A stretch of 64,000 nt of DNA, from positions 169,501-233,500 of the forward strand of contig NZ_JAMGBE010000004.1 in the NCBI RefSeq assembly GCF_023516575.1, in the 5' to 3' direction. This document shows, piece by piece, positions 1 through 64,000 of this stretch (position 1 is its first letter; each line of letters starts with the position of its first letter). The notes beneath the pieces are model-generated. The model was not told where the DNA came from, ran no database searches, and saw only the letters and a program-made list of their open reading frames with translations. The DNA is from Sphingomonas hankyongi (GTDB taxonomy: Bacteria; Pseudomonadota; Alphaproteobacteria; Sphingomonadales; Sphingomonadaceae). Both the position numbers and the translations under genes were made by a program.

Positions 1-31
1 ACTCGCTCCCCAAGGGAGCAAAGGAGAGAAA

Positions 32-235
32 ATGCCCAAGCTGAAGACCAAGAGCGGCGTGAAAAAGCGCTTCAAGCTCACGGCGACCGGCAAGATCAAG
101 CATGGTGTCGCTGGCAAGCGCCACCGGCTGATCAGCCACAACGCCAAGTACATCCGCCAGAACCGTGGTACCGAGATTCTCGCCGACGCCGATACGGCGC
201 GCGTGAAGGCTTGGGCGCCCTACGGCCTCAAGTAA
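32..235 (+). CDS. rpmI: 50S ribosomal protein L35
   Basis: Structural protein of the large ribosomal subunit. The 67-residue product is of normal length for L35, starts with MPKLKTKSGVKKRFK and is strongly basic throughout, as the family is. The start is preceded by an AGGAGAG ribosome-binding site eight bases or so upstream. The L20 gene follows 13 bases downstream, the usual rpmI-rplT pair; in most bacteria infC (IF3) precedes them and would lie just outside the left edge. Identification is certain from family and context. Confidence 0.98.
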   Translation: MPKLKTKSGVKKRFKLTATGKIKHGVAGKRHRLISHNAKYIRQNRGTEILADADTARVKAWAPYGLK

Positions 236-248
236 GGAGTAGAGCACC

Positions 249-617
249 ATGGCACGCGTCAAAAGGGGTGTAACCACCCGCGCCAAGCACAAGAGGATCC
301 TGGATCAGGCGAAGGGCTATTACGGCCGCCGCAAGAACACGATCCGCATCGCCCGTCAGGCCGTCGAGAAGGCCGGGCAGTACGCCTATCGCGACCGCAA
401 GGTGAAGAAGCGGAGCTTCCGCGCCCTGTGGATCCAGCGCATCAACGCTGCGGTCCGCGCGGAAGGGCTGACCTACGGCCAGTTCATCCACGCCCTGAAC
501 CTCGCCGGCATCACGCTGGACCGCAAGGTCCTCGCCGACATCGCCATGCATGAGACGGAGGCGTTCAGCGCCATCATCGCGCAGGCGAAGAACGCGCTGG
601 AGAAGAAGGCCGCCTGA
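249..617 (+). CDS. rplT: 50S ribosomal protein L20
   Basis: Large-subunit ribosomal protein that binds 23S rRNA early in assembly. The 122-residue product begins [16 protein letters not shown] and has the basic N-terminal extension followed by the compact C-terminal domain typical of L20 (usual length about 117-120). It is the second gene of rpmI-rplT and is followed by a strong stem-loop with a T run at 642-673, so the operon probably ends here. In other bacteria L20 represses its own operon through the leader; that leader is not in this window. Confidence 0.98.
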
Positions 618-641
618 GCCTTCTAGCTTTCAGGACTATTG

Positions 642-673
642 AAGGGCGTCGGAAGCGATTCCGGCGCCCTTTT
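642..673 (+). terminator. Rho-independent terminator after rplT
   Basis: A stem of GGGCG plus TCGGAA pairs with TTCCGG plus CGCCC around a four-base loop and is followed by TTTT. It lies 25 bases after the rplT stop. A nearly identical hairpin recurs at 2849-2874. Confidence 0.85.
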
Positions 674-738
674 CCTTGTTGGGACTTGTCCGGATAGGAA
701 AGCCGCCGCGCCCTGCTAGCCCGTCTGCGGAGGTCCGC

Positions 739-1494
739 ATGAACCTTGCTTCCACCGTCGCGCTCGGCACCGCAATCATCCTCGGCAGCTCTGCGCTCGC
801 CAGCGCCGAAACCCACCACTGGAGCTATTTCGGCAAGGAAGGGCCCACGCACTGGGCGGAGCTGAACGACCAGTTCAAGGCATGCGCCGCCGGCAAGAAC
901 CAGTCGCCGATCGACATCGACACCCACAGGATCCAGACTGCCGCCCTGCCGGCGTTACAGTTCGACTACCAGTCCAGCGCCCTGCACATCGTCGACAATG
1001 GGCATACGGTGCAGGTCAACCTGGATCCCGGAAGCTCGCTGGCGGTCGGGAAGGATCGTTATCAGCTGGTACAGCTGCATTTCCACCATCCGAGCGAGGA
1101 GCGGATCGACGGGAGGCGCGCCGATATGGTGGCGCACCTCGTACACCGCGACGCGGAGGGCCGTCTGGCGGTCGTCGCCGTGCTTCTCACGTCCGGCAAG
1201 CAGAACGACATGGTCGAGGCATTGTGGGACCATCTTCCGAAGCACAAGGATTCGGAGGCGAGCCCAAAGGGCGTGCGGATCGACCCGGCCGCGCTGATCC
1301 CGCCGAAGCACAGCTATTTCACCTACATCGGGTCGCTGACCACTCCGCCCTGCACCGAAGGCGTCCGCTGGCTCGTGCTGAAGTCCCCTCAGACGCTTTC
1401 CGAGAAAGAGATCGCCACGTTCGCGGCGCATTATCCCAACGACGCCCGGCCGATTCAGCAGCTGAATCACCGCAAAGTTCTCTCGACCAACTGA
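739..1494 (+). CDS. Alpha-class carbonic anhydrase, periplasmic
   Basis: Catalyses reversible hydration of CO2 to bicarbonate. Counting from the ATG at 739 the protein has 251 residues: a signal peptide (about 1-23, cleavage near ALASA), then the alpha-CA fold. The three zinc-ligand histidines are visible: H114 and H116 in QLHFHHPSEE and H133 in MVAHLVHR. The family signatures QSPIDI (near 55-60) and TTPPCTEG (201-208) are also present. The start was chosen because an AGGTCC stretch precedes it and it gives a clean signal peptide; an upstream in-frame ATG at 676 would add 21 residues before the signal. It stands alone after the ribosomal operon terminator. Likely role is periplasmic CO2/HCO3- exchange; the class assignment is firm, the physiological role is inferred. 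Confidence 0.93.
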   Translation: MNLASTVALGTAIILGSSALASAETHHWSYFGKEGPTHWAELNDQFKACAAGKNQSPIDIDTHRIQTAALPALQFDYQSSALHIVDNGHTVQVNLDPGSSLAVGKDRYQLVQLHFHHPSEERIDGRRADMVAHLVHRDAEGRLAVVAVLLTSGKQNDMVEALWDHLPKHKDSEASPKGVRIDPAALIPPKHSYFTYIGSLTTPPCTEGVRWLVLKSPQTLSEKEIATFAAHYPNDARPIQQLNHRKVLSTN

Positions 1495-1605
1495 TAAGCG
1501 GCCTATTCGTCGTCGAAAGCGCGCACCCGTCGCAGATGCAATAGCCGTCGCAATGTCAGCGACTTAACGCTCGGCCGTCTTCCATGAGATCGGTCGGGGC
1601 CCCTC

Positions 1606-2070
1606 ATGCATCGCGTGTTTTTCGGTACTTTGTTGCTTGCTATTGTCGCGGCCTCGCCAGCTTCGGCGACGGGCCCTGCGGTCACGAGTGCCGAACGATT
1701 TCCGACTCCTTCTCCATTGCCCGATGGACCGGCACTGCCCGGTGACGAGGCGCTCGATTGCGCGTCGCTCTACGCCGAGAGCAAGTACCGCCTCGCGGAG
1801 AACAACAAACTCAACAAGCAGGCGCTCGACAAGACCTACGTGAAAGGGGCCGAAACCAAGGCGCTCGAGACGGTCGGCATGCTGGGCGGGATGATTCCCG
1901 TCTTGGGCAGCGTGGTCTCGATGGGCGCGGCGATGGGCCAGATGGCAACCACGAAGGCCGATGCGGAGCGCAATTACGGCGAAATCGACCGCAAGGGCGA
2001 CTGGGCGCTGGATCGCATGGTTTACGTGTCGGACCTTTACCGCAAACGCTGCATCAGGGGAGCGAAGTGA
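1606..2070 (+). CDS. Small secreted helical protein, unknown function (A of a pair)
   Basis: I do not recognise the family. The 154-residue product starts MHRVFFGTLLLAIVAAS, a clear signal peptide cleaved near residue 21, followed by a Pro-rich linker and then a mainly helical region. The mature part has exactly two cysteines, C52 and C149, at either end of the helical region, with a Gly/Met-rich turn (LGGMIPVLGSVVSMGAAM) in the middle. The next gene begins inside its stop codon (GTGA overlap), so the two are translationally coupled. The neighbour has the same plan (signal, Cys, helix, Gly-rich turn, helix ending in RMV...L...C), which suggests diverged duplicates. Periplasmic location is likely; function unknown. 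Confidence 0.8.
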   Translation: MHRVFFGTLLLAIVAASPASATGPAVTSAERFPTPSPLPDGPALPGDEALDCASLYAESKYRLAENNKLNKQALDKTYVKGAETKALETVGMLGGMIPVLGSVVSMGAAMGQMATTKADAERNYGEIDRKGDWALDRMVYVSDLYRKRCIRGAK

Positions 2071-2522
2071 CCTCAATCCGCATAATGTGTCTCGTCGCAT
2101 GGTCGACGGCTGCCCTCATTCCTGCCGCAGCTTTCGCCGCGCCCGCTACGCCCGCCGCCCCCGCCGGCGATCTGAGTGTCTGCGAGGCCCTGAACACCGA
2201 GATGGATGTCATCGGCAAGCAGACGGAAAAGCAAATGGTCGCGATGGGCGGTCGCATCGGCGAGATGGCCACGCAAGCGATTGCCGACAACAAGATGCAC
2301 AATGCCATTCAGTCGCAGGTCGGGAAGTTGAACTGGGTCGCTCCCGGCCTGGGCACCGCGCTGGATTTGATCAATAAATCCGCGCGCGACGCGAAGACCA
2401 AGATGCGGGAGTTGCGAATGGAGCGCGAGCGCGTCGCCGCGACCCTCACCGTCGAGCAGGCGGTGTCCCGAATGGTCGCCTTGTCGAACGAGTTAATCCT
2501 CAACGATTGCGCGCAGCTTTAG
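2067..2522 (+). CDS. Small secreted helical protein, unknown function (B of a pair)
   Basis: Unrecognised 151-residue secreted protein. The GTG at 2067 overlaps the upstream stop as GTGA; an ATG at 2085 would also give an intact signal peptide. The N-terminus (MCLVAWSTAALIPAAAFAAP) is a signal sequence, followed by an Ala/Pro linker and a helical body with cysteines C39 and C148 near its two ends, probably one disulphide. A short VAPGLGTALDL segment breaks the helices in the middle, as in the preceding gene. The C-terminal pattern RMVALSNELILNDC resembles RMVYVSDLYRKRC of the partner. The two probably act together in the periplasm. Nothing in either sequence indicates an enzymatic site. Confidence 0.78.
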   Translation: MTSIRIMCLVAWSTAALIPAAAFAAPATPAAPAGDLSVCEALNTEMDVIGKQTEKQMVAMGGRIGEMATQAIADNKMHNAIQSQVGKLNWVAPGLGTALDLINKSARDAKTKMRELRMERERVAATLTVEQAVSRMVALSNELILNDCAQL

Positions 2523-2655
2523 CCCCCGGATCTGTCAGATCATCGTCCTGCATCCGCAACGGCTGGCATTGCCCATCGGTAGAAGTTACGATGGCTCCCT
2601 CCACCGCGCGCTGCCAATGAACAAAGAAAGCGGTCTCGAAACAGGGAGGTAGATC

Positions 2656-2811
2656 ATGAAGTCCAGGGTGCTGAAGGCCTTGCCGCTGGTTGCTCTATTC
2701 GCGCTTCTCGGATGTGAGACGGACCCGTACGGGCCGACGCTGCTCGAAAAGCAATATTATGCCGGTTGCGCGACATCGCCTCCGGAAAATCCGGCCTGCG
2801 GACACCACTAA
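2656..2811 (+). CDS. Tiny lipoprotein, unknown function
   Basis: A 51-residue reading frame with a strong ribosome-binding site (GGGAGGT, 6 bases before the ATG). It begins MKSRVLKALPLVALFALLGC, a lipoprotein signal with a lipobox ALLGC placing the lipidated cysteine at position 20. The mature peptide is about 32 residues and has two more cysteines (AGCATSPPENPACGHH), which could form a disulphide. A terminator-like hairpin follows 37 bases after the stop. The size, RBS, lipobox and terminator together support a real gene. Function is unknown; small lipoproteins of this type are often envelope accessory proteins. Confidence 0.72.
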   Translation: MKSRVLKALPLVALFALLGCETDPYGPTLLEKQYYAGCATSPPENPACGHH

Positions 2812-2848
2812 GCTTCAGCTCAATCCACCGGGGGCAGCTTAGATTGAA

Positions 2849-2874
2849 GGCGTCGGAAGCGTTCCGGCGCCTTT
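2849..2874 (+). terminator. Terminator-like hairpin after the small lipoprotein gene
   Basis: GGCG-T-CGGAA pairs with TTCCG-G-CGCC around a three-base loop and is followed by TTT. Apart from one base pair and one loop base it is the same sequence as the rplT terminator at 642-673. Confidence 0.7.
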
Positions 2875-2882
2875 CGCCGCGC

Positions 2883-3335
2883 TTACCCTCTTTCGGGTGA
2901 GGGAACCGGCACGCTCTCGCAATAGCCCCCGGGGTCCATCGTCGAACCAGGGGCGCATTGCGCAGCCGGCGGGGCCGGCGCGGCCTGCGGTATTGGCACG
3001 GGTTGCGGCGGCGGCGGAAGCACTGGCGGCGGGGGTGGCGGTAGCGGAACGACGTAGACCGGCGGCGGCGGCGGAATCATCGCCGCGATGAATATGGTCG
3101 GCCCAGCGTAACCGTAATAGCCGCCATAATAGGGCCGGTAGGCGTAATATGGCCGATAGCCGCCATATCCCCAGCTCCGATAATAAGGACGAGCGATGTA
3201 GCCGTACGGACCCGCGTAGCGGCCCGCATAGCTGCGATAACCATAGCCATAATGCCGAGCGGCTGACTCGCCCGGAATGGAAATCAGCGCACTCGCCAGG
3301 ACGAGCTTCGCTGCAAGAGACAAATGGCTGTGCAC
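2883..3335 (-). CDS. Tyr/Gly-rich and proline-rich secreted protein
   Basis: Unrecognised low-complexity secreted protein. The GTG at 3335 is chosen because AAAGGCAGG lies about 7 bases upstream and the product (150 residues) then starts directly with a signal peptide (HLSLAAKLVLASALISIPGESA). An in-frame ATG at 3386 would add 17 basic residues. After the signal come Tyr/Gly-rich degenerate repeats of the type YRPYY/YGGYYGYAG, a short hydrophobic stretch (PTIFIAAMIPPPPP), and two polyproline runs before a C-terminal tail with two cysteines. The composition suggests an envelope-exposed or adhesive protein; no enzymatic motif is seen. It is convergent with the lipoprotein gene and next to aceB, with no obvious link to either. 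Confidence 0.7.
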   Translation of the reverse strand: MHSHLSLAAKLVLASALISIPGESAARHYGYGYRSYAGRYAGPYGYIARPYYRSWGYGGYRPYYAYRPYYGGYYGYAGPTIFIAAMIPPPPPVYVVPLPPPPPPVLPPPPQPVPIPQAAPAPPAAQCAPGSTMDPGGYCESVPVPSPERG

Positions 3336-3442
3336 GCGGCACCTGCCTTTCTGCGCGCGCGTCTGGCGCGCGATGACGGAGCTCATCGTGCCGGTTGCGA
3401 AACGTCACAATCGGGGCATACCCCAAGATCAGGTGGCTGCCG

Positions 3443-5011
3443 TCAGCCCAGCAATTCGTAGGCAGGCAAGGTCAGGAATTCGACGAGGTCGTCCGACACG
3501 ATCATGTCGTGCATCAGGCGGGCGGCCTCCCCAATGTCCGGGACCTCAGCGAGCAAGCCCACCTCCTCGTCGAACCATTGCTCGAACAGGTCGAGGGTGA
3601 AAGGCCGTCCGTCGTCGAGCGGCGCTTCGAACCGCAGCCACTGCCATAATTGGGTCCGGCAGATTTCCGCCGTCGCCGCATCCTCCATCAGATTGTAGAG
3701 CGGCACGGCGCCTTTGCCGCCAAGCCAGGCGGCGAGATACTGGACGCCGACGCGGATATTCTCGCGCGCGCCCGCCTCCGTGCGAGCGCCCTCGTGCAGC
3801 TGCAGCATCTCTTCGCGTCCGGGAACATCACCGGGCATCTTCGATAGCTGATTGGGACCCGCCATCGCTTCGAAAGCTTCCATCGCGACCGGGACGAGCG
3901 CCGGATGAGCCACCCAGGTGCCGTCGTGGCCATTGCTGACCTCGCGCAACTTGTCTGCGCGCACCTTGTCCATCGCCCCGGCGTTCGCAGCCTCGTCGCC
4001 TTTCACCGGGATGAAGGCCGACATGCCGCCCATGGCGAAAGCGCCGCGGCGATGACAGGTTGAAACCAGCCGCAGCGAATAAGCCGCGAGAAAGGCCTTA
4101 TCCATCGTCATCAAGGATCGATCCGGAGTCAGGCGGTCTGCCGAGCGGCCCAGGCGCTTGATGTAGCTGAAGATGTAATCCCAGCGGCCGCAATTGAGCC
4201 CGACGATATTCTCGCGCAGCGCGTAGAGTATCTCGTCCATCTCGAACGCTGCAGGAAGCGTCTCGATCAGGACGGTCGCCTTGATCGTCCCGCGCTCCAG
4301 CCGGAGCTTCGCTTCGGCGTGAGCGAAGACGTCGCTCCACAGCGCCGCCTCCTCCATGCTCTCGAGCTTGGGAATGTAGAAATAGGGTCCCGAACCCTTG
4401 GCCAATGCGGCGCGAGCGTTATGCCAGACGGTCATGCCGAAATCGAAGAAGGCGCCTGCGACGGGCTCATGACCGACCGTCACATGCTCCTCGGGAAGAT
4501 GGAGCCCGCGCGGGCGGACCATCAGCACAGCCGGATCGTCGCAGACCGCATATTGCTTGCCGCTGTCGGGGTCGGTGAAGCTTAGCCTGCCGAGCCAATA
4601 ATGTTTGAGGTTCGCCTGCCCCTGGATCAGCTCGTCCCAGGTGGGGCTGGTCGCATCCTCGAAGTCCGCCATGAAGACCTTCGCGCCGCTATTCAGCGCG
4701 TTGATCAGCATCTTCGCGTTGGTCGGTCCGGTGATCTCGACGCGGCGATCCTGAAGATCGTTCGGTATGGATCCGATGGACCAGTCGGCATCCCGGATCT
4801 CGCGCGTATCCTCCCGGAAGTCGGGCAGATCGCCGGCGTTGAACCGATCCTGGCGGTCGAGCCGCCGGTCGAGCAGTTCGCGCCGCCGCGAGTCGAACCT
4901 TTCGTGGAGCTCGCTCACGAAATCGAGCGCGTCAGGCGTGAGCACGGCCCCCGCCCCGGGCACGCGCGACGGCTCCGCAACGACACGCGACTGATCGATG
5001 ACTACGTTCAC
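3443..5011 (-). CDS. aceB: Malate synthase A
   Basis: Second enzyme of the glyoxylate shunt: condenses glyoxylate with acetyl-CoA to malate. The GTG at 5011 is preferred because it overlaps the stop of the DUF4170 gene as GTGA and gives 522 residues, close to the usual 530 or so of type A; an earlier ATG at 5092 would force an 85-base overlap with that gene. Diagnostic blocks include the run from GPTNAKMLINALNSGA into FMADFEDATSPTW, the RPRGLHLPEEHV loop, and GLNCGRWDYIFSYIK, which carries active-site residues. It is last in the apparent aceA-DUF4170-aceB operon, divergent from a ScfR-type regulator that probably controls it. Family identification is firm. Confidence 0.96.
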   Translation of the reverse strand: MNVVIDQSRVVAEPSRVPGAGAVLTPDALDFVSELHERFDSRRRELLDRRLDRQDRFNAGDLPDFREDTREIRDADWSIGSIPNDLQDRRVEITGPTNAKMLINALNSGAKVFMADFEDATSPTWDELIQGQANLKHYWLGRLSFTDPDSGKQYAVCDDPAVLMVRPRGLHLPEEHVTVGHEPVAGAFFDFGMTVWHNARAALAKGSGPYFYIPKLESMEEAALWSDVFAHAEAKLRLERGTIKATVLIETLPAAFEMDEILYALRENIVGLNCGRWDYIFSYIKRLGRSADRLTPDRSLMTMDKAFLAAYSLRLVSTCHRRGAFAMGGMSAFIPVKGDEAANAGAMDKVRADKLREVSNGHDGTWVAHPALVPVAMEAFEAMAGPNQLSKMPGDVPGREEMLQLHEGARTEAGARENIRVGVQYLAAWLGGKGAVPLYNLMEDAATAEICRTQLWQWLRFEAPLDDGRPFTLDLFEQWFDEEVGLLAEVPDIGEAARLMHDMIVSDDLVEFLTLPAYELLG

Positions 5012-5211
5012 TGGCGCTGGATAGCCGGCTCGATGCAGATCGAATAGCGCTCGGTCGCTCCGCAATTGTCGCGGAAGGTCAGTCGCTGCCATTCCATGCG
5101 CGCCTTCACCTCATCGGCGAATGGGCCGCTGATCCTTTCGGTGCCCGGCTGAAGATCCCTGAAACGACAATCGGAATAATGGCCGCCGACAACCCAGTAA
5201 CGCTGTCCCAT
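5008..5211 (-). CDS. DUF4170 domain-containing small protein
   Basis: A 67-residue soluble protein beginning MGQRYWVVGGHYSDC, which matches the short DUF4170 family found in alphaproteobacteria; it also contains FADEVKARMEWQRLTF. It starts 35 bases after the aceA stop and its own stop overlaps the aceB start (GTGA), so it is embedded in the glyoxylate-shunt operon. Function is unknown; DUF4170 genes also occur elsewhere, so its place here suggests, but does not prove, a link to acetate or fatty-acid growth. The upstream part of the open frame (to 5250) overlaps the aceA end and is not needed. Confidence 0.85.
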   Translation of the reverse strand: MGQRYWVVGGHYSDCRFRDLQPGTERISGPFADEVKARMEWQRLTFRDNCGATERYSICIEPAIQRQ

Positions 5212-5246
5212 GGCTATGCTCCTCCTCTGGTCCGCCCCTGCGCTCT

Positions 5247-6551
5247 TCACTCCGCCGGAATGGCGTGAACGACATGCTGTTCGGTCCTGAACTGCGCCGC
5301 CTCGGTCGATTCCCCGAGTGCGACGGTCGATGATTTGCCGCCGCTGACTGCCATTGCGATCGCGTCGAAATAGCCGGTGCCGACCTCGCGCTGGTGACGG
5401 GTGGCGGTGTAGCCGTCAGCCTCGCTCGCGAACTCGGCCTGCTGAAGTTCGGAATAAGCCGCCATGCCGCGATCGCGATAATCGGAGGCGAGCTCGAACA
5501 TCGCATGGTTGAGGCTGTGGAAGCCAGCCAGGGTCACGAACTGGAACTTGTAGCCCATTGTGCCGAGCTCGCGCTGGAATCGGGCGATCGTGTCCTCGTC
5601 GAGCTTCGCCTTCCAGTTGAAGCTCGGCGAGCAATTGTAGGCAAGCATCTTGCCGGGGAACTTCGCGTGGATTCCCTCGGCGAAGAGGCTGGCTTCCTCC
5701 AGATTCGGGTGACTGGTCTCGAACCAGATCAAGTCGGCATGCTCAGCAAAGGCCAGCCCGCGCGCGATGCAATGATCGAGGCCAGTGCCGTCGGCGAGGC
5801 GGAAGAAGCCCTCGGGGGTGCGCTCTCCGGTGATGAATCGCCTGTCGCGTTCGTCGATGTCGCTGGTGATCAGCTTGGCGCTTTCGGCGTCTGTCCGCGC
5901 GACGACGATCGTCGGTACGCCGCAGACGTCAGCGGCTAGCCGCGCCGCGTCGAGGTTGCGGATGGCCGCCTGCGTCGGAATCAAAACCTTGCCGCCAAGG
6001 TGTCCGCACTTCTTTTCGCTTGCGAGCTGGTCTTCGAAATGAACGCCAGCGGCACCTGCCTCGATATAGGCCTTCATGATCTCGAAGCAGTTCAGCGGTC
6101 CGCCGAAGCCCGCCTCGGCGTCGGCCAGGATCGGCGCGAACCAGTCGCGGTTGGCCCCGCCCTCCAGATGCTCGATCTGGTCGGCGCGCTGCAGCGTCTT
6201 GTTGATTTTCTTGGCCAGCTCGGGACCGGAATTGGCCGGGTAGAGAGACTGGTCGGGGTACATCGCACCGGCCACGTTCGCATCGGCGGCGACCTGCCAG
6301 CCGGAAAGATAGATGGCTTCGAGGCCGGCGCGAACCATCTGCATCGCCTGGTTGCCGCTGAGTGCGCCCAGCGCCCGCACCGGCTCGTCGCGCTGCAGCA
6401 GCTCCCAAAGCTTGAGCGCGCCGCGTCGTGCCAGCGTATGCTCGACCGGGATCGACCCGCGCAGCCGCAGCACGTCGTCGGCGGAATACGGCCGCTCGAT
6501 GCCGTCGAACCGACCTTGGGGAGCCGCTACTACCTGGCCGAAATCCGTCAT
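5247..6551 (-). CDS. aceA: Isocitrate lyase
   Basis: First enzyme of the glyoxylate shunt: cleaves isocitrate to succinate and glyoxylate. The ATG at 6551 gives 434 residues beginning [13 protein letters not shown], the standard length for the short bacterial form; the open frame extends upstream to 6746 but that part is leader. The catalytic motif [11 protein letters not shown], containing the active-site cysteine, is present, as are [21 protein letters not shown] and the C-terminal domain around [15 protein letters not shown]. It is the first gene of the aceA-DUF4170-aceB cluster and is transcribed away from the ScfR-like regulator gene, with a 127-base shared upstream region containing an inverted repeat. 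Confidence 0.97.
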
Positions 6552-6643
6552 GCGCTGTGCCTTTCGCTCGGGTTGTGAGGCGAAGAGAACCATAGCTTCT
6601 TGAAAACGATGCACGGAAAAGTGCGAATGTGTCAGGTCAAGAC

Positions 6644-6670
6644 TTGTGAAGTTTGTAAATTCCTTCACAA
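6644..6670. promoter_or_regulatory. Inverted repeat, putative operator of the aceA regulator
   Basis: TTGTGAAG (6644-6651) is repeated exactly inverted as CTTCACAA (6663-6670) around an 11-base spacer, in the divergent aceA/regulator intergenic region. The left arm runs into GAAGTTTGTAAA, close to the AAAGTTTGCAAA-type site reported for the related actinobacterial regulator RamB. The second arm ends 8 bases before the regulator ATG, suggesting autoregulation. Sequence and placement are direct; the binding partner is inferred. Confidence 0.55.
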
Positions 6671-6678
6671 CATGACGA

Positions 6679-8097
6679 ATGACCCCGCAACGCAAGCTCT
6701 TCCTGGGAGCCAGGCTGAAGCGCCTGCGGCGCGACCGCGGGCTCAACCAAAGCCAGATGGCGGATCAGCTCGGCATCTCCGGATCGTACCTGAACCATCT
6801 CGAACGCAACCAGCGACCGGTGACTGCCGGCATCTTGCTGCGCCTGGCCGAAGCCTTCGATGTCGATGTGAAGGCGTTCGCTTCGGAAAGCGCGGATAGC
6901 ACCGGCGCGGGCCAGCTGACCGAAGTCTTTTCGGATCCGATCCTCGCCGACCTCGGCGTGAGCCGTCACGAATTGCTGGAGCTCGCCGACAATGCGCCCG
7001 GCGTCGCCGAGGGCATTGCCCGGCTCTACACGGCGCTACGGGAATTGCAGCGCCAGCCGGCCGATGCGGGGACGGGCGGCGCCGATCCACGTGTGCTGAT
7101 CACCCCCGAGACCTGGGTGCGCGATTATATCCAGGCGCAGCGCAACCACCTCCCGGAGCTGGAGGAAGGCGCCGAGACGCTTGGCGGTGCGCTGAGCCAT
7201 CCGCTGTCGCTCGCCGAGCCGCTTCGCCAGCGCCTGAAGGAAGCCTGGGGCGTCGAGGTCCGCGTCGTCGATCCCGAGTTCCTCGAGGACGCCAGCCAGC
7301 ATTTCGACCAGCAGCGGCGGATCCTCATGATCTCCTCGCTGCTGCGACCCGAGAATCGCCAGTTCGCGATCGCCTACCAGCTCGCGCTGCTTGAGTTCGC
7401 ACCGATCATCGCGCGCATGCTGGAATCGGCACGGCCGCCCGACCCTGGCAGCCGTCGGTTGCTGCACATGAGCTTCGCCAATTATGCGGCGAGCGCGATT
7501 CTCATGCCCTACGGCAAGTTCCTCCGCGCGGCCGAGGAGCACCGCTATGCCATCGACCGCCTCTGCTCTCAGTTCGGCTCCAACGTCGAGCAGATCGCGC
7601 ATCGCCTGACGACGCTGGGGCGCTCGGGCGCGAAGGGCGTGCCCTTCTTCATGCTGCGCGTGGACCCGGCCGGGAACATCTCGAAGCGCTATGCGGGCGA
7701 GAGCTTCCCCTTCTCCCATTTCGGAGGGACATGCCCGCGCTGGCACCTGCACACAGCGTTTCAAACGCCGGGACAGACCATCCGACAACTGATCGAGACG
7801 CCCGACGCTCAACGCTTTTTCACGATCAGCCGCACAATAGAACGACCAATCCGCCCCGATCTCAGGGACGACGCGCTGCTCGCGATCGGCCTTGGTTGCG
7901 ACGTGAAACATGCGCACCGCATCGCTTATGCGGATGGGCTCGACCTCACGAACACGCCGGCGACTCCGGTGGGACCCGCCTGCGCGATCTGCCCGCGGCT
8001 GCAGTGCCCCTATCGCGCGACGGCTCCCGCAGGGCGGATACTCGCGGTCGAAGAGAACCGTAAGACGATTTCGCCTTACCCGTTCGTCCCAAGCTAG
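6679..8097 (+). CDS. ScfR/RamB-type XRE-family transcriptional regulator
   Basis: DNA-binding regulator of short-chain fatty acid or acetate metabolism. The 472-residue protein has an N-terminal Cro/C1-type helix-turn-helix (about residues 7-65, with [20 protein letters not shown] and [16 protein letters not shown]), a central ImmA/IrrE-like domain, and a C-terminal DUF2083 region with several cysteines ([15 protein letters not shown]) that may bind metal. This order is that of the RamB/MccR/ScfR group, which controls glyoxylate-shunt and propionate genes in other bacteria. It is divergent from aceA, which fits that role. An ATG at 6672 is out of frame, so 6679 is the start. Its stop codon shares a CTAG tetranucleotide with the stop of the convergent DUF5996 gene. 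Confidence 0.9.
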
Positions 8098-9005
8098 GGA
8101 GCGACAGGCTCGCGCTCGAGCGTGCTGCGGTCCCATTTCGCGAGGCCGGCCGCGGCGTCGTAGCTGGACTGGAGGAACTCCCCCAGCATGCGGGCCGGGT
8201 CGGCGGACGCCCGGACATCGGCATAAGGCAGGACGAACTCGCCGTAGGTTTCGTCGAAACGTCCGTGAGCCACATCGGCCTCCCGAAAGCGGTCAGGCTC
8301 CGGGTAAGCGTAGCTGTAGAAGAACGCCTCCGCGGCCGTGGCGCCGCCGGCCCAGAAACCGGCGCTCGACACTTCATGGCTGTACGCCTCACGCGTGACC
8401 CGGTCGGGAAGGCCCGGCACCCCGCCCGGATGCGTCGGCGCCTGGCGCCCCGAAAAGCGGCTGACCGCGAGATCGAAGCTGCCCCACCAGAAGTGCACCG
8501 GGCTCGCCTTCCCGGCGAAGCCGGCGCGGAGTCGGGCGAAGACCGGCAGCATGGCCGCGATCGCTTCGCGAAAGCGCGCGGCGGAGTCGCGTTCGTAAAG
8601 GCGCGGCGCCGAATCGTCGGCAAAGGGAGTCGCGCCCTCGATCTCGCTCGGGGTCCCGTTGAACGTCGACGGCAGGCTGTGCCGGTCGAGCATCGCGATG
8701 AGCCGCTTGTGAAGGGCGGCGATGCTTCCAGCGTTCAAGGGAAGTTCTTCCCGTGTCTCGTCGCTCGCCCAGAGCACGATCGCGTGGCGGCACAGGTCCA
8801 GCGCGAGGGTGAAGGTGCGGCTGTCGCTCGCTCCTGTGGGCAGCGTCGACAGGCCGCGGGCGTTCGGCTGGAGCGCGACATGCCACCCGTGATTCATCCA
8901 TGGAGCATGGGCGACGCGGATCTTGCCGAGCATCTGCGCGGCAAGGTGCAATACCGCCAGCGTTTCATGATCGCGCTCTACGCTGAGCTCTGGCCACTCG
9001 CTCAT
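8094..9005 (-). CDS. DUF5996 family protein
   Basis: A soluble protein of about 303 residues from the ATG at 9005 (MSEWPELSVERDHETL); a second ATG at 9011 and a GTG at 9023 are also in frame. The conserved block from HFWWGSFDLAVSRFSGR through HPGG to EAYSHEVSSAGFWAGG places it in the DUF5996 family, which has no assigned biochemical function. Histidines and acidic residues in these blocks are conserved and may form a site, but this is speculative. It is convergent with the ScfR-type regulator, their stop codons overlapping, and divergent from pheS. No link to either neighbour is evident. Confidence 0.85.
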   Translation of the reverse strand: MSEWPELSVERDHETLAVLHLAAQMLGKIRVAHAPWMNHGWHVALQPNARGLSTLPTGASDSRTFTLALDLCRHAIVLWASDETREELPLNAGSIAALHKRLIAMLDRHSLPSTFNGTPSEIEGATPFADDSAPRLYERDSAARFREAIAAMLPVFARLRAGFAGKASPVHFWWGSFDLAVSRFSGRQAPTHPGGVPGLPDRVTREAYSHEVSSAGFWAGGATAAEAFFYSYAYPEPDRFREADVAHGRFDETYGEFVLPYADVRASADPARMLGEFLQSSYDAAAGLAKWDRSTLEREPVAP

Positions 9006-9065
9006 CGACATCGCCTGTAGCACGCCTTTGCATTTTGCGCCGCAGCGCGGCTAGAGCCGGTCGCA

Positions 9066-10127
9066 ATGTCCGACGCACTGCTCGACCGCATTGCCGCAAC
9101 TCAAAACCTGCAGGACCTGGAGTCCGTGCGGGTGTCACTGCTCGGCAAGTCCGGGGAAATCACCGCCAAGCTCAAATCTCTCGGATCGATGGATCCCGAC
9201 ACCCGCGCCAGCGAGGCGCCGAAGATCCACGCGCTGCGCGAGCAAGTCACGGATGCGCTGACCACTCGCAAGGCCGCGCTCGAGAATGCGGAGCTCGAAC
9301 GCCGCCTTGCCGGCGAGCGCGTCGACCTCTCGCTTCCGGCGCCGCAGGCGCTGCAGGGCACGGTCCACCCGGTAAGCCAGGTGATGGACGAGCTCGCCGA
9401 AGTCTTCGCCGATCTCGGCTTCTCGGTCGCCGAGGGACCCGAGATCGAAACGCAGTGGTATAATTTTACGGCGCTCAACATGCCCGAGGATCATCCGGCG
9501 CGGGCGATGCAGGACACATTCTACCTGGAGCCGCGCGATGGCGAGGCGGAGCCACGCGTGCTGCGAACGCACACGTCACCGGTGCAGATCCGGACGATGG
9601 AGAAGACGCCGCCGCCGCTTCGGCTGATCGCCCCGGGCCGCGTCTACCGCTCCGACAGCGACGCGACGCACACACCCATGTTCCACCAGATCGAAGGGCT
9701 GGTGATCGACAAGAACATCACGCTCGGCCACCTCAAGTGGACGCTCGAGACATTCCTTCGCGCCTTCTTCGAGCGGGATGACATCGCGATCCGCATGCGT
9801 CCTTCCTATTTCCCGTTCACCGAGCCCTCGGCGGAAGTCGACGTCGGCTATTCGGTCGACAAGGGACGGCGGGTCGTCGGCGGGCAGGAAGGATGGATGG
9901 AAGTGCTCGGCAGCGGCATGGTCCATCCGCGCGTCATTGCCAATTGCGGCCTCGATCCCGACGAATGGCAAGGTTTCGCGTTCGGCACCGGCGTCGACCG
10001 GCTGGCGATGCTCAAATATGGCATGGACGATCTTCGCGCCTTCTTCGACGGCGATATCCGCTGGCTCAAGCATTACGGATTCAGGGCGCTCGACGTTCCG
10101 ACCCTTTCGGGCGGGGTCGGCGCATGA
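9066..10127 (+). CDS. pheS: Phenylalanyl-tRNA synthetase alpha subunit
   Basis: Catalytic subunit of the alpha2-beta2 enzyme that charges tRNA-Phe. The 353-residue product has the N-terminal coiled-coil (about 1-90), then the class II aminoacyl-tRNA synthetase core with GPEIETQWYNFTALNMPEDHPAR, LRTHTSPVQIRTM (motif 2 region) and GFAFGTGVDRLAMLKYG (motif 3). Length is normal. The pheT start overlaps its stop (ATGA), the standard pheST arrangement. No phenylalanine-rich leader peptide was seen in the short upstream gap. Confidence 0.98.
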   Translation: MSDALLDRIAATQNLQDLESVRVSLLGKSGEITAKLKSLGSMDPDTRASEAPKIHALREQVTDALTTRKAALENAELERRLAGERVDLSLPAPQALQGTVHPVSQVMDELAEVFADLGFSVAEGPEIETQWYNFTALNMPEDHPARAMQDTFYLEPRDGEAEPRVLRTHTSPVQIRTMEKTPPPLRLIAPGRVYRSDSDATHTPMFHQIEGLVIDKNITLGHLKWTLETFLRAFFERDDIAIRMRPSYFPFTEPSAEVDVGYSVDKGRRVVGGQEGWMEVLGSGMVHPRVIANCGLDPDEWQGFAFGTGVDRLAMLKYGMDDLRAFFDGDIRWLKHYGFRALDVPTLSGGVGA

Positions 10128-12571
10128 AGTTCACATTGTCGTGGCTCAGGGATTGGCTGGATACGGACGCCGATCCACAGTCGATCGCGGACAAGCTCAC
10201 CGCAATCGGGCTGGAAGTGGAAGGCATCCACAATCCCGCCGAGGCTTTGGCGGCGTTCCGCGTCGCGAAGGTCCTGACGGCGGAAAAGCACCCCCAGGCG
10301 GATAAGCTGCAGGTGCTGACGGTGGACGACGGATCGGGTGAAGCGATCCAGGTCGTCTGCGGTGCGCCGAACGCGCGCGCGGGCATGCTCGGCGTTTTCG
10401 GCCCGCCGGGAGCCTACATCCCCGGCAGCGACCTGACGCTCAAGGTGGCCGCGATCCGCGGGGTCGAGAGCCGGGGAATGATGTGCTCGGCGCGGGAGCT
10501 GGAGCTCGGCGAAGACCATGACGGCATCATAGAGCTGCCGGACGATGCGCCGGTCGGCACGGCCTATATCGACTATGCCGGGCTGAACGATCCAGTCTTC
10601 GACGTGAATGTCACTCCGAACCGGCCGGATTGCCTCGGCATCGACGGCATCGCCCGCGACCTCGCGGCGGCCGGAATCGGCCGCTTCCGGCCCCGCGCGT
10701 CGGCAGCGCTCCCGGGAGGCTTCGAGCCCGATCCGAAGGTGATCGTGGAGTCCGGTTCCGGCTGCTACGTCTTCTGGCGCCGCGTTATCAGGGATGTCCG
10801 CAACGGACCGAGCCCGGATTGGCTGCAACAGCGGCTGAAGGCCGTCGGCCTTCGTCCGATCTCGGCCCTGGTCGACATCACGAACTTCTTCTCGATCGAC
10901 CAGGCCCGGCCGCTGCACGTCTATGACGTCAAGAAGCTGAAGGGGCATATCACCGCGCGCCGGGCGCGGGCGGGCGAGCGCTTCATGGCGCTCAACGACA
11001 AGGAATATGAAGCGACGCCCGACGATTGCGTGATCGCGGATGAAAGCGGCGCGATCGGCTTCGGCGGAGTGATCGGCGGCGAAAGCACCGGCGTCGACGA
11101 GAATACGACGGACGTCCTTCTGGAATGCGCCTGGTTCGATCCAGCGGCGATCGCCGCCACCGGCCGCCGCCACGGGATCGTTACCGATGCTCGAGCGCGG
11201 TTCGAGCGCGGAATCGATCCGATGAAGCTGTCATCGGCAATCGAGGATGCGGCGCAGATGATCGTTGAACTTTGCGGCGGAGAGGCCTCGGAACCGCGGA
11301 TCAGCGGCGAATTCCCCGCGGAGGGCTATCCCAATCGCGACAATGTCGTGCCCTACCGTCCTGCGCGGCTGGCAGCCTTGGCAGGCATAGATCTTCCCGT
11401 CGACGAGCAGCGGGCAATTCTCGGGCGCCTGGAATTCCTGGCGCTCGACCCGAAGGATGGGGAAAGCTGGCTCAACAAGGGCCAGCAACAGGAGCTGGTC
11501 GAGAAATATGACCCGGCCTCTTACTGGTTCGTGCGCGCACCGACCTGGCGGCCGGACGTCGACGGCGAGGCGGACATCGTCGAAGAGATTGCGCGCATTC
11601 ACGGCTTTGAGGATCTGCCGTCCACGCCGCTCGAAAGAGGCGACGGCGTCGCACGGCCGACCGCGACGCGAACGCAGCTCATGGAACGTCGCCTCCGCCG
11701 CACCGCGGCGGCGCGCGGCCTCGACGAAGCGGTAACCTGGAGCTTCGTGTCGGAAAAGGAGGCTGCGGCTTTCGGAGGAGGCGACTGGCGGATCGCAAAC
11801 CCGATCAGCGAGGATATGAAGGTCATGCGCCCGTCGCTGCTTCCGGGCCTCATCTCCGCGGCCCAGCGCAACCTCAATCGGGGCGCGTCGAGCGTCCGGC
11901 TGTTCGAGATCGGCCGGCGCTATCTCGGCGACTCGGAACATGCGACGCTCGGCCTTTTGCTGACCGGCGACCGGACGTCGCGCGACTGGCAGACCGGTAA
12001 GGCACAGGATTTCGACGCGTATGACGCCAAGGCGGAAGTGCTCGCCCTGCTTGATGCCGCCGGAGCTCCAACGGCTAATCTGCAGGTGTTCCCGGATGCC
12101 GGACCGACATGGCACCCGGGCCGCTCCGCCACGCTGAGGCTCGGCCCGAAAACGATCGTCGCCTCTTTTGGAGAGCTGCATCCGCGCCTTGTCGCCGAGC
12201 ATGATGCCCCCGGCGGAACGGTTGCGGCGGAAATATACACCGATGCGATCCCGGCCCAGCGCTCGGCCGGCCGGGCACGGCAGGCCTATAGTCCGCCGGC
12301 GTTACAGTCCGTCGTGCGCGACTTTGCCTTCGTCGTGCCCAGCGACGTCTCCGCCGATGCGCTCGTGCGCGCCGTGCGGGGTGCCGACAAGGCAAGCATC
12401 ACTTCGGCCCGCGTGTTCGATCGGTACCTGCCAAAAGACGGCGACCTGAGCCTGGCGATCGAAGTCACTTTGCAGCCCGGGGACAAGAGCTTCACGGAAG
12501 CCGAGATTGCGGACATCTCCAGGCGGATCGTGGCCGCGGCAGAGAAACTAGGCGCCCAGCTCCGGAGCTAG
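10124..12571 (+). CDS. pheT: Phenylalanyl-tRNA synthetase beta subunit
   Basis: Editing and tRNA-binding subunit of phenylalanyl-tRNA synthetase. From the ATG at 10124 (four-base overlap with pheS) it has 815 residues, as expected. It starts MKFTLSWLRDWLDT, followed by the EMAP/OB-type tRNA-binding domain (VCGAPNARAGMLG around 90), the B3/B4 editing domain (LVDITNFFSIDQARPLHVYD), the B5 domain, the catalytic-like core, and a C-terminal ferredoxin-like anticodon-binding domain (YSPPALQSVVRDFAFVV to the end). The last 24 bases overlap the convergent plsC gene on the other strand. Confidence 0.98.
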   Translation: MKFTLSWLRDWLDTDADPQSIADKLTAIGLEVEGIHNPAEALAAFRVAKVLTAEKHPQADKLQVLTVDDGSGEAIQVVCGAPNARAGMLGVFGPPGAYIPGSDLTLKVAAIRGVESRGMMCSARELELGEDHDGIIELPDDAPVGTAYIDYAGLNDPVFDVNVTPNRPDCLGIDGIARDLAAAGIGRFRPRASAALPGGFEPDPKVIVESGSGCYVFWRRVIRDVRNGPSPDWLQQRLKAVGLRPISALVDITNFFSIDQARPLHVYDVKKLKGHITARRARAGERFMALNDKEYEATPDDCVIADESGAIGFGGVIGGESTGVDENTTDVLLECAWFDPAAIAATGRRHGIVTDARARFERGIDPMKLSSAIEDAAQMIVELCGGEASEPRISGEFPAEGYPNRDNVVPYRPARLAALAGIDLPVDEQRAILGRLEFLALDPKDGESWLNKGQQQELVEKYDPASYWFVRAPTWRPDVDGEADIVEEIARIHGFEDLPSTPLERGDGVARPTATRTQLMERRLRRTAAARGLDEAVTWSFVSEKEAAAFGGGDWRIANPISEDMKVMRPSLLPGLISAAQRNLNRGASSVRLFEIGRRYLGDSEHATLGLLLTGDRTSRDWQTGKAQDFDAYDAKAEVLALLDAAGAPTANLQVFPDAGPTWHPGRSATLRLGPKTIVASFGELHPRLVAEHDAPGGTVAAEIYTDAIPAQRSAGRARQAYSPPALQSVVRDFAFVVPSDVSADALVRAVRGADKASITSARVFDRYLPKDGDLSLAIEVTLQPGDKSFTEAEIADISRRIVAAAEKLGAQLRS

Positions 12572-13252
12572 CTCGAGTACGTTGATGGCAGCGTGGACGC
12601 GCGCTTCGATCTCATCGCGCTTCAAGCCTGCCGGGATGGCTTCTCCAATGTGGAAGGTGATTGTCCCGGCTCCCTTGCTAAGGCCCCTGCTCCACAGCTT
12701 CCCGCTATCGACCGCGACGGGGATCACCGGCAGGCCGAGGGCTCGATAGAGCCCCGCGAAGCCCGACCTCAAAGGCGGATGCTGGCCCGGCGGAACCCGC
12801 GTGCCTTCCGGGTAGATCAGGATGGCTCGATTGGCGGCGATCGCCTCCTTTCCGGCGGTCAGCATTTCGCGCAACGCCTTCGGTCCCGCTTCCCGATCGA
12901 CAGGAATGACGCCCCATTGACGCGTCGCCCAGCCGAACAGGGGAATGTCGCTGAGCTCGCGCTTGAGGACGATCACTGGGAGGTCCGTAAGCCGAACCAT
13001 CTCGAGCGTTTCGTACATCGCCTGATGCTTGACTGCGATCAGGCACGGGCCCGGCGGGATCGATCCTGTGACGCGGGTGCCAATGCCCAGCAGATGCAGG
13101 CAGAGCCAATGGTGGAAATCGGCCCACGCGCGAACCACGGAATGCAATGGCCGCTTGCCGAGCGGCAGGGCCGCGAAACAGCCGAGCACGAAGAATGCGG
13201 TCGCCGGATAGAAGATCGCCGCGAACAGCAGCGACCTGACCGCCTGCATCAC
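12548..13252 (-). CDS. plsC: Lysophospholipid (1-acylglycerol-3-phosphate) acyltransferase family protein
   Basis: Likely acylates lysophosphatidic acid to phosphatidic acid in membrane lipid synthesis. The 234-residue protein has N-terminal membrane segments (about 5-30) and the PlsC-type domain. Motif I is KHQAMYE, with His76 and Glu81 where many family members have HX4D; this HX4E form is common in alphaproteobacterial proteins. Motif III is YPEGTR at 147-152. The start (GTG at 13252, or ATG at 13249) overlaps the stop of the ydcF-like gene, making it the last gene of ftsE-ftsX-ydcF-plsC. Its 3' end overlaps pheT by 24 bases on the opposite strand. Exact acyl substrate is not determined by the sequence. 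Confidence 0.9.
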   Translation of the reverse strand: MMQAVRSLLFAAIFYPATAFFVLGCFAALPLGKRPLHSVVRAWADFHHWLCLHLLGIGTRVTGSIPPGPCLIAVKHQAMYETLEMVRLTDLPVIVLKRELSDIPLFGWATRQWGVIPVDREAGPKALREMLTAGKEAIAANRAILIYPEGTRVPPGQHPPLRSGFAGLYRALGLPVIPVAVDSGKLWSRGLSKGAGTITFHIGEAIPAGLKRDEIEARVHAAINVLELAPELGA

Positions 13253-13785
13253 AGATCTGCCCAGACCGCCAAGCGGCGAAGCACATATTTGTTATATTCG
13301 CCGAACAAGGTCAGGAAGCTCGGCTCGGAGCGGACGGCGTCCGGGACGATCCTGTATTTGGAGCTCAGGACCTTCCGAAACTCATATTCCGCGCGGCGCA
13401 TGTGCCAGTCGCTGGTGATGAGCCGCACCGAGCCGAAGCGGTGACGAGCCAGCCAGCGCGACGCTTCCTCCGCATTGGAGCGCGTGTCCACGGATTCGCT
13501 GCCGAGGTCCACGCAGCATTGCAGCAATCGGCGACCGCCATTCAAACGGCGGCCCAGATCCGCTTTTGTGACGGCAGGATCCGCACCGGCGACGAGGACA
13601 CGCCGGACCTTCCCTTCTCGCAGCACGTCGACTGCATGCTCGATGCGTCCGCTGCCGCCCGTGAGCACGACCGCCGCATCGGTTTGCGCAGCGCTCGCCT
13701 TCGCCGGCTTGCCCAGCGTGAAAGCGAACATCACGAAGCCGAGGGCATAAAGCAGCAGCAGGAAGGCGGCGGCACGTGCAATCAC
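13249..13785 (-). CDS. YdcF family (DUF218) membrane-anchored protein
   Basis: A 178-residue protein with an N-terminal membrane anchor (IARAAAFLLLLYALGFVMFA) followed by a DUF218/YdcF domain (AAVVLTGGSGRIEHAVDVLR, VRRVLVAGADP, and RLITSDWHMRRAEYEF). The GTG at 13785 is chosen because it overlaps the ftsX stop as GTGA and removes an N-terminal stretch that is only the ftsX shadow frame. YdcF-like proteins occur near envelope genes in many bacteria, some linked to vancomycin resistance (SanA); their reaction is not settled. The coupling to ftsEX and plsC suggests a cell-envelope role. Confidence 0.88.
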   Translation of the reverse strand: MIARAAAFLLLLYALGFVMFAFTLGKPAKASAAQTDAAVVLTGGSGRIEHAVDVLREGKVRRVLVAGADPAVTKADLGRRLNGGRRLLQCCVDLGSESVDTRSNAEEASRWLARHRFGSVRLITSDWHMRRAEYEFRKVLSSKYRIVPDAVRSEPSFLTLFGEYNKYVLRRLAVWADL

Positions 13786-14654
13786 AATGCCTGCCGCAAT
13801 GCTGTGAGAACGGCAGTTCGCGCAACCCATGTCGCCAGCGCGGTCAGGGCGAGGGGCAACAGCAAAAGCAGCATGATGTCGGCGAGACCCAGGCGCACGC
13901 CCCCGGTCAGTTCGCCCAAAGCCGTCGCACTGGCGGTAAATAGCAGCAGGACCGCAGCGGCAGCGGCAGCACCGGCGGCGCTGCCCACCAAGGCGTCGAT
14001 CGCGATCTTGCGCTGGAACAATTGGGTGACCTGGACATCCGTCGCGCCCATCCCGTGCATCACGTCGATGGTGAAGCGATGCGTGTCGAGCGCTCCTCGC
14101 GCCGCGAGGACGACCGCGGCGGCGGCGGCGGCCGCAAGCAGCGCGACAAGTCCGAGCGCGAGCCACTGAAGCACGCGAAGCGAGCGCAATACCGGCCTGA
14201 GATTTTCGCGATGCGCAACAATCGTCGCATTCGGGGCCGCTGACTTCACTTGCCGCTCGACTGCCGCGATGTCGGCTCCCGCGGCCAGGTCGAAGCTGGC
14301 CATCGCCGGCACAGGCAGATCGGGATTGTCCGCCTCGCTCCCGAGCCACGTCTTCAGCGTGGCCCGCATGTCCGCTTCCGGGACGGCCTCGGCCCCGCTG
14401 ACCCCGCGCGCCGAGCGCAATGCCGATATGACCGCGGGCAGGTTGCGCGCACCGTCCGGAACCTGGACCGAGTATCGATGCTCAGCCGACTTGGCGATCG
14501 TGCCGGCGGTGTTCGAGACGGCGAGTCCGGCCGCCGCGACCACGATCATCGAGAAGCTCATGATCGCGATCAGCCACGGAGTCGGACCGCTGACGCCCGC
14601 AGGGCGGCCGAGGATGCGACGCTGCGAGGACGAGGCGAAAAGCCAGCTCAACAT
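13782..14654 (-). CDS. ftsX: Cell division protein FtsX (ABC transporter permease-like)
   Basis: Membrane partner of FtsE; the complex controls cell-wall hydrolases at the division site. The protein of about 290 residues begins MLSWLFASSSQRRILGR and shows the FtsX plan: a short cytoplasmic N-terminus, first transmembrane segment (LIAIMSFSMIVVAAAGLAV), a periplasmic domain of about 120 residues, and three C-terminal transmembrane segments. A GTG at 14657 directly before the ATG overlaps the ftsE stop (GTGA) and may be the true start. Sequence conservation in FtsX is low; the assignment rests on topology, length and adjacency to ftsE. Confidence 0.92.
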   Translation of the reverse strand: MLSWLFASSSQRRILGRPAGVSGPTPWLIAIMSFSMIVVAAAGLAVSNTAGTIAKSAEHRYSVQVPDGARNLPAVISALRSARGVSGAEAVPEADMRATLKTWLGSEADNPDLPVPAMASFDLAAGADIAAVERQVKSAAPNATIVAHRENLRPVLRSLRVLQWLALGLVALLAAAAAAAVVLAARGALDTHRFTIDVMHGMGATDVQVTQLFQRKIAIDALVGSAAGAAAAAAVLLLFTASATALGELTGGVRLGLADIMLLLLLPLALTALATWVARTAVLTALRQAL

Positions 14655-15442
14655 CACCGCTGAACTTCCACCCAACCCGTCTGGGGCGGGTTCTTGAGCG
14701 CGCCGGTGGGGTCGACCATGGTCCCGCCCTCCAGCCGGATCATGTGCGCACCCGGCATTTCCTTGATCAGGCTGATGTCGTGCGTGGCGACGACGACCGT
14801 GGTCCCGAGACGGTTCAGGGCGGTGAACAGGTGCAGGAGCCGCTGGGCCATGTCCGCATCGACGTTGCCGGTCGGCTCATCCGCGACGAGGAGCTGAGGT
14901 CGGTTGATCACCGCGCGGGCGATCGCCACGCGTTGCTGCTCACCGCCGGACAGCGTTGGCGGACGGGCGCTCGATCGGTCGGCGAGCCCGACCCAAGCCA
15001 GCATTTCGCGTACCGGCGCTTCGACGTCGGCCTCGCTCGATCCGGCGATCCGCAGCGGCAACGCGACATTGTCGAAAGCCGACAAATGGCGGATCAGCCG
15101 GAAGTCCTGGTAGACGATGCCGATCCGTCGCCGGAACTCGGGCAAGGCCGCTCGCGGCGCATCGCTAATCTCCTCGCCGAACAACTGGACACGCCCGCGC
15201 GTCGGCCGCTGCGCCAGGTAAAGGAGCTTCAGAAGCGACGTCTTCCCCGCACCCGATGGCCCGGTCAGGAAGTAGAACCCGCCCTTTTGAAGACGGAAGT
15301 TGAGGTCGCGCAGGACCTCTGCGCCCGTCCCGTAGCGCAAGCCAACGCTGTCGAACTCAACTATCGCGGACAGACCTCGTCCCCCTTTTCCGCCGGCCGG
15401 TCTCGCTTCGGCATGGCCTCCGCCTTGCCATTGTGGCCGCAT
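14654..15442 (-). CDS. ftsE: Cell division ATP-binding protein FtsE
   Basis: ABC-type ATPase that acts with FtsX in cell division. Walker A (GPSGAGKTS), signature (LSGGEQQRVAIARA) and Walker B (LLVADEPTGNVD) are all present. The coordinates use the first ATG (15442), but the family-like part begins at 15373, where a CTG codon starts the segment LSAIVEFDSVGLRYG; family members typically begin M-S at that point. A GGGGGA ribosome-binding site lies about 6 bases before this CTG. The 23 extra residues from 15442 are Gly/Arg/Pro-rich and look like untranslated leader. It heads the coupled ftsE-ftsX-ydcF-plsC operon and is divergent from the zinc-ribbon gene at 15490. Confidence 0.95.
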   Translation of the reverse strand: MRPQWQGGGHAEARPAGGKGGRGLSAIVEFDSVGLRYGTGAEVLRDLNFRLQKGGFYFLTGPSGAGKTSLLKLLYLAQRPTRGRVQLFGEEISDAPRAALPEFRRRIGIVYQDFRLIRHLSAFDNVALPLRIAGSSEADVEAPVREMLAWVGLADRSSARPPTLSGGEQQRVAIARAVINRPQLLVADEPTGNVDADMAQRLLHLFTALNRLGTTVVVATHDISLIKEMPGAHMIRLEGGTMVDPTGALKNPPQTGWVEVQR

Positions 15443-15489
15443 TCCTGTTTACCGTGAGATCACCGTCCCGGAAGAGGGCTTTTGCGTCG

Positions 15490-16371
15490 ATGATCCTCAC
15501 CTGCCCGAATTGCGGCACTCAATATGTGGTGAAGGACGGCGCAATTCCGCCGCAGGGCCGTCAGGTTCGCTGCGCTTCATGCAAGCATAGCTGGCATCAG
15601 GATCCGGAGCCCGGGTCCGGCGCGGACGATTCCCCGGTCGAGGAGCACGAGGCTGCCGAGCCGGAAGGCGAAACGATCGCCGAAGCCACCCTGATCGAGC
15701 CCCGAAGCGGCCCCGAAGCGGAAGAGCGCGCGTACGAAGAGGCGATGGTCGAGGAAAATGGGCCGGCTCCAGCCGTCGTGCCGGCCGAAGATGAGCCTGA
15801 AGAGGATCGGGCAACGGAAAGCTTGGCGGACGATCGCGTCGAGTTCCGCCCCGAACAGCCGCCGGCTGCCGAAGCGGACTGGCGCGAACCGCCCGATCCC
15901 GAGGCGCAGGACGACAGCTTCTCGCCTTTCCCGAACCGGCCGGAGAACCCGCCGCGGCGCGGCAGCGGGATAATCCGAGCGGTTCTCGTGGTCCTCGTTG
16001 TGGCCGCCTTGGCCGCGGCTTTCTGGTTTTTTGCGCCGCCTGAGTGGAAAGCACGTGTGGGCCTTGGTGTCGGAGGCGCCAGCCCGCTCGCCCTGGTGAC
16101 CACGCACATGGACCGGCAGCGGCTGGAAAGCGGCAACGAGCTCCTCACCGTCACGGGACGGGTCATCAACCCGACGAGCGAAAGCCAGAGCGTGCCGCCC
16201 TTGCAGGCGCAGCTGAAGACCAAGACCGGGCAGGTCGTCTACAGCTGGACGATCGCCCCGCCCGCGCGGAGCCTGCCGCCTGGTGCAAGCGCCCGGTTCA
16301 ACAGCGCCGAGGTAAACGTCCCCCCCGGCGGCGACGAGCTGACGATCAGCCTGGGCTCGCCGAAAGCCTAG
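15490..16371 (+). CDS. MJ0042-type zinc-ribbon, single-pass membrane protein
   Basis: A 293-residue protein with an N-terminal zinc ribbon (C5, C8, C28, C31 in CPNCGTQYVV and VRCASCKHSWHQ), a long acidic, Pro/Glu-rich middle region (about 38-155), one transmembrane segment (AVLVVLVVAALAAAFWFF, near 165) and a C-terminal extracytoplasmic domain of the DUF3426/FxLYD type (ELLTVTGRVINPTSESQSV). The ATG at 15490 is chosen because it begins the ribbon; the frame extends to 15433 only by chance. Similar proteins are common in alphaproteobacteria beside ftsEX. The topology suggests signalling or scaffold function across the inner membrane, but the role is unknown. Confidence 0.88.
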   Translation: MILTCPNCGTQYVVKDGAIPPQGRQVRCASCKHSWHQDPEPGSGADDSPVEEHEAAEPEGETIAEATLIEPRSGPEAEERAYEEAMVEENGPAPAVVPAEDEPEEDRATESLADDRVEFRPEQPPAAEADWREPPDPEAQDDSFSPFPNRPENPPRRGSGIIRAVLVVLVVAALAAAFWFFAPPEWKARVGLGVGGASPLALVTTHMDRQRLESGNELLTVTGRVINPTSESQSVPPLQAQLKTKTGQVVYSWTIAPPARSLPPGASARFNSAEVNVPPGGDELTISLGSPKA

Positions 16372-16372
16372 A

Positions 16373-16597
16373 TTATTCGAATTCGATGATGCGCGCCGCA
16401 TAGGTCGCCTCGCCGATCCGCACCTTCGTGCGGGTCGTGGACGGCGTTTCCCCGGCAGTCGCATTCGTGAAATCGAGCCGAGCGGCGCGCAGGATCCGCA
16501 CGCTTGCGGTAGCCTGGACGACCGGCGTCGCCGGAGCGCGCGGAGGTTGCTGCGCAATGCTCTGCGAAGCGAGGACGGCGGCGGCAAACCAGAACAT
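16373..16597 (-). CDS. Small secreted protein, unknown function
   Basis: A 74-residue product with a signal peptide (MFWFAAAVLASQSIAQ) and a short mature domain with Val/Ile-rich beta-strand pattern (VVQATASVRILRAARLDF ... TYAARIIEFE). No family I can name, although short sphingomonad proteins of this look are common. It is convergent with the zinc-ribbon gene (one base between the stops) and precedes tRNA-Leu on the opposite strand. The signal peptide supports a real gene. Confidence 0.7.
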   Translation of the reverse strand: MFWFAAAVLASQSIAQQPPRAPATPVVQATASVRILRAARLDFTNATAGETPSTTRTKVRIGEATYAARIIEFE

Positions 16598-16767
16598 GGC
16601 TTCACCCTAACGCCGCCGCGCGAATTTGGTAAAGAAAGTCTTAAAGCGGGTCCCGATCTGGGACGCGACCGGCGCAAGCCGTCGCGGCATTGCGTCGCTT
16701 ATGGGGCTTTGCTAGGGGCCGCGCCTTGCCAGTGCCGGCTGTTCCAAGCCGGCTCATTTCATGACGT

Positions 16768-16854
16768 GCGGTCGTGGCGGAACTGGTAGACGCGCAGCGT
16801 TGAGGTCGCTGTGGCCGAAAGGCCGTGGAAGTTCGAGTCTTCTCGACCGCACCA
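16768..16854 (+). tRNA. tRNA-Leu (GAG anticodon)
   Basis: An 87-base cloverleaf including an encoded CCA. The acceptor arms GCGGTCG and CGACCGC pair fully, the D-loop contains GGTAGACGC, the anticodon stem CAGCG/CGCTG encloses TTGAGGT, and a long variable arm (GGCCGAAAGGCC) marks a class II tRNA. The T arm carries GTTCGAGTC. The anticodon GAG at 16802-16804 reads CUC and CUU leucine codons. Confidence 0.97.
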
Positions 16855-16875
16855 ATAGCAAATTGTAGCCGGGTT

Positions 16876-19566
16876 TCAGGGAGTTGCGGAGCCGCTTCCA
16901 GCCGCTGCGATGACCGCGATGGGGCTGACCGGGATGGACCCCAGCCGGACCACGCTCTTGTTCGGACCGATATCGATTCGAGCATCGATCATCGGCGAAA
17001 TCTTCGCGGCAGCGGCGGATTCGGGTGCAATGCGCAACCCGTAGCTACCGTAGGGCACGCGTTCGAACAGGAAGAAGCCGTCGAAGTCGGTCTGAACGGT
17101 CGCGACGACCTTGCCTGCCTGGTCGACGAGTTCAAGCGTAAGGCCTTCGAACCCCAGGCCGCCGCTCTTGACGATCGCCCCTTCGACGTCGCCGCCGCCG
17201 ACCAGGCCGATCTGCACGTCGACCGGAATTCCGGCGCGGGGCACGACAACCTGCAGCGCTTTGCGGGGCGTGAGGGTCGGATCCGATAGAGAAGTTTCAT
17301 CGATGCCGATGGCCACGGGCGTATATGTGGCGAGGCCGGCCACCGTGGTCGCCCCCTTGGCGTCCGTGAGATGATCCGCCGGCCTCGTTCCGGCCGTGAT
17401 CAGCGCACCTTTCTCAAGCGGCTCCGAAAAGTCGCGAACGCCATTGTCGTTGAGGTCGCGATAGACCGTCGCCCGCACCAGCCCTCCCTGCGCCAGCGGG
17501 GTCCGGGAAATCGAAAGGCCGTTCCGCGGATCGAGCGAGAAGTTGACGTTGAAGCCAAGCGCGACCGATCCGTCGGTCGCCGCCTCGCCGGTCAGCGCGA
17601 TGGCCATGCTGTCGAGCCGTCGGATATGCGAGACGCGGGCTCGAGCGCGCTTGCTGTCCGCTTCGTATACCAGGTCGCCTTCCCAATCGACACGATCCGA
17701 GGCCGACCAGTAAGCCGACAGCTCCGCCGTGCGAAATTGCGCCTTGGGCGAAATGTCGAACGTTCCACCGCCTCGGAGCCGGACGTCGCCGATGCGCCCC
17801 GTTCCGATGACGCCCCAGTTGATTTCGGCGGGAGGTGGATCGGCGCCTGTCCCACTGTCCTTGCGATAGCGAAGATCGGTGGCGAGATTGAATCGGCTGA
17901 AATTGGCCGCCAGCCTGGCCGCAGCTTCGAGTTGGCGGGTGCCATCCTTGCGATCGACGAAATGCACGTCGGCGTGCGCAGGAAACACCGTCCGCCCGAT
18001 CTTCAAGGGCGCATCCAAAGCGAGGCGGGCATCCCGCAAGCTTCGCTGACGCGTTCCCTGCAAATGAAAATCGCTTGCAATAATGGCTTCCGCGTTGACG
18101 TTGACGGGCCCGAACCGGCCGAGAATCTGCGCGCGGGCGGCCGTTCGGCCGCTCGACTCCCGAGCCGCCGACACTTCGACCATTGCGGGGCCGACCGACC
18201 GGCGAATGCTACCCTCGACGAATGTCACGCGCTCATCGTCGAGCAGCATCGTGCGCGCGAGGGCACCGACAGAAGTGCGGTCGTCGATTCCATGTTCGAC
18301 GGACACCGCAGCCTGCGCCTTCGGAACGTCCGCGCTGACTGCGGTTTTGTGGAGCGCGAAGAGATCGTGGGCCGGCTGATTGAGCCCGGCCCAGTACCAG
18401 GTCTTCCCCTTGGGCACGTTCTCCTGCCCTACGTTGATCTGCTCGTCACGCGTTCGCACCTGCCCCTGGGGGCCGTACATCCGTATCTCGATATGGTTGT
18501 CGCCGTAGAGAAGCTGAACATCCTCAAACAGATAGCGCTGGTCGGAAGTGGGCTTCGCAAAAGCGAGGAGCTCGCCATTACGGTAGATCTCGGCTTCCCA
18601 GCCAACGGGCAGGTCACCTTCGAAGCGCGTTCGATCGAAGGCGGTCTGGGTAACCAGCGGACGGTTGGTCACCACGGCCCCGCGACCGCTGCTGCCCGCC
18701 CCCGTCAGCCGACTGTCGAAGCCTACAACATCGCCGACACCGAAATGAGTAGCTTTCAGCGGGCCTAGCAGCTGCGCATCGGGGTCGGAACGGAAGGCAC
18801 GCACGCGGACGCTCTCCGGCATGCCCTTTTCATTGCTCGTATATTGGGCATCGTAGGACATGCGGGCGATCTCGCCGGCCGCATAGACCGACGTGCGGCG
18901 ATCGATCCGCATACCGTCCTTGGCGCGGTAGGTGATGCCGCCGCTGACGACGAAGTCGAGAGCAGGGGCGCGCCACATTCGATAGGGCAATCGAATTTGC
19001 GGCAAGCCATTGAGGTCGAAAGACGCTTTCCTGATGTGCTTGGCGCGCTGCGCTCGCTCGGCCGCCAGCTCAACCGGAAGCTTCTGAGCCGATTCGAGCT
19101 TCAGGACCGAGCCCGACATCACCGGCTTTACGCTGATCCCGAACCATCTGCTCAACGCTGCGGTGTCGACGCACCATCCTTCGGGCGTCTCGCGCACCGT
19201 GCCCTCGGCGAGTTGCTCGCTCGCCTCGCCATAGTGCGCCGTGCGCGCCGCATAGTCGATCGCGATCCGGTTCTTCTCCGTGAAAGCCCAACCGCTGGCC
19301 CGCTTCGTGGCCAGGTCGATGCTGATCGGAACGTCGAGCGCAGTCAGAAAGTCGCCCAAGACGACACAGGCGCCCTCCGGCATCTGATAAGCCCGCACCC
19401 CATCCCCCAGGCGGAGCTGCCGAATGTTGACGTCAAGAAGGAACTGGGTGTCCGGATCGGCAGTCCAGGCGTCGGCCAACGCGCCCGGCGCCGACGCGCC
19501 GATGCCGCCGGCACAGAGCGCCAGCAGCACCGCCGCCTTGCGCAGCCATTTGCGGCCGCCGGTCAT
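16876..19566 (-). CDS. Usher-like outer membrane protein of a DUF4402 fibre system
   Basis: An 896-residue secreted protein and the last gene of the DUF4402 cluster. A signal peptide (about 1-31) is followed by an N-terminal domain (about 32-190) unlike that of classical FimD/PapC ushers. Next is a long beta-rich region (about 195-700) with an usher-plug-like stretch (VGWEAEIYRNGELLA, 321-335, then LLYGDNHIEIRMYGPQG). Near the C-terminus are an SdrD-B/calcium-type repeat (YRDLNDNGVRDFSEP, 702-716) and a carboxypeptidase-regulatory-like Ig-fold (about 790-850). The start (MTGGRKWLRKAAVL) is 27 bases after the chaperone stop. It most likely forms the outer-membrane assembly pore for the DUF4402 subunits. 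The identification rests on context and the plug-like motif; the terminal domains are unusual for an usher. Confidence 0.82.
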   Translation of the reverse strand: MTGGRKWLRKAAVLLALCAGGIGASAPGALADAWTADPDTQFLLDVNIRQLRLGDGVRAYQMPEGACVVLGDFLTALDVPISIDLATKRASGWAFTEKNRIAIDYAARTAHYGEASEQLAEGTVRETPEGWCVDTAALSRWFGISVKPVMSGSVLKLESAQKLPVELAAERAQRAKHIRKASFDLNGLPQIRLPYRMWRAPALDFVVSGGITYRAKDGMRIDRRTSVYAAGEIARMSYDAQYTSNEKGMPESVRVRAFRSDPDAQLLGPLKATHFGVGDVVGFDSRLTGAGSSGRGAVVTNRPLVTQTAFDRTRFEGDLPVGWEAEIYRNGELLAFAKPTSDQRYLFEDVQLLYGDNHIEIRMYGPQGQVRTRDEQINVGQENVPKGKTWYWAGLNQPAHDLFALHKTAVSADVPKAQAAVSVEHGIDDRTSVGALARTMLLDDERVTFVEGSIRRSVGPAMVEVSAARESSGRTAARAQILGRFGPVNVNAEAIIASDFHLQGTRQRSLRDARLALDAPLKIGRTVFPAHADVHFVDRKDGTRQLEAAARLAANFSRFNLATDLRYRKDSGTGADPPPAEINWGVIGTGRIGDVRLRGGGTFDISPKAQFRTAELSAYWSASDRVDWEGDLVYEADSKRARARVSHIRRLDSMAIALTGEAATDGSVALGFNVNFSLDPRNGLSISRTPLAQGGLVRATVYRDLNDNGVRDFSEPLEKGALITAGTRPADHLTDAKGATTVAGLATYTPVAIGIDETSLSDPTLTPRKALQVVVPRAGIPVDVQIGLVGGGDVEGAIVKSGGLGFEGLTLELVDQAGKVVATVQTDFDGFFLFERVPYGSYGLRIAPESAAAAKISPMIDARIDIGPNKSVVRLGSIPVSPIAVIAAAGSGSATP

Positions 19567-19593
19567 GACTGCCAGTCCGCGTTCCCCGGGTGC

Positions 19594-20421
19594 CTAGCGC
19601 AGAACTGCCTGGGTCTCGGCGATCACGCGCGAGCCGTCGTCATAAGTCTCGGCATATTGGACGGTGACGGGTCCGGCGAGCTCACCCTTGAAGCGATCGT
19701 CCACGGGTACGATCACCCGCCTTTTGCCGACTTCGGTATAGATCGCGACCGCTCGCTGCAGGGCGATAGGCTCCTTCACGCCCGGCTTCAGCACGCGGAC
19801 CTCCCCGAAGGTCGAACGCGTGCCGTTGCGGCTGAGCTCGAGGGAAATCGCGCGTCCCGTAGCGCTTTTGTCGATCTGCACGTCGGAAATGCCCGCAGTC
19901 GCCTGCAAATTGCCGAGCCGCACGATCACCGGGATCGTCACGCCGTAGATCGGGCGCAGCTGGAAGCTGACTCCCTTCACCTGCTTGGCGGCTGCCTCGG
20001 CGACAACAGGCTCGGGCGGCGGCACCGCCCGGAACAACAGATGGATGCGATACTCGCCGTCCTGAATGCCCTGCGGAGCACGCGCGGCAATGCGAATGGC
20101 CTGAGGTTCTCGCGGGGCGAGCGTCACGCGCCGCGGCGCATAGACGATCATTTCTTCCGCCAGCTTTTCAGCTGCCGAAGGATCCTTCACATCCTCGAGG
20201 CTCCCGTCCTCCAGCATGCGCCGAAACTCGACCGACACGCGGTAAGTGGCCGGTTCCTCGCCAATGTTGTTGAGGATGATCTCGGTGCCTTTGCGACCGT
20301 CGAGGATGATCCGCGTCGGCGCCACGAGAAGGTCGCCAACACCCGCGCTGGCGGGTGTCGGCGACGCGAGTAGCGGCACTGCAAAGGCGAGCGCCATCGT
20401 CGTCCTGGTCCACAAGTTCAT
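19594..20421 (-). CDS. PapD-like periplasmic fimbrial chaperone
   Basis: Periplasmic chaperone predicted to donate a beta-strand to DUF4402 subunits and deliver them to the usher. From the ATG at 20421 it has 275 residues; a GGGGGA site precedes it. A signal peptide (MALAFAVPLLASPTPASA) is followed by the PapD-like Ig fold: GDLLVAPTRIILDGRKGTEI and NIGEEPATYRVSVEF in the first domain, then APRRVTLAPREPQAIRI, which matches the strand bordering the interaction groove. It lies between the DUF4402 genes and the usher-like gene, the usual chaperone-usher order. The inverted repeat at 20480-20502 lies 59 bases before the start. Confidence 0.88.
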   Translation of the reverse strand: MNLWTRTTMALAFAVPLLASPTPASAGVGDLLVAPTRIILDGRKGTEIILNNIGEEPATYRVSVEFRRMLEDGSLEDVKDPSAAEKLAEEMIVYAPRRVTLAPREPQAIRIAARAPQGIQDGEYRIHLLFRAVPPPEPVVAEAAAKQVKGVSFQLRPIYGVTIPVIVRLGNLQATAGISDVQIDKSATGRAISLELSRNGTRSTFGEVRVLKPGVKEPIALQRAVAIYTEVGKRRVIVPVDDRFKGELAGPVTVQYAETYDDGSRVIAETQAVLR

Positions 20422-20479
20422 TGGAAGCGATCCCCCACTGGGCCCGATGCCGAGCCAATCGCTTCCGCTTTGGTCCAAA

Positions 20480-20502
20480 ATGGTTGATTTTCGGTCAACC
20501 AT
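20480..20502. promoter_or_regulatory. Inverted repeat upstream of the chaperone gene
   Basis: ATGGTTGA (20480-20487) and TCAACCAT (20495-20502) are perfect inverted arms around TTTTCGG. The same 23-base element with one change lies before the first DUF4402 gene at 21077-21099. On the minus strand both copies sit 50-60 bases before a start codon and read TTGACC-GAAAAT, so they may be a promoter or operator. Function is inferred. Confidence 0.55.
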
Positions 20503-20517
20503 GAATGTTTCAGGGAA

Positions 20518-21024
20518 TCAGTAGTCGACCGTTACGTTGAAGGTGCCTTTGTAGACACCGCCTGCGGTCGTCGAGCTTAAGGTGATCCGGCCGCCGAGCG
20601 GAAAGTCGACGCCCTTGTTCCCGGAATTGGGAAGACTGACCGTACCCGGACTGTCGACGACCATTATGAGCGTCTGCGTATTGTCGGCCTGGTTCACCAG
20701 GGTCACGTTCGGCGCAGAGATGCGGACCGTCGTCCCGTTGGTTCCGGTCACATTATATTTCGCGACTGCCGTCGGGCCCGTGCACACCAGTGCGGCCGGA
20801 CAAGTGAACACGCCGGCGCGGGAGATGCCGACGACAGCTCCGGAAAAAGCGCCCGTTCCTAGAGCGATGGTGCCAAGATCGAGATTCTGAAGCCAGGTGA
20901 CCGTAAGCGGCTTCACCACCTGAGCGTTGACCTGCACGTTGCTGGTCGCTGCATGCGCGGGGCCGGCGGCAACCGCGGCCACCACACTGACGGTACTGAG
21001 CCAGAGCGTAGCAAGGCCGCGCAC
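20518..21024 (-). CDS. DUF4402 domain-containing secreted subunit (1)
   Basis: Predicted structural subunit of a surface fibre. The GTG at 21024 is chosen because a strong GAGGGGGGAATC site lies just before it and the product (168 residues) then begins with the signal peptide (LATLWLSTVSVVAAVAAGPAHA). The mature DUF4402 domain is beta-rich, with VQVNAQVVKPLTVTWLQN at the start, a cysteine pair (FTCPAALVCTG), the conserved SLPNSGNKGVDFPLGG turn and a C-terminal YKGTFNVTVDY strand. It lies between the DUF4402-2 terminator and the chaperone gene, 96 bases before the latter. DUF4402 proteins are known mainly as chaperone-usher-associated secreted proteins. Confidence 0.85.
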   Translation of the reverse strand: MRGLATLWLSTVSVVAAVAAGPAHAATSNVQVNAQVVKPLTVTWLQNLDLGTIALGTGAFSGAVVGISRAGVFTCPAALVCTGPTAVAKYNVTGTNGTTVRISAPNVTLVNQADNTQTLIMVVDSPGTVSLPNSGNKGVDFPLGGRITLSSTTAGGVYKGTFNVTVDY

Positions 21025-21076
21025 GATTCCCCCCTCGCCCGAGACGGACGACACCAGCCGTGCGGGTACAACCGGA

Positions 21077-21099
21077 ATGGTTTATTTTCGGTCAACCAT
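21077..21099. promoter_or_regulatory. Inverted repeat upstream of DUF4402 gene 1
   Basis: ATGGTTTA (21077-21084), TTTTCGG, TCAACCAT (21092-21099): the same element as at 20480-20502, with one arm base changed. It lies 53 bases before the GTG start of the DUF4402 gene, a nearly identical spacing to the chaperone copy. Confidence 0.55.
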
Positions 21100-21119
21100 G
21101 GTCAATTCGAGCGGGCAGT

Positions 21120-21150
21120 AAAAAAGGGGCCGCCGATTAACGGCGACCCC
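21120..21150 (-). terminator. Rho-independent terminator after DUF4402 gene 2
   Basis: Read on the minus strand: GGGGTCGCCG, loop TTAAT, CGGCGGCCCC, then TTTTTT. It lies 46 bases after the stop of the middle DUF4402 gene and before DUF4402 gene 1, so transcription of the last part of the locus must read through it or start anew. Confidence 0.85.
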
Positions 21151-21195
21151 CCCTTGCCTTCCAGCGGTCGTTCGAACCGCCTTCAACGCAACGAA

Positions 21196-21741
21196 TTACA
21201 TATAGTCAGCGGTGACCGCGAAGTTGCCCGTGTAGACACCGTCCGGCGTCGCCTCGGTAAGGTCGAACTCGCCGCCGATTGCGACGTCAACGCCGCTGTT
21301 GCCCGAGTTGGGGAGCAGCACGTCGCCGGCAACTCCCGAAGGCGCCAGGTTGTTGGCTGCAAGCAGGCGGACGGTAATGCTTCCGCCGCCGCCCACGCGA
21401 TTCATCGTCACGTTCGGCGTGCTGACATGAACCAGCTGGTTGTTCGTGCCCTTGACGTTGTACGAGGCGACCGAAGTCGTGCCCGAGCAGGTCAGCGGCG
21501 CCGGGCAGACGATCGGGCTGCCGTTGAAGGGAACGCGAACGGTCGCCGTGAACGGATTCGTGTCGAGCACGATGTCGGCGAAGTTCAGGTTCGTGTTGTT
21601 CCACGTGATGCTGAGCGGCTTCAGGATGCGGGCGTTAGCCGTCGCCTGAGACGTCGGCGTAGCCGCCTGGGCCGGAGCGGCCGTGAAAGCGAGAGCAGCG
21701 ACGGTCGCGGCGACCGACGTCATGCGAAGAAGAGTGCGCAT
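21196..21741 (-). CDS. DUF4402 domain-containing secreted subunit (2), likely major subunit
   Basis: A 181-residue secreted beta-rich protein. Signal peptide MRTLLRMTSVAATVAALAFTAAPAQA, then the mature DUF4402 domain: ATANARILKPLSITWNNTN, a cysteine pair (IVCPAPLTCSG), the LPNSGNSGVDVAIGGEF turn and a C-terminal GVYTGNFAVTADYM strand. It closely resembles subunit 1 in motif order. A strong terminator directly downstream suggests that it can be transcribed as a separate, abundant message, as for a major pilin; this is inference. It lies 151 bases after DUF4402 gene 3. Confidence 0.86.
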   Translation of the reverse strand: MRTLLRMTSVAATVAALAFTAAPAQAATPTSQATANARILKPLSITWNNTNLNFADIVLDTNPFTATVRVPFNGSPIVCPAPLTCSGTTSVASYNVKGTNNQLVHVSTPNVTMNRVGGGGSITVRLLAANNLAPSGVAGDVLLPNSGNSGVDVAIGGEFDLTEATPDGVYTGNFAVTADYM

Positions 21742-21892
21742 CGAATGTTACCCCACTATTGGTTCCAGTTGCCGGCTGTCCTGACTTCAGTCCGGCCACC
21801 CGTGGCGCTGCTATTAACCCTGCCCGCTTACGGCTTCCCTCAAGGCTGTGGTTAATGGCGAATTAGGCTTTCCGCCGAATTGGACCCGATGG

Positions 21893-22417
21893 TCAGAGGT
21901 ACTCGACGGTGATGGGCAAATCCCCGCGGAAATCGCCTTCGGCGTCGCCCTCGACGCGAATGCGCCCCCCGAAACGGAAGCTCAGCTGACCTGCCGAATC
22001 GAGCCGCGGCAGAGCGGCAAGATCGGTGACGATCTGGTCGAACGTGATCCGCCCGCCATTCATCGAATAGAGCTCCACGCGTTGCGGCATCTCCACGCGC
22101 ACCGCGCGACCAGGCTCACCGTGTATCGCCGCGCTGCCGACCATCGCCCGCCCGGCAATGGCAGCGATCGCGCCTTCGGTGCTGGTCGTGCCGTCAGGGC
22201 GGATGAGCGCGGAGCCGCCACCCTCGCCCGCAAGTATCAATCGATCGAAATCGAGGCGCGTCTCAATCTCCAGGCGTACCTGGGAATCGCTCGATATCGA
22301 CGGGGCCGAGGTAGTCGGGCGATCGCACAAGCGGCATTGCGCCCGCGACGGCGAAATGCCGGCGCAGGCTGCGGCAAGGGCCGCGATCCCGAGAGCAAGG
22401 ACTTTCGACCGGCTCAT
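21893..22417 (-). CDS. DUF4402-like secreted subunit (3), divergent, possible tip or minor subunit
   Basis: A 174-residue secreted protein, first in the cluster. Signal peptide MSRSKVLALGIAALAAACAG up to about residue 25; the mature part starts QCRLCDRP with a CxxC pair rather than the mid-domain cysteine pair of the other two subunits. It keeps the DUF4402 features: beta strands LRLEIETRLDFDRLIL-like, the FRFGGRIRVEGDAEGDFRG turn and the terminal LPITVEYL strand. The divergence suggests a distinct position in the fibre, such as tip or base. A CtrA-like TTAA-rich element lies just upstream (22451-22470). Confidence 0.8.
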   Translation of the reverse strand: MSRSKVLALGIAALAAACAGISPSRAQCRLCDRPTTSAPSISSDSQVRLEIETRLDFDRLILAGEGGGSALIRPDGTTSTEGAIAAIAGRAMVGSAAIHGEPGRAVRVEMPQRVELYSMNGGRITFDQIVTDLAALPRLDSAGQLSFRFGGRIRVEGDAEGDFRGDLPITVEYL

Positions 22418-22450
22418 TCCTGCCGCTCTATGCGGCGCAGGCTAAGACAG

Positions 22451-22470
22451 GGTTAATGGCCCGCTAACGC
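22451..22470. promoter_or_regulatory. CtrA-like TTAA element upstream of DUF4402 gene 3
   Basis: GGTTAATGGCCCGCTAACGC contains TTAA-N7-CTAAC, one base from the alphaproteobacterial CtrA consensus TTAA-N7-TTAAC. The first ten bases (GGTTAATGGC) recur at 21850-21859 upstream of DUF4402 gene 2. Low-complexity match; function inferred. Confidence 0.35.
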
Positions 22471-22549
22471 GACTCATCGGCCCGCACGGCCTGTCGCGAT
22501 AAATTGCGCCTATTGTCGGTAGCGCTCCGACTTTCTATCCCCTCGCCGA

Positions 22550-24673
22550 ATGGCTCGAGTGCCCACCGCCAAAACGCCCAAGGGGCGATCGACTGCGTCC
22601 TCCATCCTCAAGGGTCTGGCCTATGCGGCGCTGCTGGGCTTGCTTGGACTGGTGGTCGCGGTCGCGGTGGCGACGGCCTATCTGCCGAGCTACTCGGAAC
22701 TGACGAAGCGGTCCGACCTCGGGCAGATGATCCGCGTGCGCGCGGCCAACGGGACGGTGCTCGTCTCGCTTGGCCCCAGCTTCGGCAAATGGCTGCCTTA
22801 CGATCAGATCCCACCGGAAATGCGGGCGGCCATGATATCGGTCGAAGACAAGAGATTCAGGAGCCATGTCGGCGTCGACCCGATCGGAATTGCGCGGTCG
22901 ATCAAGGTTCGTATTCAGAGCGGCCACTTCCGGCAGGGCGGGTCGACCATCACGCAGCAACTCGCGCGCAACATCTTCCTGACCAACAGCCGCACCTTCG
23001 GGCGCAAGCTCAAGGAAATGGTGTTGGCGCTCGCCATCGAGCGGAAGTTCACGAAGAACCAGATCCTCGAGCTCTACCTCAATCGCGTCTATTTCGGCGG
23101 CGGCGCATATGGCATCGATGCTGCCAGCCGCCGGTTCTTCGGGCATAGCGCCGATCGCCTGAGCCTGGGTGAGGCGGCGATCATCGCGGGCCTCGTCAAA
23201 GCGCCGTCCAACTATGCTCCGACCGCGGACGCCGAAGCCGCGCGCAACCGCTCGAGCGTGGTTCTTCAATCGATGGTCGAGAACGGCTTCATCGACGCGA
23301 GCGCAGCATCGAGCGTGGACCCGGCGGCAGTCAGGATCCAGCAGACGACACGACAGAACAGCGTAAGGTATTTCACCGACTGGGCGCTTCCGCAGCTCGA
23401 CGCGCTGATCGATGAGACGTCGGAGCCGATCGACGTCTGGACGACGCTCAGCCCGTCGATGCAGGCCGCCGCCGACAAGGCTATCGCAGCCAACGCGCCC
23501 AGCGGAGCGCAAGGTGCTTTGGTCGCGATCGACCGCGACGGCGCAGTTCGAGCGATGGTCGGCGGCAAGGACTATGTCGATTCCATCTATAATCGCGCCA
23601 CCCAGGCGGAGCGTCAGCCGGGATCGGCGTTCAAGCTCTTCGTCTATCTGACTGCGCTCGAATCCGGCATGAAGCCGACCGACACGATCGTCGACGAGCC
23701 GGTGACGATCGACGGGTGGAGCCCGCGCAACTCAACGCGGACCAATCTCGGCCCGGTGACCCTCCGCGAGGCCTTCTCGCGCTCCATCAACACGATCAGC
23801 GCAAAGATCGGCGCCCAGCTGGGCTTCGGCACGATCGCCGACATGGCGCGCCGCTTCGGCATAACCACCCCGATCTCGGTCTATCCGTCGATGGTGCTTG
23901 GAACCAACGACGTCAGGCTCATCGACATGACCCGCGCATTCGCGTCCGTCGCGAGCAAGGGCGTCGCGATAACGCCCTACGGCATTCGGAAGGTCGTCAC
24001 CGCGGATGGACGCCTGCTGTACCAGCATGAGCAGGATGAGGAGCGGGTGCTCGTCGCGCCGTGGGTGGCTGCCGAAATGACGGACTTGCTGCAGTCCGCA
24101 GTGCTCACGGGCACGGGTCGTGCGGCTCAGATTGGCCGGCCCGTGGCGGGCAAGACCGGAACCACCCAATCGAACAAGGACGGCTGGTTCATCGGCTTTT
24201 CGAGCGGCCTTACGACGGGCGTGTGGATGGGCCGCGACGATGCCCGTCCGATCGCCGGGCTGCAGGGCGGCACCGCCCCCGCGCGCGCATTCCATGATTT
24301 CATGGCCGCCGCGGTCGCCAATCGCCCCGTCGAGCAGTTCGAGACGCAGGTGCCGATCCCCGACTGGCAACTGACCCCCGAAGAGGAGATGTACGGCGAC
24401 ACCGAGATGGACCCGAACGCGGTGCAGCAGATGGTCGACGAGAACGGAATGCCGATTGGCATGCCGCCGCCTGAGCCGGGAATGCCGCAGCAGCAGCCCA
24501 TGGTGCGCCCCGACGGAACGGGAGAGCCGACGCAGCAATGGCTGGACCAGGTGCTTCCGCCGCAACAACGGCAACCCCAGCAGCAACAACCGCAGCCGGG
24601 GCAGCAGGAGCCGCAGGACGACCGGTCAGCTCCGCCGGCCGATCCGTCGCAACCGAGGGCCTATACGCCTTAA
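22550..24673 (+). CDS. mrcA: Penicillin-binding protein 1A (bifunctional peptidoglycan glycosyltransferase/transpeptidase)
   Basis: Builds and cross-links peptidoglycan. The 707-residue protein has an N-terminal membrane anchor (about 22-45), a GT51 glycosyltransferase domain (about 58-235) with the catalytic Glu99 in ISVEDKRF and the GGSTITQQLARN motif, and a transpeptidase domain with the active-site serine in SAFK (359-362), SIN (412-414) and KTGTT (535-539). The C-terminal tail after about 610 is Gln/Pro-rich and probably disordered. It stands alone on the plus strand, its last 48 bases overlapping the convergent YgjP-like gene. Length and motifs match class A PBPs; the specific PBP1A label follows common use for alphaproteobacteria. 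Confidence 0.95.
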   Translation: MARVPTAKTPKGRSTASSILKGLAYAALLGLLGLVVAVAVATAYLPSYSELTKRSDLGQMIRVRAANGTVLVSLGPSFGKWLPYDQIPPEMRAAMISVEDKRFRSHVGVDPIGIARSIKVRIQSGHFRQGGSTITQQLARNIFLTNSRTFGRKLKEMVLALAIERKFTKNQILELYLNRVYFGGGAYGIDAASRRFFGHSADRLSLGEAAIIAGLVKAPSNYAPTADAEAARNRSSVVLQSMVENGFIDASAASSVDPAAVRIQQTTRQNSVRYFTDWALPQLDALIDETSEPIDVWTTLSPSMQAAADKAIAANAPSGAQGALVAIDRDGAVRAMVGGKDYVDSIYNRATQAERQPGSAFKLFVYLTALESGMKPTDTIVDEPVTIDGWSPRNSTRTNLGPVTLREAFSRSINTISAKIGAQLGFGTIADMARRFGITTPISVYPSMVLGTNDVRLIDMTRAFASVASKGVAITPYGIRKVVTADGRLLYQHEQDEERVLVAPWVAAEMTDLLQSAVLTGTGRAAQIGRPVAGKTGTTQSNKDGWFIGFSSGLTTGVWMGRDDARPIAGLQGGTAPARAFHDFMAAAVANRPVEQFETQVPIPDWQLTPEEEMYGDTEMDPNAVQQMVDENGMPIGMPPPEPGMPQQQPMVRPDGTGEPTQQWLDQVLPPQQRQPQQQQPQPGQQEPQDDRSAPPADPSQPRAYTP

Positions 24674-25342
24674 GGTCGCCTTCGCTTCTCCGACGCCAAT
24701 CCCGAACAGTCGCGCCTCAAGGGCCTTGAACTCAGGCCCGTGGTTGAAGTGCTTCAGATGCGCCACCTCATGCGCAACCACGTATCGCCGGACGTTCGCG
24801 GGAGCGAGGATCAAACGCCAGCTCAGGCGCAATCGTCCCTGCGACGAGCAGCTGCCCCAGCGCGAACCCGCGTCGCCTACGGTCACGGCGAGGACCTTGA
24901 CGCCAGCGGCGGCGGCGAACTCGGCGGCCTCTTTCGACATCGTGGTTCGAGCCAGCGCCTTGAGGAAATTCTCGATGCGGCGCGCATAGCCTTCAAGCGG
25001 CCCGCCGCAGCGTAGCTCGGTGCCGTCGAGCTGAGGCGTTCGTGGAAGATGCTCCGACCAGAACAGGACCCGATCGAGCCCCTCGACCGGAATGACGGAG
25101 CCTGGCTCGAACGGTTCAGGCGGCCCCGCACGCGCGAGCTGCGCTTCGATCCATTCGTGCTGATCGAGGGCCCACCTCAGGGCCGCACGGCGGCTGCTGC
25201 GGGCCGGGCAGGTCAGCTTGAGCGTGCCGGCTGCCTCGTCGAACCGAAGCCGATAGCGCTTCGCGCTTCTCATCTGACGGACTTCTATCGGAACGGGAAA
25301 TGCGGCATCGAGCCGCGCTTCAGAGTTCGCGCTCGACCACAT
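24626..25342 (-). CDS. YgjP-like metal-dependent hydrolase (M48-type)
   Basis: A 238-residue soluble protein of the YgjP/SprT-like group. The zinc-binding motif HEVAHLKHFNHGPEF (HExxH plus downstream N/H) is present near residue 188, and SRWGSCSSQGRLRLSWRLI is the conserved block just before it. The start at 25342 overlaps the end of the upstream YcgN-like gene by 23 bases; a shorter start is possible. Function is not known in detail; related proteins are presumed peptidases. The 3' end overlaps the PBP gene on the opposite strand. Confidence 0.87.
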   Translation of the reverse strand: MWSSANSEARLDAAFPVPIEVRQMRSAKRYRLRFDEAAGTLKLTCPARSSRRAALRWALDQHEWIEAQLARAGPPEPFEPGSVIPVEGLDRVLFWSEHLPRTPQLDGTELRCGGPLEGYARRIENFLKALARTTMSKEAAEFAAAAGVKVLAVTVGDAGSRWGSCSSQGRLRLSWRLILAPANVRRYVVAHEVAHLKHFNHGPEFKALEARLFGIGVGEAKATLRRIGPRLRRIGRRS

Positions 25343-25757
25343 GATATTCGAGCTCGCCGGCGTCTTCCTCGCTGACCGTCCAACCGCGAGTGGACTGACC
25401 GGCCTCGTGCACGGTCTCGCGATTACCGGATATCAGGTAATGCCACTCCGGAAGCGGTTTGCCCGCGGCCCGAAGACGGTAGGCGCAGGTATCAGGAAGC
25501 CAGTCGAGCGAGGACAGGTTCTTGCGGTCCAGCCTGACGCAATCAGACACGCGCTTCATGCGGTGCTTGTAGTCGAGGCAGCGCCCGTTACGCCGGTCGA
25601 GCAGCTTGCACGCGACATTGGTCGCGTAAAGCATGCCGGTCTCCTCGTCCTCGAGCTTGTGGAGGCAGCAGCGACCGCAGCCGTCGCACAGCGCTTCCCA
25701 TTCGCCGCGATCGAGCGATGCGAGGGGCTTCTCCCAAAAGGCGCCATCACCATTCAT
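25320..25757 (-). CDS. YcgN family cysteine-cluster protein (UPF0260)
   Basis: A 145-residue soluble protein with the conserved cysteine cluster CDGCGRCC (residues 24-31), followed by CKLLDRRNGRCLDY and a later DTCAYR, the set that defines the YkgJ/YcgN family and probably binds metal. Length matches UPF0260 members (about 145-155). It runs into the YgjP-like gene and is divergent from the ankyrin gene. No function is established for the family beyond possible metal binding. Confidence 0.9.
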   Translation of the reverse strand: MNGDGAFWEKPLASLDRGEWEALCDGCGRCCLHKLEDEETGMLYATNVACKLLDRRNGRCLDYKHRMKRVSDCVRLDRKNLSSLDWLPDTCAYRLRAAGKPLPEWHYLISGNRETVHEAGQSTRGWTVSEEDAGELEYHVVEREL

Positions 25758-25819
25758 GACAAGGCTACACTTGGTCTGCTATCCGCCCGCGATCAAGCCG
25801 GGGTGAAGGGGTTAAGTTG

Positions 25820-26395
25820 GTGAAGAAGCTTATCTTTGCGCTTGCAGCTGCAGCCAGCCTTGCGCCGGTGCCGGCTGCTGGGCAGCAGCTGAACAGCAAT
25901 CCCACCTACGATTTCATCAAGGCCGTGCGCGATCGCGACGGCACGAAGGCCAACCAGGTTCTGAGCGACCATCCCAATGTCGTGAACTCGCGGGACACGT
26001 CGGGCGATACCGCTCTTAACATCGCGGTGGCGCGGAAGGACGAGGACTGGACCGGCTTCATGATCAACAATGGAGCCGACGTGAACCTTCCGGGCCGCGG
26101 AAATGATACGCCTTTGATTGCCGCCGCCCGCGTCGGGTTCGAACAGGCCGTTACGTGGCTGCTGCAGCGCGGGGCCAAGGTGGACGGCACCAACAAGATG
26201 GGCGAGACCCCCTTGATCATTGCTGTCCAGCAGCGCCAGGCGCGAATCGTAAAGGCGCTCCTCGATGCCGGCGCCAACCCGGACAAGGCGGATGCCGCGG
26301 CGGGACTGTCCGCGCGCGATTATGCCAAGCGCGACTCGCGATCGCCGCAGATCCTGCAAATGATCGACTCCAAGAAGCCGAAAGCCGCCAAGTAA
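25820..26395 (+). CDS. Secreted ankyrin-repeat protein
   Basis: A protein of about 191 residues with a signal peptide (VKKLIFALAAAASLAPVPAAG) and four to five ankyrin repeats, seen as TSGDTALNIAVARKDEDW, RGNDTPLIAAARVGFEQ, MGETPLIIAVQQRQARIV and AAGLSARDYAKR. GTG at 25820 is favoured, with GAAGGGG about 8 bases upstream; a TTG at 25817 is also in frame. The signal peptide predicts a periplasmic location, where ankyrin proteins act as binding scaffolds. It is divergent from the YcgN-like gene and convergent with mmcB. No partner is evident from context. Confidence 0.88.
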   Translation: MKKLIFALAAAASLAPVPAAGQQLNSNPTYDFIKAVRDRDGTKANQVLSDHPNVVNSRDTSGDTALNIAVARKDEDWTGFMINNGADVNLPGRGNDTPLIAAARVGFEQAVTWLLQRGAKVDGTNKMGETPLIIAVQQRQARIVKALLDAGANPDKADAAAGLSARDYAKRDSRSPQILQMIDSKKPKAAK

Positions 26396-26397
26396 GC

Positions 26398-26883
26398 CTA
26401 GAAAGCTTCTCCGACTGAGGGGTCGATCTGCGCAGCGAGCCGGCGCGCCGCCCGACGCGAGAAGTTCAGCAGTTCCGCCTTTCTGCGTGCCGGAGCCATC
26501 GGGCGGTGCGCCGCCGGCCGCACGATTGCGGCGTCGTATCGATCGGCGACGATCAGTCCGGCGGCGCCGGGAAGGTAACGCTCCTCCTCCAGGATCGCGG
26601 CTAGATAAGGCGGCACCGCCCAATAGAAGCGGTCGCAATAGTCCAAATAATCCGGCCACTTGCCATCGCCCAGCAAGTCCGCCTTGGCGACCTTGATCTC
26701 GACGATCGTGAGCCCGCCCTTCGGATCGATGGCCATCAGGTCCGCGCGCCGCCCATTCGGCAGCGGCATCTCGCAAATGGCGAACTGATCCTGTCGACAG
26801 AGCAGCCGGGTCACGCCTCTGGCAACGTCAGCCGCGATAGGCGGTGCGTCGGAAAAACAAGGAGACTCGAGCTGGGTGGCCAT
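26398..26883 (-). CDS. mmcB: MmcB family DNA repair protein
   Basis: A 161-residue soluble protein of the MmcB family, described in Caulobacter as a mitomycin-C-linked SOS gene. It has a nuclease-like alpha/beta core with MPLPNGRRADLMAIDP and GLTIVEIKVAKADLLGDGKWPDY, a PD-(D/E)XK-like arrangement (D49, E61, K63 region), suggesting a DNA endonuclease fold; this last point is inference. A LexA-type box (GAAC-N7-GAAC) sits 13 bases before the start, so it is probably SOS-regulated. The convergent ankyrin gene ends two bases away. Confidence 0.9.
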   Translation of the reverse strand: MATQLESPCFSDAPPIAADVARGVTRLLCRQDQFAICEMPLPNGRRADLMAIDPKGGLTIVEIKVAKADLLGDGKWPDYLDYCDRFYWAVPPYLAAILEEERYLPGAAGLIVADRYDAAIVRPAAHRPMAPARRKAELLNFSRRAARRLAAQIDPSVGEAF

Positions 26884-26895
26884 CGCCCGATGCTA

Positions 26896-26910
26896 GAACA
26901 TCGTTAGAAC
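26896..26910 (-). promoter_or_regulatory. LexA box of mmcB (SOS operator)
   Basis: GAACATCGTTAGAAC on the plus strand reads GTTC-N7-GTTC on the mmcB strand, the alphaproteobacterial LexA consensus, 13 bases before the ATG. Confidence 0.78.
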
Positions 26911-26920
26911 GGAACCAAAG

Positions 26921-26949
26921 AAAAACGGGCGGGACCAGCCCGCCCGTTT
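26921..26949 (-). terminator. Rho-independent terminator after the SleB-like gene
   Basis: Arms AAACGGGCGGG (26923-26933) and CCCGCCCGTTT (26939-26949) around a five-base loop; on the minus strand the hairpin is followed by a T run. It closes the cell wall hydrolase gene, upstream of mmcB. Confidence 0.88.
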
Positions 26950-26970
26950 CCGCCCCCGCGTTTGAAGTTT

Positions 26971-27639
26971 CTAGCGGTAGAAGACGTGATTGCCGATCGA
27001 GGCAACGCGCTTCAGCCGCCAGCCCGGCGATACGTAGCGGGCATGGAAGAAGAGCGCGTTCCCGACCCCAGATTCCTGAAGGTCGCCGTCCACAATCTTG
27101 GCGACGGCCACGGCCGTTTTCCATTGCTTGCTCGCGCGCGGAACGCTCGGCAGCGAATGACCGCGCACGAACGAAAACTGGCCGCGCTGGAAAAGCACGC
27201 CGCAGTAAGAGGGCGGGAAGCGCCCGCCGGACTTGGCGCGATTCGCGATCACCTGCCCAACGGCCAGCTGGCCGGCGAGAGGCTCGCTCTTGGATTCGAA
27301 GTAAATGCCGACGGCCAGGCAATCGAGCTCACGGCTTCCAGCCTCCGACGAGCGGAGCTGCTCCACCATGGAAGCGAGGTCGCCGGTGACGTGCGCGACA
27401 GCGGGCTGGGCTAGGGTCGGCTCGGGCTGATCGGCGGCCGGATCTGCGGATTGATCAGCGGGTTGGGAAAGAGCGGGCTCAATGCCGTCGTTCAGCAAAT
27501 CAGGTGTGGAAACCTTCGGAAGCGATGCGACTTCAAACGCCGATACGGACTCCTCGGTCGGACCGGCTTGAGCCGGCGCCATGGAAGTCGCGCAGAGCGC
27601 GCCACAAATCAGCAGCGCTGAACGAAGAGAAACCAGCAT
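26971..27639 (-). CDS. Cell wall hydrolase (SleB/PF07486 family), secreted
   Basis: Likely peptidoglycan hydrolase of the SleB (spore cortex-lytic enzyme) fold. From the ATG at 27639 it has 222 residues: signal peptide (MLVSLRSALLICGALCATS), a long Pro/Gln/Ala-rich linker (about 30-100), then the catalytic domain with DCLAVGIYFESKSEPLAGQ (catalytic Glu) and QVIANRAKSGGRFPPSYCGV. The upstream 26 residues of the open frame lie before the signal and are not used. It ends at a strong terminator. Gram-negative members act in wall remodelling; the substrate bond is not fixed by the sequence. Confidence 0.9.
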   Translation of the reverse strand: MLVSLRSALLICGALCATSMAPAQAGPTEESVSAFEVASLPKVSTPDLLNDGIEPALSQPADQSADPAADQPEPTLAQPAVAHVTGDLASMVEQLRSSEAGSRELDCLAVGIYFESKSEPLAGQLAVGQVIANRAKSGGRFPPSYCGVLFQRGQFSFVRGHSLPSVPRASKQWKTAVAVAKIVDGDLQESGVGNALFFHARYVSPGWRLKRVASIGNHVFYR

Positions 27640-27825
27640 GAATTGCCTGAAGCTTTGCGGTGAACGCTCAATATAAGCGAGGCAAAATACTAGCGGTTTA
27701 CTTCCGCTCAGCCTCAATGATTGTTCCCCGTCTCGCGTGGCACCCGCCGAATGTTCGCGGCGAAATGCCCCCCGCTCTTGTTGTTGATGAGGGTTTCCCT
27801 TGCATGAACGTAAGGGTCAACCCGA

Positions 27826-28161
27826 TCAGGTCGTTTCAGCGATGAACCGTTCAGGCTCCGCGATATCCAGTTCAATAACCCATGAATCCTCGTCGAACCG
27901 TGTCCGTTTGGCGAGGAATTCATCGATTTCGATGGAACTTGCCGATTCTTTCGGCCCGACCCGCTGCCACTTGTAGATTCCGTCAAATCCCAGAATCCGC
28001 TCAAGGATCGCGGCGTGCTGGCCTCTGTTGGCAAGCACGAGCATCAGCGAGCCGCGCTCGGCGTCGCCTTTCCTGAGCACTGTCGCGAAGCCGCCGGCAG
28101 CCTCCGCCCGGCGCAAAAGGCCCGCTACTTCCAGATGAGCAGGGAGCCGGTCGCGGCTCAA
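27826..28161 (-). CDS. DUF1491 family protein
   Basis: A 111-residue soluble protein matching the short DUF1491 family of alphaproteobacteria, with HLEVAGLLRRAEAAGGFATV, DAERGSLMLVLANRG and EIDEFLAKRTRFDEDSWVIE. It follows ptsN on the same strand with a 9-base gap, so it is probably cotranscribed. Function is unknown. Confidence 0.85.
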   Translation of the reverse strand: MSRDRLPAHLEVAGLLRRAEAAGGFATVLRKGDAERGSLMLVLANRGQHAAILERILGFDGIYKWQRVGPKESASSIEIDEFLAKRTRFDEDSWVIELDIAEPERFIAETT

Positions 28162-28170
28162 TCCGGGGCC

Positions 28171-28635
28171 TTAAGCCGCGTCGCGTTCATCGGCGCCCAG
28201 GAGCACCGCCGCAAGCGCGTCGCGGCTCCGGGCACCGCGCATCTTTTCCAGCACTGCGCTGTGGCGGGTGACGCGGCTGATGGCCGCGAGAGCCTTGAGA
28301 TGCTCGGCACCGGCATCGGGCGGCGACAAAAGCAGGAATACAAGGTCGACCGGCCGACCGTCGATGGCCTTGAAGTCAAGCGGCTCGGCGAGCCGGACAA
28401 AGATGCAATAAATGCGATTCAGCCCCTCGATCTTTCCATGAGGGATGGCGACGCCCTGTCCGAATCCGGTCGAGCCCAGCTGCTCTCGCTCGAGCAGGCT
28501 TGCGTGGATCAGGGCTGAGTCCAGGCCGAGCCGCTGACCGGCGAGATTCGCCAGCTGCTGAAGCAGCGAACGCTTGTTGCCGCCCGAAAGGGCCGGCTTG
28601 ATCGCGTCGAAGTCCAGGAAGTCGGAAAGGTGCAT
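28171..28635 (-). CDS. ptsN: PTS IIA-like nitrogen-regulatory protein PtsN
   Basis: Phosphocarrier EIIA-Ntr of the nitrogen PTS. The 154-residue protein has the PTS EIIA type-2 domain with the phosphorylated histidine in GVAIPHGKIEGL (His66) and the signature RPVDLVFLLLSPPDAGAEHLK around 107-127. It follows the hpf gene on the same strand, the common hpf-ptsN arrangement, although rpoN is not here. It probably links phosphoenolpyruvate status to potassium and nitrogen control; targets in this organism cannot be read from the sequence. Confidence 0.95.
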   Translation of the reverse strand: MHLSDFLDFDAIKPALSGGNKRSLLQQLANLAGQRLGLDSALIHASLLEREQLGSTGFGQGVAIPHGKIEGLNRIYCIFVRLAEPLDFKAIDGRPVDLVFLLLSPPDAGAEHLKALAAISRVTRHSAVLEKMRGARSRDALAAVLLGADERDAA

Positions 28636-28692
28636 TCGGCAAGCTCGTATGCAGCGGCAGTCGCATTATCGGCGACCGGTTTGAAGATGGTG

Positions 28693-29265
28693 TCAGCGGC
28701 CCGTCGGCTCAACCCAGCCGATATTCCCGTCCTCGCGGCGATAAACCATGTTGAGTTCACCGGTCCCCGAATTCTTGAACATTAGGGCCGTAGTGTTGCG
28801 CAGGTCCATGAGCATCACTGCGTCCGAAACGCTCGCTTCGGGAATATCGACACGGGTTTCGGCGACGATCGCCGGGAAGTCGGCGTTCTCGCGCTCGGCC
28901 AGATCTTCGGAGCCGGAAAGAATCGTGTAGCCGGCATTCTCAACCACCGGCTGGGCAGTCTCGTCGACCTTATGTTCTTTCAACCGGTTCGTGTAGCGGC
29001 GCAGCTGCTTTTCGATCCTGTCAGCGGCCCCGTTGAATGCGATCTGCGGCTCACGGCCACTATAAGAAGCCTTCAGCACGACGCCGTTCACCACGGGGGC
29101 GACGATGTCGCACGTATAGTCGTTGTTCGGCCCTCGCCCGAAGGTGACGTTGGCTCCTACCGAACGCGAGAAATATTTCTCGGTGATGTCGGCGATGCGC
29201 TGCACGGCATGGTCCCGCAGCGATTCGCCGGTGTCGACCTGATGACCCGCGACCCGAACGTCCAC
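28693..29265 (-). CDS. hpf: Ribosome hibernation promoting factor (long form)
   Basis: Binds stationary-phase 70S ribosomes and promotes dimerisation. The 190-residue protein is the long form: N-terminal S30AE domain (MDVRVAGHQVDTGESLRDHA) and a C-terminal dimerisation domain (PEASVSDAVMLMDLRNTTAL and NIGWVEPTGR), joined by a linker. It lies upstream of ptsN with a gap of 57 bases. Long HPF proteins alone are enough for 100S formation in other bacteria. Confidence 0.96.
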   Translation of the reverse strand: MDVRVAGHQVDTGESLRDHAVQRIADITEKYFSRSVGANVTFGRGPNNDYTCDIVAPVVNGVVLKASYSGREPQIAFNGAADRIEKQLRRYTNRLKEHKVDETAQPVVENAGYTILSGSEDLAERENADFPAIVAETRVDIPEASVSDAVMLMDLRNTTALMFKNSGTGELNMVYRREDGNIGWVEPTGR

Positions 29266-29322
29266 TTGGCTAAGCTCCTTCGCTCTTGTCGGCGGTCGCT
29301 TAGGACCGCCTGGAAGCTTGCG

Positions 29323-30036
29323 TCAACCAGCCGCGGCGAAGCGCGCCCAAAGCGGATTGACCAGCTTGGAGATAAACGCGCGATGCCGCTCGAGTTCCTC
29401 CGCGGCGGCAAGGTGGGGGCGAGCGGGTCGCGGCTCACGTATCGTCACGGGCCGGCTAGCGGCCGAAACCGCCACTTCACGAGTCTCTGCGACGAGCCCG
29501 AGGCCAATCTGCCGCCCACCTGTCAGCTCTACATAAACTTGAGCGAGAAGCTGGGCGTCCAGAAGCGCGCCGTGCTTCACGCGCTGGCTTCGGTCAATCC
29601 CGAAGCGCATGCATAATGCGTCGAGGCTGTGCTTCGCGCCGGGATGCCTGGACCGGGCAAGGCTGAGCGTATCGACCATCCGGCTCATGCACACCGCCGA
29701 GCGGCCACATCTCTCGAGCTCGAAATTCAGGAAACCAAAGTCGAAGCCCGCATTGTGGGCGACCAGCGGCGAATCCGCGATAAACTCGAGCAGCTCTTCG
29801 GCCTTTTCCGAGAAGCGCGGCTTGTCGGAAAGGAAAATAGCCGTGAGCCCATGGACGGCCTCTGCGTCGCTCGGCATTTCCCGCTCGGGATTGAAATAGG
29901 CATGGAAATGGCGGCCCGTTTCCACCCGGTTGAACATCTCCACACAGCCGATTTCGACCATGCGATCGCCGCCGATTGGGTTGAGCCCGGTGGTTTCCGT
30001 ATCGAAGACGATCTCTCGCACGCCGGTTTTATTCAC
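29323..30036 (-). CDS. dnaQ: DNA polymerase III epsilon subunit (3'-5' proofreading exonuclease)
   Basis: Proofreading subunit of the replicative polymerase. The 237-residue protein shows the DEDDh exonuclease motifs: ExoI FDTETTG, ExoII near VAHNAGFDFGFLN, and ExoIII HSLDALCMRFGI ... HGALLDAQLLAQVY. A GTG at 30036 overlaps the coaE stop by 8 bases; a second GTG at 30021 (VREIVFDTETTG) matches the usual family start and may be the true one. It is cotranscribed with maf and coaE next to the origin, a typical alphaproteobacterial order. Confidence 0.96.
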   Translation of the reverse strand: MNKTGVREIVFDTETTGLNPIGGDRMVEIGCVEMFNRVETGRHFHAYFNPEREMPSDAEAVHGLTAIFLSDKPRFSEKAEELLEFIADSPLVAHNAGFDFGFLNFELERCGRSAVCMSRMVDTLSLARSRHPGAKHSLDALCMRFGIDRSQRVKHGALLDAQLLAQVYVELTGGRQIGLGLVAETREVAVSAASRPVTIREPRPARPHLAAAEELERHRAFISKLVNPLWARFAAAG

Positions 30037-30622
30037 CTGCCTTGATTCCGAGACAAGTCAGAATGTCCCTGACCTGGGCCTCAGTTGTGGATAGGTCGGC
30101 GCCCGTATCCACTACAAAATCTGCCCGGCGCCGCTTCTCTTCATCTGGTATTTGACGGGCAAGGATGGCTTCGAGCTTATCTTCGGTCATGCCCGGCCGC
30201 GCTAAAACACGCTTGCGCTGAACTTCGGCAGGCGCCGAGACGACCACAATCTTGTCGAAGTCGCGGTCGCCGCCGGTTTCGAACAAGAGCGGGATCTCGA
30301 ATATGAGGGCTGGCGCGGTCCCATGCTCGGCGATGAAGGCCTCGCGAGCGTCTCGCACGGCTGGATGGACCATGCGTTCCAGTTTCTCGAGGCTGGCTGG
30401 ATCTTCCAGCACGACGCTCGCAAGCAGCTCGCGGTCGAGCATGCCGTCTCGTACGGTCCCTGGAAATTCTCGGCCGATCGGCTCGACCAGGGCCCCGCCC
30501 TGACCCTGCAGCTTCCTGACCTCCGCATCAGCGTCGAACACTGGAACGCCCGCTCGTTCGAATATGTGCGCCACGGTCGACTTGCCCATCCCGATCGAAC
30601 CGGTCAGCGCGATGCGTATCAT
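30029..30622 (-). CDS. coaE: Dephospho-CoA kinase
   Basis: Last step of coenzyme A synthesis, phosphorylating dephospho-CoA. The ATG at 30622 gives 197 residues beginning MIRIALTGSIGMGKST with the P-loop GSIGMGKS; the ORF upstream of it is not coding. The conserved GVPVFDADAEV block and the adenylate-kinase-like body follow. It overlaps maf by 4 bases and dnaQ by 8, so the three form a translationally coupled group. Confidence 0.96.
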   Translation of the reverse strand: MIRIALTGSIGMGKSTVAHIFERAGVPVFDADAEVRKLQGQGGALVEPIGREFPGTVRDGMLDRELLASVVLEDPASLEKLERMVHPAVRDAREAFIAEHGTAPALIFEIPLLFETGGDRDFDKIVVVSAPAEVQRKRVLARPGMTEDKLEAILARQIPDEEKRRRADFVVDTGADLSTTEAQVRDILTCLGIKAGE

Positions 30623-31200
30623 GACGAAATGATTTCCCGGTCGCGCAATGCGCCGAGCAAAGGAAGGAGCGGCATGCCGAGGATCGTGAAATAGTCGCCG
30701 TCTATCCGGTCGAACAATTGCACGCCGCGGCCCTCCAGGCGAAAGACTCCAACGCAATAGCCCACGTCCGGCCATTCCGCGTCCAGATAGTCCTGGATGA
30801 ATCGGTCCGACAGAGTCCGCACATGCAAGAGGGCGGATTCGACGTGGGTCCAAGCGACCGATCCCGCCTGCACAATCGCGACCGCGCTGGTCAACCGCAT
30901 GATGCGCGCGGAAAAGAAACGTAGATGCTCCATGGCCTGGTCACGATCCACCGGCTTGTCGAAGAGGCGGCCTTCGACGGAGACCACGCTGTCACTGCCG
31001 ATGATCCAATCCCTGTCATGCCTCTTGCTAACGTCGAGCGCCTTCACGGCCGCGAGCTGTTCCGCAATCTGCTCGGGATCATCGAGCTCGGCCTTGATGC
31101 GGCCTTCGTCGACGCTGGAAGGGTCAGCGGCATAAGCCACGCCCGCATGGTCGAGCATCGCGCGACGGATGGCACTCGAGGACGCCAGGATCAAAGCCAA
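30619..31200 (-). CDS. maf: Maf family nucleotide pyrophosphatase
   Basis: Hydrolyses non-canonical nucleoside triphosphates. The 193-residue protein has the Maf motifs: LILASSSAIRRAML at the start, DPSSVDEG, IGSDSVVSVEGRLFDKP, and a C-terminal DYFTILGMPLLPLL. It heads maf-coaE-dnaQ and lies at the left edge of the origin region, 292 bases from the hemE start on the opposite strand. This maf-origin-hemE order is a typical alphaproteobacterial oriC neighbourhood. Confidence 0.95.
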   Translation of the reverse strand: MALILASSSAIRRAMLDHAGVAYAADPSSVDEGRIKAELDDPEQIAEQLAAVKALDVSKRHDRDWIIGSDSVVSVEGRLFDKPVDRDQAMEHLRFFSARIMRLTSAVAIVQAGSVAWTHVESALLHVRTLSDRFIQDYLDAEWPDVGYCVGVFRLEGRGVQLFDRIDGDYFTILGMPLLPLLGALRDREIISS

Positions 31201-31210
31201 TGAACAACCC

Positions 31211-31219
31211 TGTGGAAAA
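31211..31219 (-). other. DnaA box-like 9-mer 1
   Basis: TGTGGAAAA, read on the minus strand as TTTTCCACA; one mismatch to TTATCCACA. Confidence 0.6.
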
Positions 31220-31301
31220 GCAGCGGTGCAACGCTAGCGCGACGATGAGGACAAGCTCAACGCTGAAACCATCGCCAACCGCTTCAGCTTTATACGTAGA
31301 T

Positions 31302-31310
31302 TCATCCACG
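31302..31310 (+). other. DnaA box-like 9-mer 2 (weak)
   Basis: TCATCCACG; two mismatches to TTATCCACA. Confidence 0.4.
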
Positions 31311-31332
31311 GGGACGAAATCGGCCCCCAGCC

Positions 31333-31341
31333 TGTGAATAA
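31333..31341 (-). other. DnaA box-like 9-mer 3
   Basis: TGTGAATAA, read on the minus strand as TTATTCACA; one mismatch to TTATCCACA. Confidence 0.6.
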
Positions 31342-31385
31342 CGGTGGCAGAACCGCACGACTCGCGAATCCGCCGAGAGCGGCCC

Positions 31386-31394
31386 TTGTCCACA
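31386..31394 (+). other. DnaA box-like 9-mer 4
   Basis: TTGTCCACA; one mismatch to TTATCCACA. Confidence 0.6.
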
Positions 31395-31492
31395 CCTTGT
31401 TGGCAAAATCGGGAGGTGCGCCTAAACCCCGCACTCCCCCGCGCAATCACATCATCAATCTTACCTATATATATAATAAAGGAGTGAAGAGG

Positions 31493-32551
31493 GTGGCCTC
31501 CGAGCCGGCACGCAGCATGACCGGAGCCGACAAGCCCTTGCTCGCCGTGCTGCGCGGCGAACGTCGTGATCCCACCCCGATGTGGATGATGCGTCAGGCC
31601 GGCCGCTACCTGCCCGAGTATCGCCACCTGCGAGAGGAGAAGGGCAGCTTCCTGAACCTGGTCTATGACAGCGATGCAGCCGCCGAGATCACGCTTCAGC
31701 CATTGCAGCGCTTCCCATCTCTCGACGCTGCTATCCTCTTTTCCGACATCCTGATCGTGCCTTTTGCAATCGGCCAGAACCTGACCTTCGTTCATGGCGA
31801 GGGACCACGCCTCACTCCGCCACTGACAAACGCCGCCCTTGGCGATCTACAACCCTTTCCCGCGCGGCTCGACCCGATCTCCGAAACCGTTCGCAAGGTA
31901 AAAGCGCGGCTGGATCCGGAAAAGACCCTGATCGGCTTTGCAGGCGCACCGTGGACCGTCGCGACCTACATGGTGGCAGGGCAAGGCAGCCGCGATCAGG
32001 GCGAGGCCCGCACGATGGCTTATGGCGATCCCGGCGCATTTGGAGCGATCATTGACCGTATCGCTGACCTCACGTTCGATTATCTGTCGTCTCAGATCGA
32101 AGCGGGCGCGGATGCCGTCCAGCTGTTCGATAGCTGGGCTGGGAGCCTGGCCCCGGCAGAGTTCGATCGGTGGGTCGTCGCGCCGACCCGCGGGCTCGTC
32201 TCTCGGCTGAAGGAAAAACATCCGGATGTGCCGGTGATCGGATTTCCGAAAGGCGCCGGCGGGAAACTTGTCGCTTATGCGCGGGAGACCGGGGTCGACG
32301 TTATCGGACTCGATGAAACCGTTGACCCCGATTGGGCCGGCAAGGAGCTGCCGCGCGGGATGCCGGTGCAGGGCAATCTCGATCCGCTTGCGCTACGCGC
32401 CGGCGGAGAGGCCCTGGAGGCAGCTGCCGCGACCATCCTTGACGCGCTTCGCGAGCGTCCGCACATCTTCAATCTCGGGCATGGCATCCTGCAGGATACG
32501 CCGCTTGCCCATGTCGAGCGGCTGATCGAACTGGTGAAGGGGGCGGGGTGA
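31493..32551 (+). CDS. hemE: Uroporphyrinogen decarboxylase
   Basis: Decarboxylates uroporphyrinogen III to coproporphyrinogen III in haem synthesis. The GTG at 31493 is chosen because AAAGGAG lies 8 bases upstream, giving 352 residues; an ATG at 31517 (MTGADKPLL) would also fit (344 residues). The family signature PMWMMRQAGRYLPEYRH is near the start, and GFAGAPWTVATYMVAG and the C-terminal FNLGHGILQDTP follow. It is next to the origin region, as in Caulobacter, and overlaps hemJ by four bases. Confidence 0.97.
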   Translation: MASEPARSMTGADKPLLAVLRGERRDPTPMWMMRQAGRYLPEYRHLREEKGSFLNLVYDSDAAAEITLQPLQRFPSLDAAILFSDILIVPFAIGQNLTFVHGEGPRLTPPLTNAALGDLQPFPARLDPISETVRKVKARLDPEKTLIGFAGAPWTVATYMVAGQGSRDQGEARTMAYGDPGAFGAIIDRIADLTFDYLSSQIEAGADAVQLFDSWAGSLAPAEFDRWVVAPTRGLVSRLKEKHPDVPVIGFPKGAGGKLVAYARETGVDVIGLDETVDPDWAGKELPRGMPVQGNLDPLALRAGGEALEAAAATILDALRERPHIFNLGHGILQDTPLAHVERLIELVKGAG

Positions 32552-33000
32552 CGGAGCTGACCGGATTTCTGGGGCCGGCCTATTTGTGGGTGAAGGCCGC
32601 CCACGTCACCTTTGTCATCTTCTGGATGGCGGGCTTGTTCCTTCTGCCGCGCTTCTACGTCTACCATCAGGAGACGTCGCCCGGCTCGCCCGAAGACCGG
32701 GCATGGATCGAGCGCGAGTCCCGCATTCGTTCGATCATCCTGACGCCCGCGATGGCGCTCGTCTGGGTGCTTGGGATCATGCTCGCGCTGCATCTCGATG
32801 CATTCCGCGAGACCTGGTTGCAGGTGAAGCTCGTGCTGGTGATCGCGCTGAGCGGCTATCAAGGCTGGCTCGTCGCCTACGGCAAGAAGCTGGCCTCAGG
32901 GACGCGTCCGGTATCCGGTCGCGCACTGCGCATGATCAATGAGATTCCGGGCATTGCCGCGGCACTGATCGTCGTCCTGGTGATCGTCCGGCCGTTTTGA
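32548..33000 (+). CDS. hemJ: Protoporphyrinogen IX oxidase HemJ
   Basis: A four-helix membrane protein of 150 residues, HemJ type: oxidises protoporphyrinogen IX late in haem synthesis. Transmembrane segments include KAAHVTFVIFWMAGLFLLPR (with a conserved His), ILTPAMALVWVLGIMLAL, VKLVLVIALSGYQGWLVAYG and IAAALIVVLVIVRPF. The GTG start overlaps the hemE stop (GTGA), coupling the two haem genes. HemJ is the usual enzyme for this step in alphaproteobacteria lacking HemG or HemY. No rho-independent terminator was seen in the 195-base gap that follows, before rho. Confidence 0.92.
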   Translation: MTELTGFLGPAYLWVKAAHVTFVIFWMAGLFLLPRFYVYHQETSPGSPEDRAWIERESRIRSIILTPAMALVWVLGIMLALHLDAFRETWLQVKLVLVIALSGYQGWLVAYGKKLASGTRPVSGRALRMINEIPGIAAALIVVLVIVRPF

Positions 33001-33195
33001 ACGGTTCGCCGACGACAGGATGAGTGCCAATTGACAGCGGCGGCTGTCGACCATACCTCGAATCCAGAGACGGCTCGTTCGGCCAGTTCCTCAATCGACA
33101 TGCCGATCACCGTCAGTCCAAATTCGCGGCGTCCTGCCGTGTCACGCGCTTAATCAGACGAGCTCGTAATCGAAATCCCAAGAAAAGACCGTCCA

Positions 33196-34452
<1,257 letters not shown>

Positions 34453-34461
34453 CGCTTCGCC

Positions 34462-35133
34462 ATGATCGGCTTTCCGGCCCTGAACTTCTCCGCGGTGTTC
34501 ACCGCGAGCGGGCTGTCCAAGCTGGGGCAAATCATCGTCGGCGACCTGACCATGGCCGGCGACAATGTCGTCATTATGGGATCGCTTGCCTCGGGCCTGC
34601 CCGAGAAGGACCGCCGGCGGGTCCTGATGCTAGGTGTCGGCATGGCTCTGGCGTTCTTGATAACCTTTGCGGTTATCGCGACCCAGCTGCTCAAGGTCAC
34701 GGGGCTGGTCTTCGCCGGAGGGCTCTTGCTCCTATGGGTGTCCTACAACATGTGGCGGGAGCTCCATCCGCGACAGCCTGTCATTTGCGACGATCCCGAC
34801 ACCCCCGAGATCGAAGGCCCGCCAAGGACGAAAACCTTCCTTCAGGCGGCGGTGCAAATCACGATCGCCGATCTCAGCATGAGCCTCGACAACGTGCTGC
34901 TCGTCGCGTCGATTGCCCGTGAGGAACCGGCGCTCCTTTTCATCGGCCTGACCTTTTCCGTGTTGTTCATGGGCTTGGCCGCCAATTACGTGGCGCGGCT
35001 GATTCAGCGGCACCATTGGATAAATTATATCGGCCTCGCGGTGATCCTATGGGTTGCGTGCAACATGATCTACGAGGGTTGGGTCGGTGGCGAGCATATT
35101 CTCGGCCTGAGGAGCGTGCTCGCCGGGACTTAA
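34462..35133 (+). CDS. TerC family integral membrane protein (1)
   Basis: A 223-residue TerC/Alx-type membrane protein with about seven transmembrane segments. The family motifs with acidic membrane residues are present: DLTMAGDNVVIMG near the N-terminus and DLSMSLDNVLLVA in the second half. TerC proteins are linked to metal (manganese) export or tellurite resistance; the ion is not set by the sequence. It follows rho by nine bases and is directly followed by a second TerC gene, so the pair sits inside the rho-mnmE interval. Confidence 0.9.
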   Translation: MIGFPALNFSAVFTASGLSKLGQIIVGDLTMAGDNVVIMGSLASGLPEKDRRRVLMLGVGMALAFLITFAVIATQLLKVTGLVFAGGLLLLWVSYNMWRELHPRQPVICDDPDTPEIEGPPRTKTFLQAAVQITIADLSMSLDNVLLVASIAREEPALLFIGLTFSVLFMGLAANYVARLIQRHHWINYIGLAVILWVACNMIYEGWVGGEHILGLRSVLAGT

Positions 35134-35190
35134 GTGGAACAAATGGGCCGCCCTTCGCTTGAGCAGGGTGACCGCAAAGAGGGGGAATCC

Positions 35191-35928
35191 GTGATCGACG
35201 CTCTGATGGTGATGGCGGCCGAATCGAGCGGCTTCGGCGGTCCGGCGGAGATCTGGAAGTCCATTATCAGGGACTTTTCCAGCCTCGATCAGCCGGGGGC
35301 CCTAACGGCATTCTTCCAGGTATTGTTGATCGACCTGGTTCTCGCCGGTGACAATGCCATCGTCGTGGGCGCGCTCGCGGCCGGACTTCCCGCCGACCAG
35401 CGTCGGAAGGTAATTATGATCGGTGTCCTCGCAGCGCTCGTGCTGCGGGTCGCCTTCGCTCTCCTCGTTACGCAATTGCTCCAGATCGTCGGGCTCATTC
35501 TCGCGGGCGGGCTGCTGCTTTTGTGGGTGGCGTGGAAGATGTGGCGCGAGCTTCGCAAGCCGGAAGAATGTTCACCGGGATCTGAAGAGATCGTGGGGGA
35601 CGAGCGCTCCGGGCTCTATGCGGCCAAGAGCTTCGCGGGCGCGGCCTGGGGCGTGGCCATCGCCGACATCAGCATGAGCCTGGACAATGTGCTGGCCGTC
35701 GCTGGGGCGGCGCGTGAGCACCCTGGCATACTGATCGTCGGGCTGGTCTTCGCGGTCGCGCTCATGGGCGTCGCTGCGAACCTCATCGCTCGCTACATTG
35801 AGCGGTATCGCTGGATCGCCTGGCTCGGCCTGGTCGTGATCCTGTGGGTCGCGACAAAGATGATCTGGGACGGCTATCATGACGTCGCGCCAGTGCTTGG
35901 ATGGCCTGCAGCGCATGAGGTGATTTGA
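35191..35928 (+). CDS. TerC family integral membrane protein (2)
   Basis: A second TerC protein, 245 residues from the GTG at 35191, chosen because GAGGGGGA lies 5 bases upstream; the open frame begins at 35134, which would add 19 hydrophilic residues. The motifs DLVLAGDNAIVVGALAAGLP and DISMSLDNVLAVAGAAREHP are present, clearly homologous to gene 1 but with a hydrophilic loop (residues about 135-155) between the helix bundles. The stop overlaps the TTG start of mnmE. The tandem pair may form one transporter or act on different ions; this is inference. Confidence 0.9.
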   Translation: MIDALMVMAAESSGFGGPAEIWKSIIRDFSSLDQPGALTAFFQVLLIDLVLAGDNAIVVGALAAGLPADQRRKVIMIGVLAALVLRVAFALLVTQLLQIVGLILAGGLLLLWVAWKMWRELRKPEECSPGSEEIVGDERSGLYAAKSFAGAAWGVAIADISMSLDNVLAVAGAAREHPGILIVGLVFAVALMGVAANLIARYIERYRWIAWLGLVVILWVATKMIWDGYHDVAPVLGWPAAHEVI

Positions 35929-37241
35929 TCGCCCAGCCGCCCGCGCCTAGGCGCTCTCCGGTGAAGCGAGATACGATTTTTGCACTTTCGAGCGGCCGCC
36001 CGCCCGCCGCCATCTCGATCATTCGCGTCAGCGGTTCCGCGGCCCACGATGCCGGCGCTCGCCTTGCGGGAAAGCTCCCGCCACCCCGCAGCGCGGCGGT
36101 CAGGCAGCTTAGGTCGCCCGCATCGGGAGAGCATCTGGATGATGCCCTGATCCTGCGCTTCGACGCTCCCGTCAGCTCCACCGGCGAAGATGTGGTCGAG
36201 CTCCATTGTCATGGCGGCCGCGCGGTCGTGGATGCTGTGCTTGGCGCGCTCGGGGAGTTCGAGGCCCTGCGCCCCGCGAATCCCGGCGAGTTCACGCGCA
36301 GGGCGTTTGAACATGGCCGGATCGACCTAACGGAGGCGGAGGGCCTCGCGGATCTTATTGAGGCTGAGACCGAGTCACAGCGAAAGGCCGCCATCGGAGT
36401 TGCGGAGGGCGGCCTTCGCCGAAAGGTCGCTACTTGGCGGGATCGCCTGCTTGCGCTCTCCGCAGAAGCAGAACGTGCAATCGATTATGTCGACGAGGGC
36501 GACGCAGAGGCCGCCCAGCTTTCTAGCGATTGCGCCGCATTAGCATCAGAGCTTGGAGAATGGCTCGCTCTCCCGCGAGTCGAACCCCTCAAGGACGGTG
36601 TCCGGGTAGTGGTCGCAGGCCCACCCAACGCCGGCAAATCTAGCCTTATCAATGCGATAGCAGGGGAAGAGAAAGCGATCGTTACCCCAGTCGCGGGGAC
36701 GACTCGGGATCAGATCGAGGTGCCGTTGGCACTTAGCGGAGTGCCGATTTTGTTCACGGACACGGCCGGAATTCGGGAAGCGACCGACGAGGTCGAATCC
36801 ATAGGTATTGACCGGGCGCGCAAAGCGTCCGCCGCTTCCGACATCCTACTCTGGCTCGGCGAGGCCCCTGAGTCTCCAAAGCATGGGACGATCGTGCTGA
36901 TCCATTCAAAGGCGGATCTTGCGGATCGCGCCGACGCCCCTCCCGGGTCGATCGCCGTGTCCGCGCTCACCGGCCAGGGCATAACCGATTTGCTTGAGCG
37001 GGTCCGAATGGAAGCGCTCCGCATGCTTCCGCGCGCCGATGCAATTGCATTGAACCGTAGGCAAGCGAACCTCATTGCGGAGGCCGAAGCGGCCTTGGGG
37101 CGCGCCGCAGAATCAAATGACCCTGTCTTGATTGCAGAGGATTTGCGGCTGGCCCGAACGGCATTTGACCGCCTGACGGGGCGGGCGGGCGTCGAAGACG
37201 TGCTCGACGCGCTATTCGGTCGGTTTTGTCTAGGGAAGTGA
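35925..37241 (+). CDS. mnmE: tRNA modification GTPase MnmE (TrmE)
   Basis: With MnmG, adds the carboxymethylaminomethyl group to U34 of certain tRNAs. The TTG at 35925 overlaps the terC stop; a GTG at 35961 starts VKRDTIFALSSGRPPAA, matching the usual family N-terminus, and may be the true start. Family features: GRIDLTEAEGLADLIEAET, G-domain P-loop GPPNAGKSS, GTTRDQ, DTAG, and the C-terminal FCLGK with the conserved cysteine. Length (438 from TTG) is normal. It precedes mnmG by a 66-base gap containing the first parS site. Confidence 0.95.
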   Translation: MIAQPPAPRRSPVKRDTIFALSSGRPPAAISIIRVSGSAAHDAGARLAGKLPPPRSAAVRQLRSPASGEHLDDALILRFDAPVSSTGEDVVELHCHGGRAVVDAVLGALGEFEALRPANPGEFTRRAFEHGRIDLTEAEGLADLIEAETESQRKAAIGVAEGGLRRKVATWRDRLLALSAEAERAIDYVDEGDAEAAQLSSDCAALASELGEWLALPRVEPLKDGVRVVVAGPPNAGKSSLINAIAGEEKAIVTPVAGTTRDQIEVPLALSGVPILFTDTAGIREATDEVESIGIDRARKASAASDILLWLGEAPESPKHGTIVLIHSKADLADRADAPPGSIAVSALTGQGITDLLERVRMEALRMLPRADAIALNRRQANLIAEAEAALGRAAESNDPVLIAEDLRLARTAFDRLTGRAGVEDVLDALFGRFCLGK

Positions 37242-37248
37242 GTTCGGT

Positions 37249-37264
37249 TGTTTCACGTGAAACA
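37249..37264. other. parS site 1
   Basis: TGTTTCACGTGAAACA, a perfect 16-base palindrome identical to the bacterial parS consensus, upstream of the mnmG ATG. Confidence 0.95.
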
Positions 37265-37307
37265 GGCGTTCTCGCCTTCCACGCCGACTTCGATTAAGCC
37301 CCAGCGG

Positions 37308-38969
37308 ATGTTCGACGTACTGGTCATAGGCGCCGGCCATGCGGGATGTGAGGCTGCTGCTGCTGCCGCCCGGCGCGGCGCGCGGGTAGGCTTGCTCACC
37401 TTTCGGCCAGACGACGCCGGACAGATGTCGTGCAACCCATCGATCGGGGGAGTGGGGAAGGGGCATCTCGTCCGTGAGCTCGATGTGTTCGACGGGTTGA
37501 TGGCGCGCGCTGCAGACTGTGCGGCCATCCATCGGCGCATGCTGAATCGGAGCAAGGGGCCTGCGGTCTGGGGCCCGCGCGTCCAGGCGGATCGAAAGCT
37601 CTATCGCTCCGCTATCGCCAAGAGCGTTGCAGAGAACGGAGTGCAGCTTGTCATTGCCGAAGCGAGAAAGCTTCTCCTTGGAAACGGCCGCATTGCCGGC
37701 ATCGAGACAGATCAGGGAGTGATTGAGTGCAGTGCGCTTGTGATCGCCACGGGCACGTTCCTCGATGCTCGAATGTTCATTGGCGAAGCGATCTTCGAAG
37801 GTGGGAGGCGAGGCGAAAGATCCTCGGCCGCCCTGGCGGTCCAGGTTCGTGAGATCGGACTCGCGCAGGGGCGCCTGAAGACCGGCACGCCGCCCCGGCT
37901 GGACGGCCGCACGATTGACTGGTCTCGAATGCAAGATCAGCCGAGCGATGAGGAATCGTGGTCAATGTCGGCGTTGGATGCCGGCGTTCGCCAGCCGCAG
38001 CTGAGCTGCGCAATCACGCGCACGAGTGCCCAGACGCATGAGATCATCGCAGCAAATTTCGATCGATCCCCTTTGTTCGCGGGGACGATCGAGGGCCGTG
38101 GCCCACGATATTGCCCCTCTATTGAAGATAAGGTGAAGCGCTTCGGTGACCGAGACGGCCATCAGATCTTCCTCGAGCCCGAGGGATTGGACGACTTCCT
38201 GGTCTATCCCAACGGCATATCGACCTCGCTCCCCGCGGACGTACAGCTGCAGTTCGTTCGCTCAATCGACGGGCTCGAGCGTGCCGAAATTGTGCGCCCC
38301 GGCTACGCGGTCGAATATGAGTTCGTCGATCCACGTACGCTCAATGGAACGCTCGAGGTTGGAAATATTCCGGGGCTCTTCCTCGCGGGCCAGATCAACG
38401 GGACGACCGGATATGAGGAAGCGGCGGCCCAGGGTTTGTTGGCAGGATTGAATGCGGCGGCGCGCGCATTGAGTCTGGACGAGGTCCGCCTCGATCGGCG
38501 CACGAGCTATATTGGCGTGATGGTGGACGATCTCACGCTCCAGGGGGTCAGCGAGCCCTATCGCATGATGACTGCTCGGGCCGAGTATCGATTAGCCCTT
38601 CGTGCGGATAACGCGACCGCCAGGCTGGGGCCGACGGCGCTTGCCGCTGATTCTGTAACCCCACGCCGCCGGCGAAGCATTCTGGATCGGCTCGAACGCG
38701 GGCCGAATGCGGCCGAGGCTGAGGCGGACCGGTTGTACGCTCCTTATCTCGAGAGGCAGCAGCGCGAATGGGACGCCGTACGAACAGACGCAACTGCCTG
38801 GATCCCGCGCACGCTCGACTATGCCACCGTCCCCGGCCTTTCGAACGAGATGGTTGAACGTCTTTCGTTAGCCCGTCCCGAAACGATCGACCATGCGTCT
38901 AGGGTCCCCGGTGTCACCCCGGCTGCCCTTTCCGCATTGTATGTAGCCGCGACCCGACGCGCCGCATGA
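37308..38969 (+). CDS. mnmG: tRNA uridine-5-carboxymethylaminomethyl enzyme MnmG (GidA), shortened
   Basis: FAD-dependent partner of MnmE in wobble-uridine modification. The ATG at 37308 ([17 protein letters not shown]) is used; earlier in-frame TTG/GTG codons fall inside the parS site and would add a parS-encoded tail (FHVKQ). The FAD site [10 protein letters not shown], the [17 protein letters not shown] segment and [13 protein letters not shown] are intact, and the C-terminus keeps [20 protein letters not shown] and [12 protein letters not shown]. The product is only 553 residues against the usual 610-630: between [15 protein letters not shown] and YAPYLERQ about 27 residues replace the expected 95 or so of the helical domain. 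Two further parS sites follow in rsmG. Confidence 0.94.
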
Positions 38970-39616
38970 TTGGTCAGCTGGAACAGGCTGCTGCCCGTCC
39001 TGTTTCACGTGAAACATTCGACAAGATCCGTTCCTACGTGAATTTGCTGCAGGCCGAGAGCAGGCGGCAAAACCTGATTTCTGCGACTTCCGCGGAGCAG
39101 CTATGGGAACGCCATATCCTTGATTCAGCCCAGCTGGTGCGGTTCGAGCCCCAACCCCGCGCTTCGTGGGCCGACATCGGTTCGGGGGCGGGCCTTCCCG
39201 GGATCGTTATCGCGTGTCTGGTGGAGGGGCGAGTGACGCTTATCGAGCCTCGCAAGCTTCGGGCGGAATTTCTCGCACAAGTTGTCTCGCAATTGGATCT
39301 GAACGCGGTGGTTTTGGCGACTAGGGCGGAAAAGGCGTCCGGCCAATTTGACGTGATCACGGGGCGTGCGGTCGCGCGCCTCTCTGATTTCCTCCAATTG
39401 TCCGCACATCTGTCCACAAGAAAGAGCGTTTGGGCGCTTCCCAAGGGCCGAAGCGCCCAGTTGGAACTGGTCGAGGCTCAGCGAACATGGCAAGGTACGT
39501 TCCACGTGGAACAAAGTGTTACCGACCCCGGATCTTACATCGTGGTCGGGACGGGGGTGAGGGCGAAGCAGAATGATCCGCATCGCGGTAGCCAATCAAA
39601 AAGGCGGGGTCGGTAA
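38966..39616 (+). CDS. rsmG: 16S rRNA (guanine-527-N7) methyltransferase RsmG (GidB)
   Basis: Methylates G527 of 16S rRNA. The 216-residue protein has the SAM-binding motif [16 protein letters not shown] and the family N-terminal [11 protein letters not shown]; its start overlaps the mnmG stop as ATGA. The sequence VSRET is itself the translation of parS site 2 (39001-39016), and parS-like site 3 (39498-39513) lies near its 3' end. The last 44 bases overlap the parA start in a different frame; residues after about 200 are probably unnecessary. It lies in the standard mnmG-rsmG-parA-parB order. Confidence 0.93.
39001..39016. other. parS site 2
   Basis: TGTTTCACGTGAAACA, identical to the parS consensus, inside rsmG; it encodes the V-S-R-E-T stretch of the protein. 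Confidence 0.95.
39498..39513. other. parS-like site 3 (variant)
   Basis: CGTTCCACGTGGAACA near the end of rsmG. GTTCCACGTGGAAC is a perfect 14-base palindrome; the first base and the two inner positions differ from the consensus. Confidence 0.75.
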
Positions 39617-40355
39617 AACGACGACTGCGATCAACCTTGCGACTGCGCTCGCTGCGATCGGTTCACGGGTATTGCTCATCGACCTTGATCCCCAGGGCAA
39701 TGCATCGACCGGCGTCGGGATCAGCCCGGCTCAGCGCGTCCGCTCGAGTTACGACGTCCTTATCGGAAACTCTTCAATAGTGGACGCAGCACTAGCAACA
39801 CGCGTGCCGCGGCTCGACTTGCTGCCTGCGACCGTCGATCTGTCGGGGGCGGAAGTGGAGATGGTCGCTCTCGAGGACCGAGCGCATCGCCTGGACAATG
39901 CGATCGCGGACACGCCCCCTGGGCGATGGGATATTTGCCTGATCGATTGTCCGCCCTCACTGGGCCTGCTGACAGTGAACGCGCTTGTCGCTGCACGTCA
40001 TCTCCTGGTCCCGCTGCAATGCGAGTTCTTCGCCTTGGAGGGACTCAGCCAGCTGCTTCAGACCGTCGATCGGATCCGTCAGGCGTTCAACCCGAGCCTG
40101 GCGATTCTCGGTGTAGCGCTGACAATGTTCGATCGCCGGAACAACCTTTCCAGCGCGGTGGCGGAGGACGTTCGGGCCTGCCTGGGGCAGGCGGTCTTCG
40201 ATACCATCGTTCCTCGGAACGTGCGCCTGTCGGAGGCCCCGAGCCACGGACTGCCGGCACTTATCTACGATCTGCGCTGCCCAGGCTCCGAAGCCTACCT
40301 TAGGCTTGCAAGAGAATTGATCGGGCGCCTCCCGGCGCTCGCGGAGGCCGCATGA
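39573..40355 (+). CDS. parA: Chromosome partitioning ATPase ParA
   Basis: Walker-type ATPase that moves the ParB-parS complex along the nucleoid. The 260-residue protein begins [17 protein letters not shown], with the deviant Walker A KGGVGKTT (10-17), followed by LLIDLDPQGNAST and the ICLIDCPPSLGLLTVNAL Walker B region. Length is normal for chromosomal ParA (Soj). It starts 44 bases inside rsmG and overlaps parB by four bases (ATGA). Three parS-like sites lie within about 2.3 kb upstream. Confidence 0.97.
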   Translation: MIRIAVANQKGGVGKTTTAINLATALAAIGSRVLLIDLDPQGNASTGVGISPAQRVRSSYDVLIGNSSIVDAALATRVPRLDLLPATVDLSGAEVEMVALEDRAHRLDNAIADTPPGRWDICLIDCPPSLGLLTVNALVAARHLLVPLQCEFFALEGLSQLLQTVDRIRQAFNPSLAILGVALTMFDRRNNLSSAVAEDVRACLGQAVFDTIVPRNVRLSEAPSHGLPALIYDLRCPGSEAYLRLARELIGRLPALAEAA

Positions 40356-41242
40356 GCGCCGATCGCCCCGCCAAGGGGCTTGGAATGGGATTGTCCGCGC
40401 TTCTTGGAGAGGGGGGACGGCCGCCGGCCCCTTCAGGAGAGGCGGTTGGGAGCGGGGTCCGGGAGATCGAGCTGACCCGCATTCGGCCCAACCCCAACCA
40501 GCCGCGCCAACAGTTCAGCGAAGAATCTATTGCGGAGCTTGCCGATTCGATCGGGCAACGCGGTGTGCTTCAACCAATCCTGCTGCGGCCCGACGGGGAG
40601 GGGTATCAGATCGTTGCGGGCGAGCGGCGTTGGCGGGCGGCCCAGCGCGCTCGGCTTCACAAGATTCCCGCGATCATCCGCGACGTCGACGAGGGCACAA
40701 CCGCGGAGCTCGCTCTGATCGAGAACATCCAGCGGGAAGACCTCAACGCGATCGAGGAAGCCGAGGGCTACCGGCAGCTGGTCGAACATTATGGTCATAC
40801 CCAGGAAGATCTCGCCAAGATCGTGCACAAGTCGCGAAGCCATGTCGCCAACTTGTTGAGACTATTGGATCTTCCAGACTTCGTAAAACAATCGCTAGTG
40901 CGAGGCGATATCAGTATGGGTCATGCGAGGGCCGTTGCGACGGCTCCGGATCCGGATGCTCTCACGCAGGAAGTGATCGAAAAAGGCTTGTCCGTCCGCC
41001 AAACCGAGGCCAAGGCACGAAACGCCAAGGGGCCGGGCTACGACATTGCGCGCGGTAGCGCCCGGCAGGCCAAGCAGAACATGGACGCCGACCTGGCTGC
41101 GCTGGAACGGCAGCTCGGCGACATGTTAGGCCTGAAGGTTCATGTGGCTCACAAGGGGCAGGGCGGGCAGGTCACACTCCATTATTCGAGCCTCGATCAA
41201 CTCGACATGATTTGCCAGCGCCTGTCAGGCGAGCCAATCTGA
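40352..41242 (+). CDS. parB: Chromosome partitioning protein ParB
   Basis: CTP-dependent DNA-binding protein that loads at parS. The 296-residue protein has the N-terminal clamp domain with RPNPNQPRQQFSEESIAEL and the CTPase box GERRWRAAQRARL, the helix-turn-helix DNA-binding domain (TQEDLAKIVHKSRSHVANLL), and a C-terminal dimerisation domain. It follows parA with an ATGA overlap and is convergent with holA, with an 8-base gap. The nearby parS sites support its role as the centromere-binding protein. Confidence 0.97.
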   Translation: MSADRPAKGLGMGLSALLGEGGRPPAPSGEAVGSGVREIELTRIRPNPNQPRQQFSEESIAELADSIGQRGVLQPILLRPDGEGYQIVAGERRWRAAQRARLHKIPAIIRDVDEGTTAELALIENIQREDLNAIEEAEGYRQLVEHYGHTQEDLAKIVHKSRSHVANLLRLLDLPDFVKQSLVRGDISMGHARAVATAPDPDALTQEVIEKGLSVRQTEAKARNAKGPGYDIARGSARQAKQNMDADLAALERQLGDMLGLKVHVAHKGQGGQVTLHYSSLDQLDMICQRLSGEPI

Positions 41243-41249
41243 CCCAGTC

Positions 41250-42266
41250 TTAGCGGCGGCTTCGCGCTGCGCGCGCGATCGAAAGCAGTTCCTCGCCAAG
41301 GCTCTCCCGCTCCGGGGAAGGACTGAATATCAGGGTGCGCTCCAGCTTCGCCGCGCGTTCCGCAACCTTCGCCAAACCAGCCGCGTTCCAGCGTGAGAGC
41401 ATCCGGCCTACGATCTCCTTGTCCTTCCAGAACAGAGACTTGCCCAACGACGTCATGACGGCGTCCAAGCGGTCGCCGTGCTCCATCCGCGCGCGTGCGG
41501 GCGCGAGCATCATCAAGCGGCGCTGGAGCGCGCGAACGACTGGTATGCCTTCAGCGCCCGTCGGCAGCTTCGCGAGCTCTTCCGTGAGTGCTTTCAAATC
41601 ACCCGCGAGCGCAAGATCGGCCACGCGGGGAATATTGCCCTCCGACAGTTCAGCGCCCACTGCGTCGAGCGCCTCAACGTCCAGGGGCTTCGGCGTCTGC
41701 GGGGATGCGTCGACATAAAGCGCGAGCTTCTGCATCTCCTGCGCAACCAGCGCCTGGTCGTTGCCGCAGCTCTCGGCAATTCGGTTCGCAAGTCGCGGGT
41801 CGCACTTCAGCCCAAATCGCCGGCCGACATCGATGACCATGCGATCCGCTTCCGCACCCTCTGGCGGGTAGGCGGCGAAGGCGACCGCTCGGGGCGACGC
41901 CTCCGCGAGCTTGAGCAGCTCCGACGTCTTGCGCAGCGCTCCTGCAATGGCGACGACGGCGCTCTCGGTGGCTTCGATTTCGAGAAGGGCGCGGACGCCC
42001 TCCGCGATGTCTTCGCTGGCAGGTTCAATCCAGATAAGGCGCCGGCCCCCAAACAGGCTGATCGCCGCTGCTTCCGAGGCTATCAGCGCGGGGTCCGACT
42101 TCACCGCTCCAGCCGCAATGATGACCTTTTCGGCGCCAAGCGCCTCGACCAAGCGTGCGCCGAGCGCTCGCGATTGCCCGTCGTCCGGACCATGAAGCAG
42201 ATAGAAGCGGACCGCTGGATCGGGCTGATCGATGCTCCGGGCGACGCTCTGCTTGCTGACCTTCAC
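41250..42266 (-). CDS. holA: DNA polymerase III delta subunit
   Basis: Clamp-loader subunit that opens the beta clamp. The 338-residue protein shows HolA-type features: VRFYLLHGPDDGQSRALGAR near the N-terminus and the AAA-like collar at the C-terminus. It overlaps lptE by four bases (ATGA) and is the last gene of leuS-lptE-holA, a common alphaproteobacterial operon. Sequence similarity in this family is modest, but the context makes the assignment secure. Confidence 0.93.
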   Translation of the reverse strand: MKVSKQSVARSIDQPDPAVRFYLLHGPDDGQSRALGARLVEALGAEKVIIAAGAVKSDPALIASEAAAISLFGGRRLIWIEPASEDIAEGVRALLEIEATESAVVAIAGALRKTSELLKLAEASPRAVAFAAYPPEGAEADRMVIDVGRRFGLKCDPRLANRIAESCGNDQALVAQEMQKLALYVDASPQTPKPLDVEALDAVGAELSEGNIPRVADLALAGDLKALTEELAKLPTGAEGIPVVRALQRRLMMLAPARARMEHGDRLDAVMTSLGKSLFWKDKEIVGRMLSRWNAAGLAKVAERAAKLERTLIFSPSPERESLGEELLSIARAARSRR

Positions 42267-42763
42267 TGCTTCGGCGGTGTCCGTGAGGCATAGAGCCCGA
42301 TGCGCGCGACAATCTGGTCCGCTACCACCTCCGCCAGATGCTCGAGCGCGGTCTGTTCGCTTGCAACGGTCGCATATTCCGAGCTCACGATGTCGATGCC
42401 GGCGTCAGAGCCCGCAGTGGCGTCGAGAACGACCAGGCCGGTGTCTACGCTTACGAGCTGGTACCTGGCGCGGAGCGTCCGACGTTCGCGGGTCGCGGCC
42501 TGGTCCCTCCGGATACCGAAGGCAGTAATGTTGTCGTCGAGCGTCACATCGAGGCGGTAAGCGGCAGTTCCCTCGCCGCTTTCTTGAAGCCGGTCGACCA
42601 GCTTGTTCCTGACAAGCCAGCCGCTTTGTCCCTCTATGGGCCCGACCTGCACCGAGCGTAACACGGAAGCGACCTGGCTATTCTCTCCGCCTGCGTAGAG
42701 CGGGCGCAAGCCACATCCGCAAAGAGCAAGGGCACCGGCGACGATTAAGGAGGCGCGCATCAC
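42263..42763 (-). CDS. lptE: LPS-assembly lipoprotein LptE
   Basis: Outer-membrane lipoprotein that forms the plug of the LptD/E LPS translocon. The 166-residue product has a lipoprotein signal ([19 protein letters not shown]) with a lipobox and the [10 protein letters not shown] motif typical of alphaproteobacterial LptE. The start (GTG at 42763 or ATG at 42760) overlaps the leuS stop, and its own stop overlaps the holA start. Low conservation makes operon context important in this assignment. Confidence 0.9.
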
Positions 42764-45279
42764 GCGACGATATTCACCAGTCGGTCCGGAACGACAATGA
42801 CCTTCCGCGGGGTCGCGCCTGCCAGCAAGCGCTGCACTTTCTCCGAAGCCAAGGCCAGCTCTTCAGCCGCTGCTCGCTCCAGACCGCGCGGGGCCATCAA
42901 GGTATCGCGCAGCTTGCCGTTGACCTGCACCGCGAGCGTTACCTGGTCATCCACCAGCAGCGCGGGGTCGAACGACGGCCAGTCTGCCTCAGCGACGAGG
43001 CCGGCCTCGCCCAGATTTGCCCATGCCTCTTCGGCAAGGTGCGGCGCCATCGGCGCGATGAGCTGAATTAGCGTCCTGACCGCCTCAGCGCGCGTCTGCG
43101 AGGGCGCGGCCTTCTCGATTGCGCTGACGAGCTCGTAAAGCTGCGCAACCGCCTTGTTGAACTGAAGCCCATCGATGGCCTCACCGACGGCGGCAACAGT
43201 CCGGTGAAGCTTGCGACGGAGCGTCTCGTCTTCCCCCTCGCCCCCATTCTCGGCAGTTGCCAGACGCCATACGCGCTGGACGAAACGCGAAGCGCCCTCG
43301 ATCCCAGCTTCCGACCATTCGAGATCCCGCTCGGGCGGACTGTCGGACAGCATGAACCAACGCACGGCATCGGCGCCGTACTTGGCGACGATCGGCTCCG
43401 GATCGACGGTGTTACGCTTCGACTTGGACATTTTCTCGATCCGGCCCAGCGACACGGGATGGCCGCTTTCGATGTGTATCCAGTCGTCGCCGTCACGGCG
43501 AACTTCGTCGGGGCTTAGCCAGCTGCCGTCTCCGGCGCGATAAGTCTCGTGGGTGACCATGCCCTGCGTGAACAGGCCTTTGAACGGCTCGGCCATTCCC
43601 AGCCGCCCGATCCGCTGCAGCGCTCTCGTCCAGAAGCGCGCGTAGAGAAGGTGAAGGATCGCGTGCTCGACGCCGCCGATATATTGCGCGACCGGAAGCC
43701 ATTTCTCCGCTTCTGTCCGATCGAACGGTCGGTCCTTCGGCTGGCTGGCGAAGCGCATGAAATACCAGCTCGAATCCACGAATGTGTCGAGTGTGTCGGT
43801 CTCGCGCGTGGCTGCTTCCCCGCAGGACGGGCAGCTAACGTACTTCCACGTCGGATGACGATCGAGAGGGTTGCCAGGAACGTCGAAGCTGACGTCCTCT
43901 GGAAGTACGACCGGCAGCTGCGCGCTCGGAACGGGGACCGCCCCGCACACGCTGCAATGGATGATCGGGATCGGCGTGCCCCAGTAACGCTGGCGCGATA
44001 CCCCCCAGTCGCGAAGACGATAGGCGGTCGTACCCCTGCCCCAACCGGCTTGTTCGGCACGCCGAATGACCTCAGCAGAAGCCTGGCCGGAGGTTAGCCC
44101 ATCGAGGAAATCTGAATTTACGGCGACGCCCGGCGCATTCTCGGCCTCGGCGCCGATCGGCTCGGAAGCCTGGTCCGTGCTGGCGGCGACCACGCGCCGG
44201 ATCGGGAGCTTGTACTTCTTCGCGAACTCATAGTCCCGCTGGTCGTGGCCGGGCACGCCGAAGATCGCGCCGGTGCCATAATCCATCAGGACGAAGTTCG
44301 CGATGTAGACCGGTAGCCGCCAATCCGGATTGAAGGGGTGGACCGCCTCAACGGACGTCTGGAAACCCTTCTTTTCGGCCGTTTCCAGCTCGGCCGCGCT
44401 GGTGCCTCCAGCTCGGCATTCCTCCACGAAAGCATGTGCGTCGGCGTCCGCCTCGGCGGCGGCAAGCGCGATCGGATGGCTCGCCGCCACTGCCACGAAT
44501 GACGCACCGAAGATCGTATCGGGCCGCGTTGTGAAGACGTCGACTTCTTGCAGGTTGGCGGAAGACCCCGTCAGCCGGAAGCGGAATTGCAGGCCCCGGC
44601 TCTTCCCGATCCAGTTCTCCTGCATGACCCGTACCTTGTCGGGCCACTGATCGAGGGACTTTAGCCCTTCGAGCAGCTCGTCGGCGAAGTCGGTGATCCT
44701 GAGGAACCATTGTGCGAGCTTGCGGCGCTCGACCGGTGCGCCGGAACGCCAGCCCTTGCCGTCGATGACCTGCTCGTTCGCGAGCACGGTCATGTCGACA
44801 GGGTCCCAATTGACCTCGCTCTCCTTGCGATAGACCAGTCCGGCCTCGAACAGGTCCAGGAACAGCGCCTGCTCATGCCCGTAATAAGCGGGGTCGCAGG
44901 TTGCCAGCTCGCGGTCCCAGTCGAGCGCGAAGCCGAGCCGTTTGAGCTGCTCGCGCATCGTCGCGATGTTTGCCCAGGTCCACTCCCCCGGGTGGACGTT
45001 GCGTTCCATTGCCGCATTTTCGGCCGGCATCCCGAATGCGTCCCAACCCATCGGGTGCAGCACTTCATGCCCCTGCATGCGCCGGTACCGCGCGATCACG
45101 TCACCCATCGTGTAGTTGCGGACATGGCCCATGTGGATGCGCCCCGAAGGATAGGGGAACATCTCCAGCACATAGGTCTTGGGCTTCGCGCTCTCGCTGT
45201 CGGCAGCGAAGCTTCGCGCTTCCTCCCAGCGCGCTTGCCAGCGCCGGTCGGCTACGTTCGGGTCGAACCGCCCGGTCAT
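42760..45279 (-). CDS. leuS: Leucyl-tRNA synthetase
   Basis: Charges tRNA-Leu. The ATG at 45279 ([18 protein letters not shown]) gives 839 residues; upstream in-frame sequence is not coding. Class I motifs are visible: [12 protein letters not shown] (HIGH-like) near residue 50 and [16 protein letters not shown] (KMSKS). The CP1 editing domain ([12 protein letters not shown] ... [13 protein letters not shown]) lies in between. It begins an operon with lptE and holA and follows the DUF3576 gene by 10 bases on the same strand. Confidence 0.98.
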
Positions 45280-45289
45280 GTCAGCGCAC

Positions 45290-45724
45290 TTAGCCCGGGA
45301 TAGCAGCGCGGCGAAGGTCGCGGGCGCGGGTGAGGATGATCTCTTCGACCTTCTGGACTGTGGCGGCCTGGACCGGCGCATCGACCCACGCGCCATTCTG
45401 AAGGATCTGGCGCGATGCAGCGACACGGAGCGCGTCGGCGCGCAAGTCAGCGTCCAGCACGGCAACGGTAAGCTTCACGCGCTCGGTCGGAACTCGCGGA
45501 TTCTGGTACCAGTCGGTGATGATAACCCCCGAACTGACGTTCGCCTGAAGAAGCGGCGCGAAGGAAACGGTGTCGATCGCGGCGCGCCACAGGTAGGAAT
45601 TGACGCCGATATTCGTCACCCGCGATGGGGCGAGCTGCGTTGGCAGCGAACGATTCTTGGCGCAGCCGGAGCCTGCAACGGCAACGACAATCAGTGCAGC
45701 GGCAACTTTTTGCAGGCGATTCAT
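45290..45724 (-). CDS. DUF3576 domain-containing lipoprotein
   Basis: A 144-residue lipoprotein with lipobox AGSGCAKN ([21 protein letters not shown]). The mature domain matches DUF3576: [41 protein letters not shown] and [15 protein letters not shown]. It sits directly upstream of leuS, as in many alphaproteobacteria, and is divergent from an outer-membrane-like gene. Location is probably the outer membrane; function is unknown. Confidence 0.9.
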
Positions 45725-45905
45725 CTACGATCCTCGGCAGAATTTCCGTGTTTGGCCGCGTTATAGATGGTCAAGGCCCTCCCGCAAGCTGTCCCGTGCC
45801 GGGGCGAAGTCGTTGTGATTCGGCAACAGACGCGGACGGAATCGATTCGGGTCATGGAACCTTCAGCTACGGTTGACTATATCGACTCGTGAACAGGGAG
45901 TTGGT

Positions 45906-46622
45906 GGATTGCTGAGTCTCGCGCATCGTAGGGAAGCCAAGCTGCTCGCGGCCGTTGCCGCGGCCGGCCTGCTGCTGACCCCTGCATTCGCGGCCAGCAC
46001 CTCCAAGAAGCGGGCGCCGGCAGTCTCGGTGAGCTTCGATCCGATGACCTCCTTCACTCCGGCGAATGCCGATCCGAAGCTGGCTGCGGCTCTTGGCGAC
46101 CGTGGCATGTCGCTCACGGATTTCAAGTTCACGCCAGCTCCGGCCAAGGGTCGTCCGTCGCAGGTGCGGGTGGCGATTCGTGCGAGGACCGCACCGGTCC
46201 AGACACAGCTCGCGTCCGTCGACAGCACGGTGGCCGTCAACGCGCTTAACCCGACCAGCTATAATCTGGGCGTGGCCGTCGGCTGGAAGCGCTTCGCGAT
46301 ATCGGGCGATGTCGGGAAGGTCAGCAACCCGAACAAGGCGATCGGCGATCGCGAGAGCGCTATTGTGGGCGTCAGCTACTCGCTGAACAAGTTCACGGGC
46401 CGGGTTGCGGTCGGTGCAGACCGTCCGACGGGCAACGCATTGCCGGCATTGCGCCACGGCGAGAATTATTCGGTCGACGTCGGCGGATCCTATTCGCTTT
46501 CGAAGCGGATCGCGCTGACTGGCGGAGTCCGGTACAATCGTGAATTGGATCGCGCATCGGCGCTGAACGATGAGCGCCGCGACAGCCAGGCCGTCTACGT
46601 CGGCACGGCGTTCAAGTTCTAA
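45906..46622 (+). CDS. Predicted outer-membrane beta-barrel protein, unknown function
   Basis: A 238-residue secreted protein from the TTG at 45906, chosen because AACAGGGAG lies about 8 bases upstream and a signal peptide follows (LLAAVAAAGLLLTPAFAAS). The C-terminal half shows alternating beta strands (SYNLGVAVGWKRFAISGDVG, SAIVGVSYSLNKFTGRVAVG, YSVDVGGSYSLSKRIALTGG) and ends in VYVGTAFKF, whose terminal phenylalanine is typical of outer-membrane barrels. An N-terminal helical part precedes it. No named family is recognised. It is divergent from DUF3576 and convergent with the ThiE-like gene. Confidence 0.8.
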   Translation, partial: GLLSLAHRREAKLLAAVAAAGLLLTPAFAASTSKKRAPAVSVSFDPMTSFTPANADPKLAAALGDRGMSLTDFKFTPAPAKGRPSQVRVAIRARTAPVQTQLASVDSTVAVNALNPTSYNLGVAVGWKRFAISGDVGKVSNPNKAIGDRESAIVGVSYSLNKFTGRVAVGADRPTGNALPALRHGENYSVDVGGSYSLSKRIALTGGVRYNRELDRASALNDERRDSQAVYVGTAFKF

Positions 46623-46630
46623 GCGCCCAC

Positions 46631-47176
46631 TCAATCTTCTAGCCAGGCGTCGATACCAGCCCATCCATGAAACGCGCCCTGCAGCGGCGCGAATCTTTGC
46701 GCGTTCATCCCGCCCATCGCGATGGCGGGAAGGCCTGCTGCTGCAGCGATCGCGACGGCAGCATCGGGTCCGAGCGGTTCGCGCCCTGGATGAGAACGCG
46801 TCGCGAAGACCGGCGAAATGAAAACCAGAGCGGCGCGCTGAGCGCGGGCCCGAATCGCATCTTCGATCGAATGAACCGACTTCGAAAGGCGAAGCGTCCC
46901 TGCCGGCTCAGGGGCATTGTGAATGAAGTCGGCGCCGACTTCGTGGGCCAGCGCGGCATCGCTGCCCAGGCCCAAGGCAAGATCGCGCTTCCTGCAGCAC
47001 TCGGCTACTTGCGCTGCAAGCCGCCCGCGAACGGTCTTTTCCGTCGCATAATGACGGAATACGATTCCGGCCTCACCGGCAGGCAGCCGCTCGATCGCCT
47101 CCCATAGCCGATTGCCCATCCGCTCGTCGGTCATCAGCCACAGGCGGGGGAGCATCATCATCTGGCGACCCATCAT
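46631..47176 (-). CDS. Thiamine phosphate synthase-like protein
   Basis: A 181-residue TIM-barrel protein related to ThiE/TenI. The ATG at 47176 has GGGAG just upstream; a third ATG at 47155 gives MLPRLWLMTDERMGN, close to the usual start. Visible features include FRHYATEKTVRGRLA, VGADFIHN, LVFISPVFATRSHPGREPLG and AAGLPAIAMGGM. It is shorter than ThiE (about 210), so substrate specificity is not certain; it may be a TenI-like paralogue. No TPP riboswitch was seen upstream. It is divergent from yggS. Confidence 0.8.
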   Translation of the reverse strand: MMGRQMMMLPRLWLMTDERMGNRLWEAIERLPAGEAGIVFRHYATEKTVRGRLAAQVAECCRKRDLALGLGSDAALAHEVGADFIHNAPEPAGTLRLSKSVHSIEDAIRARAQRAALVFISPVFATRSHPGREPLGPDAAVAIAAAAGLPAIAMGGMNAQRFAPLQGAFHGWAGIDAWLED

Positions 47177-47198
47177 GGCGCTCCCTATAGCCCAGCCG

Positions 47199-47855
47199 AT
47201 GATGAGTGCCGCAGACCGTCTTGCCAGCGTTCGTGGAGATATCGCCGCTGCCGCGAAGCTCGCCGGCCGCGATCCCGCCGGGGTCGAGCTGGTAGCCGTG
47301 AGCAAGTCTCGCGCCAGCGATGAGATCGAGGCCCTCATTGCGGCAGGCCAGCAAGAATTCGGCGAAAGCCGCGTCCAGGAAGCCCTTACGAAGTGGCCGC
47401 CCCTTCTCGCCGCGCATCCTGATGTGCGGCTCCACTGCATCGGGCGCCTCCAGTCGAACAAGGCGGCGGAGGCGGTAAAGCTGTTTGAGACGATCCATTC
47501 GGTCGATCGTTTGTCGCTACTCGATGCGCTCGTTCGCGAGGCGGAAAAAGCGCGCTGCACGCCGCGGGTCTACGTGCAGGTCAACATCGGTGAGGAGGAA
47601 CAGAAAGGCGGTTGTGCGATCGGCGAGGTCGGAAAGCTGGTAGACGCCGTTCGCAGATCCCCCCTCCCCCTTGCGGGCCTGATGGCCATACCGCCTCTCG
47701 ACGTGGAGCCGAGTCCTTATTTCGCACTCCTCGCACAAATCGCCCGGCGTCATGACGTCGAAGGGCTGAGCATTGGAATGTCTGGAGATTTCAAGGAAGC
47801 GGTGATGCTTGGCGCGACTGCTGTCCGCGTCGGAACGGCCCTGTTCGAGGACTGA
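47199..47855 (+). CDS. YggS family PLP homeostasis protein
   Basis: Pyridoxal-phosphate-binding protein of the alanine racemase N-terminal fold. The ATG at 47199 or 47202 (MSAADRLASVRGDI) is taken as the start. The PLP lysine lies in LVAVSKSRASDEI, and the family blocks FGESRVQEAL, HCIGRLQSNKA and GLSIGMSGDFKEAVMLGAT are present. It overlaps the downstream HAD gene by one base. It buffers free PLP and affects amino-acid balance in other bacteria. Confidence 0.92.
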   Translation: MMSAADRLASVRGDIAAAAKLAGRDPAGVELVAVSKSRASDEIEALIAAGQQEFGESRVQEALTKWPPLLAAHPDVRLHCIGRLQSNKAAEAVKLFETIHSVDRLSLLDALVREAEKARCTPRVYVQVNIGEEEQKGGCAIGEVGKLVDAVRRSPLPLAGLMAIPPLDVEPSPYFALLAQIARRHDVEGLSIGMSGDFKEAVMLGATAVRVGTALFED

Positions 47856-48523
47856 TGCGAGCGGTCGACGCGATCATTTTCGATTTCGACGGCGTGCTCC
47901 TCGAAAGCGAATTCGAGGGCAATGCGATGCTCGCCGAGTTGCTTACCGATCTCGGCCATCGCACCAACGTCGCGGAGGCTATAGAATATTATGTCGGTCT
48001 CAACGGCCCCGAGTTCATCGCAGCGATCGAAGATCGTATCGGGACCGAGCTTCCGGCGGAGTTTCACGAGCGCCGCAGGGAACAGTCGATTCGCGCGCTG
48101 CGGGAAGGCGTCGGGGCCGTGGCCGGCGCCGTCGAGTTCGTGCGCTCGCTGCCACCTACGATTCCCCTCGCCGTCGCCTCGTCCAGCTCGACTCGCTGGC
48201 TGAATGGCCACCTCCGCCATCTCGGACTGACCGATGCTTTCGGTGAGCATGTGTATAGTGGTCGGGAGCATGTGAATCGCGGCAAGCCCGCTCCGGATCT
48301 CTATCTTCATGCGGCCAGTCAGTTGGGCGTCGATATTCGCCGTTCCGTGGTCCTCGAAGATTCCAGGATTGGAGTCACCGGCGCGCTCGCGTCTGGCGCC
48401 TGGGTCATTGGCCTGGCTGCGGGCAAGCATTGCTTCGACGGGCACGCCGAATCGCTTCGGGCGCAAGGAGTCGCCGATGTCGCGCACAGCTTCGACGAGG
48501 TGCGTGACCTTCTGCGCCTCTAG
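47855..48523 (+). CDS. HAD family phosphatase
   Basis: A 222-residue haloacid dehalogenase-like hydrolase with the nucleophile motif IFDFDGVLLESE, motif II in VASSSSTRWLNGHL, and a C-terminal GKPAPDLYL followed by VVLEDSRIGVTGALAS. This layout is that of beta-phosphoglucomutase or phosphoglycolate phosphatase-like enzymes; the substrate cannot be set from sequence. It starts one base before the yggS stop ends, so they are cotranscribed, and its 3' end overlaps the convergent ribA gene by four bases. Confidence 0.88.
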   Translation: MRAVDAIIFDFDGVLLESEFEGNAMLAELLTDLGHRTNVAEAIEYYVGLNGPEFIAAIEDRIGTELPAEFHERRREQSIRALREGVGAVAGAVEFVRSLPPTIPLAVASSSSTRWLNGHLRHLGLTDAFGEHVYSGREHVNRGKPAPDLYLHAASQLGVDIRRSVVLEDSRIGVTGALASGAWVIGLAAGKHCFDGHAESLRAQGVADVAHSFDEVRDLLRL

Positions 48524-49569
48524 GTCAAGTGACCGCTCTTCTTCCGCTTCGTCGCAAGATAATCGGCGTTGTGCGGATTGGTCGGCATATGGTGTGCAAC
48601 CCTCTCCACGACCTCGATCCCTGCGTCGCCGAGGCCGCTGACCTTCGAGGGATTGTTGGTGAGCAGTCGCACGCTGCCGATGCCGAGCGCATGCAGGATC
48701 GCGGCCGCATGCGCGTAATCGCGCTCGTCGTCCGGAAAGCCCAGGCGCAAGTTTGCATCCACGGTGTCGAGACCTCGATCCTGGAGTGCATAGGCGCGCA
48801 ACTTGTTCGCGAGACCGATCCCGCGACCTTCCTGGCGCAGGTACAGCAGCACCCCGCCGCCTTCGTTCCCAATGATGCGAAGGGCCTCCTTGAGTTGCGG
48901 TCCGCAATCGCACTTGAGTGAGCCGAACACGTCGCCGGTGAGGCACTCGCTGTGGATGCGCACGAGGGGCGGCTTGCCACCGAAGGCACCGACAATCAGC
49001 GCAACATGGTCTTGCCCGTCATCGTCCGCGCGAAAGGCCACGATCTGCGTATCCGGAAGGTCTTCAACCGGCAGCCTTGCGCGCGACAGGAGTTGGACGC
49101 CTCCACGAGATTCCGTAATTTCTTCGATGGAGACGGATTCCTTGACCTGGCCGGAATCCACGACCCACAGCGCAGGCAGTAGGCCGGCCAGCCGCGCCAG
49201 GGTCAACCCCGCCTTGGCCGCGTCGGCGCAATCGAGCGAAACCGGGTGCAGCGGCCCGATCGGAGCCCGGTCGAGATCGCGCGCCGGGTCGGCAATCGCC
49301 AGGGCGGCTTCGGGGTCCAGCCACTCCGCAGGCTCGATCAAGGCCGGCGCTGCCGGGTCGGCGGCGTCGCGGATGTTGGACAATGACAGGGCAGCGGCTC
49401 TTTCGCCGCTGATGAGAAGCCGCGCGTGCTTGTGCGGGTCAAGGATTGCCAGGATTTCCGGCGTGGCGGTCTCAACTGCCAGGATTGTCACCGGACCCGA
49501 TCCCGTCAGCCTCAGCGGCCGTCCCGATCGCAAGGTCGCGATCGCGCGCCGGACAGGGCTGTCCGTCAA
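48520..49569 (-). CDS. ribA: GTP cyclohydrolase II
   Basis: First step of riboflavin synthesis: opens GTP to a pyrimidine. The 349-residue protein has a divergent N-terminal domain (about 1-150) that may be a decayed DHBP-synthase-like region, then the GTP cyclohydrolase II domain with zinc cysteines in CLTGDVFGSLKCDCGPQL and YLRQEGRGIGLANKL. Length and the N-terminal extension are common in alphaproteobacterial RibA. It overlaps xth by four bases. No FMN riboswitch was seen upstream, consistent with its place behind xth. Confidence 0.93.
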   Translation of the reverse strand: MTDSPVRRAIATLRSGRPLRLTGSGPVTILAVETATPEILAILDPHKHARLLISGERAAALSLSNIRDAADPAAPALIEPAEWLDPEAALAIADPARDLDRAPIGPLHPVSLDCADAAKAGLTLARLAGLLPALWVVDSGQVKESVSIEEITESRGGVQLLSRARLPVEDLPDTQIVAFRADDDGQDHVALIVGAFGGKPPLVRIHSECLTGDVFGSLKCDCGPQLKEALRIIGNEGGGVLLYLRQEGRGIGLANKLRAYALQDRGLDTVDANLRLGFPDDERDYAHAAAILHALGIGSVRLLTNNPSKVSGLGDAGIEVVERVAHHMPTNPHNADYLATKRKKSGHLT

Positions 49570-50360
49570 ACTTCAAGCTCGCAAATGAGCGGGACGTGAT
49601 CGGACGGGCGCTCCCAGCTACGACATGGCTTCAGCACGCGATGGGCGGTCAGCGATCCCGCCAGCTCCGGGGACGCCCACATATGGTCCAGCCGTCGGCC
49701 GCGATCGTTCCTGGTCCAGTCGGGAGACCGATAGCTCCACCAGGTGAAGCAACGCTCGGGCGCGGGGATGAACCTACGTCCGATGTCGATCCAGTCATGC
49801 GCCTGCTGCAGCCGGTCCAGCGCTTCGACTTCGACCGGAGTGTGGCTGACAACATTCAGCAGCGCCTTGTGGCTCCAGACGTCGCACTCGAGCGGTGCGA
49901 CGTTGAAGTCGCCTAAGACGATTGTCGGGTCGCGCAGACCGTCCGACCAGCGCGTCATTCGCTCGATGAAATCCAGTTTCTGGCCGAATTTCCTGTTCTG
50001 CTGACGGTCAGGAATATCGCCGCCGGCCGGCACATAGACGTTTTCGATCCGGATTCCGCATTCCAGGCGAACGCCGATGTGACGCGCTTCGCCATTGTCC
50101 TGCCAGTCGTGCCGCCCCGGCTCCCTCACGGGCACGCGGCTGAGAATGGCGACTCCATGATGCATACGCTGCCCATTGAGCGCCATATGCTTGTAGCCGT
50201 GACGACGGAACAGGTCGGCGGGGAAGACGCCGTCGACCGCCTTGGTCTCCTGAAGGCACAGGATGTCGGGCTGCTCTTCGACGATCAGCCGCTCCACGAT
50301 GCCGGTTCGGGCGCGGACCGAGTTGATGTTCCAGGAGGCGATTTTCAGCTGTTTGCTCAC
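49566..50360 (-). CDS. xth: Exodeoxyribonuclease III
   Basis: AP endonuclease and 3' exonuclease of base excision repair. The 264-residue protein has the family motifs: IASWNINSVRARTG, DILCLQETKAVDGVFP, VYVPAGGDIPD, LGDFNVAP and the C-terminal SDHVPLICEL. Length is normal. It overlaps the ribA start by four bases (ATGA). A terminator at 50392-50414 lies just upstream, so it has its own promoter or depends on readthrough. Confidence 0.95.
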   Translation of the reverse strand: MSKQLKIASWNINSVRARTGIVERLIVEEQPDILCLQETKAVDGVFPADLFRRHGYKHMALNGQRMHHGVAILSRVPVREPGRHDWQDNGEARHIGVRLECGIRIENVYVPAGGDIPDRQQNRKFGQKLDFIERMTRWSDGLRDPTIVLGDFNVAPLECDVWSHKALLNVVSHTPVEVEALDRLQQAHDWIDIGRRFIPAPERCFTWWSYRSPDWTRNDRGRRLDHMWASPELAGSLTAHRVLKPCRSWERPSDHVPLICELEV

Positions 50361-50391
50361 GCACGATCCCTAGCCTGACGGACCGAAATGT

Positions 50392-50414
50392 AAAAAGGCC
50401 CCCGCTCCGGGGGC
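50392..50414 (-). terminator. Rho-independent terminator between lolA and xth
   Basis: Arms GCCCCCG (50398-50404) and CGGGGGC (50408-50414) around a three-base loop; on the minus strand a run of T follows. It lies about 150 bases after the lolA stop. Confidence 0.88.
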
Positions 50415-50563
50415 GTGGAGCGAGGGCCGACCAAGCGTTCGTCACGCAAGGGATCCTGCAGCCCGGGTAACAGGGGGAAACCCCAAGCAAATGCAGAATC
50501 GGTTTTCTCTCTACGCGCCCCTGTCTGACGCCGGGATGAACAAGTCCCGAATTGCAACGGACT

Positions 50564-51172
50564 TTATCGCCGCTTCTTCGGCTCGGCATAAGTGAAGGCG
50601 CTGTCGGGCACGGCGACATTATAGCGCACGTTAGACAACCGCACGGTCGTGCGCTTGTTCTGTGCATCGATCGCCGTCCACCCGTGTAGCTGGAGTCCGC
50701 CCGGTGCGCTCGGGCTCCGCACGAACGCCAGTAAGAGCGAGCCATATTGGGCAGGATCGCGGGCCTTGATCACAACCACCCTGGGGTCGTTGCCCGGCAC
50801 GACCTGCGCCCGGCCCCTCAGGTTGGGTGAGCCGGAAAGCAGAACGCCGAGCGGCGTGCGGCTGAGCGGCCAGCTCGATTTCTGGCCAACCTGATAGTCC
50901 AGGTAGCTGAGCGTCTTGCCGTTGGCGACCAGCAGCAGGTCCCCGCTGCCATATTCGAAGCGGACGCGACCCGGCCGCTTCATCTGGATCTTGCCCGCAG
51001 CGGCGCGCCCGCGCTGATCGGTCTGGACGAAGTTGGCCGTCATGGTCTGCACGGCCGAGATGTGCGCGGCAAGCTTGGCGAGGTCCGCGGACTCTGCCGC
51101 CGGCGCCGGCGCTGCGGCGGCAATCACTGCCACTGCGAAAGTGGCGCGCGCGAACGAACTTGAGAAACTCAT
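50564..51172 (-). CDS. lolA: Outer-membrane lipoprotein carrier LolA
   Basis: Periplasmic shuttle taking lipoproteins from LolCDE to the outer membrane. The 202-residue protein has a signal peptide (MSFSSSFARATFAVAVIAAA) and the LolA fold: SAVQTMTANFVQTDQRGR, KIQMKRPGRVRFEYGSGD, LLLVANGKTLSYLDYQVGQ and a C-terminal VRLSNVRYNVAVPDSAF. Length is typical. It follows ftsK on the same strand by 106 bases. Confidence 0.92.
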   Translation of the reverse strand: MSFSSSFARATFAVAVIAAAAPAPAAESADLAKLAAHISAVQTMTANFVQTDQRGRAAAGKIQMKRPGRVRFEYGSGDLLLVANGKTLSYLDYQVGQKSSWPLSRTPLGVLLSGSPNLRGRAQVVPGNDPRVVVIKARDPAQYGSLLLAFVRSPSAPGGLQLHGWTAIDAQNKRTTVRLSNVRYNVAVPDSAFTYAEPKKRR

Positions 51173-51278
51173 TCGAATACTCCTGGGATTTTGCCCGCCG
51201 CTATGGCCTTGGTGCTTTGAATGCGCTCTTAACTCGCCGGTTCCGTAACGTTCAGGCGGGCACGGTGGCGCGAACCGG

Positions 51279-53597
51279 TCAGATCGGGTGTCCGTCCGGG
51301 TCGATCAGCACCTCGCGCCTGCCCACATGGTCGGGCTGGCCGACCAGGCCTTCCTTCTCCATTCGCTCGATGAGCCGCGCCGCGCTGTTGTAGCCGACGC
51401 GTAGCTGGCGCTGCAGATAGGATGTCGACGCCTTCTGGCTTTCGGCAACGATCTGCACCGCTTTACGGTAGAGCTGCGTCTCCGCGTCTTCTTCTCCGGC
51501 CGGCTGTCCGTCGAGCAGATAGCCGCCGTCTTCGGGCTCTTCGGTGACCGCCTGTATGTAGTCGGGAGCGCCCTGCCTCCGCCAATGCTCGGCAACGGCG
51601 CGGACCTCCTCGTCGGAAACGAAAGGACCGTGAACGCGCATGATCTGCTTCCCGCCCGGCATGTAGAGCATGTCGCCCTTGCCCAGGAGCTGCTCGGCGC
51701 CCTGCTCGCCCAGGATCGTGCGGCTGTCGATCTTGCTGGTGACCTGGAAGCTGATGCGGGTCGGCAGGTTCGCCTTGATGACTCCGGTGATGACGTCGAC
51801 GGATGGCCGCTGGGTGGCCATGATCAGATGGATTCCGGCGGCGCGCGCCTTTTGGGCCAGCCGCTGGATGAGGAATTCCACTTCCTTGCCAGCCGTCATC
51901 ATCAGGTCGGCGAGCTCATCGACGACGACGACGATTTGGGGAAGGACCTCATATTCGAGTTCCTCCACCTCGTAGACGGGCTGGCCCGAATCCGCATCGT
52001 AGCCGGTCTGCACGCGGCGCCCGAGCTTCGAGCCCTTGGCTTTGGCTTCGCGCACTTTGGCGTTGAAGCTCGGCAACGCGCGGACGCCGAGGTTCGCCAT
52101 CATGCGATAACGCTCCTCCATCTGCTCAACCGCCCATTTCAGCGCGCGGATCGCTTTCGGCGGCTCGGTGACGACCGGCGCCAGCAAGTGCGGGATGTCG
52201 TCATAGATCGACAGCTCCAGCATCTTGGGGTCGATCAGGATGAGTTTGCACTGGTCCGGCCCGTACCGATACAGGAGCGATAGGATCATGCAGTTGAGGC
52301 CGACCGACTTTCCGGATCCAGTCGTGCCGGCCACAAGCAGGTGGGGCATCGGCGCGAGGTCAGCGATCACGGGATCGCCGGCGATGTTCTTGCCCAGGAT
52401 CAGCGGCAGAGCGTGGTTCTGATCCTCGAAAGCCTGGCTGCCGATCAGTTCGGCCAGGCTCACCGATTCGCGTTTCGGGTTGGGCAGCTCGATGCCGATG
52501 ACGCTGCGGCCGGGTATCGTCGCCACACGCGCCGACAATGCCGACATGTTGCGCGCGATGTCGTCGGCAAGCTGGATGACGCGGCTGGCCTTGATTCCGC
52601 TGGCAGGTTCCAGTTCGTACATCGTCACCACGGGCCCGGGCCGCACCTCGACGATATCGCCCCGCACATGGAAGTCTTCGAGAACGCTTTCGAGAAGCCG
52701 TGCATTCCGCTCCAGCCCTGCGCGGTCGATCTGCTGCTTTCCCTTCTCCGGAGGCCGCGCGAGCAGCTCCAGCGTCGGAAGCTGGTAGCTGTCGCCAAGA
52801 GCCAGCGTGGGCTGGGCGACGCTCTTTCTAGCGGCGCCCCGGCCGGCCGGCGCAATCGCCCTCGCAGGCTCGGCGACTGCGACCGTTGGACGCGCCTTCG
52901 GAGGAGCGGGCAGCGTCCGCTCTTCCCGAAGTTCCGTTGCGCGGGGCTCGGCGCGCCGTTCGCGTGGCCTGCGACGAAGCATTCCGCCCATGCGCTCTTT
53001 CTCGTCGGGCCGTAAGCCTAGAGCAACGTAGCCAAGCAGCAGTCCGCCAATCGCGAACAGCAGCAATACGGTCAGTCTTGCGGGTCCTGCTATTGAGGGA
53101 TTCTCGATCAGATCTGCCGCCTGGTCGATCGCCCAGGCACCTCCGAGTCCGATCGCGCCGCCCCATCCGGCGGGCAGCCCCGAAACCGCCGAGGCGCTGG
53201 TGAGGCTGAGTGCTATGCCAAGCAGGAGAGCGCCTGCGCTGGCGACGGCGAGAGCTCGGCCGAGCCTTTCGGCAGGCTGCAGGCGAAGCATGCGGATGCC
53301 GGCAAGCGCAAGCACCGGTAACAGCAACACCGAGCCGATGCCGAAGACGAGCAGGAGCGCATCGCTGGCATAGGCGCCGACACTTCCCATCCAGTTGGTC
53401 GCCGGTCCGCCGGCCGCCGTGGTGAACGAGGGGTCCGTGGGGCTGTGCGTCGCCAGTGCAATCGCTGCAGCAATGCTGAGGCCGAGCAGGAAGGCGCCGA
53501 CGAGGCGCACGACCAGGCGGCGCAGCGAGTCGCGGAGCGCGTCCCGCCAGTCAGGCCCCAGTTCGCGCTTCGGCGCGCGTGTGGCCACAGTCGCCAT
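51279..53597 (-). CDS. ftsK: DNA translocase FtsK
   Basis: Septal DNA translocase that clears and resolves chromosomes at division. The 772-residue protein has an N-terminal membrane domain with four or so transmembrane segments (about 25-190), a variable linker, and the RecA-like motor with Walker A (LVAGTTGSGKSVGLNCMI), LILIDPKMLELSIYDDIPHL, LPQIVVVVDELADLMMTAGK and the C-terminal gamma domain (RQLRVGYNSAARLIERMEKE) that reads KOPS sequences. Length is normal for alphaproteobacterial FtsK. Confidence 0.96.
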   Translation of the reverse strand: MATVATRAPKRELGPDWRDALRDSLRRLVVRLVGAFLLGLSIAAAIALATHSPTDPSFTTAAGGPATNWMGSVGAYASDALLLVFGIGSVLLLPVLALAGIRMLRLQPAERLGRALAVASAGALLLGIALSLTSASAVSGLPAGWGGAIGLGGAWAIDQAADLIENPSIAGPARLTVLLLFAIGGLLLGYVALGLRPDEKERMGGMLRRRPRERRAEPRATELREERTLPAPPKARPTVAVAEPARAIAPAGRGAARKSVAQPTLALGDSYQLPTLELLARPPEKGKQQIDRAGLERNARLLESVLEDFHVRGDIVEVRPGPVVTMYELEPASGIKASRVIQLADDIARNMSALSARVATIPGRSVIGIELPNPKRESVSLAELIGSQAFEDQNHALPLILGKNIAGDPVIADLAPMPHLLVAGTTGSGKSVGLNCMILSLLYRYGPDQCKLILIDPKMLELSIYDDIPHLLAPVVTEPPKAIRALKWAVEQMEERYRMMANLGVRALPSFNAKVREAKAKGSKLGRRVQTGYDADSGQPVYEVEELEYEVLPQIVVVVDELADLMMTAGKEVEFLIQRLAQKARAAGIHLIMATQRPSVDVITGVIKANLPTRISFQVTSKIDSRTILGEQGAEQLLGKGDMLYMPGGKQIMRVHGPFVSDEEVRAVAEHWRRQGAPDYIQAVTEEPEDGGYLLDGQPAGEEDAETQLYRKAVQIVAESQKASTSYLQRQLRVGYNSAARLIERMEKEGLVGQPDHVGRREVLIDPDGHPI

Positions 53598-53700
53598 TCC
53601 CTACCCCCAATACCTTCCGAAACCGTAGAATCCTCCACGCGGACTCGTCGGTCAAGCGAACTTCTTGGCGTCATTGCCGAGCACGAGTACGGACATCGCA

Positions 53701-54915
53701 ATGGATCGTGCGGACGTGATCATTTTCGGCGGCGGCATGGTCGGGTTGGCGCTTGCGGCCGCCCTCGACAGCAGCGGTGTTTCCGCCGTTGTCATCGATC
53801 CTGCCGATCCTGCGCCGCGCACTAGCTCGGCGTTCGATGGCCGGACGAGTGCGGTCTCGTCGAGCTCGATGCGTATGCTCGAGACAATCGGCGTGACACA
53901 GCATCTGCCTGCTCCCGGTTGCCCGATCCGGCGCATTTCGGTCGCGGACGGACTTCAGCCCGGCGGCCTGCATTTCGATGGCGATGACGAAGAGCCGCTC
54001 GGATGGATGCATGAGAACCGGCATCTCCGCGCAGCGCTTCAAGCCCGCGCGGAAGCTGGCAGGCATACCTGGCTGCTCTGGAAATCGCGGGTCGCGGACG
54101 TGGTGAGGGGCGAGACCGGCGTGCTTGTCTCTCTCGAAGACGGTCGAAAGCTCAATGCGCCTCTGCTGGTGGCTGCGGACGGCCGCAACTCGCGCACGCG
54201 GGAAGAGGCAGGAATCCGGGTCGCGCGCTGGAGCTACAGGCATCAAGCCATAGTCTCCGTGCTCCGGCACCAGCGGCCTCACGACCATGTTGCCTATGAA
54301 ATTTTCTATCCGTCGGGCCCGTTCGCCCTGCTGCCGATGACCGACGATTCGCAGGGCCATCGCTCGGCGATCGTCTGGTCCGTGCGGCAGGATGATGCGG
54401 CCGGCTGGCTTTCCTTGAGCGACGAGGATTTCGCCGCCGAAGCCGAAGCTGCGATGGGCGGTTTCCTCGGGAAGATCGCGATGCTGGCGCCGCGCTCGTC
54501 CTTTCCGCTCGGCTTCCATCATGCCGCGCAGATCAGCGACAAGCGGCTGGCGCTGATCGGCGATGCCGCGCATGCGATCCATCCGATTGCCGGACAGGGC
54601 GTGAACCTGGGATTCCGGGATGCTGCCGCACTGGCGCAGGTGCTTGTCGAAGGCGCGCGGCTCGGGCTCGACCTCGGCGACGCACAACTGCTGGCTCGCT
54701 ATCAAAGGTGGCGCTCGCTTGACGCGCTTTCGGTAGCCTTCGCGACGGACTCCCTGACGCGCATCTATGGCATACCGGGCCGGGCTGCCTCGGCGGTTCG
54801 CCGCTTCGGCATGGGCCTCGTCGAACGGATATCGCCGGTGCGCGATCGATTGATGAGCGAAGCGCGCGGGACGAGCGGCGATCTCCCGCTGCTCCTCAGG
54901 GGCCTGCCGATCTAA
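53701..54915 (+). CDS. UbiH/UbiF/COQ6-type FAD-dependent hydroxylase
   Basis: A 404-residue flavin monooxygenase of the ubiquinone-synthesis group. The ATG at 53701 starts MDRADVIIFGGGMVGLALAA with the dinucleotide-binding GGGMVG; a second FAD motif RLALIGDAAHAIHPIAGQGV carries the characteristic GD, and NLGFRDAAALAQVL follows. Most likely it hydroxylates a demethoxyubiquinone ring position, but which one is not determined. It is divergent from ftsK and convergent with the Lon-N gene. Confidence 0.9.
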   Translation: MDRADVIIFGGGMVGLALAAALDSSGVSAVVIDPADPAPRTSSAFDGRTSAVSSSSMRMLETIGVTQHLPAPGCPIRRISVADGLQPGGLHFDGDDEEPLGWMHENRHLRAALQARAEAGRHTWLLWKSRVADVVRGETGVLVSLEDGRKLNAPLLVAADGRNSRTREEAGIRVARWSYRHQAIVSVLRHQRPHDHVAYEIFYPSGPFALLPMTDDSQGHRSAIVWSVRQDDAAGWLSLSDEDFAAEAEAAMGGFLGKIAMLAPRSSFPLGFHHAAQISDKRLALIGDAAHAIHPIAGQGVNLGFRDAAALAQVLVEGARLGLDLGDAQLLARYQRWRSLDALSVAFATDSLTRIYGIPGRAASAVRRFGMGLVERISPVRDRLMSEARGTSGDLPLLLRGLPI

Positions 54916-54921
54916 AGACGG

Positions 54922-55557
54922 CTATTGCAACGTTGGCTCGACCTCGACGCCGCCGGTCATCGCGATGCGCTGGAATTGCATGAGCTGGACAAGCAGATCT
55001 GCACGGCTCGTGAGTGTCGGCTCCTCGAGCAGCGCCTGCTTGGCGCCATAGTCGAAAGGCGCAACCTGGGCGATCGCATTGACCAGGGTCTCGTCGTCGA
55101 GGCGGCTGACCGCCGCCCAGTCGATCACGAGGTTCATCGCATCTCCAAGACGGCGGGATTCGCGTTCCACTTCGGCGCGCTGACCTAGCGACAGGGCTGG
55201 GGGCTCGCTGTCATCGAAGGCTTCGATGTCGATCTCGCCGCAACGGTAGCTTGCATCGATCTCCGCTTCCCGCACCAGCCTGAAACGGTTGGTTCCAAGC
55301 AGCACGATGTTGAAGCGACCGTCATCCAACTCTTCCACGCCGACGATCTCACCGACGCAGCCGGTCTCGTAGAGAGGCGGATCCGCCTCGTCGTCGAGGC
55401 GCGAGGGTTGTATCATTGCGATGCGGCCCGGGCCCTCGATCGCGTCACTCACCATCTCTCGATAGCGATTCTCGAAAATGTGAAGCGGGAGCTGCGCGCG
55501 AGGAAACAGAATCGCGCCCGCGAGCGGGAATAAGGGCACGCGGAGCAGACGGCTCAT
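54922..55557 (-). CDS. LON substrate-binding domain-containing protein
   Basis: A 211-residue protein made up of the N-terminal Lon substrate-binding domain only: LRVPLFPLAGAILFPRAQLP and LHIFENRYREMVSDAIEG, then GCVGEIVGVEELDDGRFNIV. It lacks an ATPase or protease part. The ATG at 55557 overlaps the upstream thioredoxin-like gene by four bases, so they form one operon. Proteins of this type (COG2802) are common, but their substrate is unknown. Confidence 0.9.
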   Translation of the reverse strand: MSRLLRVPLFPLAGAILFPRAQLPLHIFENRYREMVSDAIEGPGRIAMIQPSRLDDEADPPLYETGCVGEIVGVEELDDGRFNIVLLGTNRFRLVREAEIDASYRCGEIDIEAFDDSEPPALSLGQRAEVERESRRLGDAMNLVIDWAAVSRLDDETLVNAIAQVAPFDYGAKQALLEEPTLTSRADLLVQLMQFQRIAMTGGVEVEPTLQ

Positions 55558-56459
55558 GTGAAGAGGACGGCCGACAAGCGCCGGCGCTGAGCGCTCGACC
55601 ACGGATCTTCGAGCCCTTGCGCCTCAAGCAGCTGGAGGAAGCGCTTCCGCGCTGCCCCATCATTCCACTCGCGGTCGCGCCGGATGATCTCGAGCAATGC
55701 ATCGGCTGCGCTGTCGCGATCTCCCGCCGAAAGCTTGGCGTTCGCGAGTTCTAGCCGCGCCTCATGATCATCGGCATTTGCAGCGAGCCTCCCTTCGAGG
55801 TCCGCGGTATCGGCCGGCGCCGCTCCAGAGAGTTCGAGCAATGCCTGCGCGCGGGCAATCTCCGGCTTTCTTGCAAGCTCCGCCGGAAGCCCGCTGAGGA
55901 TTTCGCGCGCCTCATCCAGTTGTCCGTCAGCCGTCAGCGCGCGGAGCAAACAGCCGATGCCGCTCGCATTATCGGGTGCCAAATCGCGGACCTGCCGGAA
56001 AATGTTCGCTGCACGCGCCGCATCTCCCTCGCCTAGCACCTGCTCGCCCGTGGCGATGAGCGGCTCGACGTCGGCCTGCGGCTCCACGTCTTGGGGCTCG
56101 ATGTGGAGCTGCGCCAGCAGCTGATCGATCACCTTCTTGAGCTGCCCTTCGGTCCGGTAATTCGTGAGGTCAGCTACCGGCTGGCCACGGTAGATGGCGT
56201 AGACAGTCGGAATGGACTGGATGCGAAACTGTGCCGCTATCAATTTTTCCTGGTCGACGTCGATCTTCGCGAGGATGATGCCTTTGGCGGCGTAATCAGC
56301 GGCAACCTTTTCCAGGACAGGCCCGAGCTGCTTGCACGGCCCGCACCACTCGGCCCAGAAGTCGAGGATGACGAGAGACGTCATCGACGGATGGATGACA
56401 TCCGCCTCGAAACGTTCGACCGCCTGGCGTTCGGCTTCGGTCAGGCCCAGCGTCGCCAC
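55554..56459 (-). CDS. Thioredoxin-TPR protein (YbbN/CnoX-like)
   Basis: A 301-residue protein with an N-terminal thioredoxin domain (FWAEWCGPCKQLGPV, active site C39-G-P-C42) followed by tetratricopeptide-like helices (about 130-300). This layout is that of YbbN/CnoX co-chaperones, which protect proteins from oxidation and help GroEL. In E. coli YbbN the CxxC is altered, whereas here both cysteines are present, suggesting possible redox activity. It is cotranscribed with the Lon-N protein. Confidence 0.9.
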   Translation of the reverse strand: MATLGLTEAERQAVERFEADVIHPSMTSLVILDFWAEWCGPCKQLGPVLEKVAADYAAKGIILAKIDVDQEKLIAAQFRIQSIPTVYAIYRGQPVADLTNYRTEGQLKKVIDQLLAQLHIEPQDVEPQADVEPLIATGEQVLGEGDAARAANIFRQVRDLAPDNASGIGCLLRALTADGQLDEAREILSGLPAELARKPEIARAQALLELSGAAPADTADLEGRLAANADDHEARLELANAKLSAGDRDSAADALLEIIRRDREWNDGAARKRFLQLLEAQGLEDPWSSAQRRRLSAVLFT

Positions 56460-56627
56460 GTCTCACAGCCTCCTTCACATACGGTCGGGCAGGCTCCATA
56501 TGGTCGGGAGCGGCGCTCGTAACAAGCTTGCGAACGCCGCGCTTGCGGGAGGCCCATGGCCCATGCTAGGCGCCCGCCTCACCTCCGCCGGAGAGCGCTC
56601 TCGAAGCCGCCGGTGTCCAGCGCACGA

Positions 56628-56702
56628 GCGGGCGTAGCTCAGGGGTAGAGCACAACCTTGCCAAGGTTGGGGTCGAGGGTTCGAATCCCTTCGCCCGCTC
56701 CA
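56628..56702 (+). tRNA. tRNA-Gly (GCC anticodon)
   Basis: A 75-base cloverleaf with encoded CCA. Acceptor arms GCGGGCG/CGCCCGC pair fully, the anticodon stem CAACC/GGTTG encloses TTGCCAA with anticodon GCC at 56660-56662, and the T arm contains GGTTCGAATCC. It reads GGC and GGU glycine codons. Confidence 0.97.
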
Positions 56703-56816
56703 GCGCCGATCCCAATAGCCGGCGGCCGATCCTGCTGATCGAGCCATGTGATCGGAGCCCCATTGGTCGGCTGCGCCATCAAGCCTATGCGCGACCCACA
56801 AGTGGGAGATTCGCGC

Positions 56817-58256
56817 ATGGTCGAACAGGCTGAACTCACTCACCCACCGAGCAATGAGCGTTTGCGGACGACAAACCCTGCCACCGGCGAACCGGGGCGA
56901 GCCTATGACCCGCACACGATCGACGATGCGCGTTCATCCGCCGCAGCCGCGCGCAATGCTTTTCTCGATTGGCGCGGCACGAGTTTCGCCGACCGCGCTG
57001 CGGTCATTCGCAAGGCAGCCGAGATCCTCCGCTCGCGGCAGGATGAGTTCGCGCGGCTGATGACCGAAGAGATGGGGAAGACGATCGCCGACGGGCGGGC
57101 CGAAGTCGAGAAGTGCGCCTTTCACTGCGATTGGTTCGCCGGCCACGCGCAGCAATATCTCGCGAATGAGCCGATCGACATCGGCGGCGGCGAAGCGTTC
57201 GTGACCTTCAATCCCATCGGCGTCGTACTCGCGGTGATGCCATGGAACTTCCCGTTCTGGCAGGTCTTCCGCTTCGTCGCGCCTGCGCTGATGGCGGGCA
57301 ACGGAGCGCTTCTCAAGCATGCGAGCAACGTTCCGGGATGCGCTCTCGCGATCGAGCAGATCCTCCACGAGGCCGGGGTGCCTTCCGATCTCTTCCGCAC
57401 GCTTCTGCTTCCAAGCCGGAACGTCGAAGCGCTGATCAAGGACGAGAATGTGGCCGCGGTAACCCTGACCGGCAGCGTTGCCGCGGGAAAAAGCGTCGCA
57501 ACGGCTGCGGGATCGATGCTCAAGAAATGCGTTCTCGAGCTTGGCGGGTCCGACGCCTACGTCGTGCTCGAAGATGCCGATATCGAAGCGGCGGCGAAGG
57601 TCGCGGCGACTGCACGCATGGTCAATGGTGGGCAGAGCTGCATCGCCGGCAAACGCTTCATCGTGGTTCATTCGATCCTTGAGCAGTTCGAGGCCGCAAT
57701 GGTCGAGGCGATGGCCGGTTACGAGATGGGCGACCCGCTCGATCCCGCGACAAAGCTCGGACCCATGCAGAGCGTCAAGGCGCGCGACGAGATCCACCAA
57801 CAGGTCGAGAGCAGCATACGGAACGGCGCCCGCCTCCTGTTGGGTGGGAAAGTGCCGGATCGATCTGGCGCCTGGTACCCGGCTACGGTTCTTTCGGACG
57901 TCCAGCCGGGGCAGCCCGCCCACGATGAAGAAGTGTTCGGACCTGTCGCGGCGATCATTGCCGCCAACGACGAGGCCGATGCGATCAGGATCGCCAATGA
58001 CAGTGAGTTTGGCCTCGGATCAGGCGTCCTCACCGGCGACCTCGACCGGGGCCGGCGAATCGCCGCCGAGCAGCTCGAAGCGGGCATGAGCTTCGTAAAC
58101 GAGAACGTTCGCTCCGACCCGCGAGCCCCCTTCGGCGGCGTCAAGCATTCCGGTTACGGCCGCGAATGCGGGAGCTTCGGGATCCGCGAGTTCGTCAACA
58201 TCAAGACCGTCCACGTGAAGCCGCAGAGCGAGGGCGGCAACTCACGCACAGAATGA
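56817..58256 (+). CDS. gabD: Aldehyde dehydrogenase, succinate-semialdehyde type
   Basis: NAD(P)-dependent aldehyde dehydrogenase, probably oxidising succinate semialdehyde. The ATG at 56817 has GGGAG 8 bases upstream and gives 479 residues, the standard length. The catalytic cysteine lies in VNGGQSCIAGKRFIV, the catalytic glutamate in LELGGSDAYVV, and the cofactor-binding regions PWNFPFWQVFRF and TLTGSVAAGKSVA are intact. The substrate assignment is from overall similarity to the GabD/SSADH group, not from substrate-site residues. Confidence 0.85.
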   Translation: MVEQAELTHPPSNERLRTTNPATGEPGRAYDPHTIDDARSSAAAARNAFLDWRGTSFADRAAVIRKAAEILRSRQDEFARLMTEEMGKTIADGRAEVEKCAFHCDWFAGHAQQYLANEPIDIGGGEAFVTFNPIGVVLAVMPWNFPFWQVFRFVAPALMAGNGALLKHASNVPGCALAIEQILHEAGVPSDLFRTLLLPSRNVEALIKDENVAAVTLTGSVAAGKSVATAAGSMLKKCVLELGGSDAYVVLEDADIEAAAKVAATARMVNGGQSCIAGKRFIVVHSILEQFEAAMVEAMAGYEMGDPLDPATKLGPMQSVKARDEIHQQVESSIRNGARLLLGGKVPDRSGAWYPATVLSDVQPGQPAHDEEVFGPVAAIIAANDEADAIRIANDSEFGLGSGVLTGDLDRGRRIAAEQLEAGMSFVNENVRSDPRAPFGGVKHSGYGRECGSFGIREFVNIKTVHVKPQSEGGNSRTE

Positions 58257-58270
58257 CCCCGGGGCGGCGC

Positions 58271-58849
58271 TCAGCCGGCCCGCTCGCGAAACCATTTGGT
58301 CAGCACATATTTGGTCCCGCGGCGCACCTTCATCCCCTGGTGCAGGGTTGCCGGGTTGGGACGACCGTCCGGCAACAGGTTGTTCCAGGCCAGGAGCTTG
58401 CCCGTTTCGGGCTGGACAGTTTTTCCTATCGCCTTGAAGCGAGTTGCTCCGCCGTCCTCCGGCTCATTGAGGTAGCACATGGCGGTCCATGTCCGCTGGC
58501 CCCTGTCACTCGTATGGACGAGGAAGTCGTAACCGCCTGGCTCGAACGTGTCCGTGTGAGGCCTGAACTCCTGCCCCGTAGCATAGCGCTGGCCTTGCAG
58601 CGGCTCGCTTGCGGCCAGCGGCAATCCGAGCAGCTCGGCTATGCGGCTGTCGACGGTTGCTACGACCGGGTCGCGCCAATCGAGATCGCAGGTTTCGCTC
58701 GTCCGGAACTTGGCGATGCCGACATCGTCCGCGATCTCGGAGGGCCGTGGGCGCTCGTCGATGCGGCGGATCAGCGATGCGCAAGTCGCTTCGTCCAGGA
58801 AGCCGCGGACGATGAACAGCTCAAGCTCGCGGCTCGGCACGCGCTGCAC
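58271..58849 (-). CDS. 2-oxoglutarate/Fe(II) dioxygenase, prolyl 4-hydroxylase-like
   Basis: A 192-residue dioxygenase of the prolyl-4-hydroxylase alpha-subunit type. The iron ligands are H98 and D100 in FRPHTDTF and H170 in LHQGMKVRRGTKYVLTKW, with the lysine/arginine near the end likely binding 2-oxoglutarate. The conserved blocks ERPRPSEIADDVGIAK and WTAMCYLNEPEDGGATRF are present. Substrates are unknown; bacterial members hydroxylate proteins or small molecules. It lies between the aldehyde dehydrogenase and the beta-lactamase-like gene, probably by chance. Confidence 0.85.
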   Translation of the reverse strand: MQRVPSRELELFIVRGFLDEATCASLIRRIDERPRPSEIADDVGIAKFRTSETCDLDWRDPVVATVDSRIAELLGLPLAASEPLQGQRYATGQEFRPHTDTFEPGGYDFLVHTSDRGQRTWTAMCYLNEPEDGGATRFKAIGKTVQPETGKLLAWNNLLPDGRPNPATLHQGMKVRRGTKYVLTKWFRERAG

Positions 58850-58880
58850 GCCCGGAGCAGCGCGCAGCAGTTCGGCCGGG

Positions 58881-59993
58881 CTAGCGGCCGGAGGCGTAGG
58901 CCGCCCCGCGCATCATCTCATGCTGGGCGATCACTGCGCGCACGACATTGTTCATCAAGGTCATGCGCGTCGGCAAAGGCGTGGATGTCTTCTTGATCAT
59001 CACCGCGACAGCATAGCTCCGGCCGTCGGGCGCGGTCAGAACGCCTATGTCGTTGTAGCCGGCTTGATAGGGGCCGTAGACTTGCCCGGTGCCGGTCTTG
59101 TGGCTGAGGGACCAGCCAGCTTGCAATCCGCCCTTGAGGCGATTCGCGCCGGTCTTCGTGTTGCCCATGATCCCGAGCAGACGGCGCGTGGATTCCGGCG
59201 AAAGAAGCTCGCCACGCTTCAGGCGCGCGAGCGCCGCGGCGATCGCACTGGGCGCTGCGCCGTCATACGGGTCGGCGACGTAGCGGTCGAAAGCAGCCTT
59301 GCGGATCGACGCCGGCAAAGCGTCGCGCGCCTTGTAGAAGGCCCCGCCGACCGAATAGCTCTGCGTCCAGGTCAAACCGGCGATCTTGCTCTGCAGCGAG
59401 CGCTCGCCGTTGTAGAAGCGGATTGCGCCGAGGCCCTTGCGGCCGATCATGTCGCGCACGGCCTGCGGCCCTCCCACCGAGCGCATCAGCTTGTCGTTGC
59501 ACGTGTTGTCGCTCTTTGTGATCGCGTCGAACATCAGGGCGGACAAGGTCGTCGTATAGCCTCCGCCCAGGATCTTGGCCGAGATCGGCTGGTGGAACAG
59601 CGTAAGGTCATCACGGGTCAGTGTGACCTTGTCGTCGAGCCGCACCCGCCCGCGATCGACCGCGTCCAGCGCCGTGATCGCCACCCATAATTTGCTCACG
59701 CTCTGCTGCGGGTAGAGATCATCGGCCTTCCATCCGGTCGCCCAGCCGCCGTCGATCGACCTGACGGCAATGCCGACCTGGCCGTTGAACTTGCGCCCGA
59801 GCTCATCGACGCGATCACGAATGTAGGCAGGGGCTTGCGCCGCCACGGGAACGGCCTGGGCGACCTTCTGGGGCTTTTGGGGCTTCGGAAGTGGCGTCCT
59901 TGGAGCCGTCTGCTGCGTCGCGGCGGATGCGCTGATCTGTGCGCCCGCGGCCATCACCAGCCCAAGTCCCAAACGCCTCCAAATTGACGTCAT
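58881..59993 (-). CDS. Class A beta-lactamase-like serine hydrolase, periplasmic
   Basis: A 370-residue secreted serine hydrolase. After the signal peptide (GLGLVMAAGAQISASA) comes a Pro/Gln/Ala-rich linker and the class A beta-lactamase fold: SxxK as S98-V-S-K101 in QQSVSKLW, SDN at 161-163 (KSDNTCNDKL), and KTGTG at 299-303. The usual omega-loop glutamate (E166 in classical enzymes) may correspond to E197 in YNGERSL, but the ExxLN motif is not matched, so lactamase activity is doubtful; a peptidase or amidase role is possible. It could not be decided from sequence alone whether this is a resistance determinant. Confidence 0.78.
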   Translation of the reverse strand: MTSIWRRLGLGLVMAAGAQISASAATQQTAPRTPLPKPQKPQKVAQAVPVAAQAPAYIRDRVDELGRKFNGQVGIAVRSIDGGWATGWKADDLYPQQSVSKLWVAITALDAVDRGRVRLDDKVTLTRDDLTLFHQPISAKILGGGYTTTLSALMFDAITKSDNTCNDKLMRSVGGPQAVRDMIGRKGLGAIRFYNGERSLQSKIAGLTWTQSYSVGGAFYKARDALPASIRKAAFDRYVADPYDGAAPSAIAAALARLKRGELLSPESTRRLLGIMGNTKTGANRLKGGLQAGWSLSHKTGTGQVYGPYQAGYNDIGVLTAPDGRSYAVAVMIKKTSTPLPTRMTLMNNVVRAVIAQHEMMRGAAYASGR

Positions 59994-60121
59994 GACTGCA
60001 ATTCCCCCACAGAATATGCTCGTTCGGCAGATGCTTAGCGCAGGGCAGGTGAATCCAGCCTGTGCGCAAGCAGCCCAAGACTCGCATCAACAGGAGTCCT
60101 TGCCAACCCCCGTTTCGTCGA

Positions 60122-60928
60122 TCAGCGAATGTTATTTGCCGGGGTCAGAAGCGCCGCGGATTCAACCTCGTCGAGCGCGCGATGGACGGCGATGTAGCGG
60201 CGCGCCCGGGCGACCCAGGCTCCCGCGTTGGCCGCCCCCGGCAAACGCATGGTCTGGGCCAGCGCCTGGTCCACCTCACCGGCAGACAGTCGCTGCAAGG
60301 CCTGGTTGTAACGCGCGTCGGGATTCGTCGAAGGCTTGTCCGCGCGGTGGACTTCCACGAGCGAGCCGAGCTCGCGCTGGAAATTGGTCCACCAGCTGTC
60401 CTGCGGTCCGCCGCGGCGAAGGTCGGGCGCCAGCGCCTGATACTCTGCGATTAGGTCGCTGAGGGGCACCGGCTGGTGGGAAGCGGTGACGATCGTCGCC
60501 ACCGCCGCCTGGTGCTGCGCGCCGAACCGGTCAACGAGGGCATTTTCAAGATATCCCAGCGCGACTCCGCGATCGATCGCGCGGCGTGCAGCGAAAGCGA
60601 CGACGAGCGCGTCTGCCCGGCCCGCGGACCCTGCCGCGCGCTGCGTTGCATTCTCCACGCGGGCCAGTCGTGCTTCCAGCTCGGCGACGCGGCCGTCGTC
60701 CAGCGGCGGAACGGCGGCGCTAACCGCATCGTGGCTGCCCGCTCCGGTCGAGACCAGGCGCTGCGGCTGCGTCTGCGTTGGAGCAGGGGCCACCCCGAGC
60801 AAGCGGGCGGCGGGCTGGTAATGAGCAAGCCCCCATGTCGCGGCCGCAGCACCGGCAATGATCAGGACCATGCCGATCAGAAGTCGCGCGCTCCAGCTTA
60901 TGCCTGTGCGAGATGTGGCTGTGTTCAT
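60122..60928 (-). CDS. Mitofilin-like (COG4223) membrane protein beside hemD
   Basis: A 268-residue inner-membrane protein with an N-terminal transmembrane segment (LLIGMVLIIAGAAAATWGLA, about 17-36), a linker and a helical domain with coiled-coil segments (VAELEARLARVENATQ). The C-terminal part (WWTNFQRELGSLVEV and ARRYIAVHRALDEVE) resembles the COG4223/mitofilin-like proteins that sit downstream of hemD in many alphaproteobacteria. The start overlaps the hemD stop by four bases. Function is unknown; the mitochondrial relative shapes cristae. Confidence 0.85.
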   Translation of the reverse strand: MNTATSRTGISWSARLLIGMVLIIAGAAAATWGLAHYQPAARLLGVAPAPTQTQPQRLVSTGAGSHDAVSAAVPPLDDGRVAELEARLARVENATQRAAGSAGRADALVVAFAARRAIDRGVALGYLENALVDRFGAQHQAAVATIVTASHQPVPLSDLIAEYQALAPDLRRGGPQDSWWTNFQRELGSLVEVHRADKPSTNPDARYNQALQRLSAGEVDQALAQTMRLPGAANAGAWVARARRYIAVHRALDEVESAALLTPANNIR

Positions 60929-61587
60929 TCCCCGTCAGGCTTGTTGCACAGCCTCGCGGCGAGAGCCAGCAGCGCATCGTCGTTCGGGCTTTCTGCTGCC
61001 TCTACGCTCTGCCATCCGTACCCGGTGGCTTCCGCCGCCGCGCGGCTGATCGCGGCGACGCAAACGTTTCCGCGGTCTTTTACCAGAGTTGCGAGGCGCC
61101 GCGCTGCGCGGGGCGAATGCACGACTATGACGGCCCCGCTTGTCTCCCCCAGGTCCGCAGCTCGTTCCTTCGCACGATAGACAATGACCGGCGTGATTCT
61201 CTGGCGCGCGTCTCCCGGAGCCGTCCTGTCTTCACCGCACAAGTGAAGCAGTTTCAGGTCTGCGTCGATCGATTCCAGCAGGCGGTCAACGCCGTCACCG
61301 CCAATGCTCTTGATGTCGAGGCCTGCATCTCTCGCCGCATCCGCCGTCGCTTGGCCCACCGCATATGCCGGCAGTCCGCGGAGATCGCGCAGCCGTTCGC
61401 CAGCATGCCTCACAGCATTCGCGCTTGTGAGCAGCAGCCCGTCGAAGCTTCCCTGGTGCGGCACATTCCATTGGACCGGTTCGATCTCGAACAAGGGAAT
61501 GGAGATCGCATTCAGCCCGCGTTCCTGGGCCTTTTTCAGGGTGGCGCTCGCGCCCGGCTCAGGGCGCAGGACCAGCAAGCGCCTCAT
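60925..61587 (-). CDS. hemD: Uroporphyrinogen-III synthase
   Basis: Cyclises hydroxymethylbilane to uroporphyrinogen III. The 220-residue protein has low sequence conservation, as usual, but shows LLVLRPEPGASATLKKAQER at the N-terminus and the two-domain pattern (DGLLLTSANAVRHAGERLRD and AVIVVHSPRAARRLATLV). The operon hemC-hemD-mitofilin-like, with four-base overlaps, makes the assignment secure. Confidence 0.9.
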   Translation of the reverse strand: MRRLLVLRPEPGASATLKKAQERGLNAISIPLFEIEPVQWNVPHQGSFDGLLLTSANAVRHAGERLRDLRGLPAYAVGQATADAARDAGLDIKSIGGDGVDRLLESIDADLKLLHLCGEDRTAPGDARQRITPVIVYRAKERAADLGETSGAVIVVHSPRAARRLATLVKDRGNVCVAAISRAAAEATGYGWQSVEAAESPNDDALLALAARLCNKPDGE

Positions 61588-62501
61588 CGCGCCGCGAATA
61601 GCTTTCTTATCGAATCGGGCGCCTTGGCCAGCAAGGCACGGGCGAGTTCAGCCGGAGCATTGCAATCTCCACAGTCGAACACGGCGCGGTCCTCGACCAT
61701 CTCGCTTCCGTCCTCGCTGAACAATTGCGCGCGCATTCGGAGGTCCCCGTCCTCGAGCACGCAGAAGGCCGCAACCGGTGATGCGCAGCTGGCGCCAAGG
61801 GCCCGGGTGAGCGCCCGTTCGGCCATCACGCAATCGTAGGTGATCTGGTTGTTGATGGTCGTGAGCACGCTTTGTGTGCGGGTGTCGTTCGTGCGGCACT
61901 CCATACCGATGACAGCCTGCCCTGGCGCCGGCAGAATGATCTCCGTCGGGATGGCGGTGCCGATCGACATGTCCAGGCGCTTCAGGCCCGCCGCGGCGAG
62001 CAAAGTCGCGTCGATCTCGCCGGATTCGACTGCTTTAAGTCGTCTTTCGACGTTGCCGCGCAGCGTCACGATCTTGAGGTCGGGCCGAAGCCGAAGAAGC
62101 TGCGCGGCGCGCCGCGGCGAAGACGTGCCGATTACCGCGCCCTTCTTGAGCGCGTCGATCGAATCCGCGCCGATGATGCGGTCGCGCACATCCCCGCGCG
62201 GGCGCACCGCGGCAATGTGGATTTCGGGCGGCCGCACGCTTTCGACGTCCTTCATCGAATGCACGCAGAAGCTCACCTCGCCGGCAAGCAGGGCCCGGTC
62301 CAGCTCCTTGGTCCACAGCGCCTTGCCACCCAGCTCCGCGAGCGGGCGGTCCTGGACCTTGTCGCCGCTCGTCGTGACGGGCACTAATTCCACATAACCG
62401 TCTGGCCAGCGCTGCGCCGTTTCAATCGCTGCCGCGACCTTGCGGGCCTGGGCCATTGCCAGTGGCGATCCGCGGGTTCCGAGCTTCAGCGTGTCGGGCA
62501 T
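61584..62501 (-). CDS. hemC: Porphobilinogen deaminase (hydroxymethylbilane synthase)
   Basis: Polymerises four porphobilinogen units in haem synthesis. The ATG at 62501 gives 305 residues beginning MPDTLKLGTRGSPLAMAQAR; the upstream part of the open frame is not coding. The dipyrromethane-cofactor cysteine is in GASCASPVAAF, and FCVHSMKDVES and GTSSPRRAAQLLRL are family blocks. It overlaps hemD by four bases and is divergent from tsaD, a frequent alphaproteobacterial arrangement. Confidence 0.97.
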   Translation of the reverse strand: MPDTLKLGTRGSPLAMAQARKVAAAIETAQRWPDGYVELVPVTTSGDKVQDRPLAELGGKALWTKELDRALLAGEVSFCVHSMKDVESVRPPEIHIAAVRPRGDVRDRIIGADSIDALKKGAVIGTSSPRRAAQLLRLRPDLKIVTLRGNVERRLKAVESGEIDATLLAAAGLKRLDMSIGTAIPTEIILPAPGQAVIGMECRTNDTRTQSVLTTINNQITYDCVMAERALTRALGASCASPVAAFCVLEDGDLRMRAQLFSEDGSEMVEDRAVFDCGDCNAPAELARALLAKAPDSIRKLFAAR

Positions 62502-62553
62502 GAGTGCACCCCTAGTGCATTGCTCCGCCTTCAGGCAAAGGGCCGGACGCGAA

Positions 62554-63585
62554 ATGACCGTGATCCTGGGCCTCGAATCGTCGTGCGACGATAGTGCCGT
62601 CGCGCTTGTGACGAGTGATCGACGCATCCTCGCGCAGGCGGTCGTCGGCCAGAACGCAGCACACCAGCCCTATGGCGGCGTGGTCCCCGAGATTGCGGCG
62701 CGGGCTCATGTCGAGATCCTCCCGGGCCTCGTGCGGCAAGTGCTCGGCGAGGCGAACCTCTCGATTGCCGATGTAGATGCAATTGCGGCCACCGCGGGGC
62801 CGGGACTTATCGGCGGGGTGATGGTGGCGCTGCTTACGGGGAAGGGACTCGCTCTGTCGGCCGGAAAGCCCTTGATCGCAGTCAACCACCTCGAAGGCCA
62901 CGCGCTCTCCCCGCGACTGGTCGACCCGGATCTGGGGTTCCCATACTTGCTGCTGCTTGTCTCGGGAGGTCACTGCCAGCTTCTGGAGGTGAGCGGCGTC
63001 GACAAATATCGACGACTTGCCACGACCATCGACGATGCCGCCGGCGAGGCATTCGACAAGGCCGCCAAACTGCTTGGTCTCGGATATCCCGGCGGACCCG
63101 CGATCGAGGCGCTTGCCGAATCGGGCGATCCCTCCTCGGTTGCGTTGCCTCGTCCCCTCGCCGGGTCGCCCGAACCGCATTTCTCCTTCGCGGGCTTGAA
63201 GAGTGCGGTCCAGCGCGCCGTCGCTTCGGGCCAGCACGCCCGGGAAGACATAGCGGCGAGCTTCCAGCAGGCGGTCGTCGACTGCCTGCTCGACCGCACT
63301 TCGAATGCTCTAGCGAAAACGGATGCGCCGGCGCTGGTCGTTGCCGGCGGAGTTGCCGCCAATCACGCCATTCGTGGCGCTTTGTCCGAGCTGGCTGCTC
63401 GGGAAGGTCGCGAATTCAGCGTGCCGCCCGCGTGGCTTTGCACAGATAACGCCGCGATGATTGCCTGGGCCGGCGCCGAGCGATTTGCGGCGGGCGTCTT
63501 CGACGCTCTCGACGCTCCGGCGCGAGCCCGGTGGCCACTCGATCCCGAAGCGGAGAAAGTGCGCGGTGCGGGTGTGAAGGCATGA
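62554..63585 (+). CDS. tsaD: tRNA N6-threonylcarbamoyladenosine synthesis protein TsaD
   Basis: Transfers the threonylcarbamoyl group to A37 of tRNAs reading ANN codons. The ATG at 62554 gives 343 residues starting MTVILGLESSCDDSAVALV. The metal-binding HLEGHALSPRL and the ASKHA nucleotide motifs (GLESSCDD, LLLVSGGHCQLL, AGGVAANHAIRG) are present. It overlaps gpsA by four bases and is divergent from hemC. Confidence 0.97.
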   Translation: MTVILGLESSCDDSAVALVTSDRRILAQAVVGQNAAHQPYGGVVPEIAARAHVEILPGLVRQVLGEANLSIADVDAIAATAGPGLIGGVMVALLTGKGLALSAGKPLIAVNHLEGHALSPRLVDPDLGFPYLLLLVSGGHCQLLEVSGVDKYRRLATTIDDAAGEAFDKAAKLLGLGYPGGPAIEALAESGDPSSVALPRPLAGSPEPHFSFAGLKSAVQRAVASGQHAREDIAASFQQAVVDCLLDRTSNALAKTDAPALVVAGGVAANHAIRGALSELAAREGREFSVPPAWLCTDNAAMIAWAGAERFAAGVFDALDAPARARWPLDPEAEKVRGAGVKA

Positions 63586-64000
63586 AGCTCGGCGTAATCG
63601 GTGGCGGCGCCTGGGGCACAGCGCTGGCGCAGGTCGCCGCCGCGGGCGGGCGAGAGACCTTGCTGTGGGCGTTGGAGGCGGAAGTCGTCGCTGCGATCAA
63701 CGAACGGCACGAGAATTCGCTCTTCCTTGCCGGGGTACCGCTCGATCCTCACATTAGGGCAACCTCTGACCTCGGCGAGCTCGACGCATGCGATGCCTGG
63801 CTCGTCGTCACTCCGGCTCAGCATATGCGGTCCGTGCTCGCGAGGGGGCCCTTAGGCGATCGGCCGCTGATCCTCTGCTCGAAAGGCATAGAGGAGAAGT
63901 CCGGCGCGCTTCTTCACGAGGTTGCGCGTGAGGCCGCTCCGAATTCTCCGATTGCCGTCCTGTCCGGACCAACCTTTGCGCATGAGGTCGCTTCCGGCCT
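63582..64000 (+). CDS. gpsA: Glycerol-3-phosphate dehydrogenase [NAD(P)+], 5' part only
   Basis: Supplies sn-glycerol-3-phosphate for phospholipid synthesis. The visible 139 codons start MKLGVIGGGAWGTALAQVAA with the GGGAWGTA dinucleotide-binding motif, then ENSLFLAGVPLDPHI, LVVTPAQHMRSVL, LILCSKGIEEKSG and SGPTFAHEVA. The reading frame is open to the window end, so this gene is cut there, not broken. Its start overlaps the tsaD stop as ATGA, the common tsaD-gpsA pair. Confidence 0.95.
   Translation, partial: MKLGVIGGGAWGTALAQVAAAGGRETLLWALEAEVVAAINERHENSLFLAGVPLDPHIRATSDLGELDACDAWLVVTPAQHMRSVLARGPLGDRPLILCSKGIEEKSGALLHEVAREAAPNSPIAVLSGPTFAHEVASG

Follow-up and report, generated by a model that had tools for sequence, protein, structure and literature searches.

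A probable hemE-linked chromosomal replication origin in a Sphingomicrobium-like sphingomonad

Introduction

The locus studied here, a gene-free gap between a maf-like gene and hemE in a Sphingomicrobium-like sphingomonad, raises the question of whether chromosome replication starts there. An oriC near hemE is predicted in DoriC for most Sphingomonadaceae, as reported in PMC4741004, where the hemE-linked origin of Sphingopyxis granuli TFA is described with several conserved DnaA boxes and a putative unwinding element. The origin of Caulobacter crescentus, Cori, is outlined in PMC1914354 as bounded by hemE and a COG1806 gene and as containing five DnaA boxes, five CtrA sites, one IHF site and an AT-rich region of about 40 bp. 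A loose linkage of dnaA and oriC at the level of the order has been published (PMC8116508), and our search for literature on a dnaA gene far from oriC found nothing closer than that account. A limited search for literature on the replication origin of Sphingomicrobium found none.

Materials and Methods

The window, meaning the whole 64-kb stretch of DNA that was analysed, spans positions 169501-233500 of C4, a contig of 276,085 bases, and the genome comprises 2.55 Mb in 8 contigs. Conservation was assessed in 30 same-genus copies of the locus (the own copy and 29 relatives, the best 30 among 37 genomes of the genus that matched hemE) and in 71 other aligned copies, taken from the best 80 of 581 loci. 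Nine of these 80 were left out: L055, whose upstream DNA was too short; L074, in which neither a box nor a GANTC motif was seen; and, after inspection, L119, L120, L121, L123, L124, L125 and L126, which are mostly from outside the family by title. Two box cores are present in L120. Among the 71 copies kept are L047, a Sphingomicrobium MAG with a contig exactly as long as that of the same-genus copy L023, and two records whose titles name Bacillus and Microvirga (L076 and L095).

DnaA boxes were scored by mismatches to TTATCCACA, and contig C4 was scanned whole for box clusters. parS was searched for in 61 genomes (the own genome, 36 of the same genus and 24 of the order). Because the skew of C4 is weak, three single-contig same-genus relatives (G030, G018 and G020) were also sampled, with 20 evenly spaced 20-kb stretches per genome. 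The generic sigma-70 promoter scan requires T as the final base of the -10 hexamer.

Results

The gap of 292 bases contains no genes, in agreement with the stretch of about 290 bases that the preliminary description had placed before hemE, and the genes on both sides are directed away from it as described there: maf, coaE, dnaQ and the two long frames beyond them point leftward, and the genes from hemE through parB point rightward (Table 1). The start of hemE was taken as the GTG at 31493, with AAGGAG at 31479-31484, and an alternative in-frame ATG lies at 31517. All matches of the maf-like gene were to Maf models, with TIGR00172 scoring 115.5 bits (cut-off, 117.15) and the other models further under theirs. 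Genes identified past hemE include hemJ (a profile match below the curated cut-off), rho, mnmG, rsmG, parA and parB. Two adjoining frames at 34462-35928 resemble tandem TerC-type membrane proteins, judging by their look. The closest named HemE relative among the matches listed, from which the own or very near genomes are possibly excluded, was that of a Sphingomicrobium MAG (75% identity). In 29 of the 30 same-genus copies the distance between maf and the HemE anchor is 370-424 bases; the remaining copy is cut by a contig end.

Table 1. Features of the candidate origin and its surroundings (window coordinates).
Feature	Position	Strand	Basis
dnaQ, DNA polymerase III epsilon	29323-30036	-	TIGR01406, above cut-off
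coaE, dephospho-CoA kinase	30029-30622	-	TIGR00152, above cut-off
maf-like nucleotide pyrophosphatase	30619-31200	-	Maf models
Candidate oriC, gene-free gap maf/hemE	31201-31492 (292 bases)		Gene map, skew, conserved upstream sequence, AT-rich tract
DnaA box A, TTTTCCACA	31211-31219	-	One mismatch to TTATCCACA
GANTC (CcrM-type methylation) site	31299-31303		Motif scan
DnaA box B, TCATCCACG	31302-31310	+	Two mismatches to TTATCCACA
DnaA box C, TTATTCACA	31333-31341	-	One mismatch to TTATCCACA
GANTC site, CGACTC in most same-genus copies	31359-31363		Motif scan, alignment
GANTC site	31366-31370		Motif scan
Box-like TTGTCCACA	31386-31394	+	One mismatch to TTATCCACA
TTGGCA-N17-TA element, TGTTGGCAA...TAAACC	31398-31428	+	Conservation, -35/-10 spacing
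Site at which many other sphingomonads have the DUE-proximal DnaA box, missing here	31432-31441	+	Alignment
AT-rich tract, candidate DNA-unwinding element, also hemE leader	31445-31480		28/35 A/T
hemE, uroporphyrinogen decarboxylase	31493-32551	+	TIGR01464, above cut-off
parS inside mnmG at its very start	37249-37264		Exact 16-mer
parS inside rsmG near its start	39001-39016		Exact 16-mer
parA	39573-40355	+	ParA/MinD-type ATPase models, all below cut-offs
parB	40352-41242	+	TIGR00180, above cut-off

parABS had been placed about 6 kb away, which agrees with the exact parS sites at 37249 and 39001, the only ones in the own genome, and with parA and parB at 39573-41242. Across the 61 genomes searched, 65 exact parS sites were detected in 38, with 23 genomes carrying no exact site. 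Of these sites, 55 (in 32 genomes) share a contig with hemE, and all of them lie within 2.1-10.4 kb of it; the remaining 10, in 6 genomes, sit on a different contig from the one carrying the main hemE match. A third parS-like copy with three mismatches was seen at 39498, near the end of rsmG.

The position of the skew minimum had been set beforehand as the test on which the proposed origin could fail. Over the 276-kb contig C4 the cumulative GC-skew minimum fell at 31,888, about 400 bases inside hemE, so that the proposal withstood this test at contig scale, and the minimum of the keto (G+T vs A+C) sum fell at 31,928. The skew of C4 amounts to about -0.005 on the left and +0.005 on the right over 75 kb. 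In all three sampled relatives the skew right of hemE exceeded that left of it (combined P = 8e-4; G030, P = 0.011; G018, P = 0.006; G020, P = 0.17, not significant alone), and hemE ranked 1st, 4th and 3rd among 20 possible breakpoints. A switch from negative to positive skew is thus present at hemE on the own contig, with two of the three sampled relatives significant alone.

dnaA is located on contig C3 of the own genome (DnaA domain, C3:604448-604927). In all 14 single-contig same-genus genomes, dnaA is separated from hemE by 28-47% of the chromosome and thus lies toward the half of the chromosome far from the origin.

Four DnaA-box-like 9-mers had been proposed in the gap. All are present with the mismatches first given, and those at 31211, 31302 and 31333 are conserved. 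A box A with at most one mismatch was found in 29 of the 30 same-genus copies, the other being cut off, and in 28 of 29 in the alignment test. At least seven of nine letters of box B were retained in 23/30 copies compared to 1.2% of shuffles, and of box C in 19/30 compared to 0.7%. The site at 31386 reached at least seven letters in just one of the 30 copies (the own one) and in none of the 71 others, so three of the four proposed boxes stand, and TTGTCCACA is probably a chance match, to judge from the alignments.

With up to one mismatch allowed, the window holds 7 sites where 3.2 are expected, and 2 of 100 shuffles reached 7. On C4 there are 16 such sites, and within that contig the only triple within 400 bases is at this locus, in a cluster that also includes a site at 31581 inside hemE. 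At the box density of C4, a simple Poisson estimate puts three boxes in 292 bases at about 1e-6 for a given place and about 1e-3 for the whole contig. Upstream of hemE the 30 copies carried 1.45 boxes with at most one mismatch per 300 bases, compared to 0.07 in the flanks. The boxes therefore form a cluster that is above chance and conserved at three of four positions. Genome-wide such boxes were barely more frequent than in a reversed control (189 vs 147), and exact TTATCCACA was absent from C4, with 10 copies on other contigs.

The AT-rich tract noted directly before hemE (31446-31480) was confirmed; 28/35 A/T is attained at two places on C4, this tract being one. By its base composition it is a candidate unwinding stretch. 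A DUE-proximal box just before the tract had at least seven of nine letters in 30 of the 71 other copies, compared to 0/30 in the same genus, where the mean match was 4.03 letters against 3.93 in shuffles. An alignment-free test restricted to copies bearing the TTGGCA element described below gave a weaker result for the loss of this box than the aligned test (0/30 vs 6/33 with at least seven letters; P = 0.07 on scores). A DnaA-trio, taken as three or more NAN triplets next to a DnaA box, was looked for beside the tract and rejected, the longest run in the window being two. Runs of at least three occur in 17/30 copies, but the genus mean of 2.83 is close to the 2.61 of shuffles.

GANTC sites, three of which lie in the own gap, averaged 4.0 per 292 bases in the 30 copies compared to 0.67 in the flanks, a sixfold enrichment. 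The window contained no CtrA site (TTAA-N7-TTAA) with zero or one mismatch; a CtrA-like two-mismatch palindrome lies at 31290-31304. At least one two-mismatch CtrA-like site was present in 19/30 same-genus copies, with a mean of 1.87 per region compared to 0.23 per 292 bases of the own contig, a comparison not controlled for the AT-rich tract. For IHF, no site with at most one mismatch to the motif was found in the window; IHF-like sites by the same motif occurred at least once in 6/30 copies (mean 0.2 per region compared to 0.035 per 292 bases of the own contig).

The best conserved element of the gap, TTGGCA-N17-TA (31400-31424), was not mentioned in the preliminary description. It was present in 30/30 same-genus copies and 33/71 others and is better conserved than the DnaA boxes. 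In the alignment of the 30 copies all other invariant runs are shorter than TGTTGGCAA at 31398-31406, and the exact form of the element with TAAACC is found a single time in the 2.55-Mb genome. Because of its fixed 17-base spacing, the element is probably the hemE promoter (-35/-10). The sigma-70 scan of 31150-31560 reported no promoter; TAAACC lacks the final T that the scan requires. In the 71 others, most of which are sphingomonads by title, the DUE-proximal box was found in 6/33 with the element and 24/38 without it (P = 2e-4, uncorrected for kinship), a tendency toward mutual exclusion.

Discussion

The skew minimum, the position of parS, the conserved boxes, the AT-rich tract and the conserved upstream sequence agree, and we therefore read the gap as the chromosomal oriC of this Sphingomicrobium-like sphingomonad, with DnaA opening the AT-rich tract and ParABS segregating the copies, at a probability of roughly 0.93. 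Its proposal as the best candidate origin in the window is supported by the same lines of evidence. DnaA would bind boxes A, B and C and open the tract before hemE, where the helicase would be loaded, and two forks would depart in opposite directions. ParABS, 6-10 kb away, would move the new chromosome copies apart. As to timing, GANTC methylation may mark old versus newly copied DNA, and the putative promoter within the origin (31400-31428) would drive hemE.

If replication instead started beside dnaA, the hemE gap would be no more than a promoter region containing some stray boxes. An exact TTATCCACA at C3:605742, which is upstream of the DnaA domain by about 0.8 kb, fits such an origin. The 3.5-kb dnaA locus also holds three boxes with one mismatch or none, but these are scattered over 2.3 kb. 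In Novosphingobium PP1Y dnaA is reported close to a predicted hemE origin (PMC4059872), so dnaA and a hemE origin can adjoin elsewhere. Against a start at dnaA, no skew switch was seen there in G030, G018 or G020, in which the nearest samples on both sides are negative, and the exact parS sites lie by hemE. We regard an origin beside dnaA as extremely improbable.

The conserved pieces might also make up a control region of hemE and maf, with the origin itself a few kilobases off, for instance closer to parS. The best conserved piece has promoter spacing, and an AT-rich leader ahead of a start codon is common, both of which are in keeping with a control region. The skew minimum of C4, however, is at 31,888 and not at parS, the gap is enriched in GANTC and boxes over 30 copies, the cluster includes the sole close triple of the contig, and three conserved DnaA boxes would be needless for a promoter. 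A separate origin nearby is thus very unlikely, and an oriC in the gap itself remains our reading.

The gap shares with the hemE-linked oriC of Sphingomonadaceae, as described in the published accounts cited above, its position near hemE, a conserved gene order, DnaA boxes and a putative unwinding element, and differs from that of many other sphingomonads in having no DUE-proximal box in this genus. With Cori, as outlined in PMC1914354, it has in common hemE on one side, an AT-rich region and DnaA boxes. The maf-coaE-dnaQ/hemE setting had been equated with the Caulobacter origin position, which is right for the hemE flank; the second flank is maf-like here and a COG1806 gene in Caulobacter (PMC1914354). 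The window also contains no clear CtrA or IHF site of the kinds listed for Cori, and dnaA is far from the origin in this genome and genus. Since the hemE side, boxes and AT-rich region are shared but the second flank and clear CtrA and IHF sites are not, we group the locus with the hemE-linked origins of sphingomonads and not as a copy of Cori. Compared to the basal unwinding system of DnaA box and DnaA-trio, as set out in PMC8287927, boxes and an AT-rich stretch are shared, whereas no box adjoins the tract and no trio run exceeds chance.

The TTGGCA-N17-TAAnCC sequence might, beyond a promoter role, also act as an origin-specific element for binding or transcription activation that replaces the DUE-proximal box in Sphingomicrobium and part of Sphingomonas; the tendency toward mutual exclusion noted above would fit such a role, which we consider unlikely. 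The element is singled out here as a conserved piece that deserves a test.

Origins linked to hemE have already been published for Sphingomonadaceae, and the present find is sound but ordinary. Three of the four boxes first proposed are now seen to be under constraint, and the origin is placed for Sphingomicrobium, otherwise confirming a known pattern.
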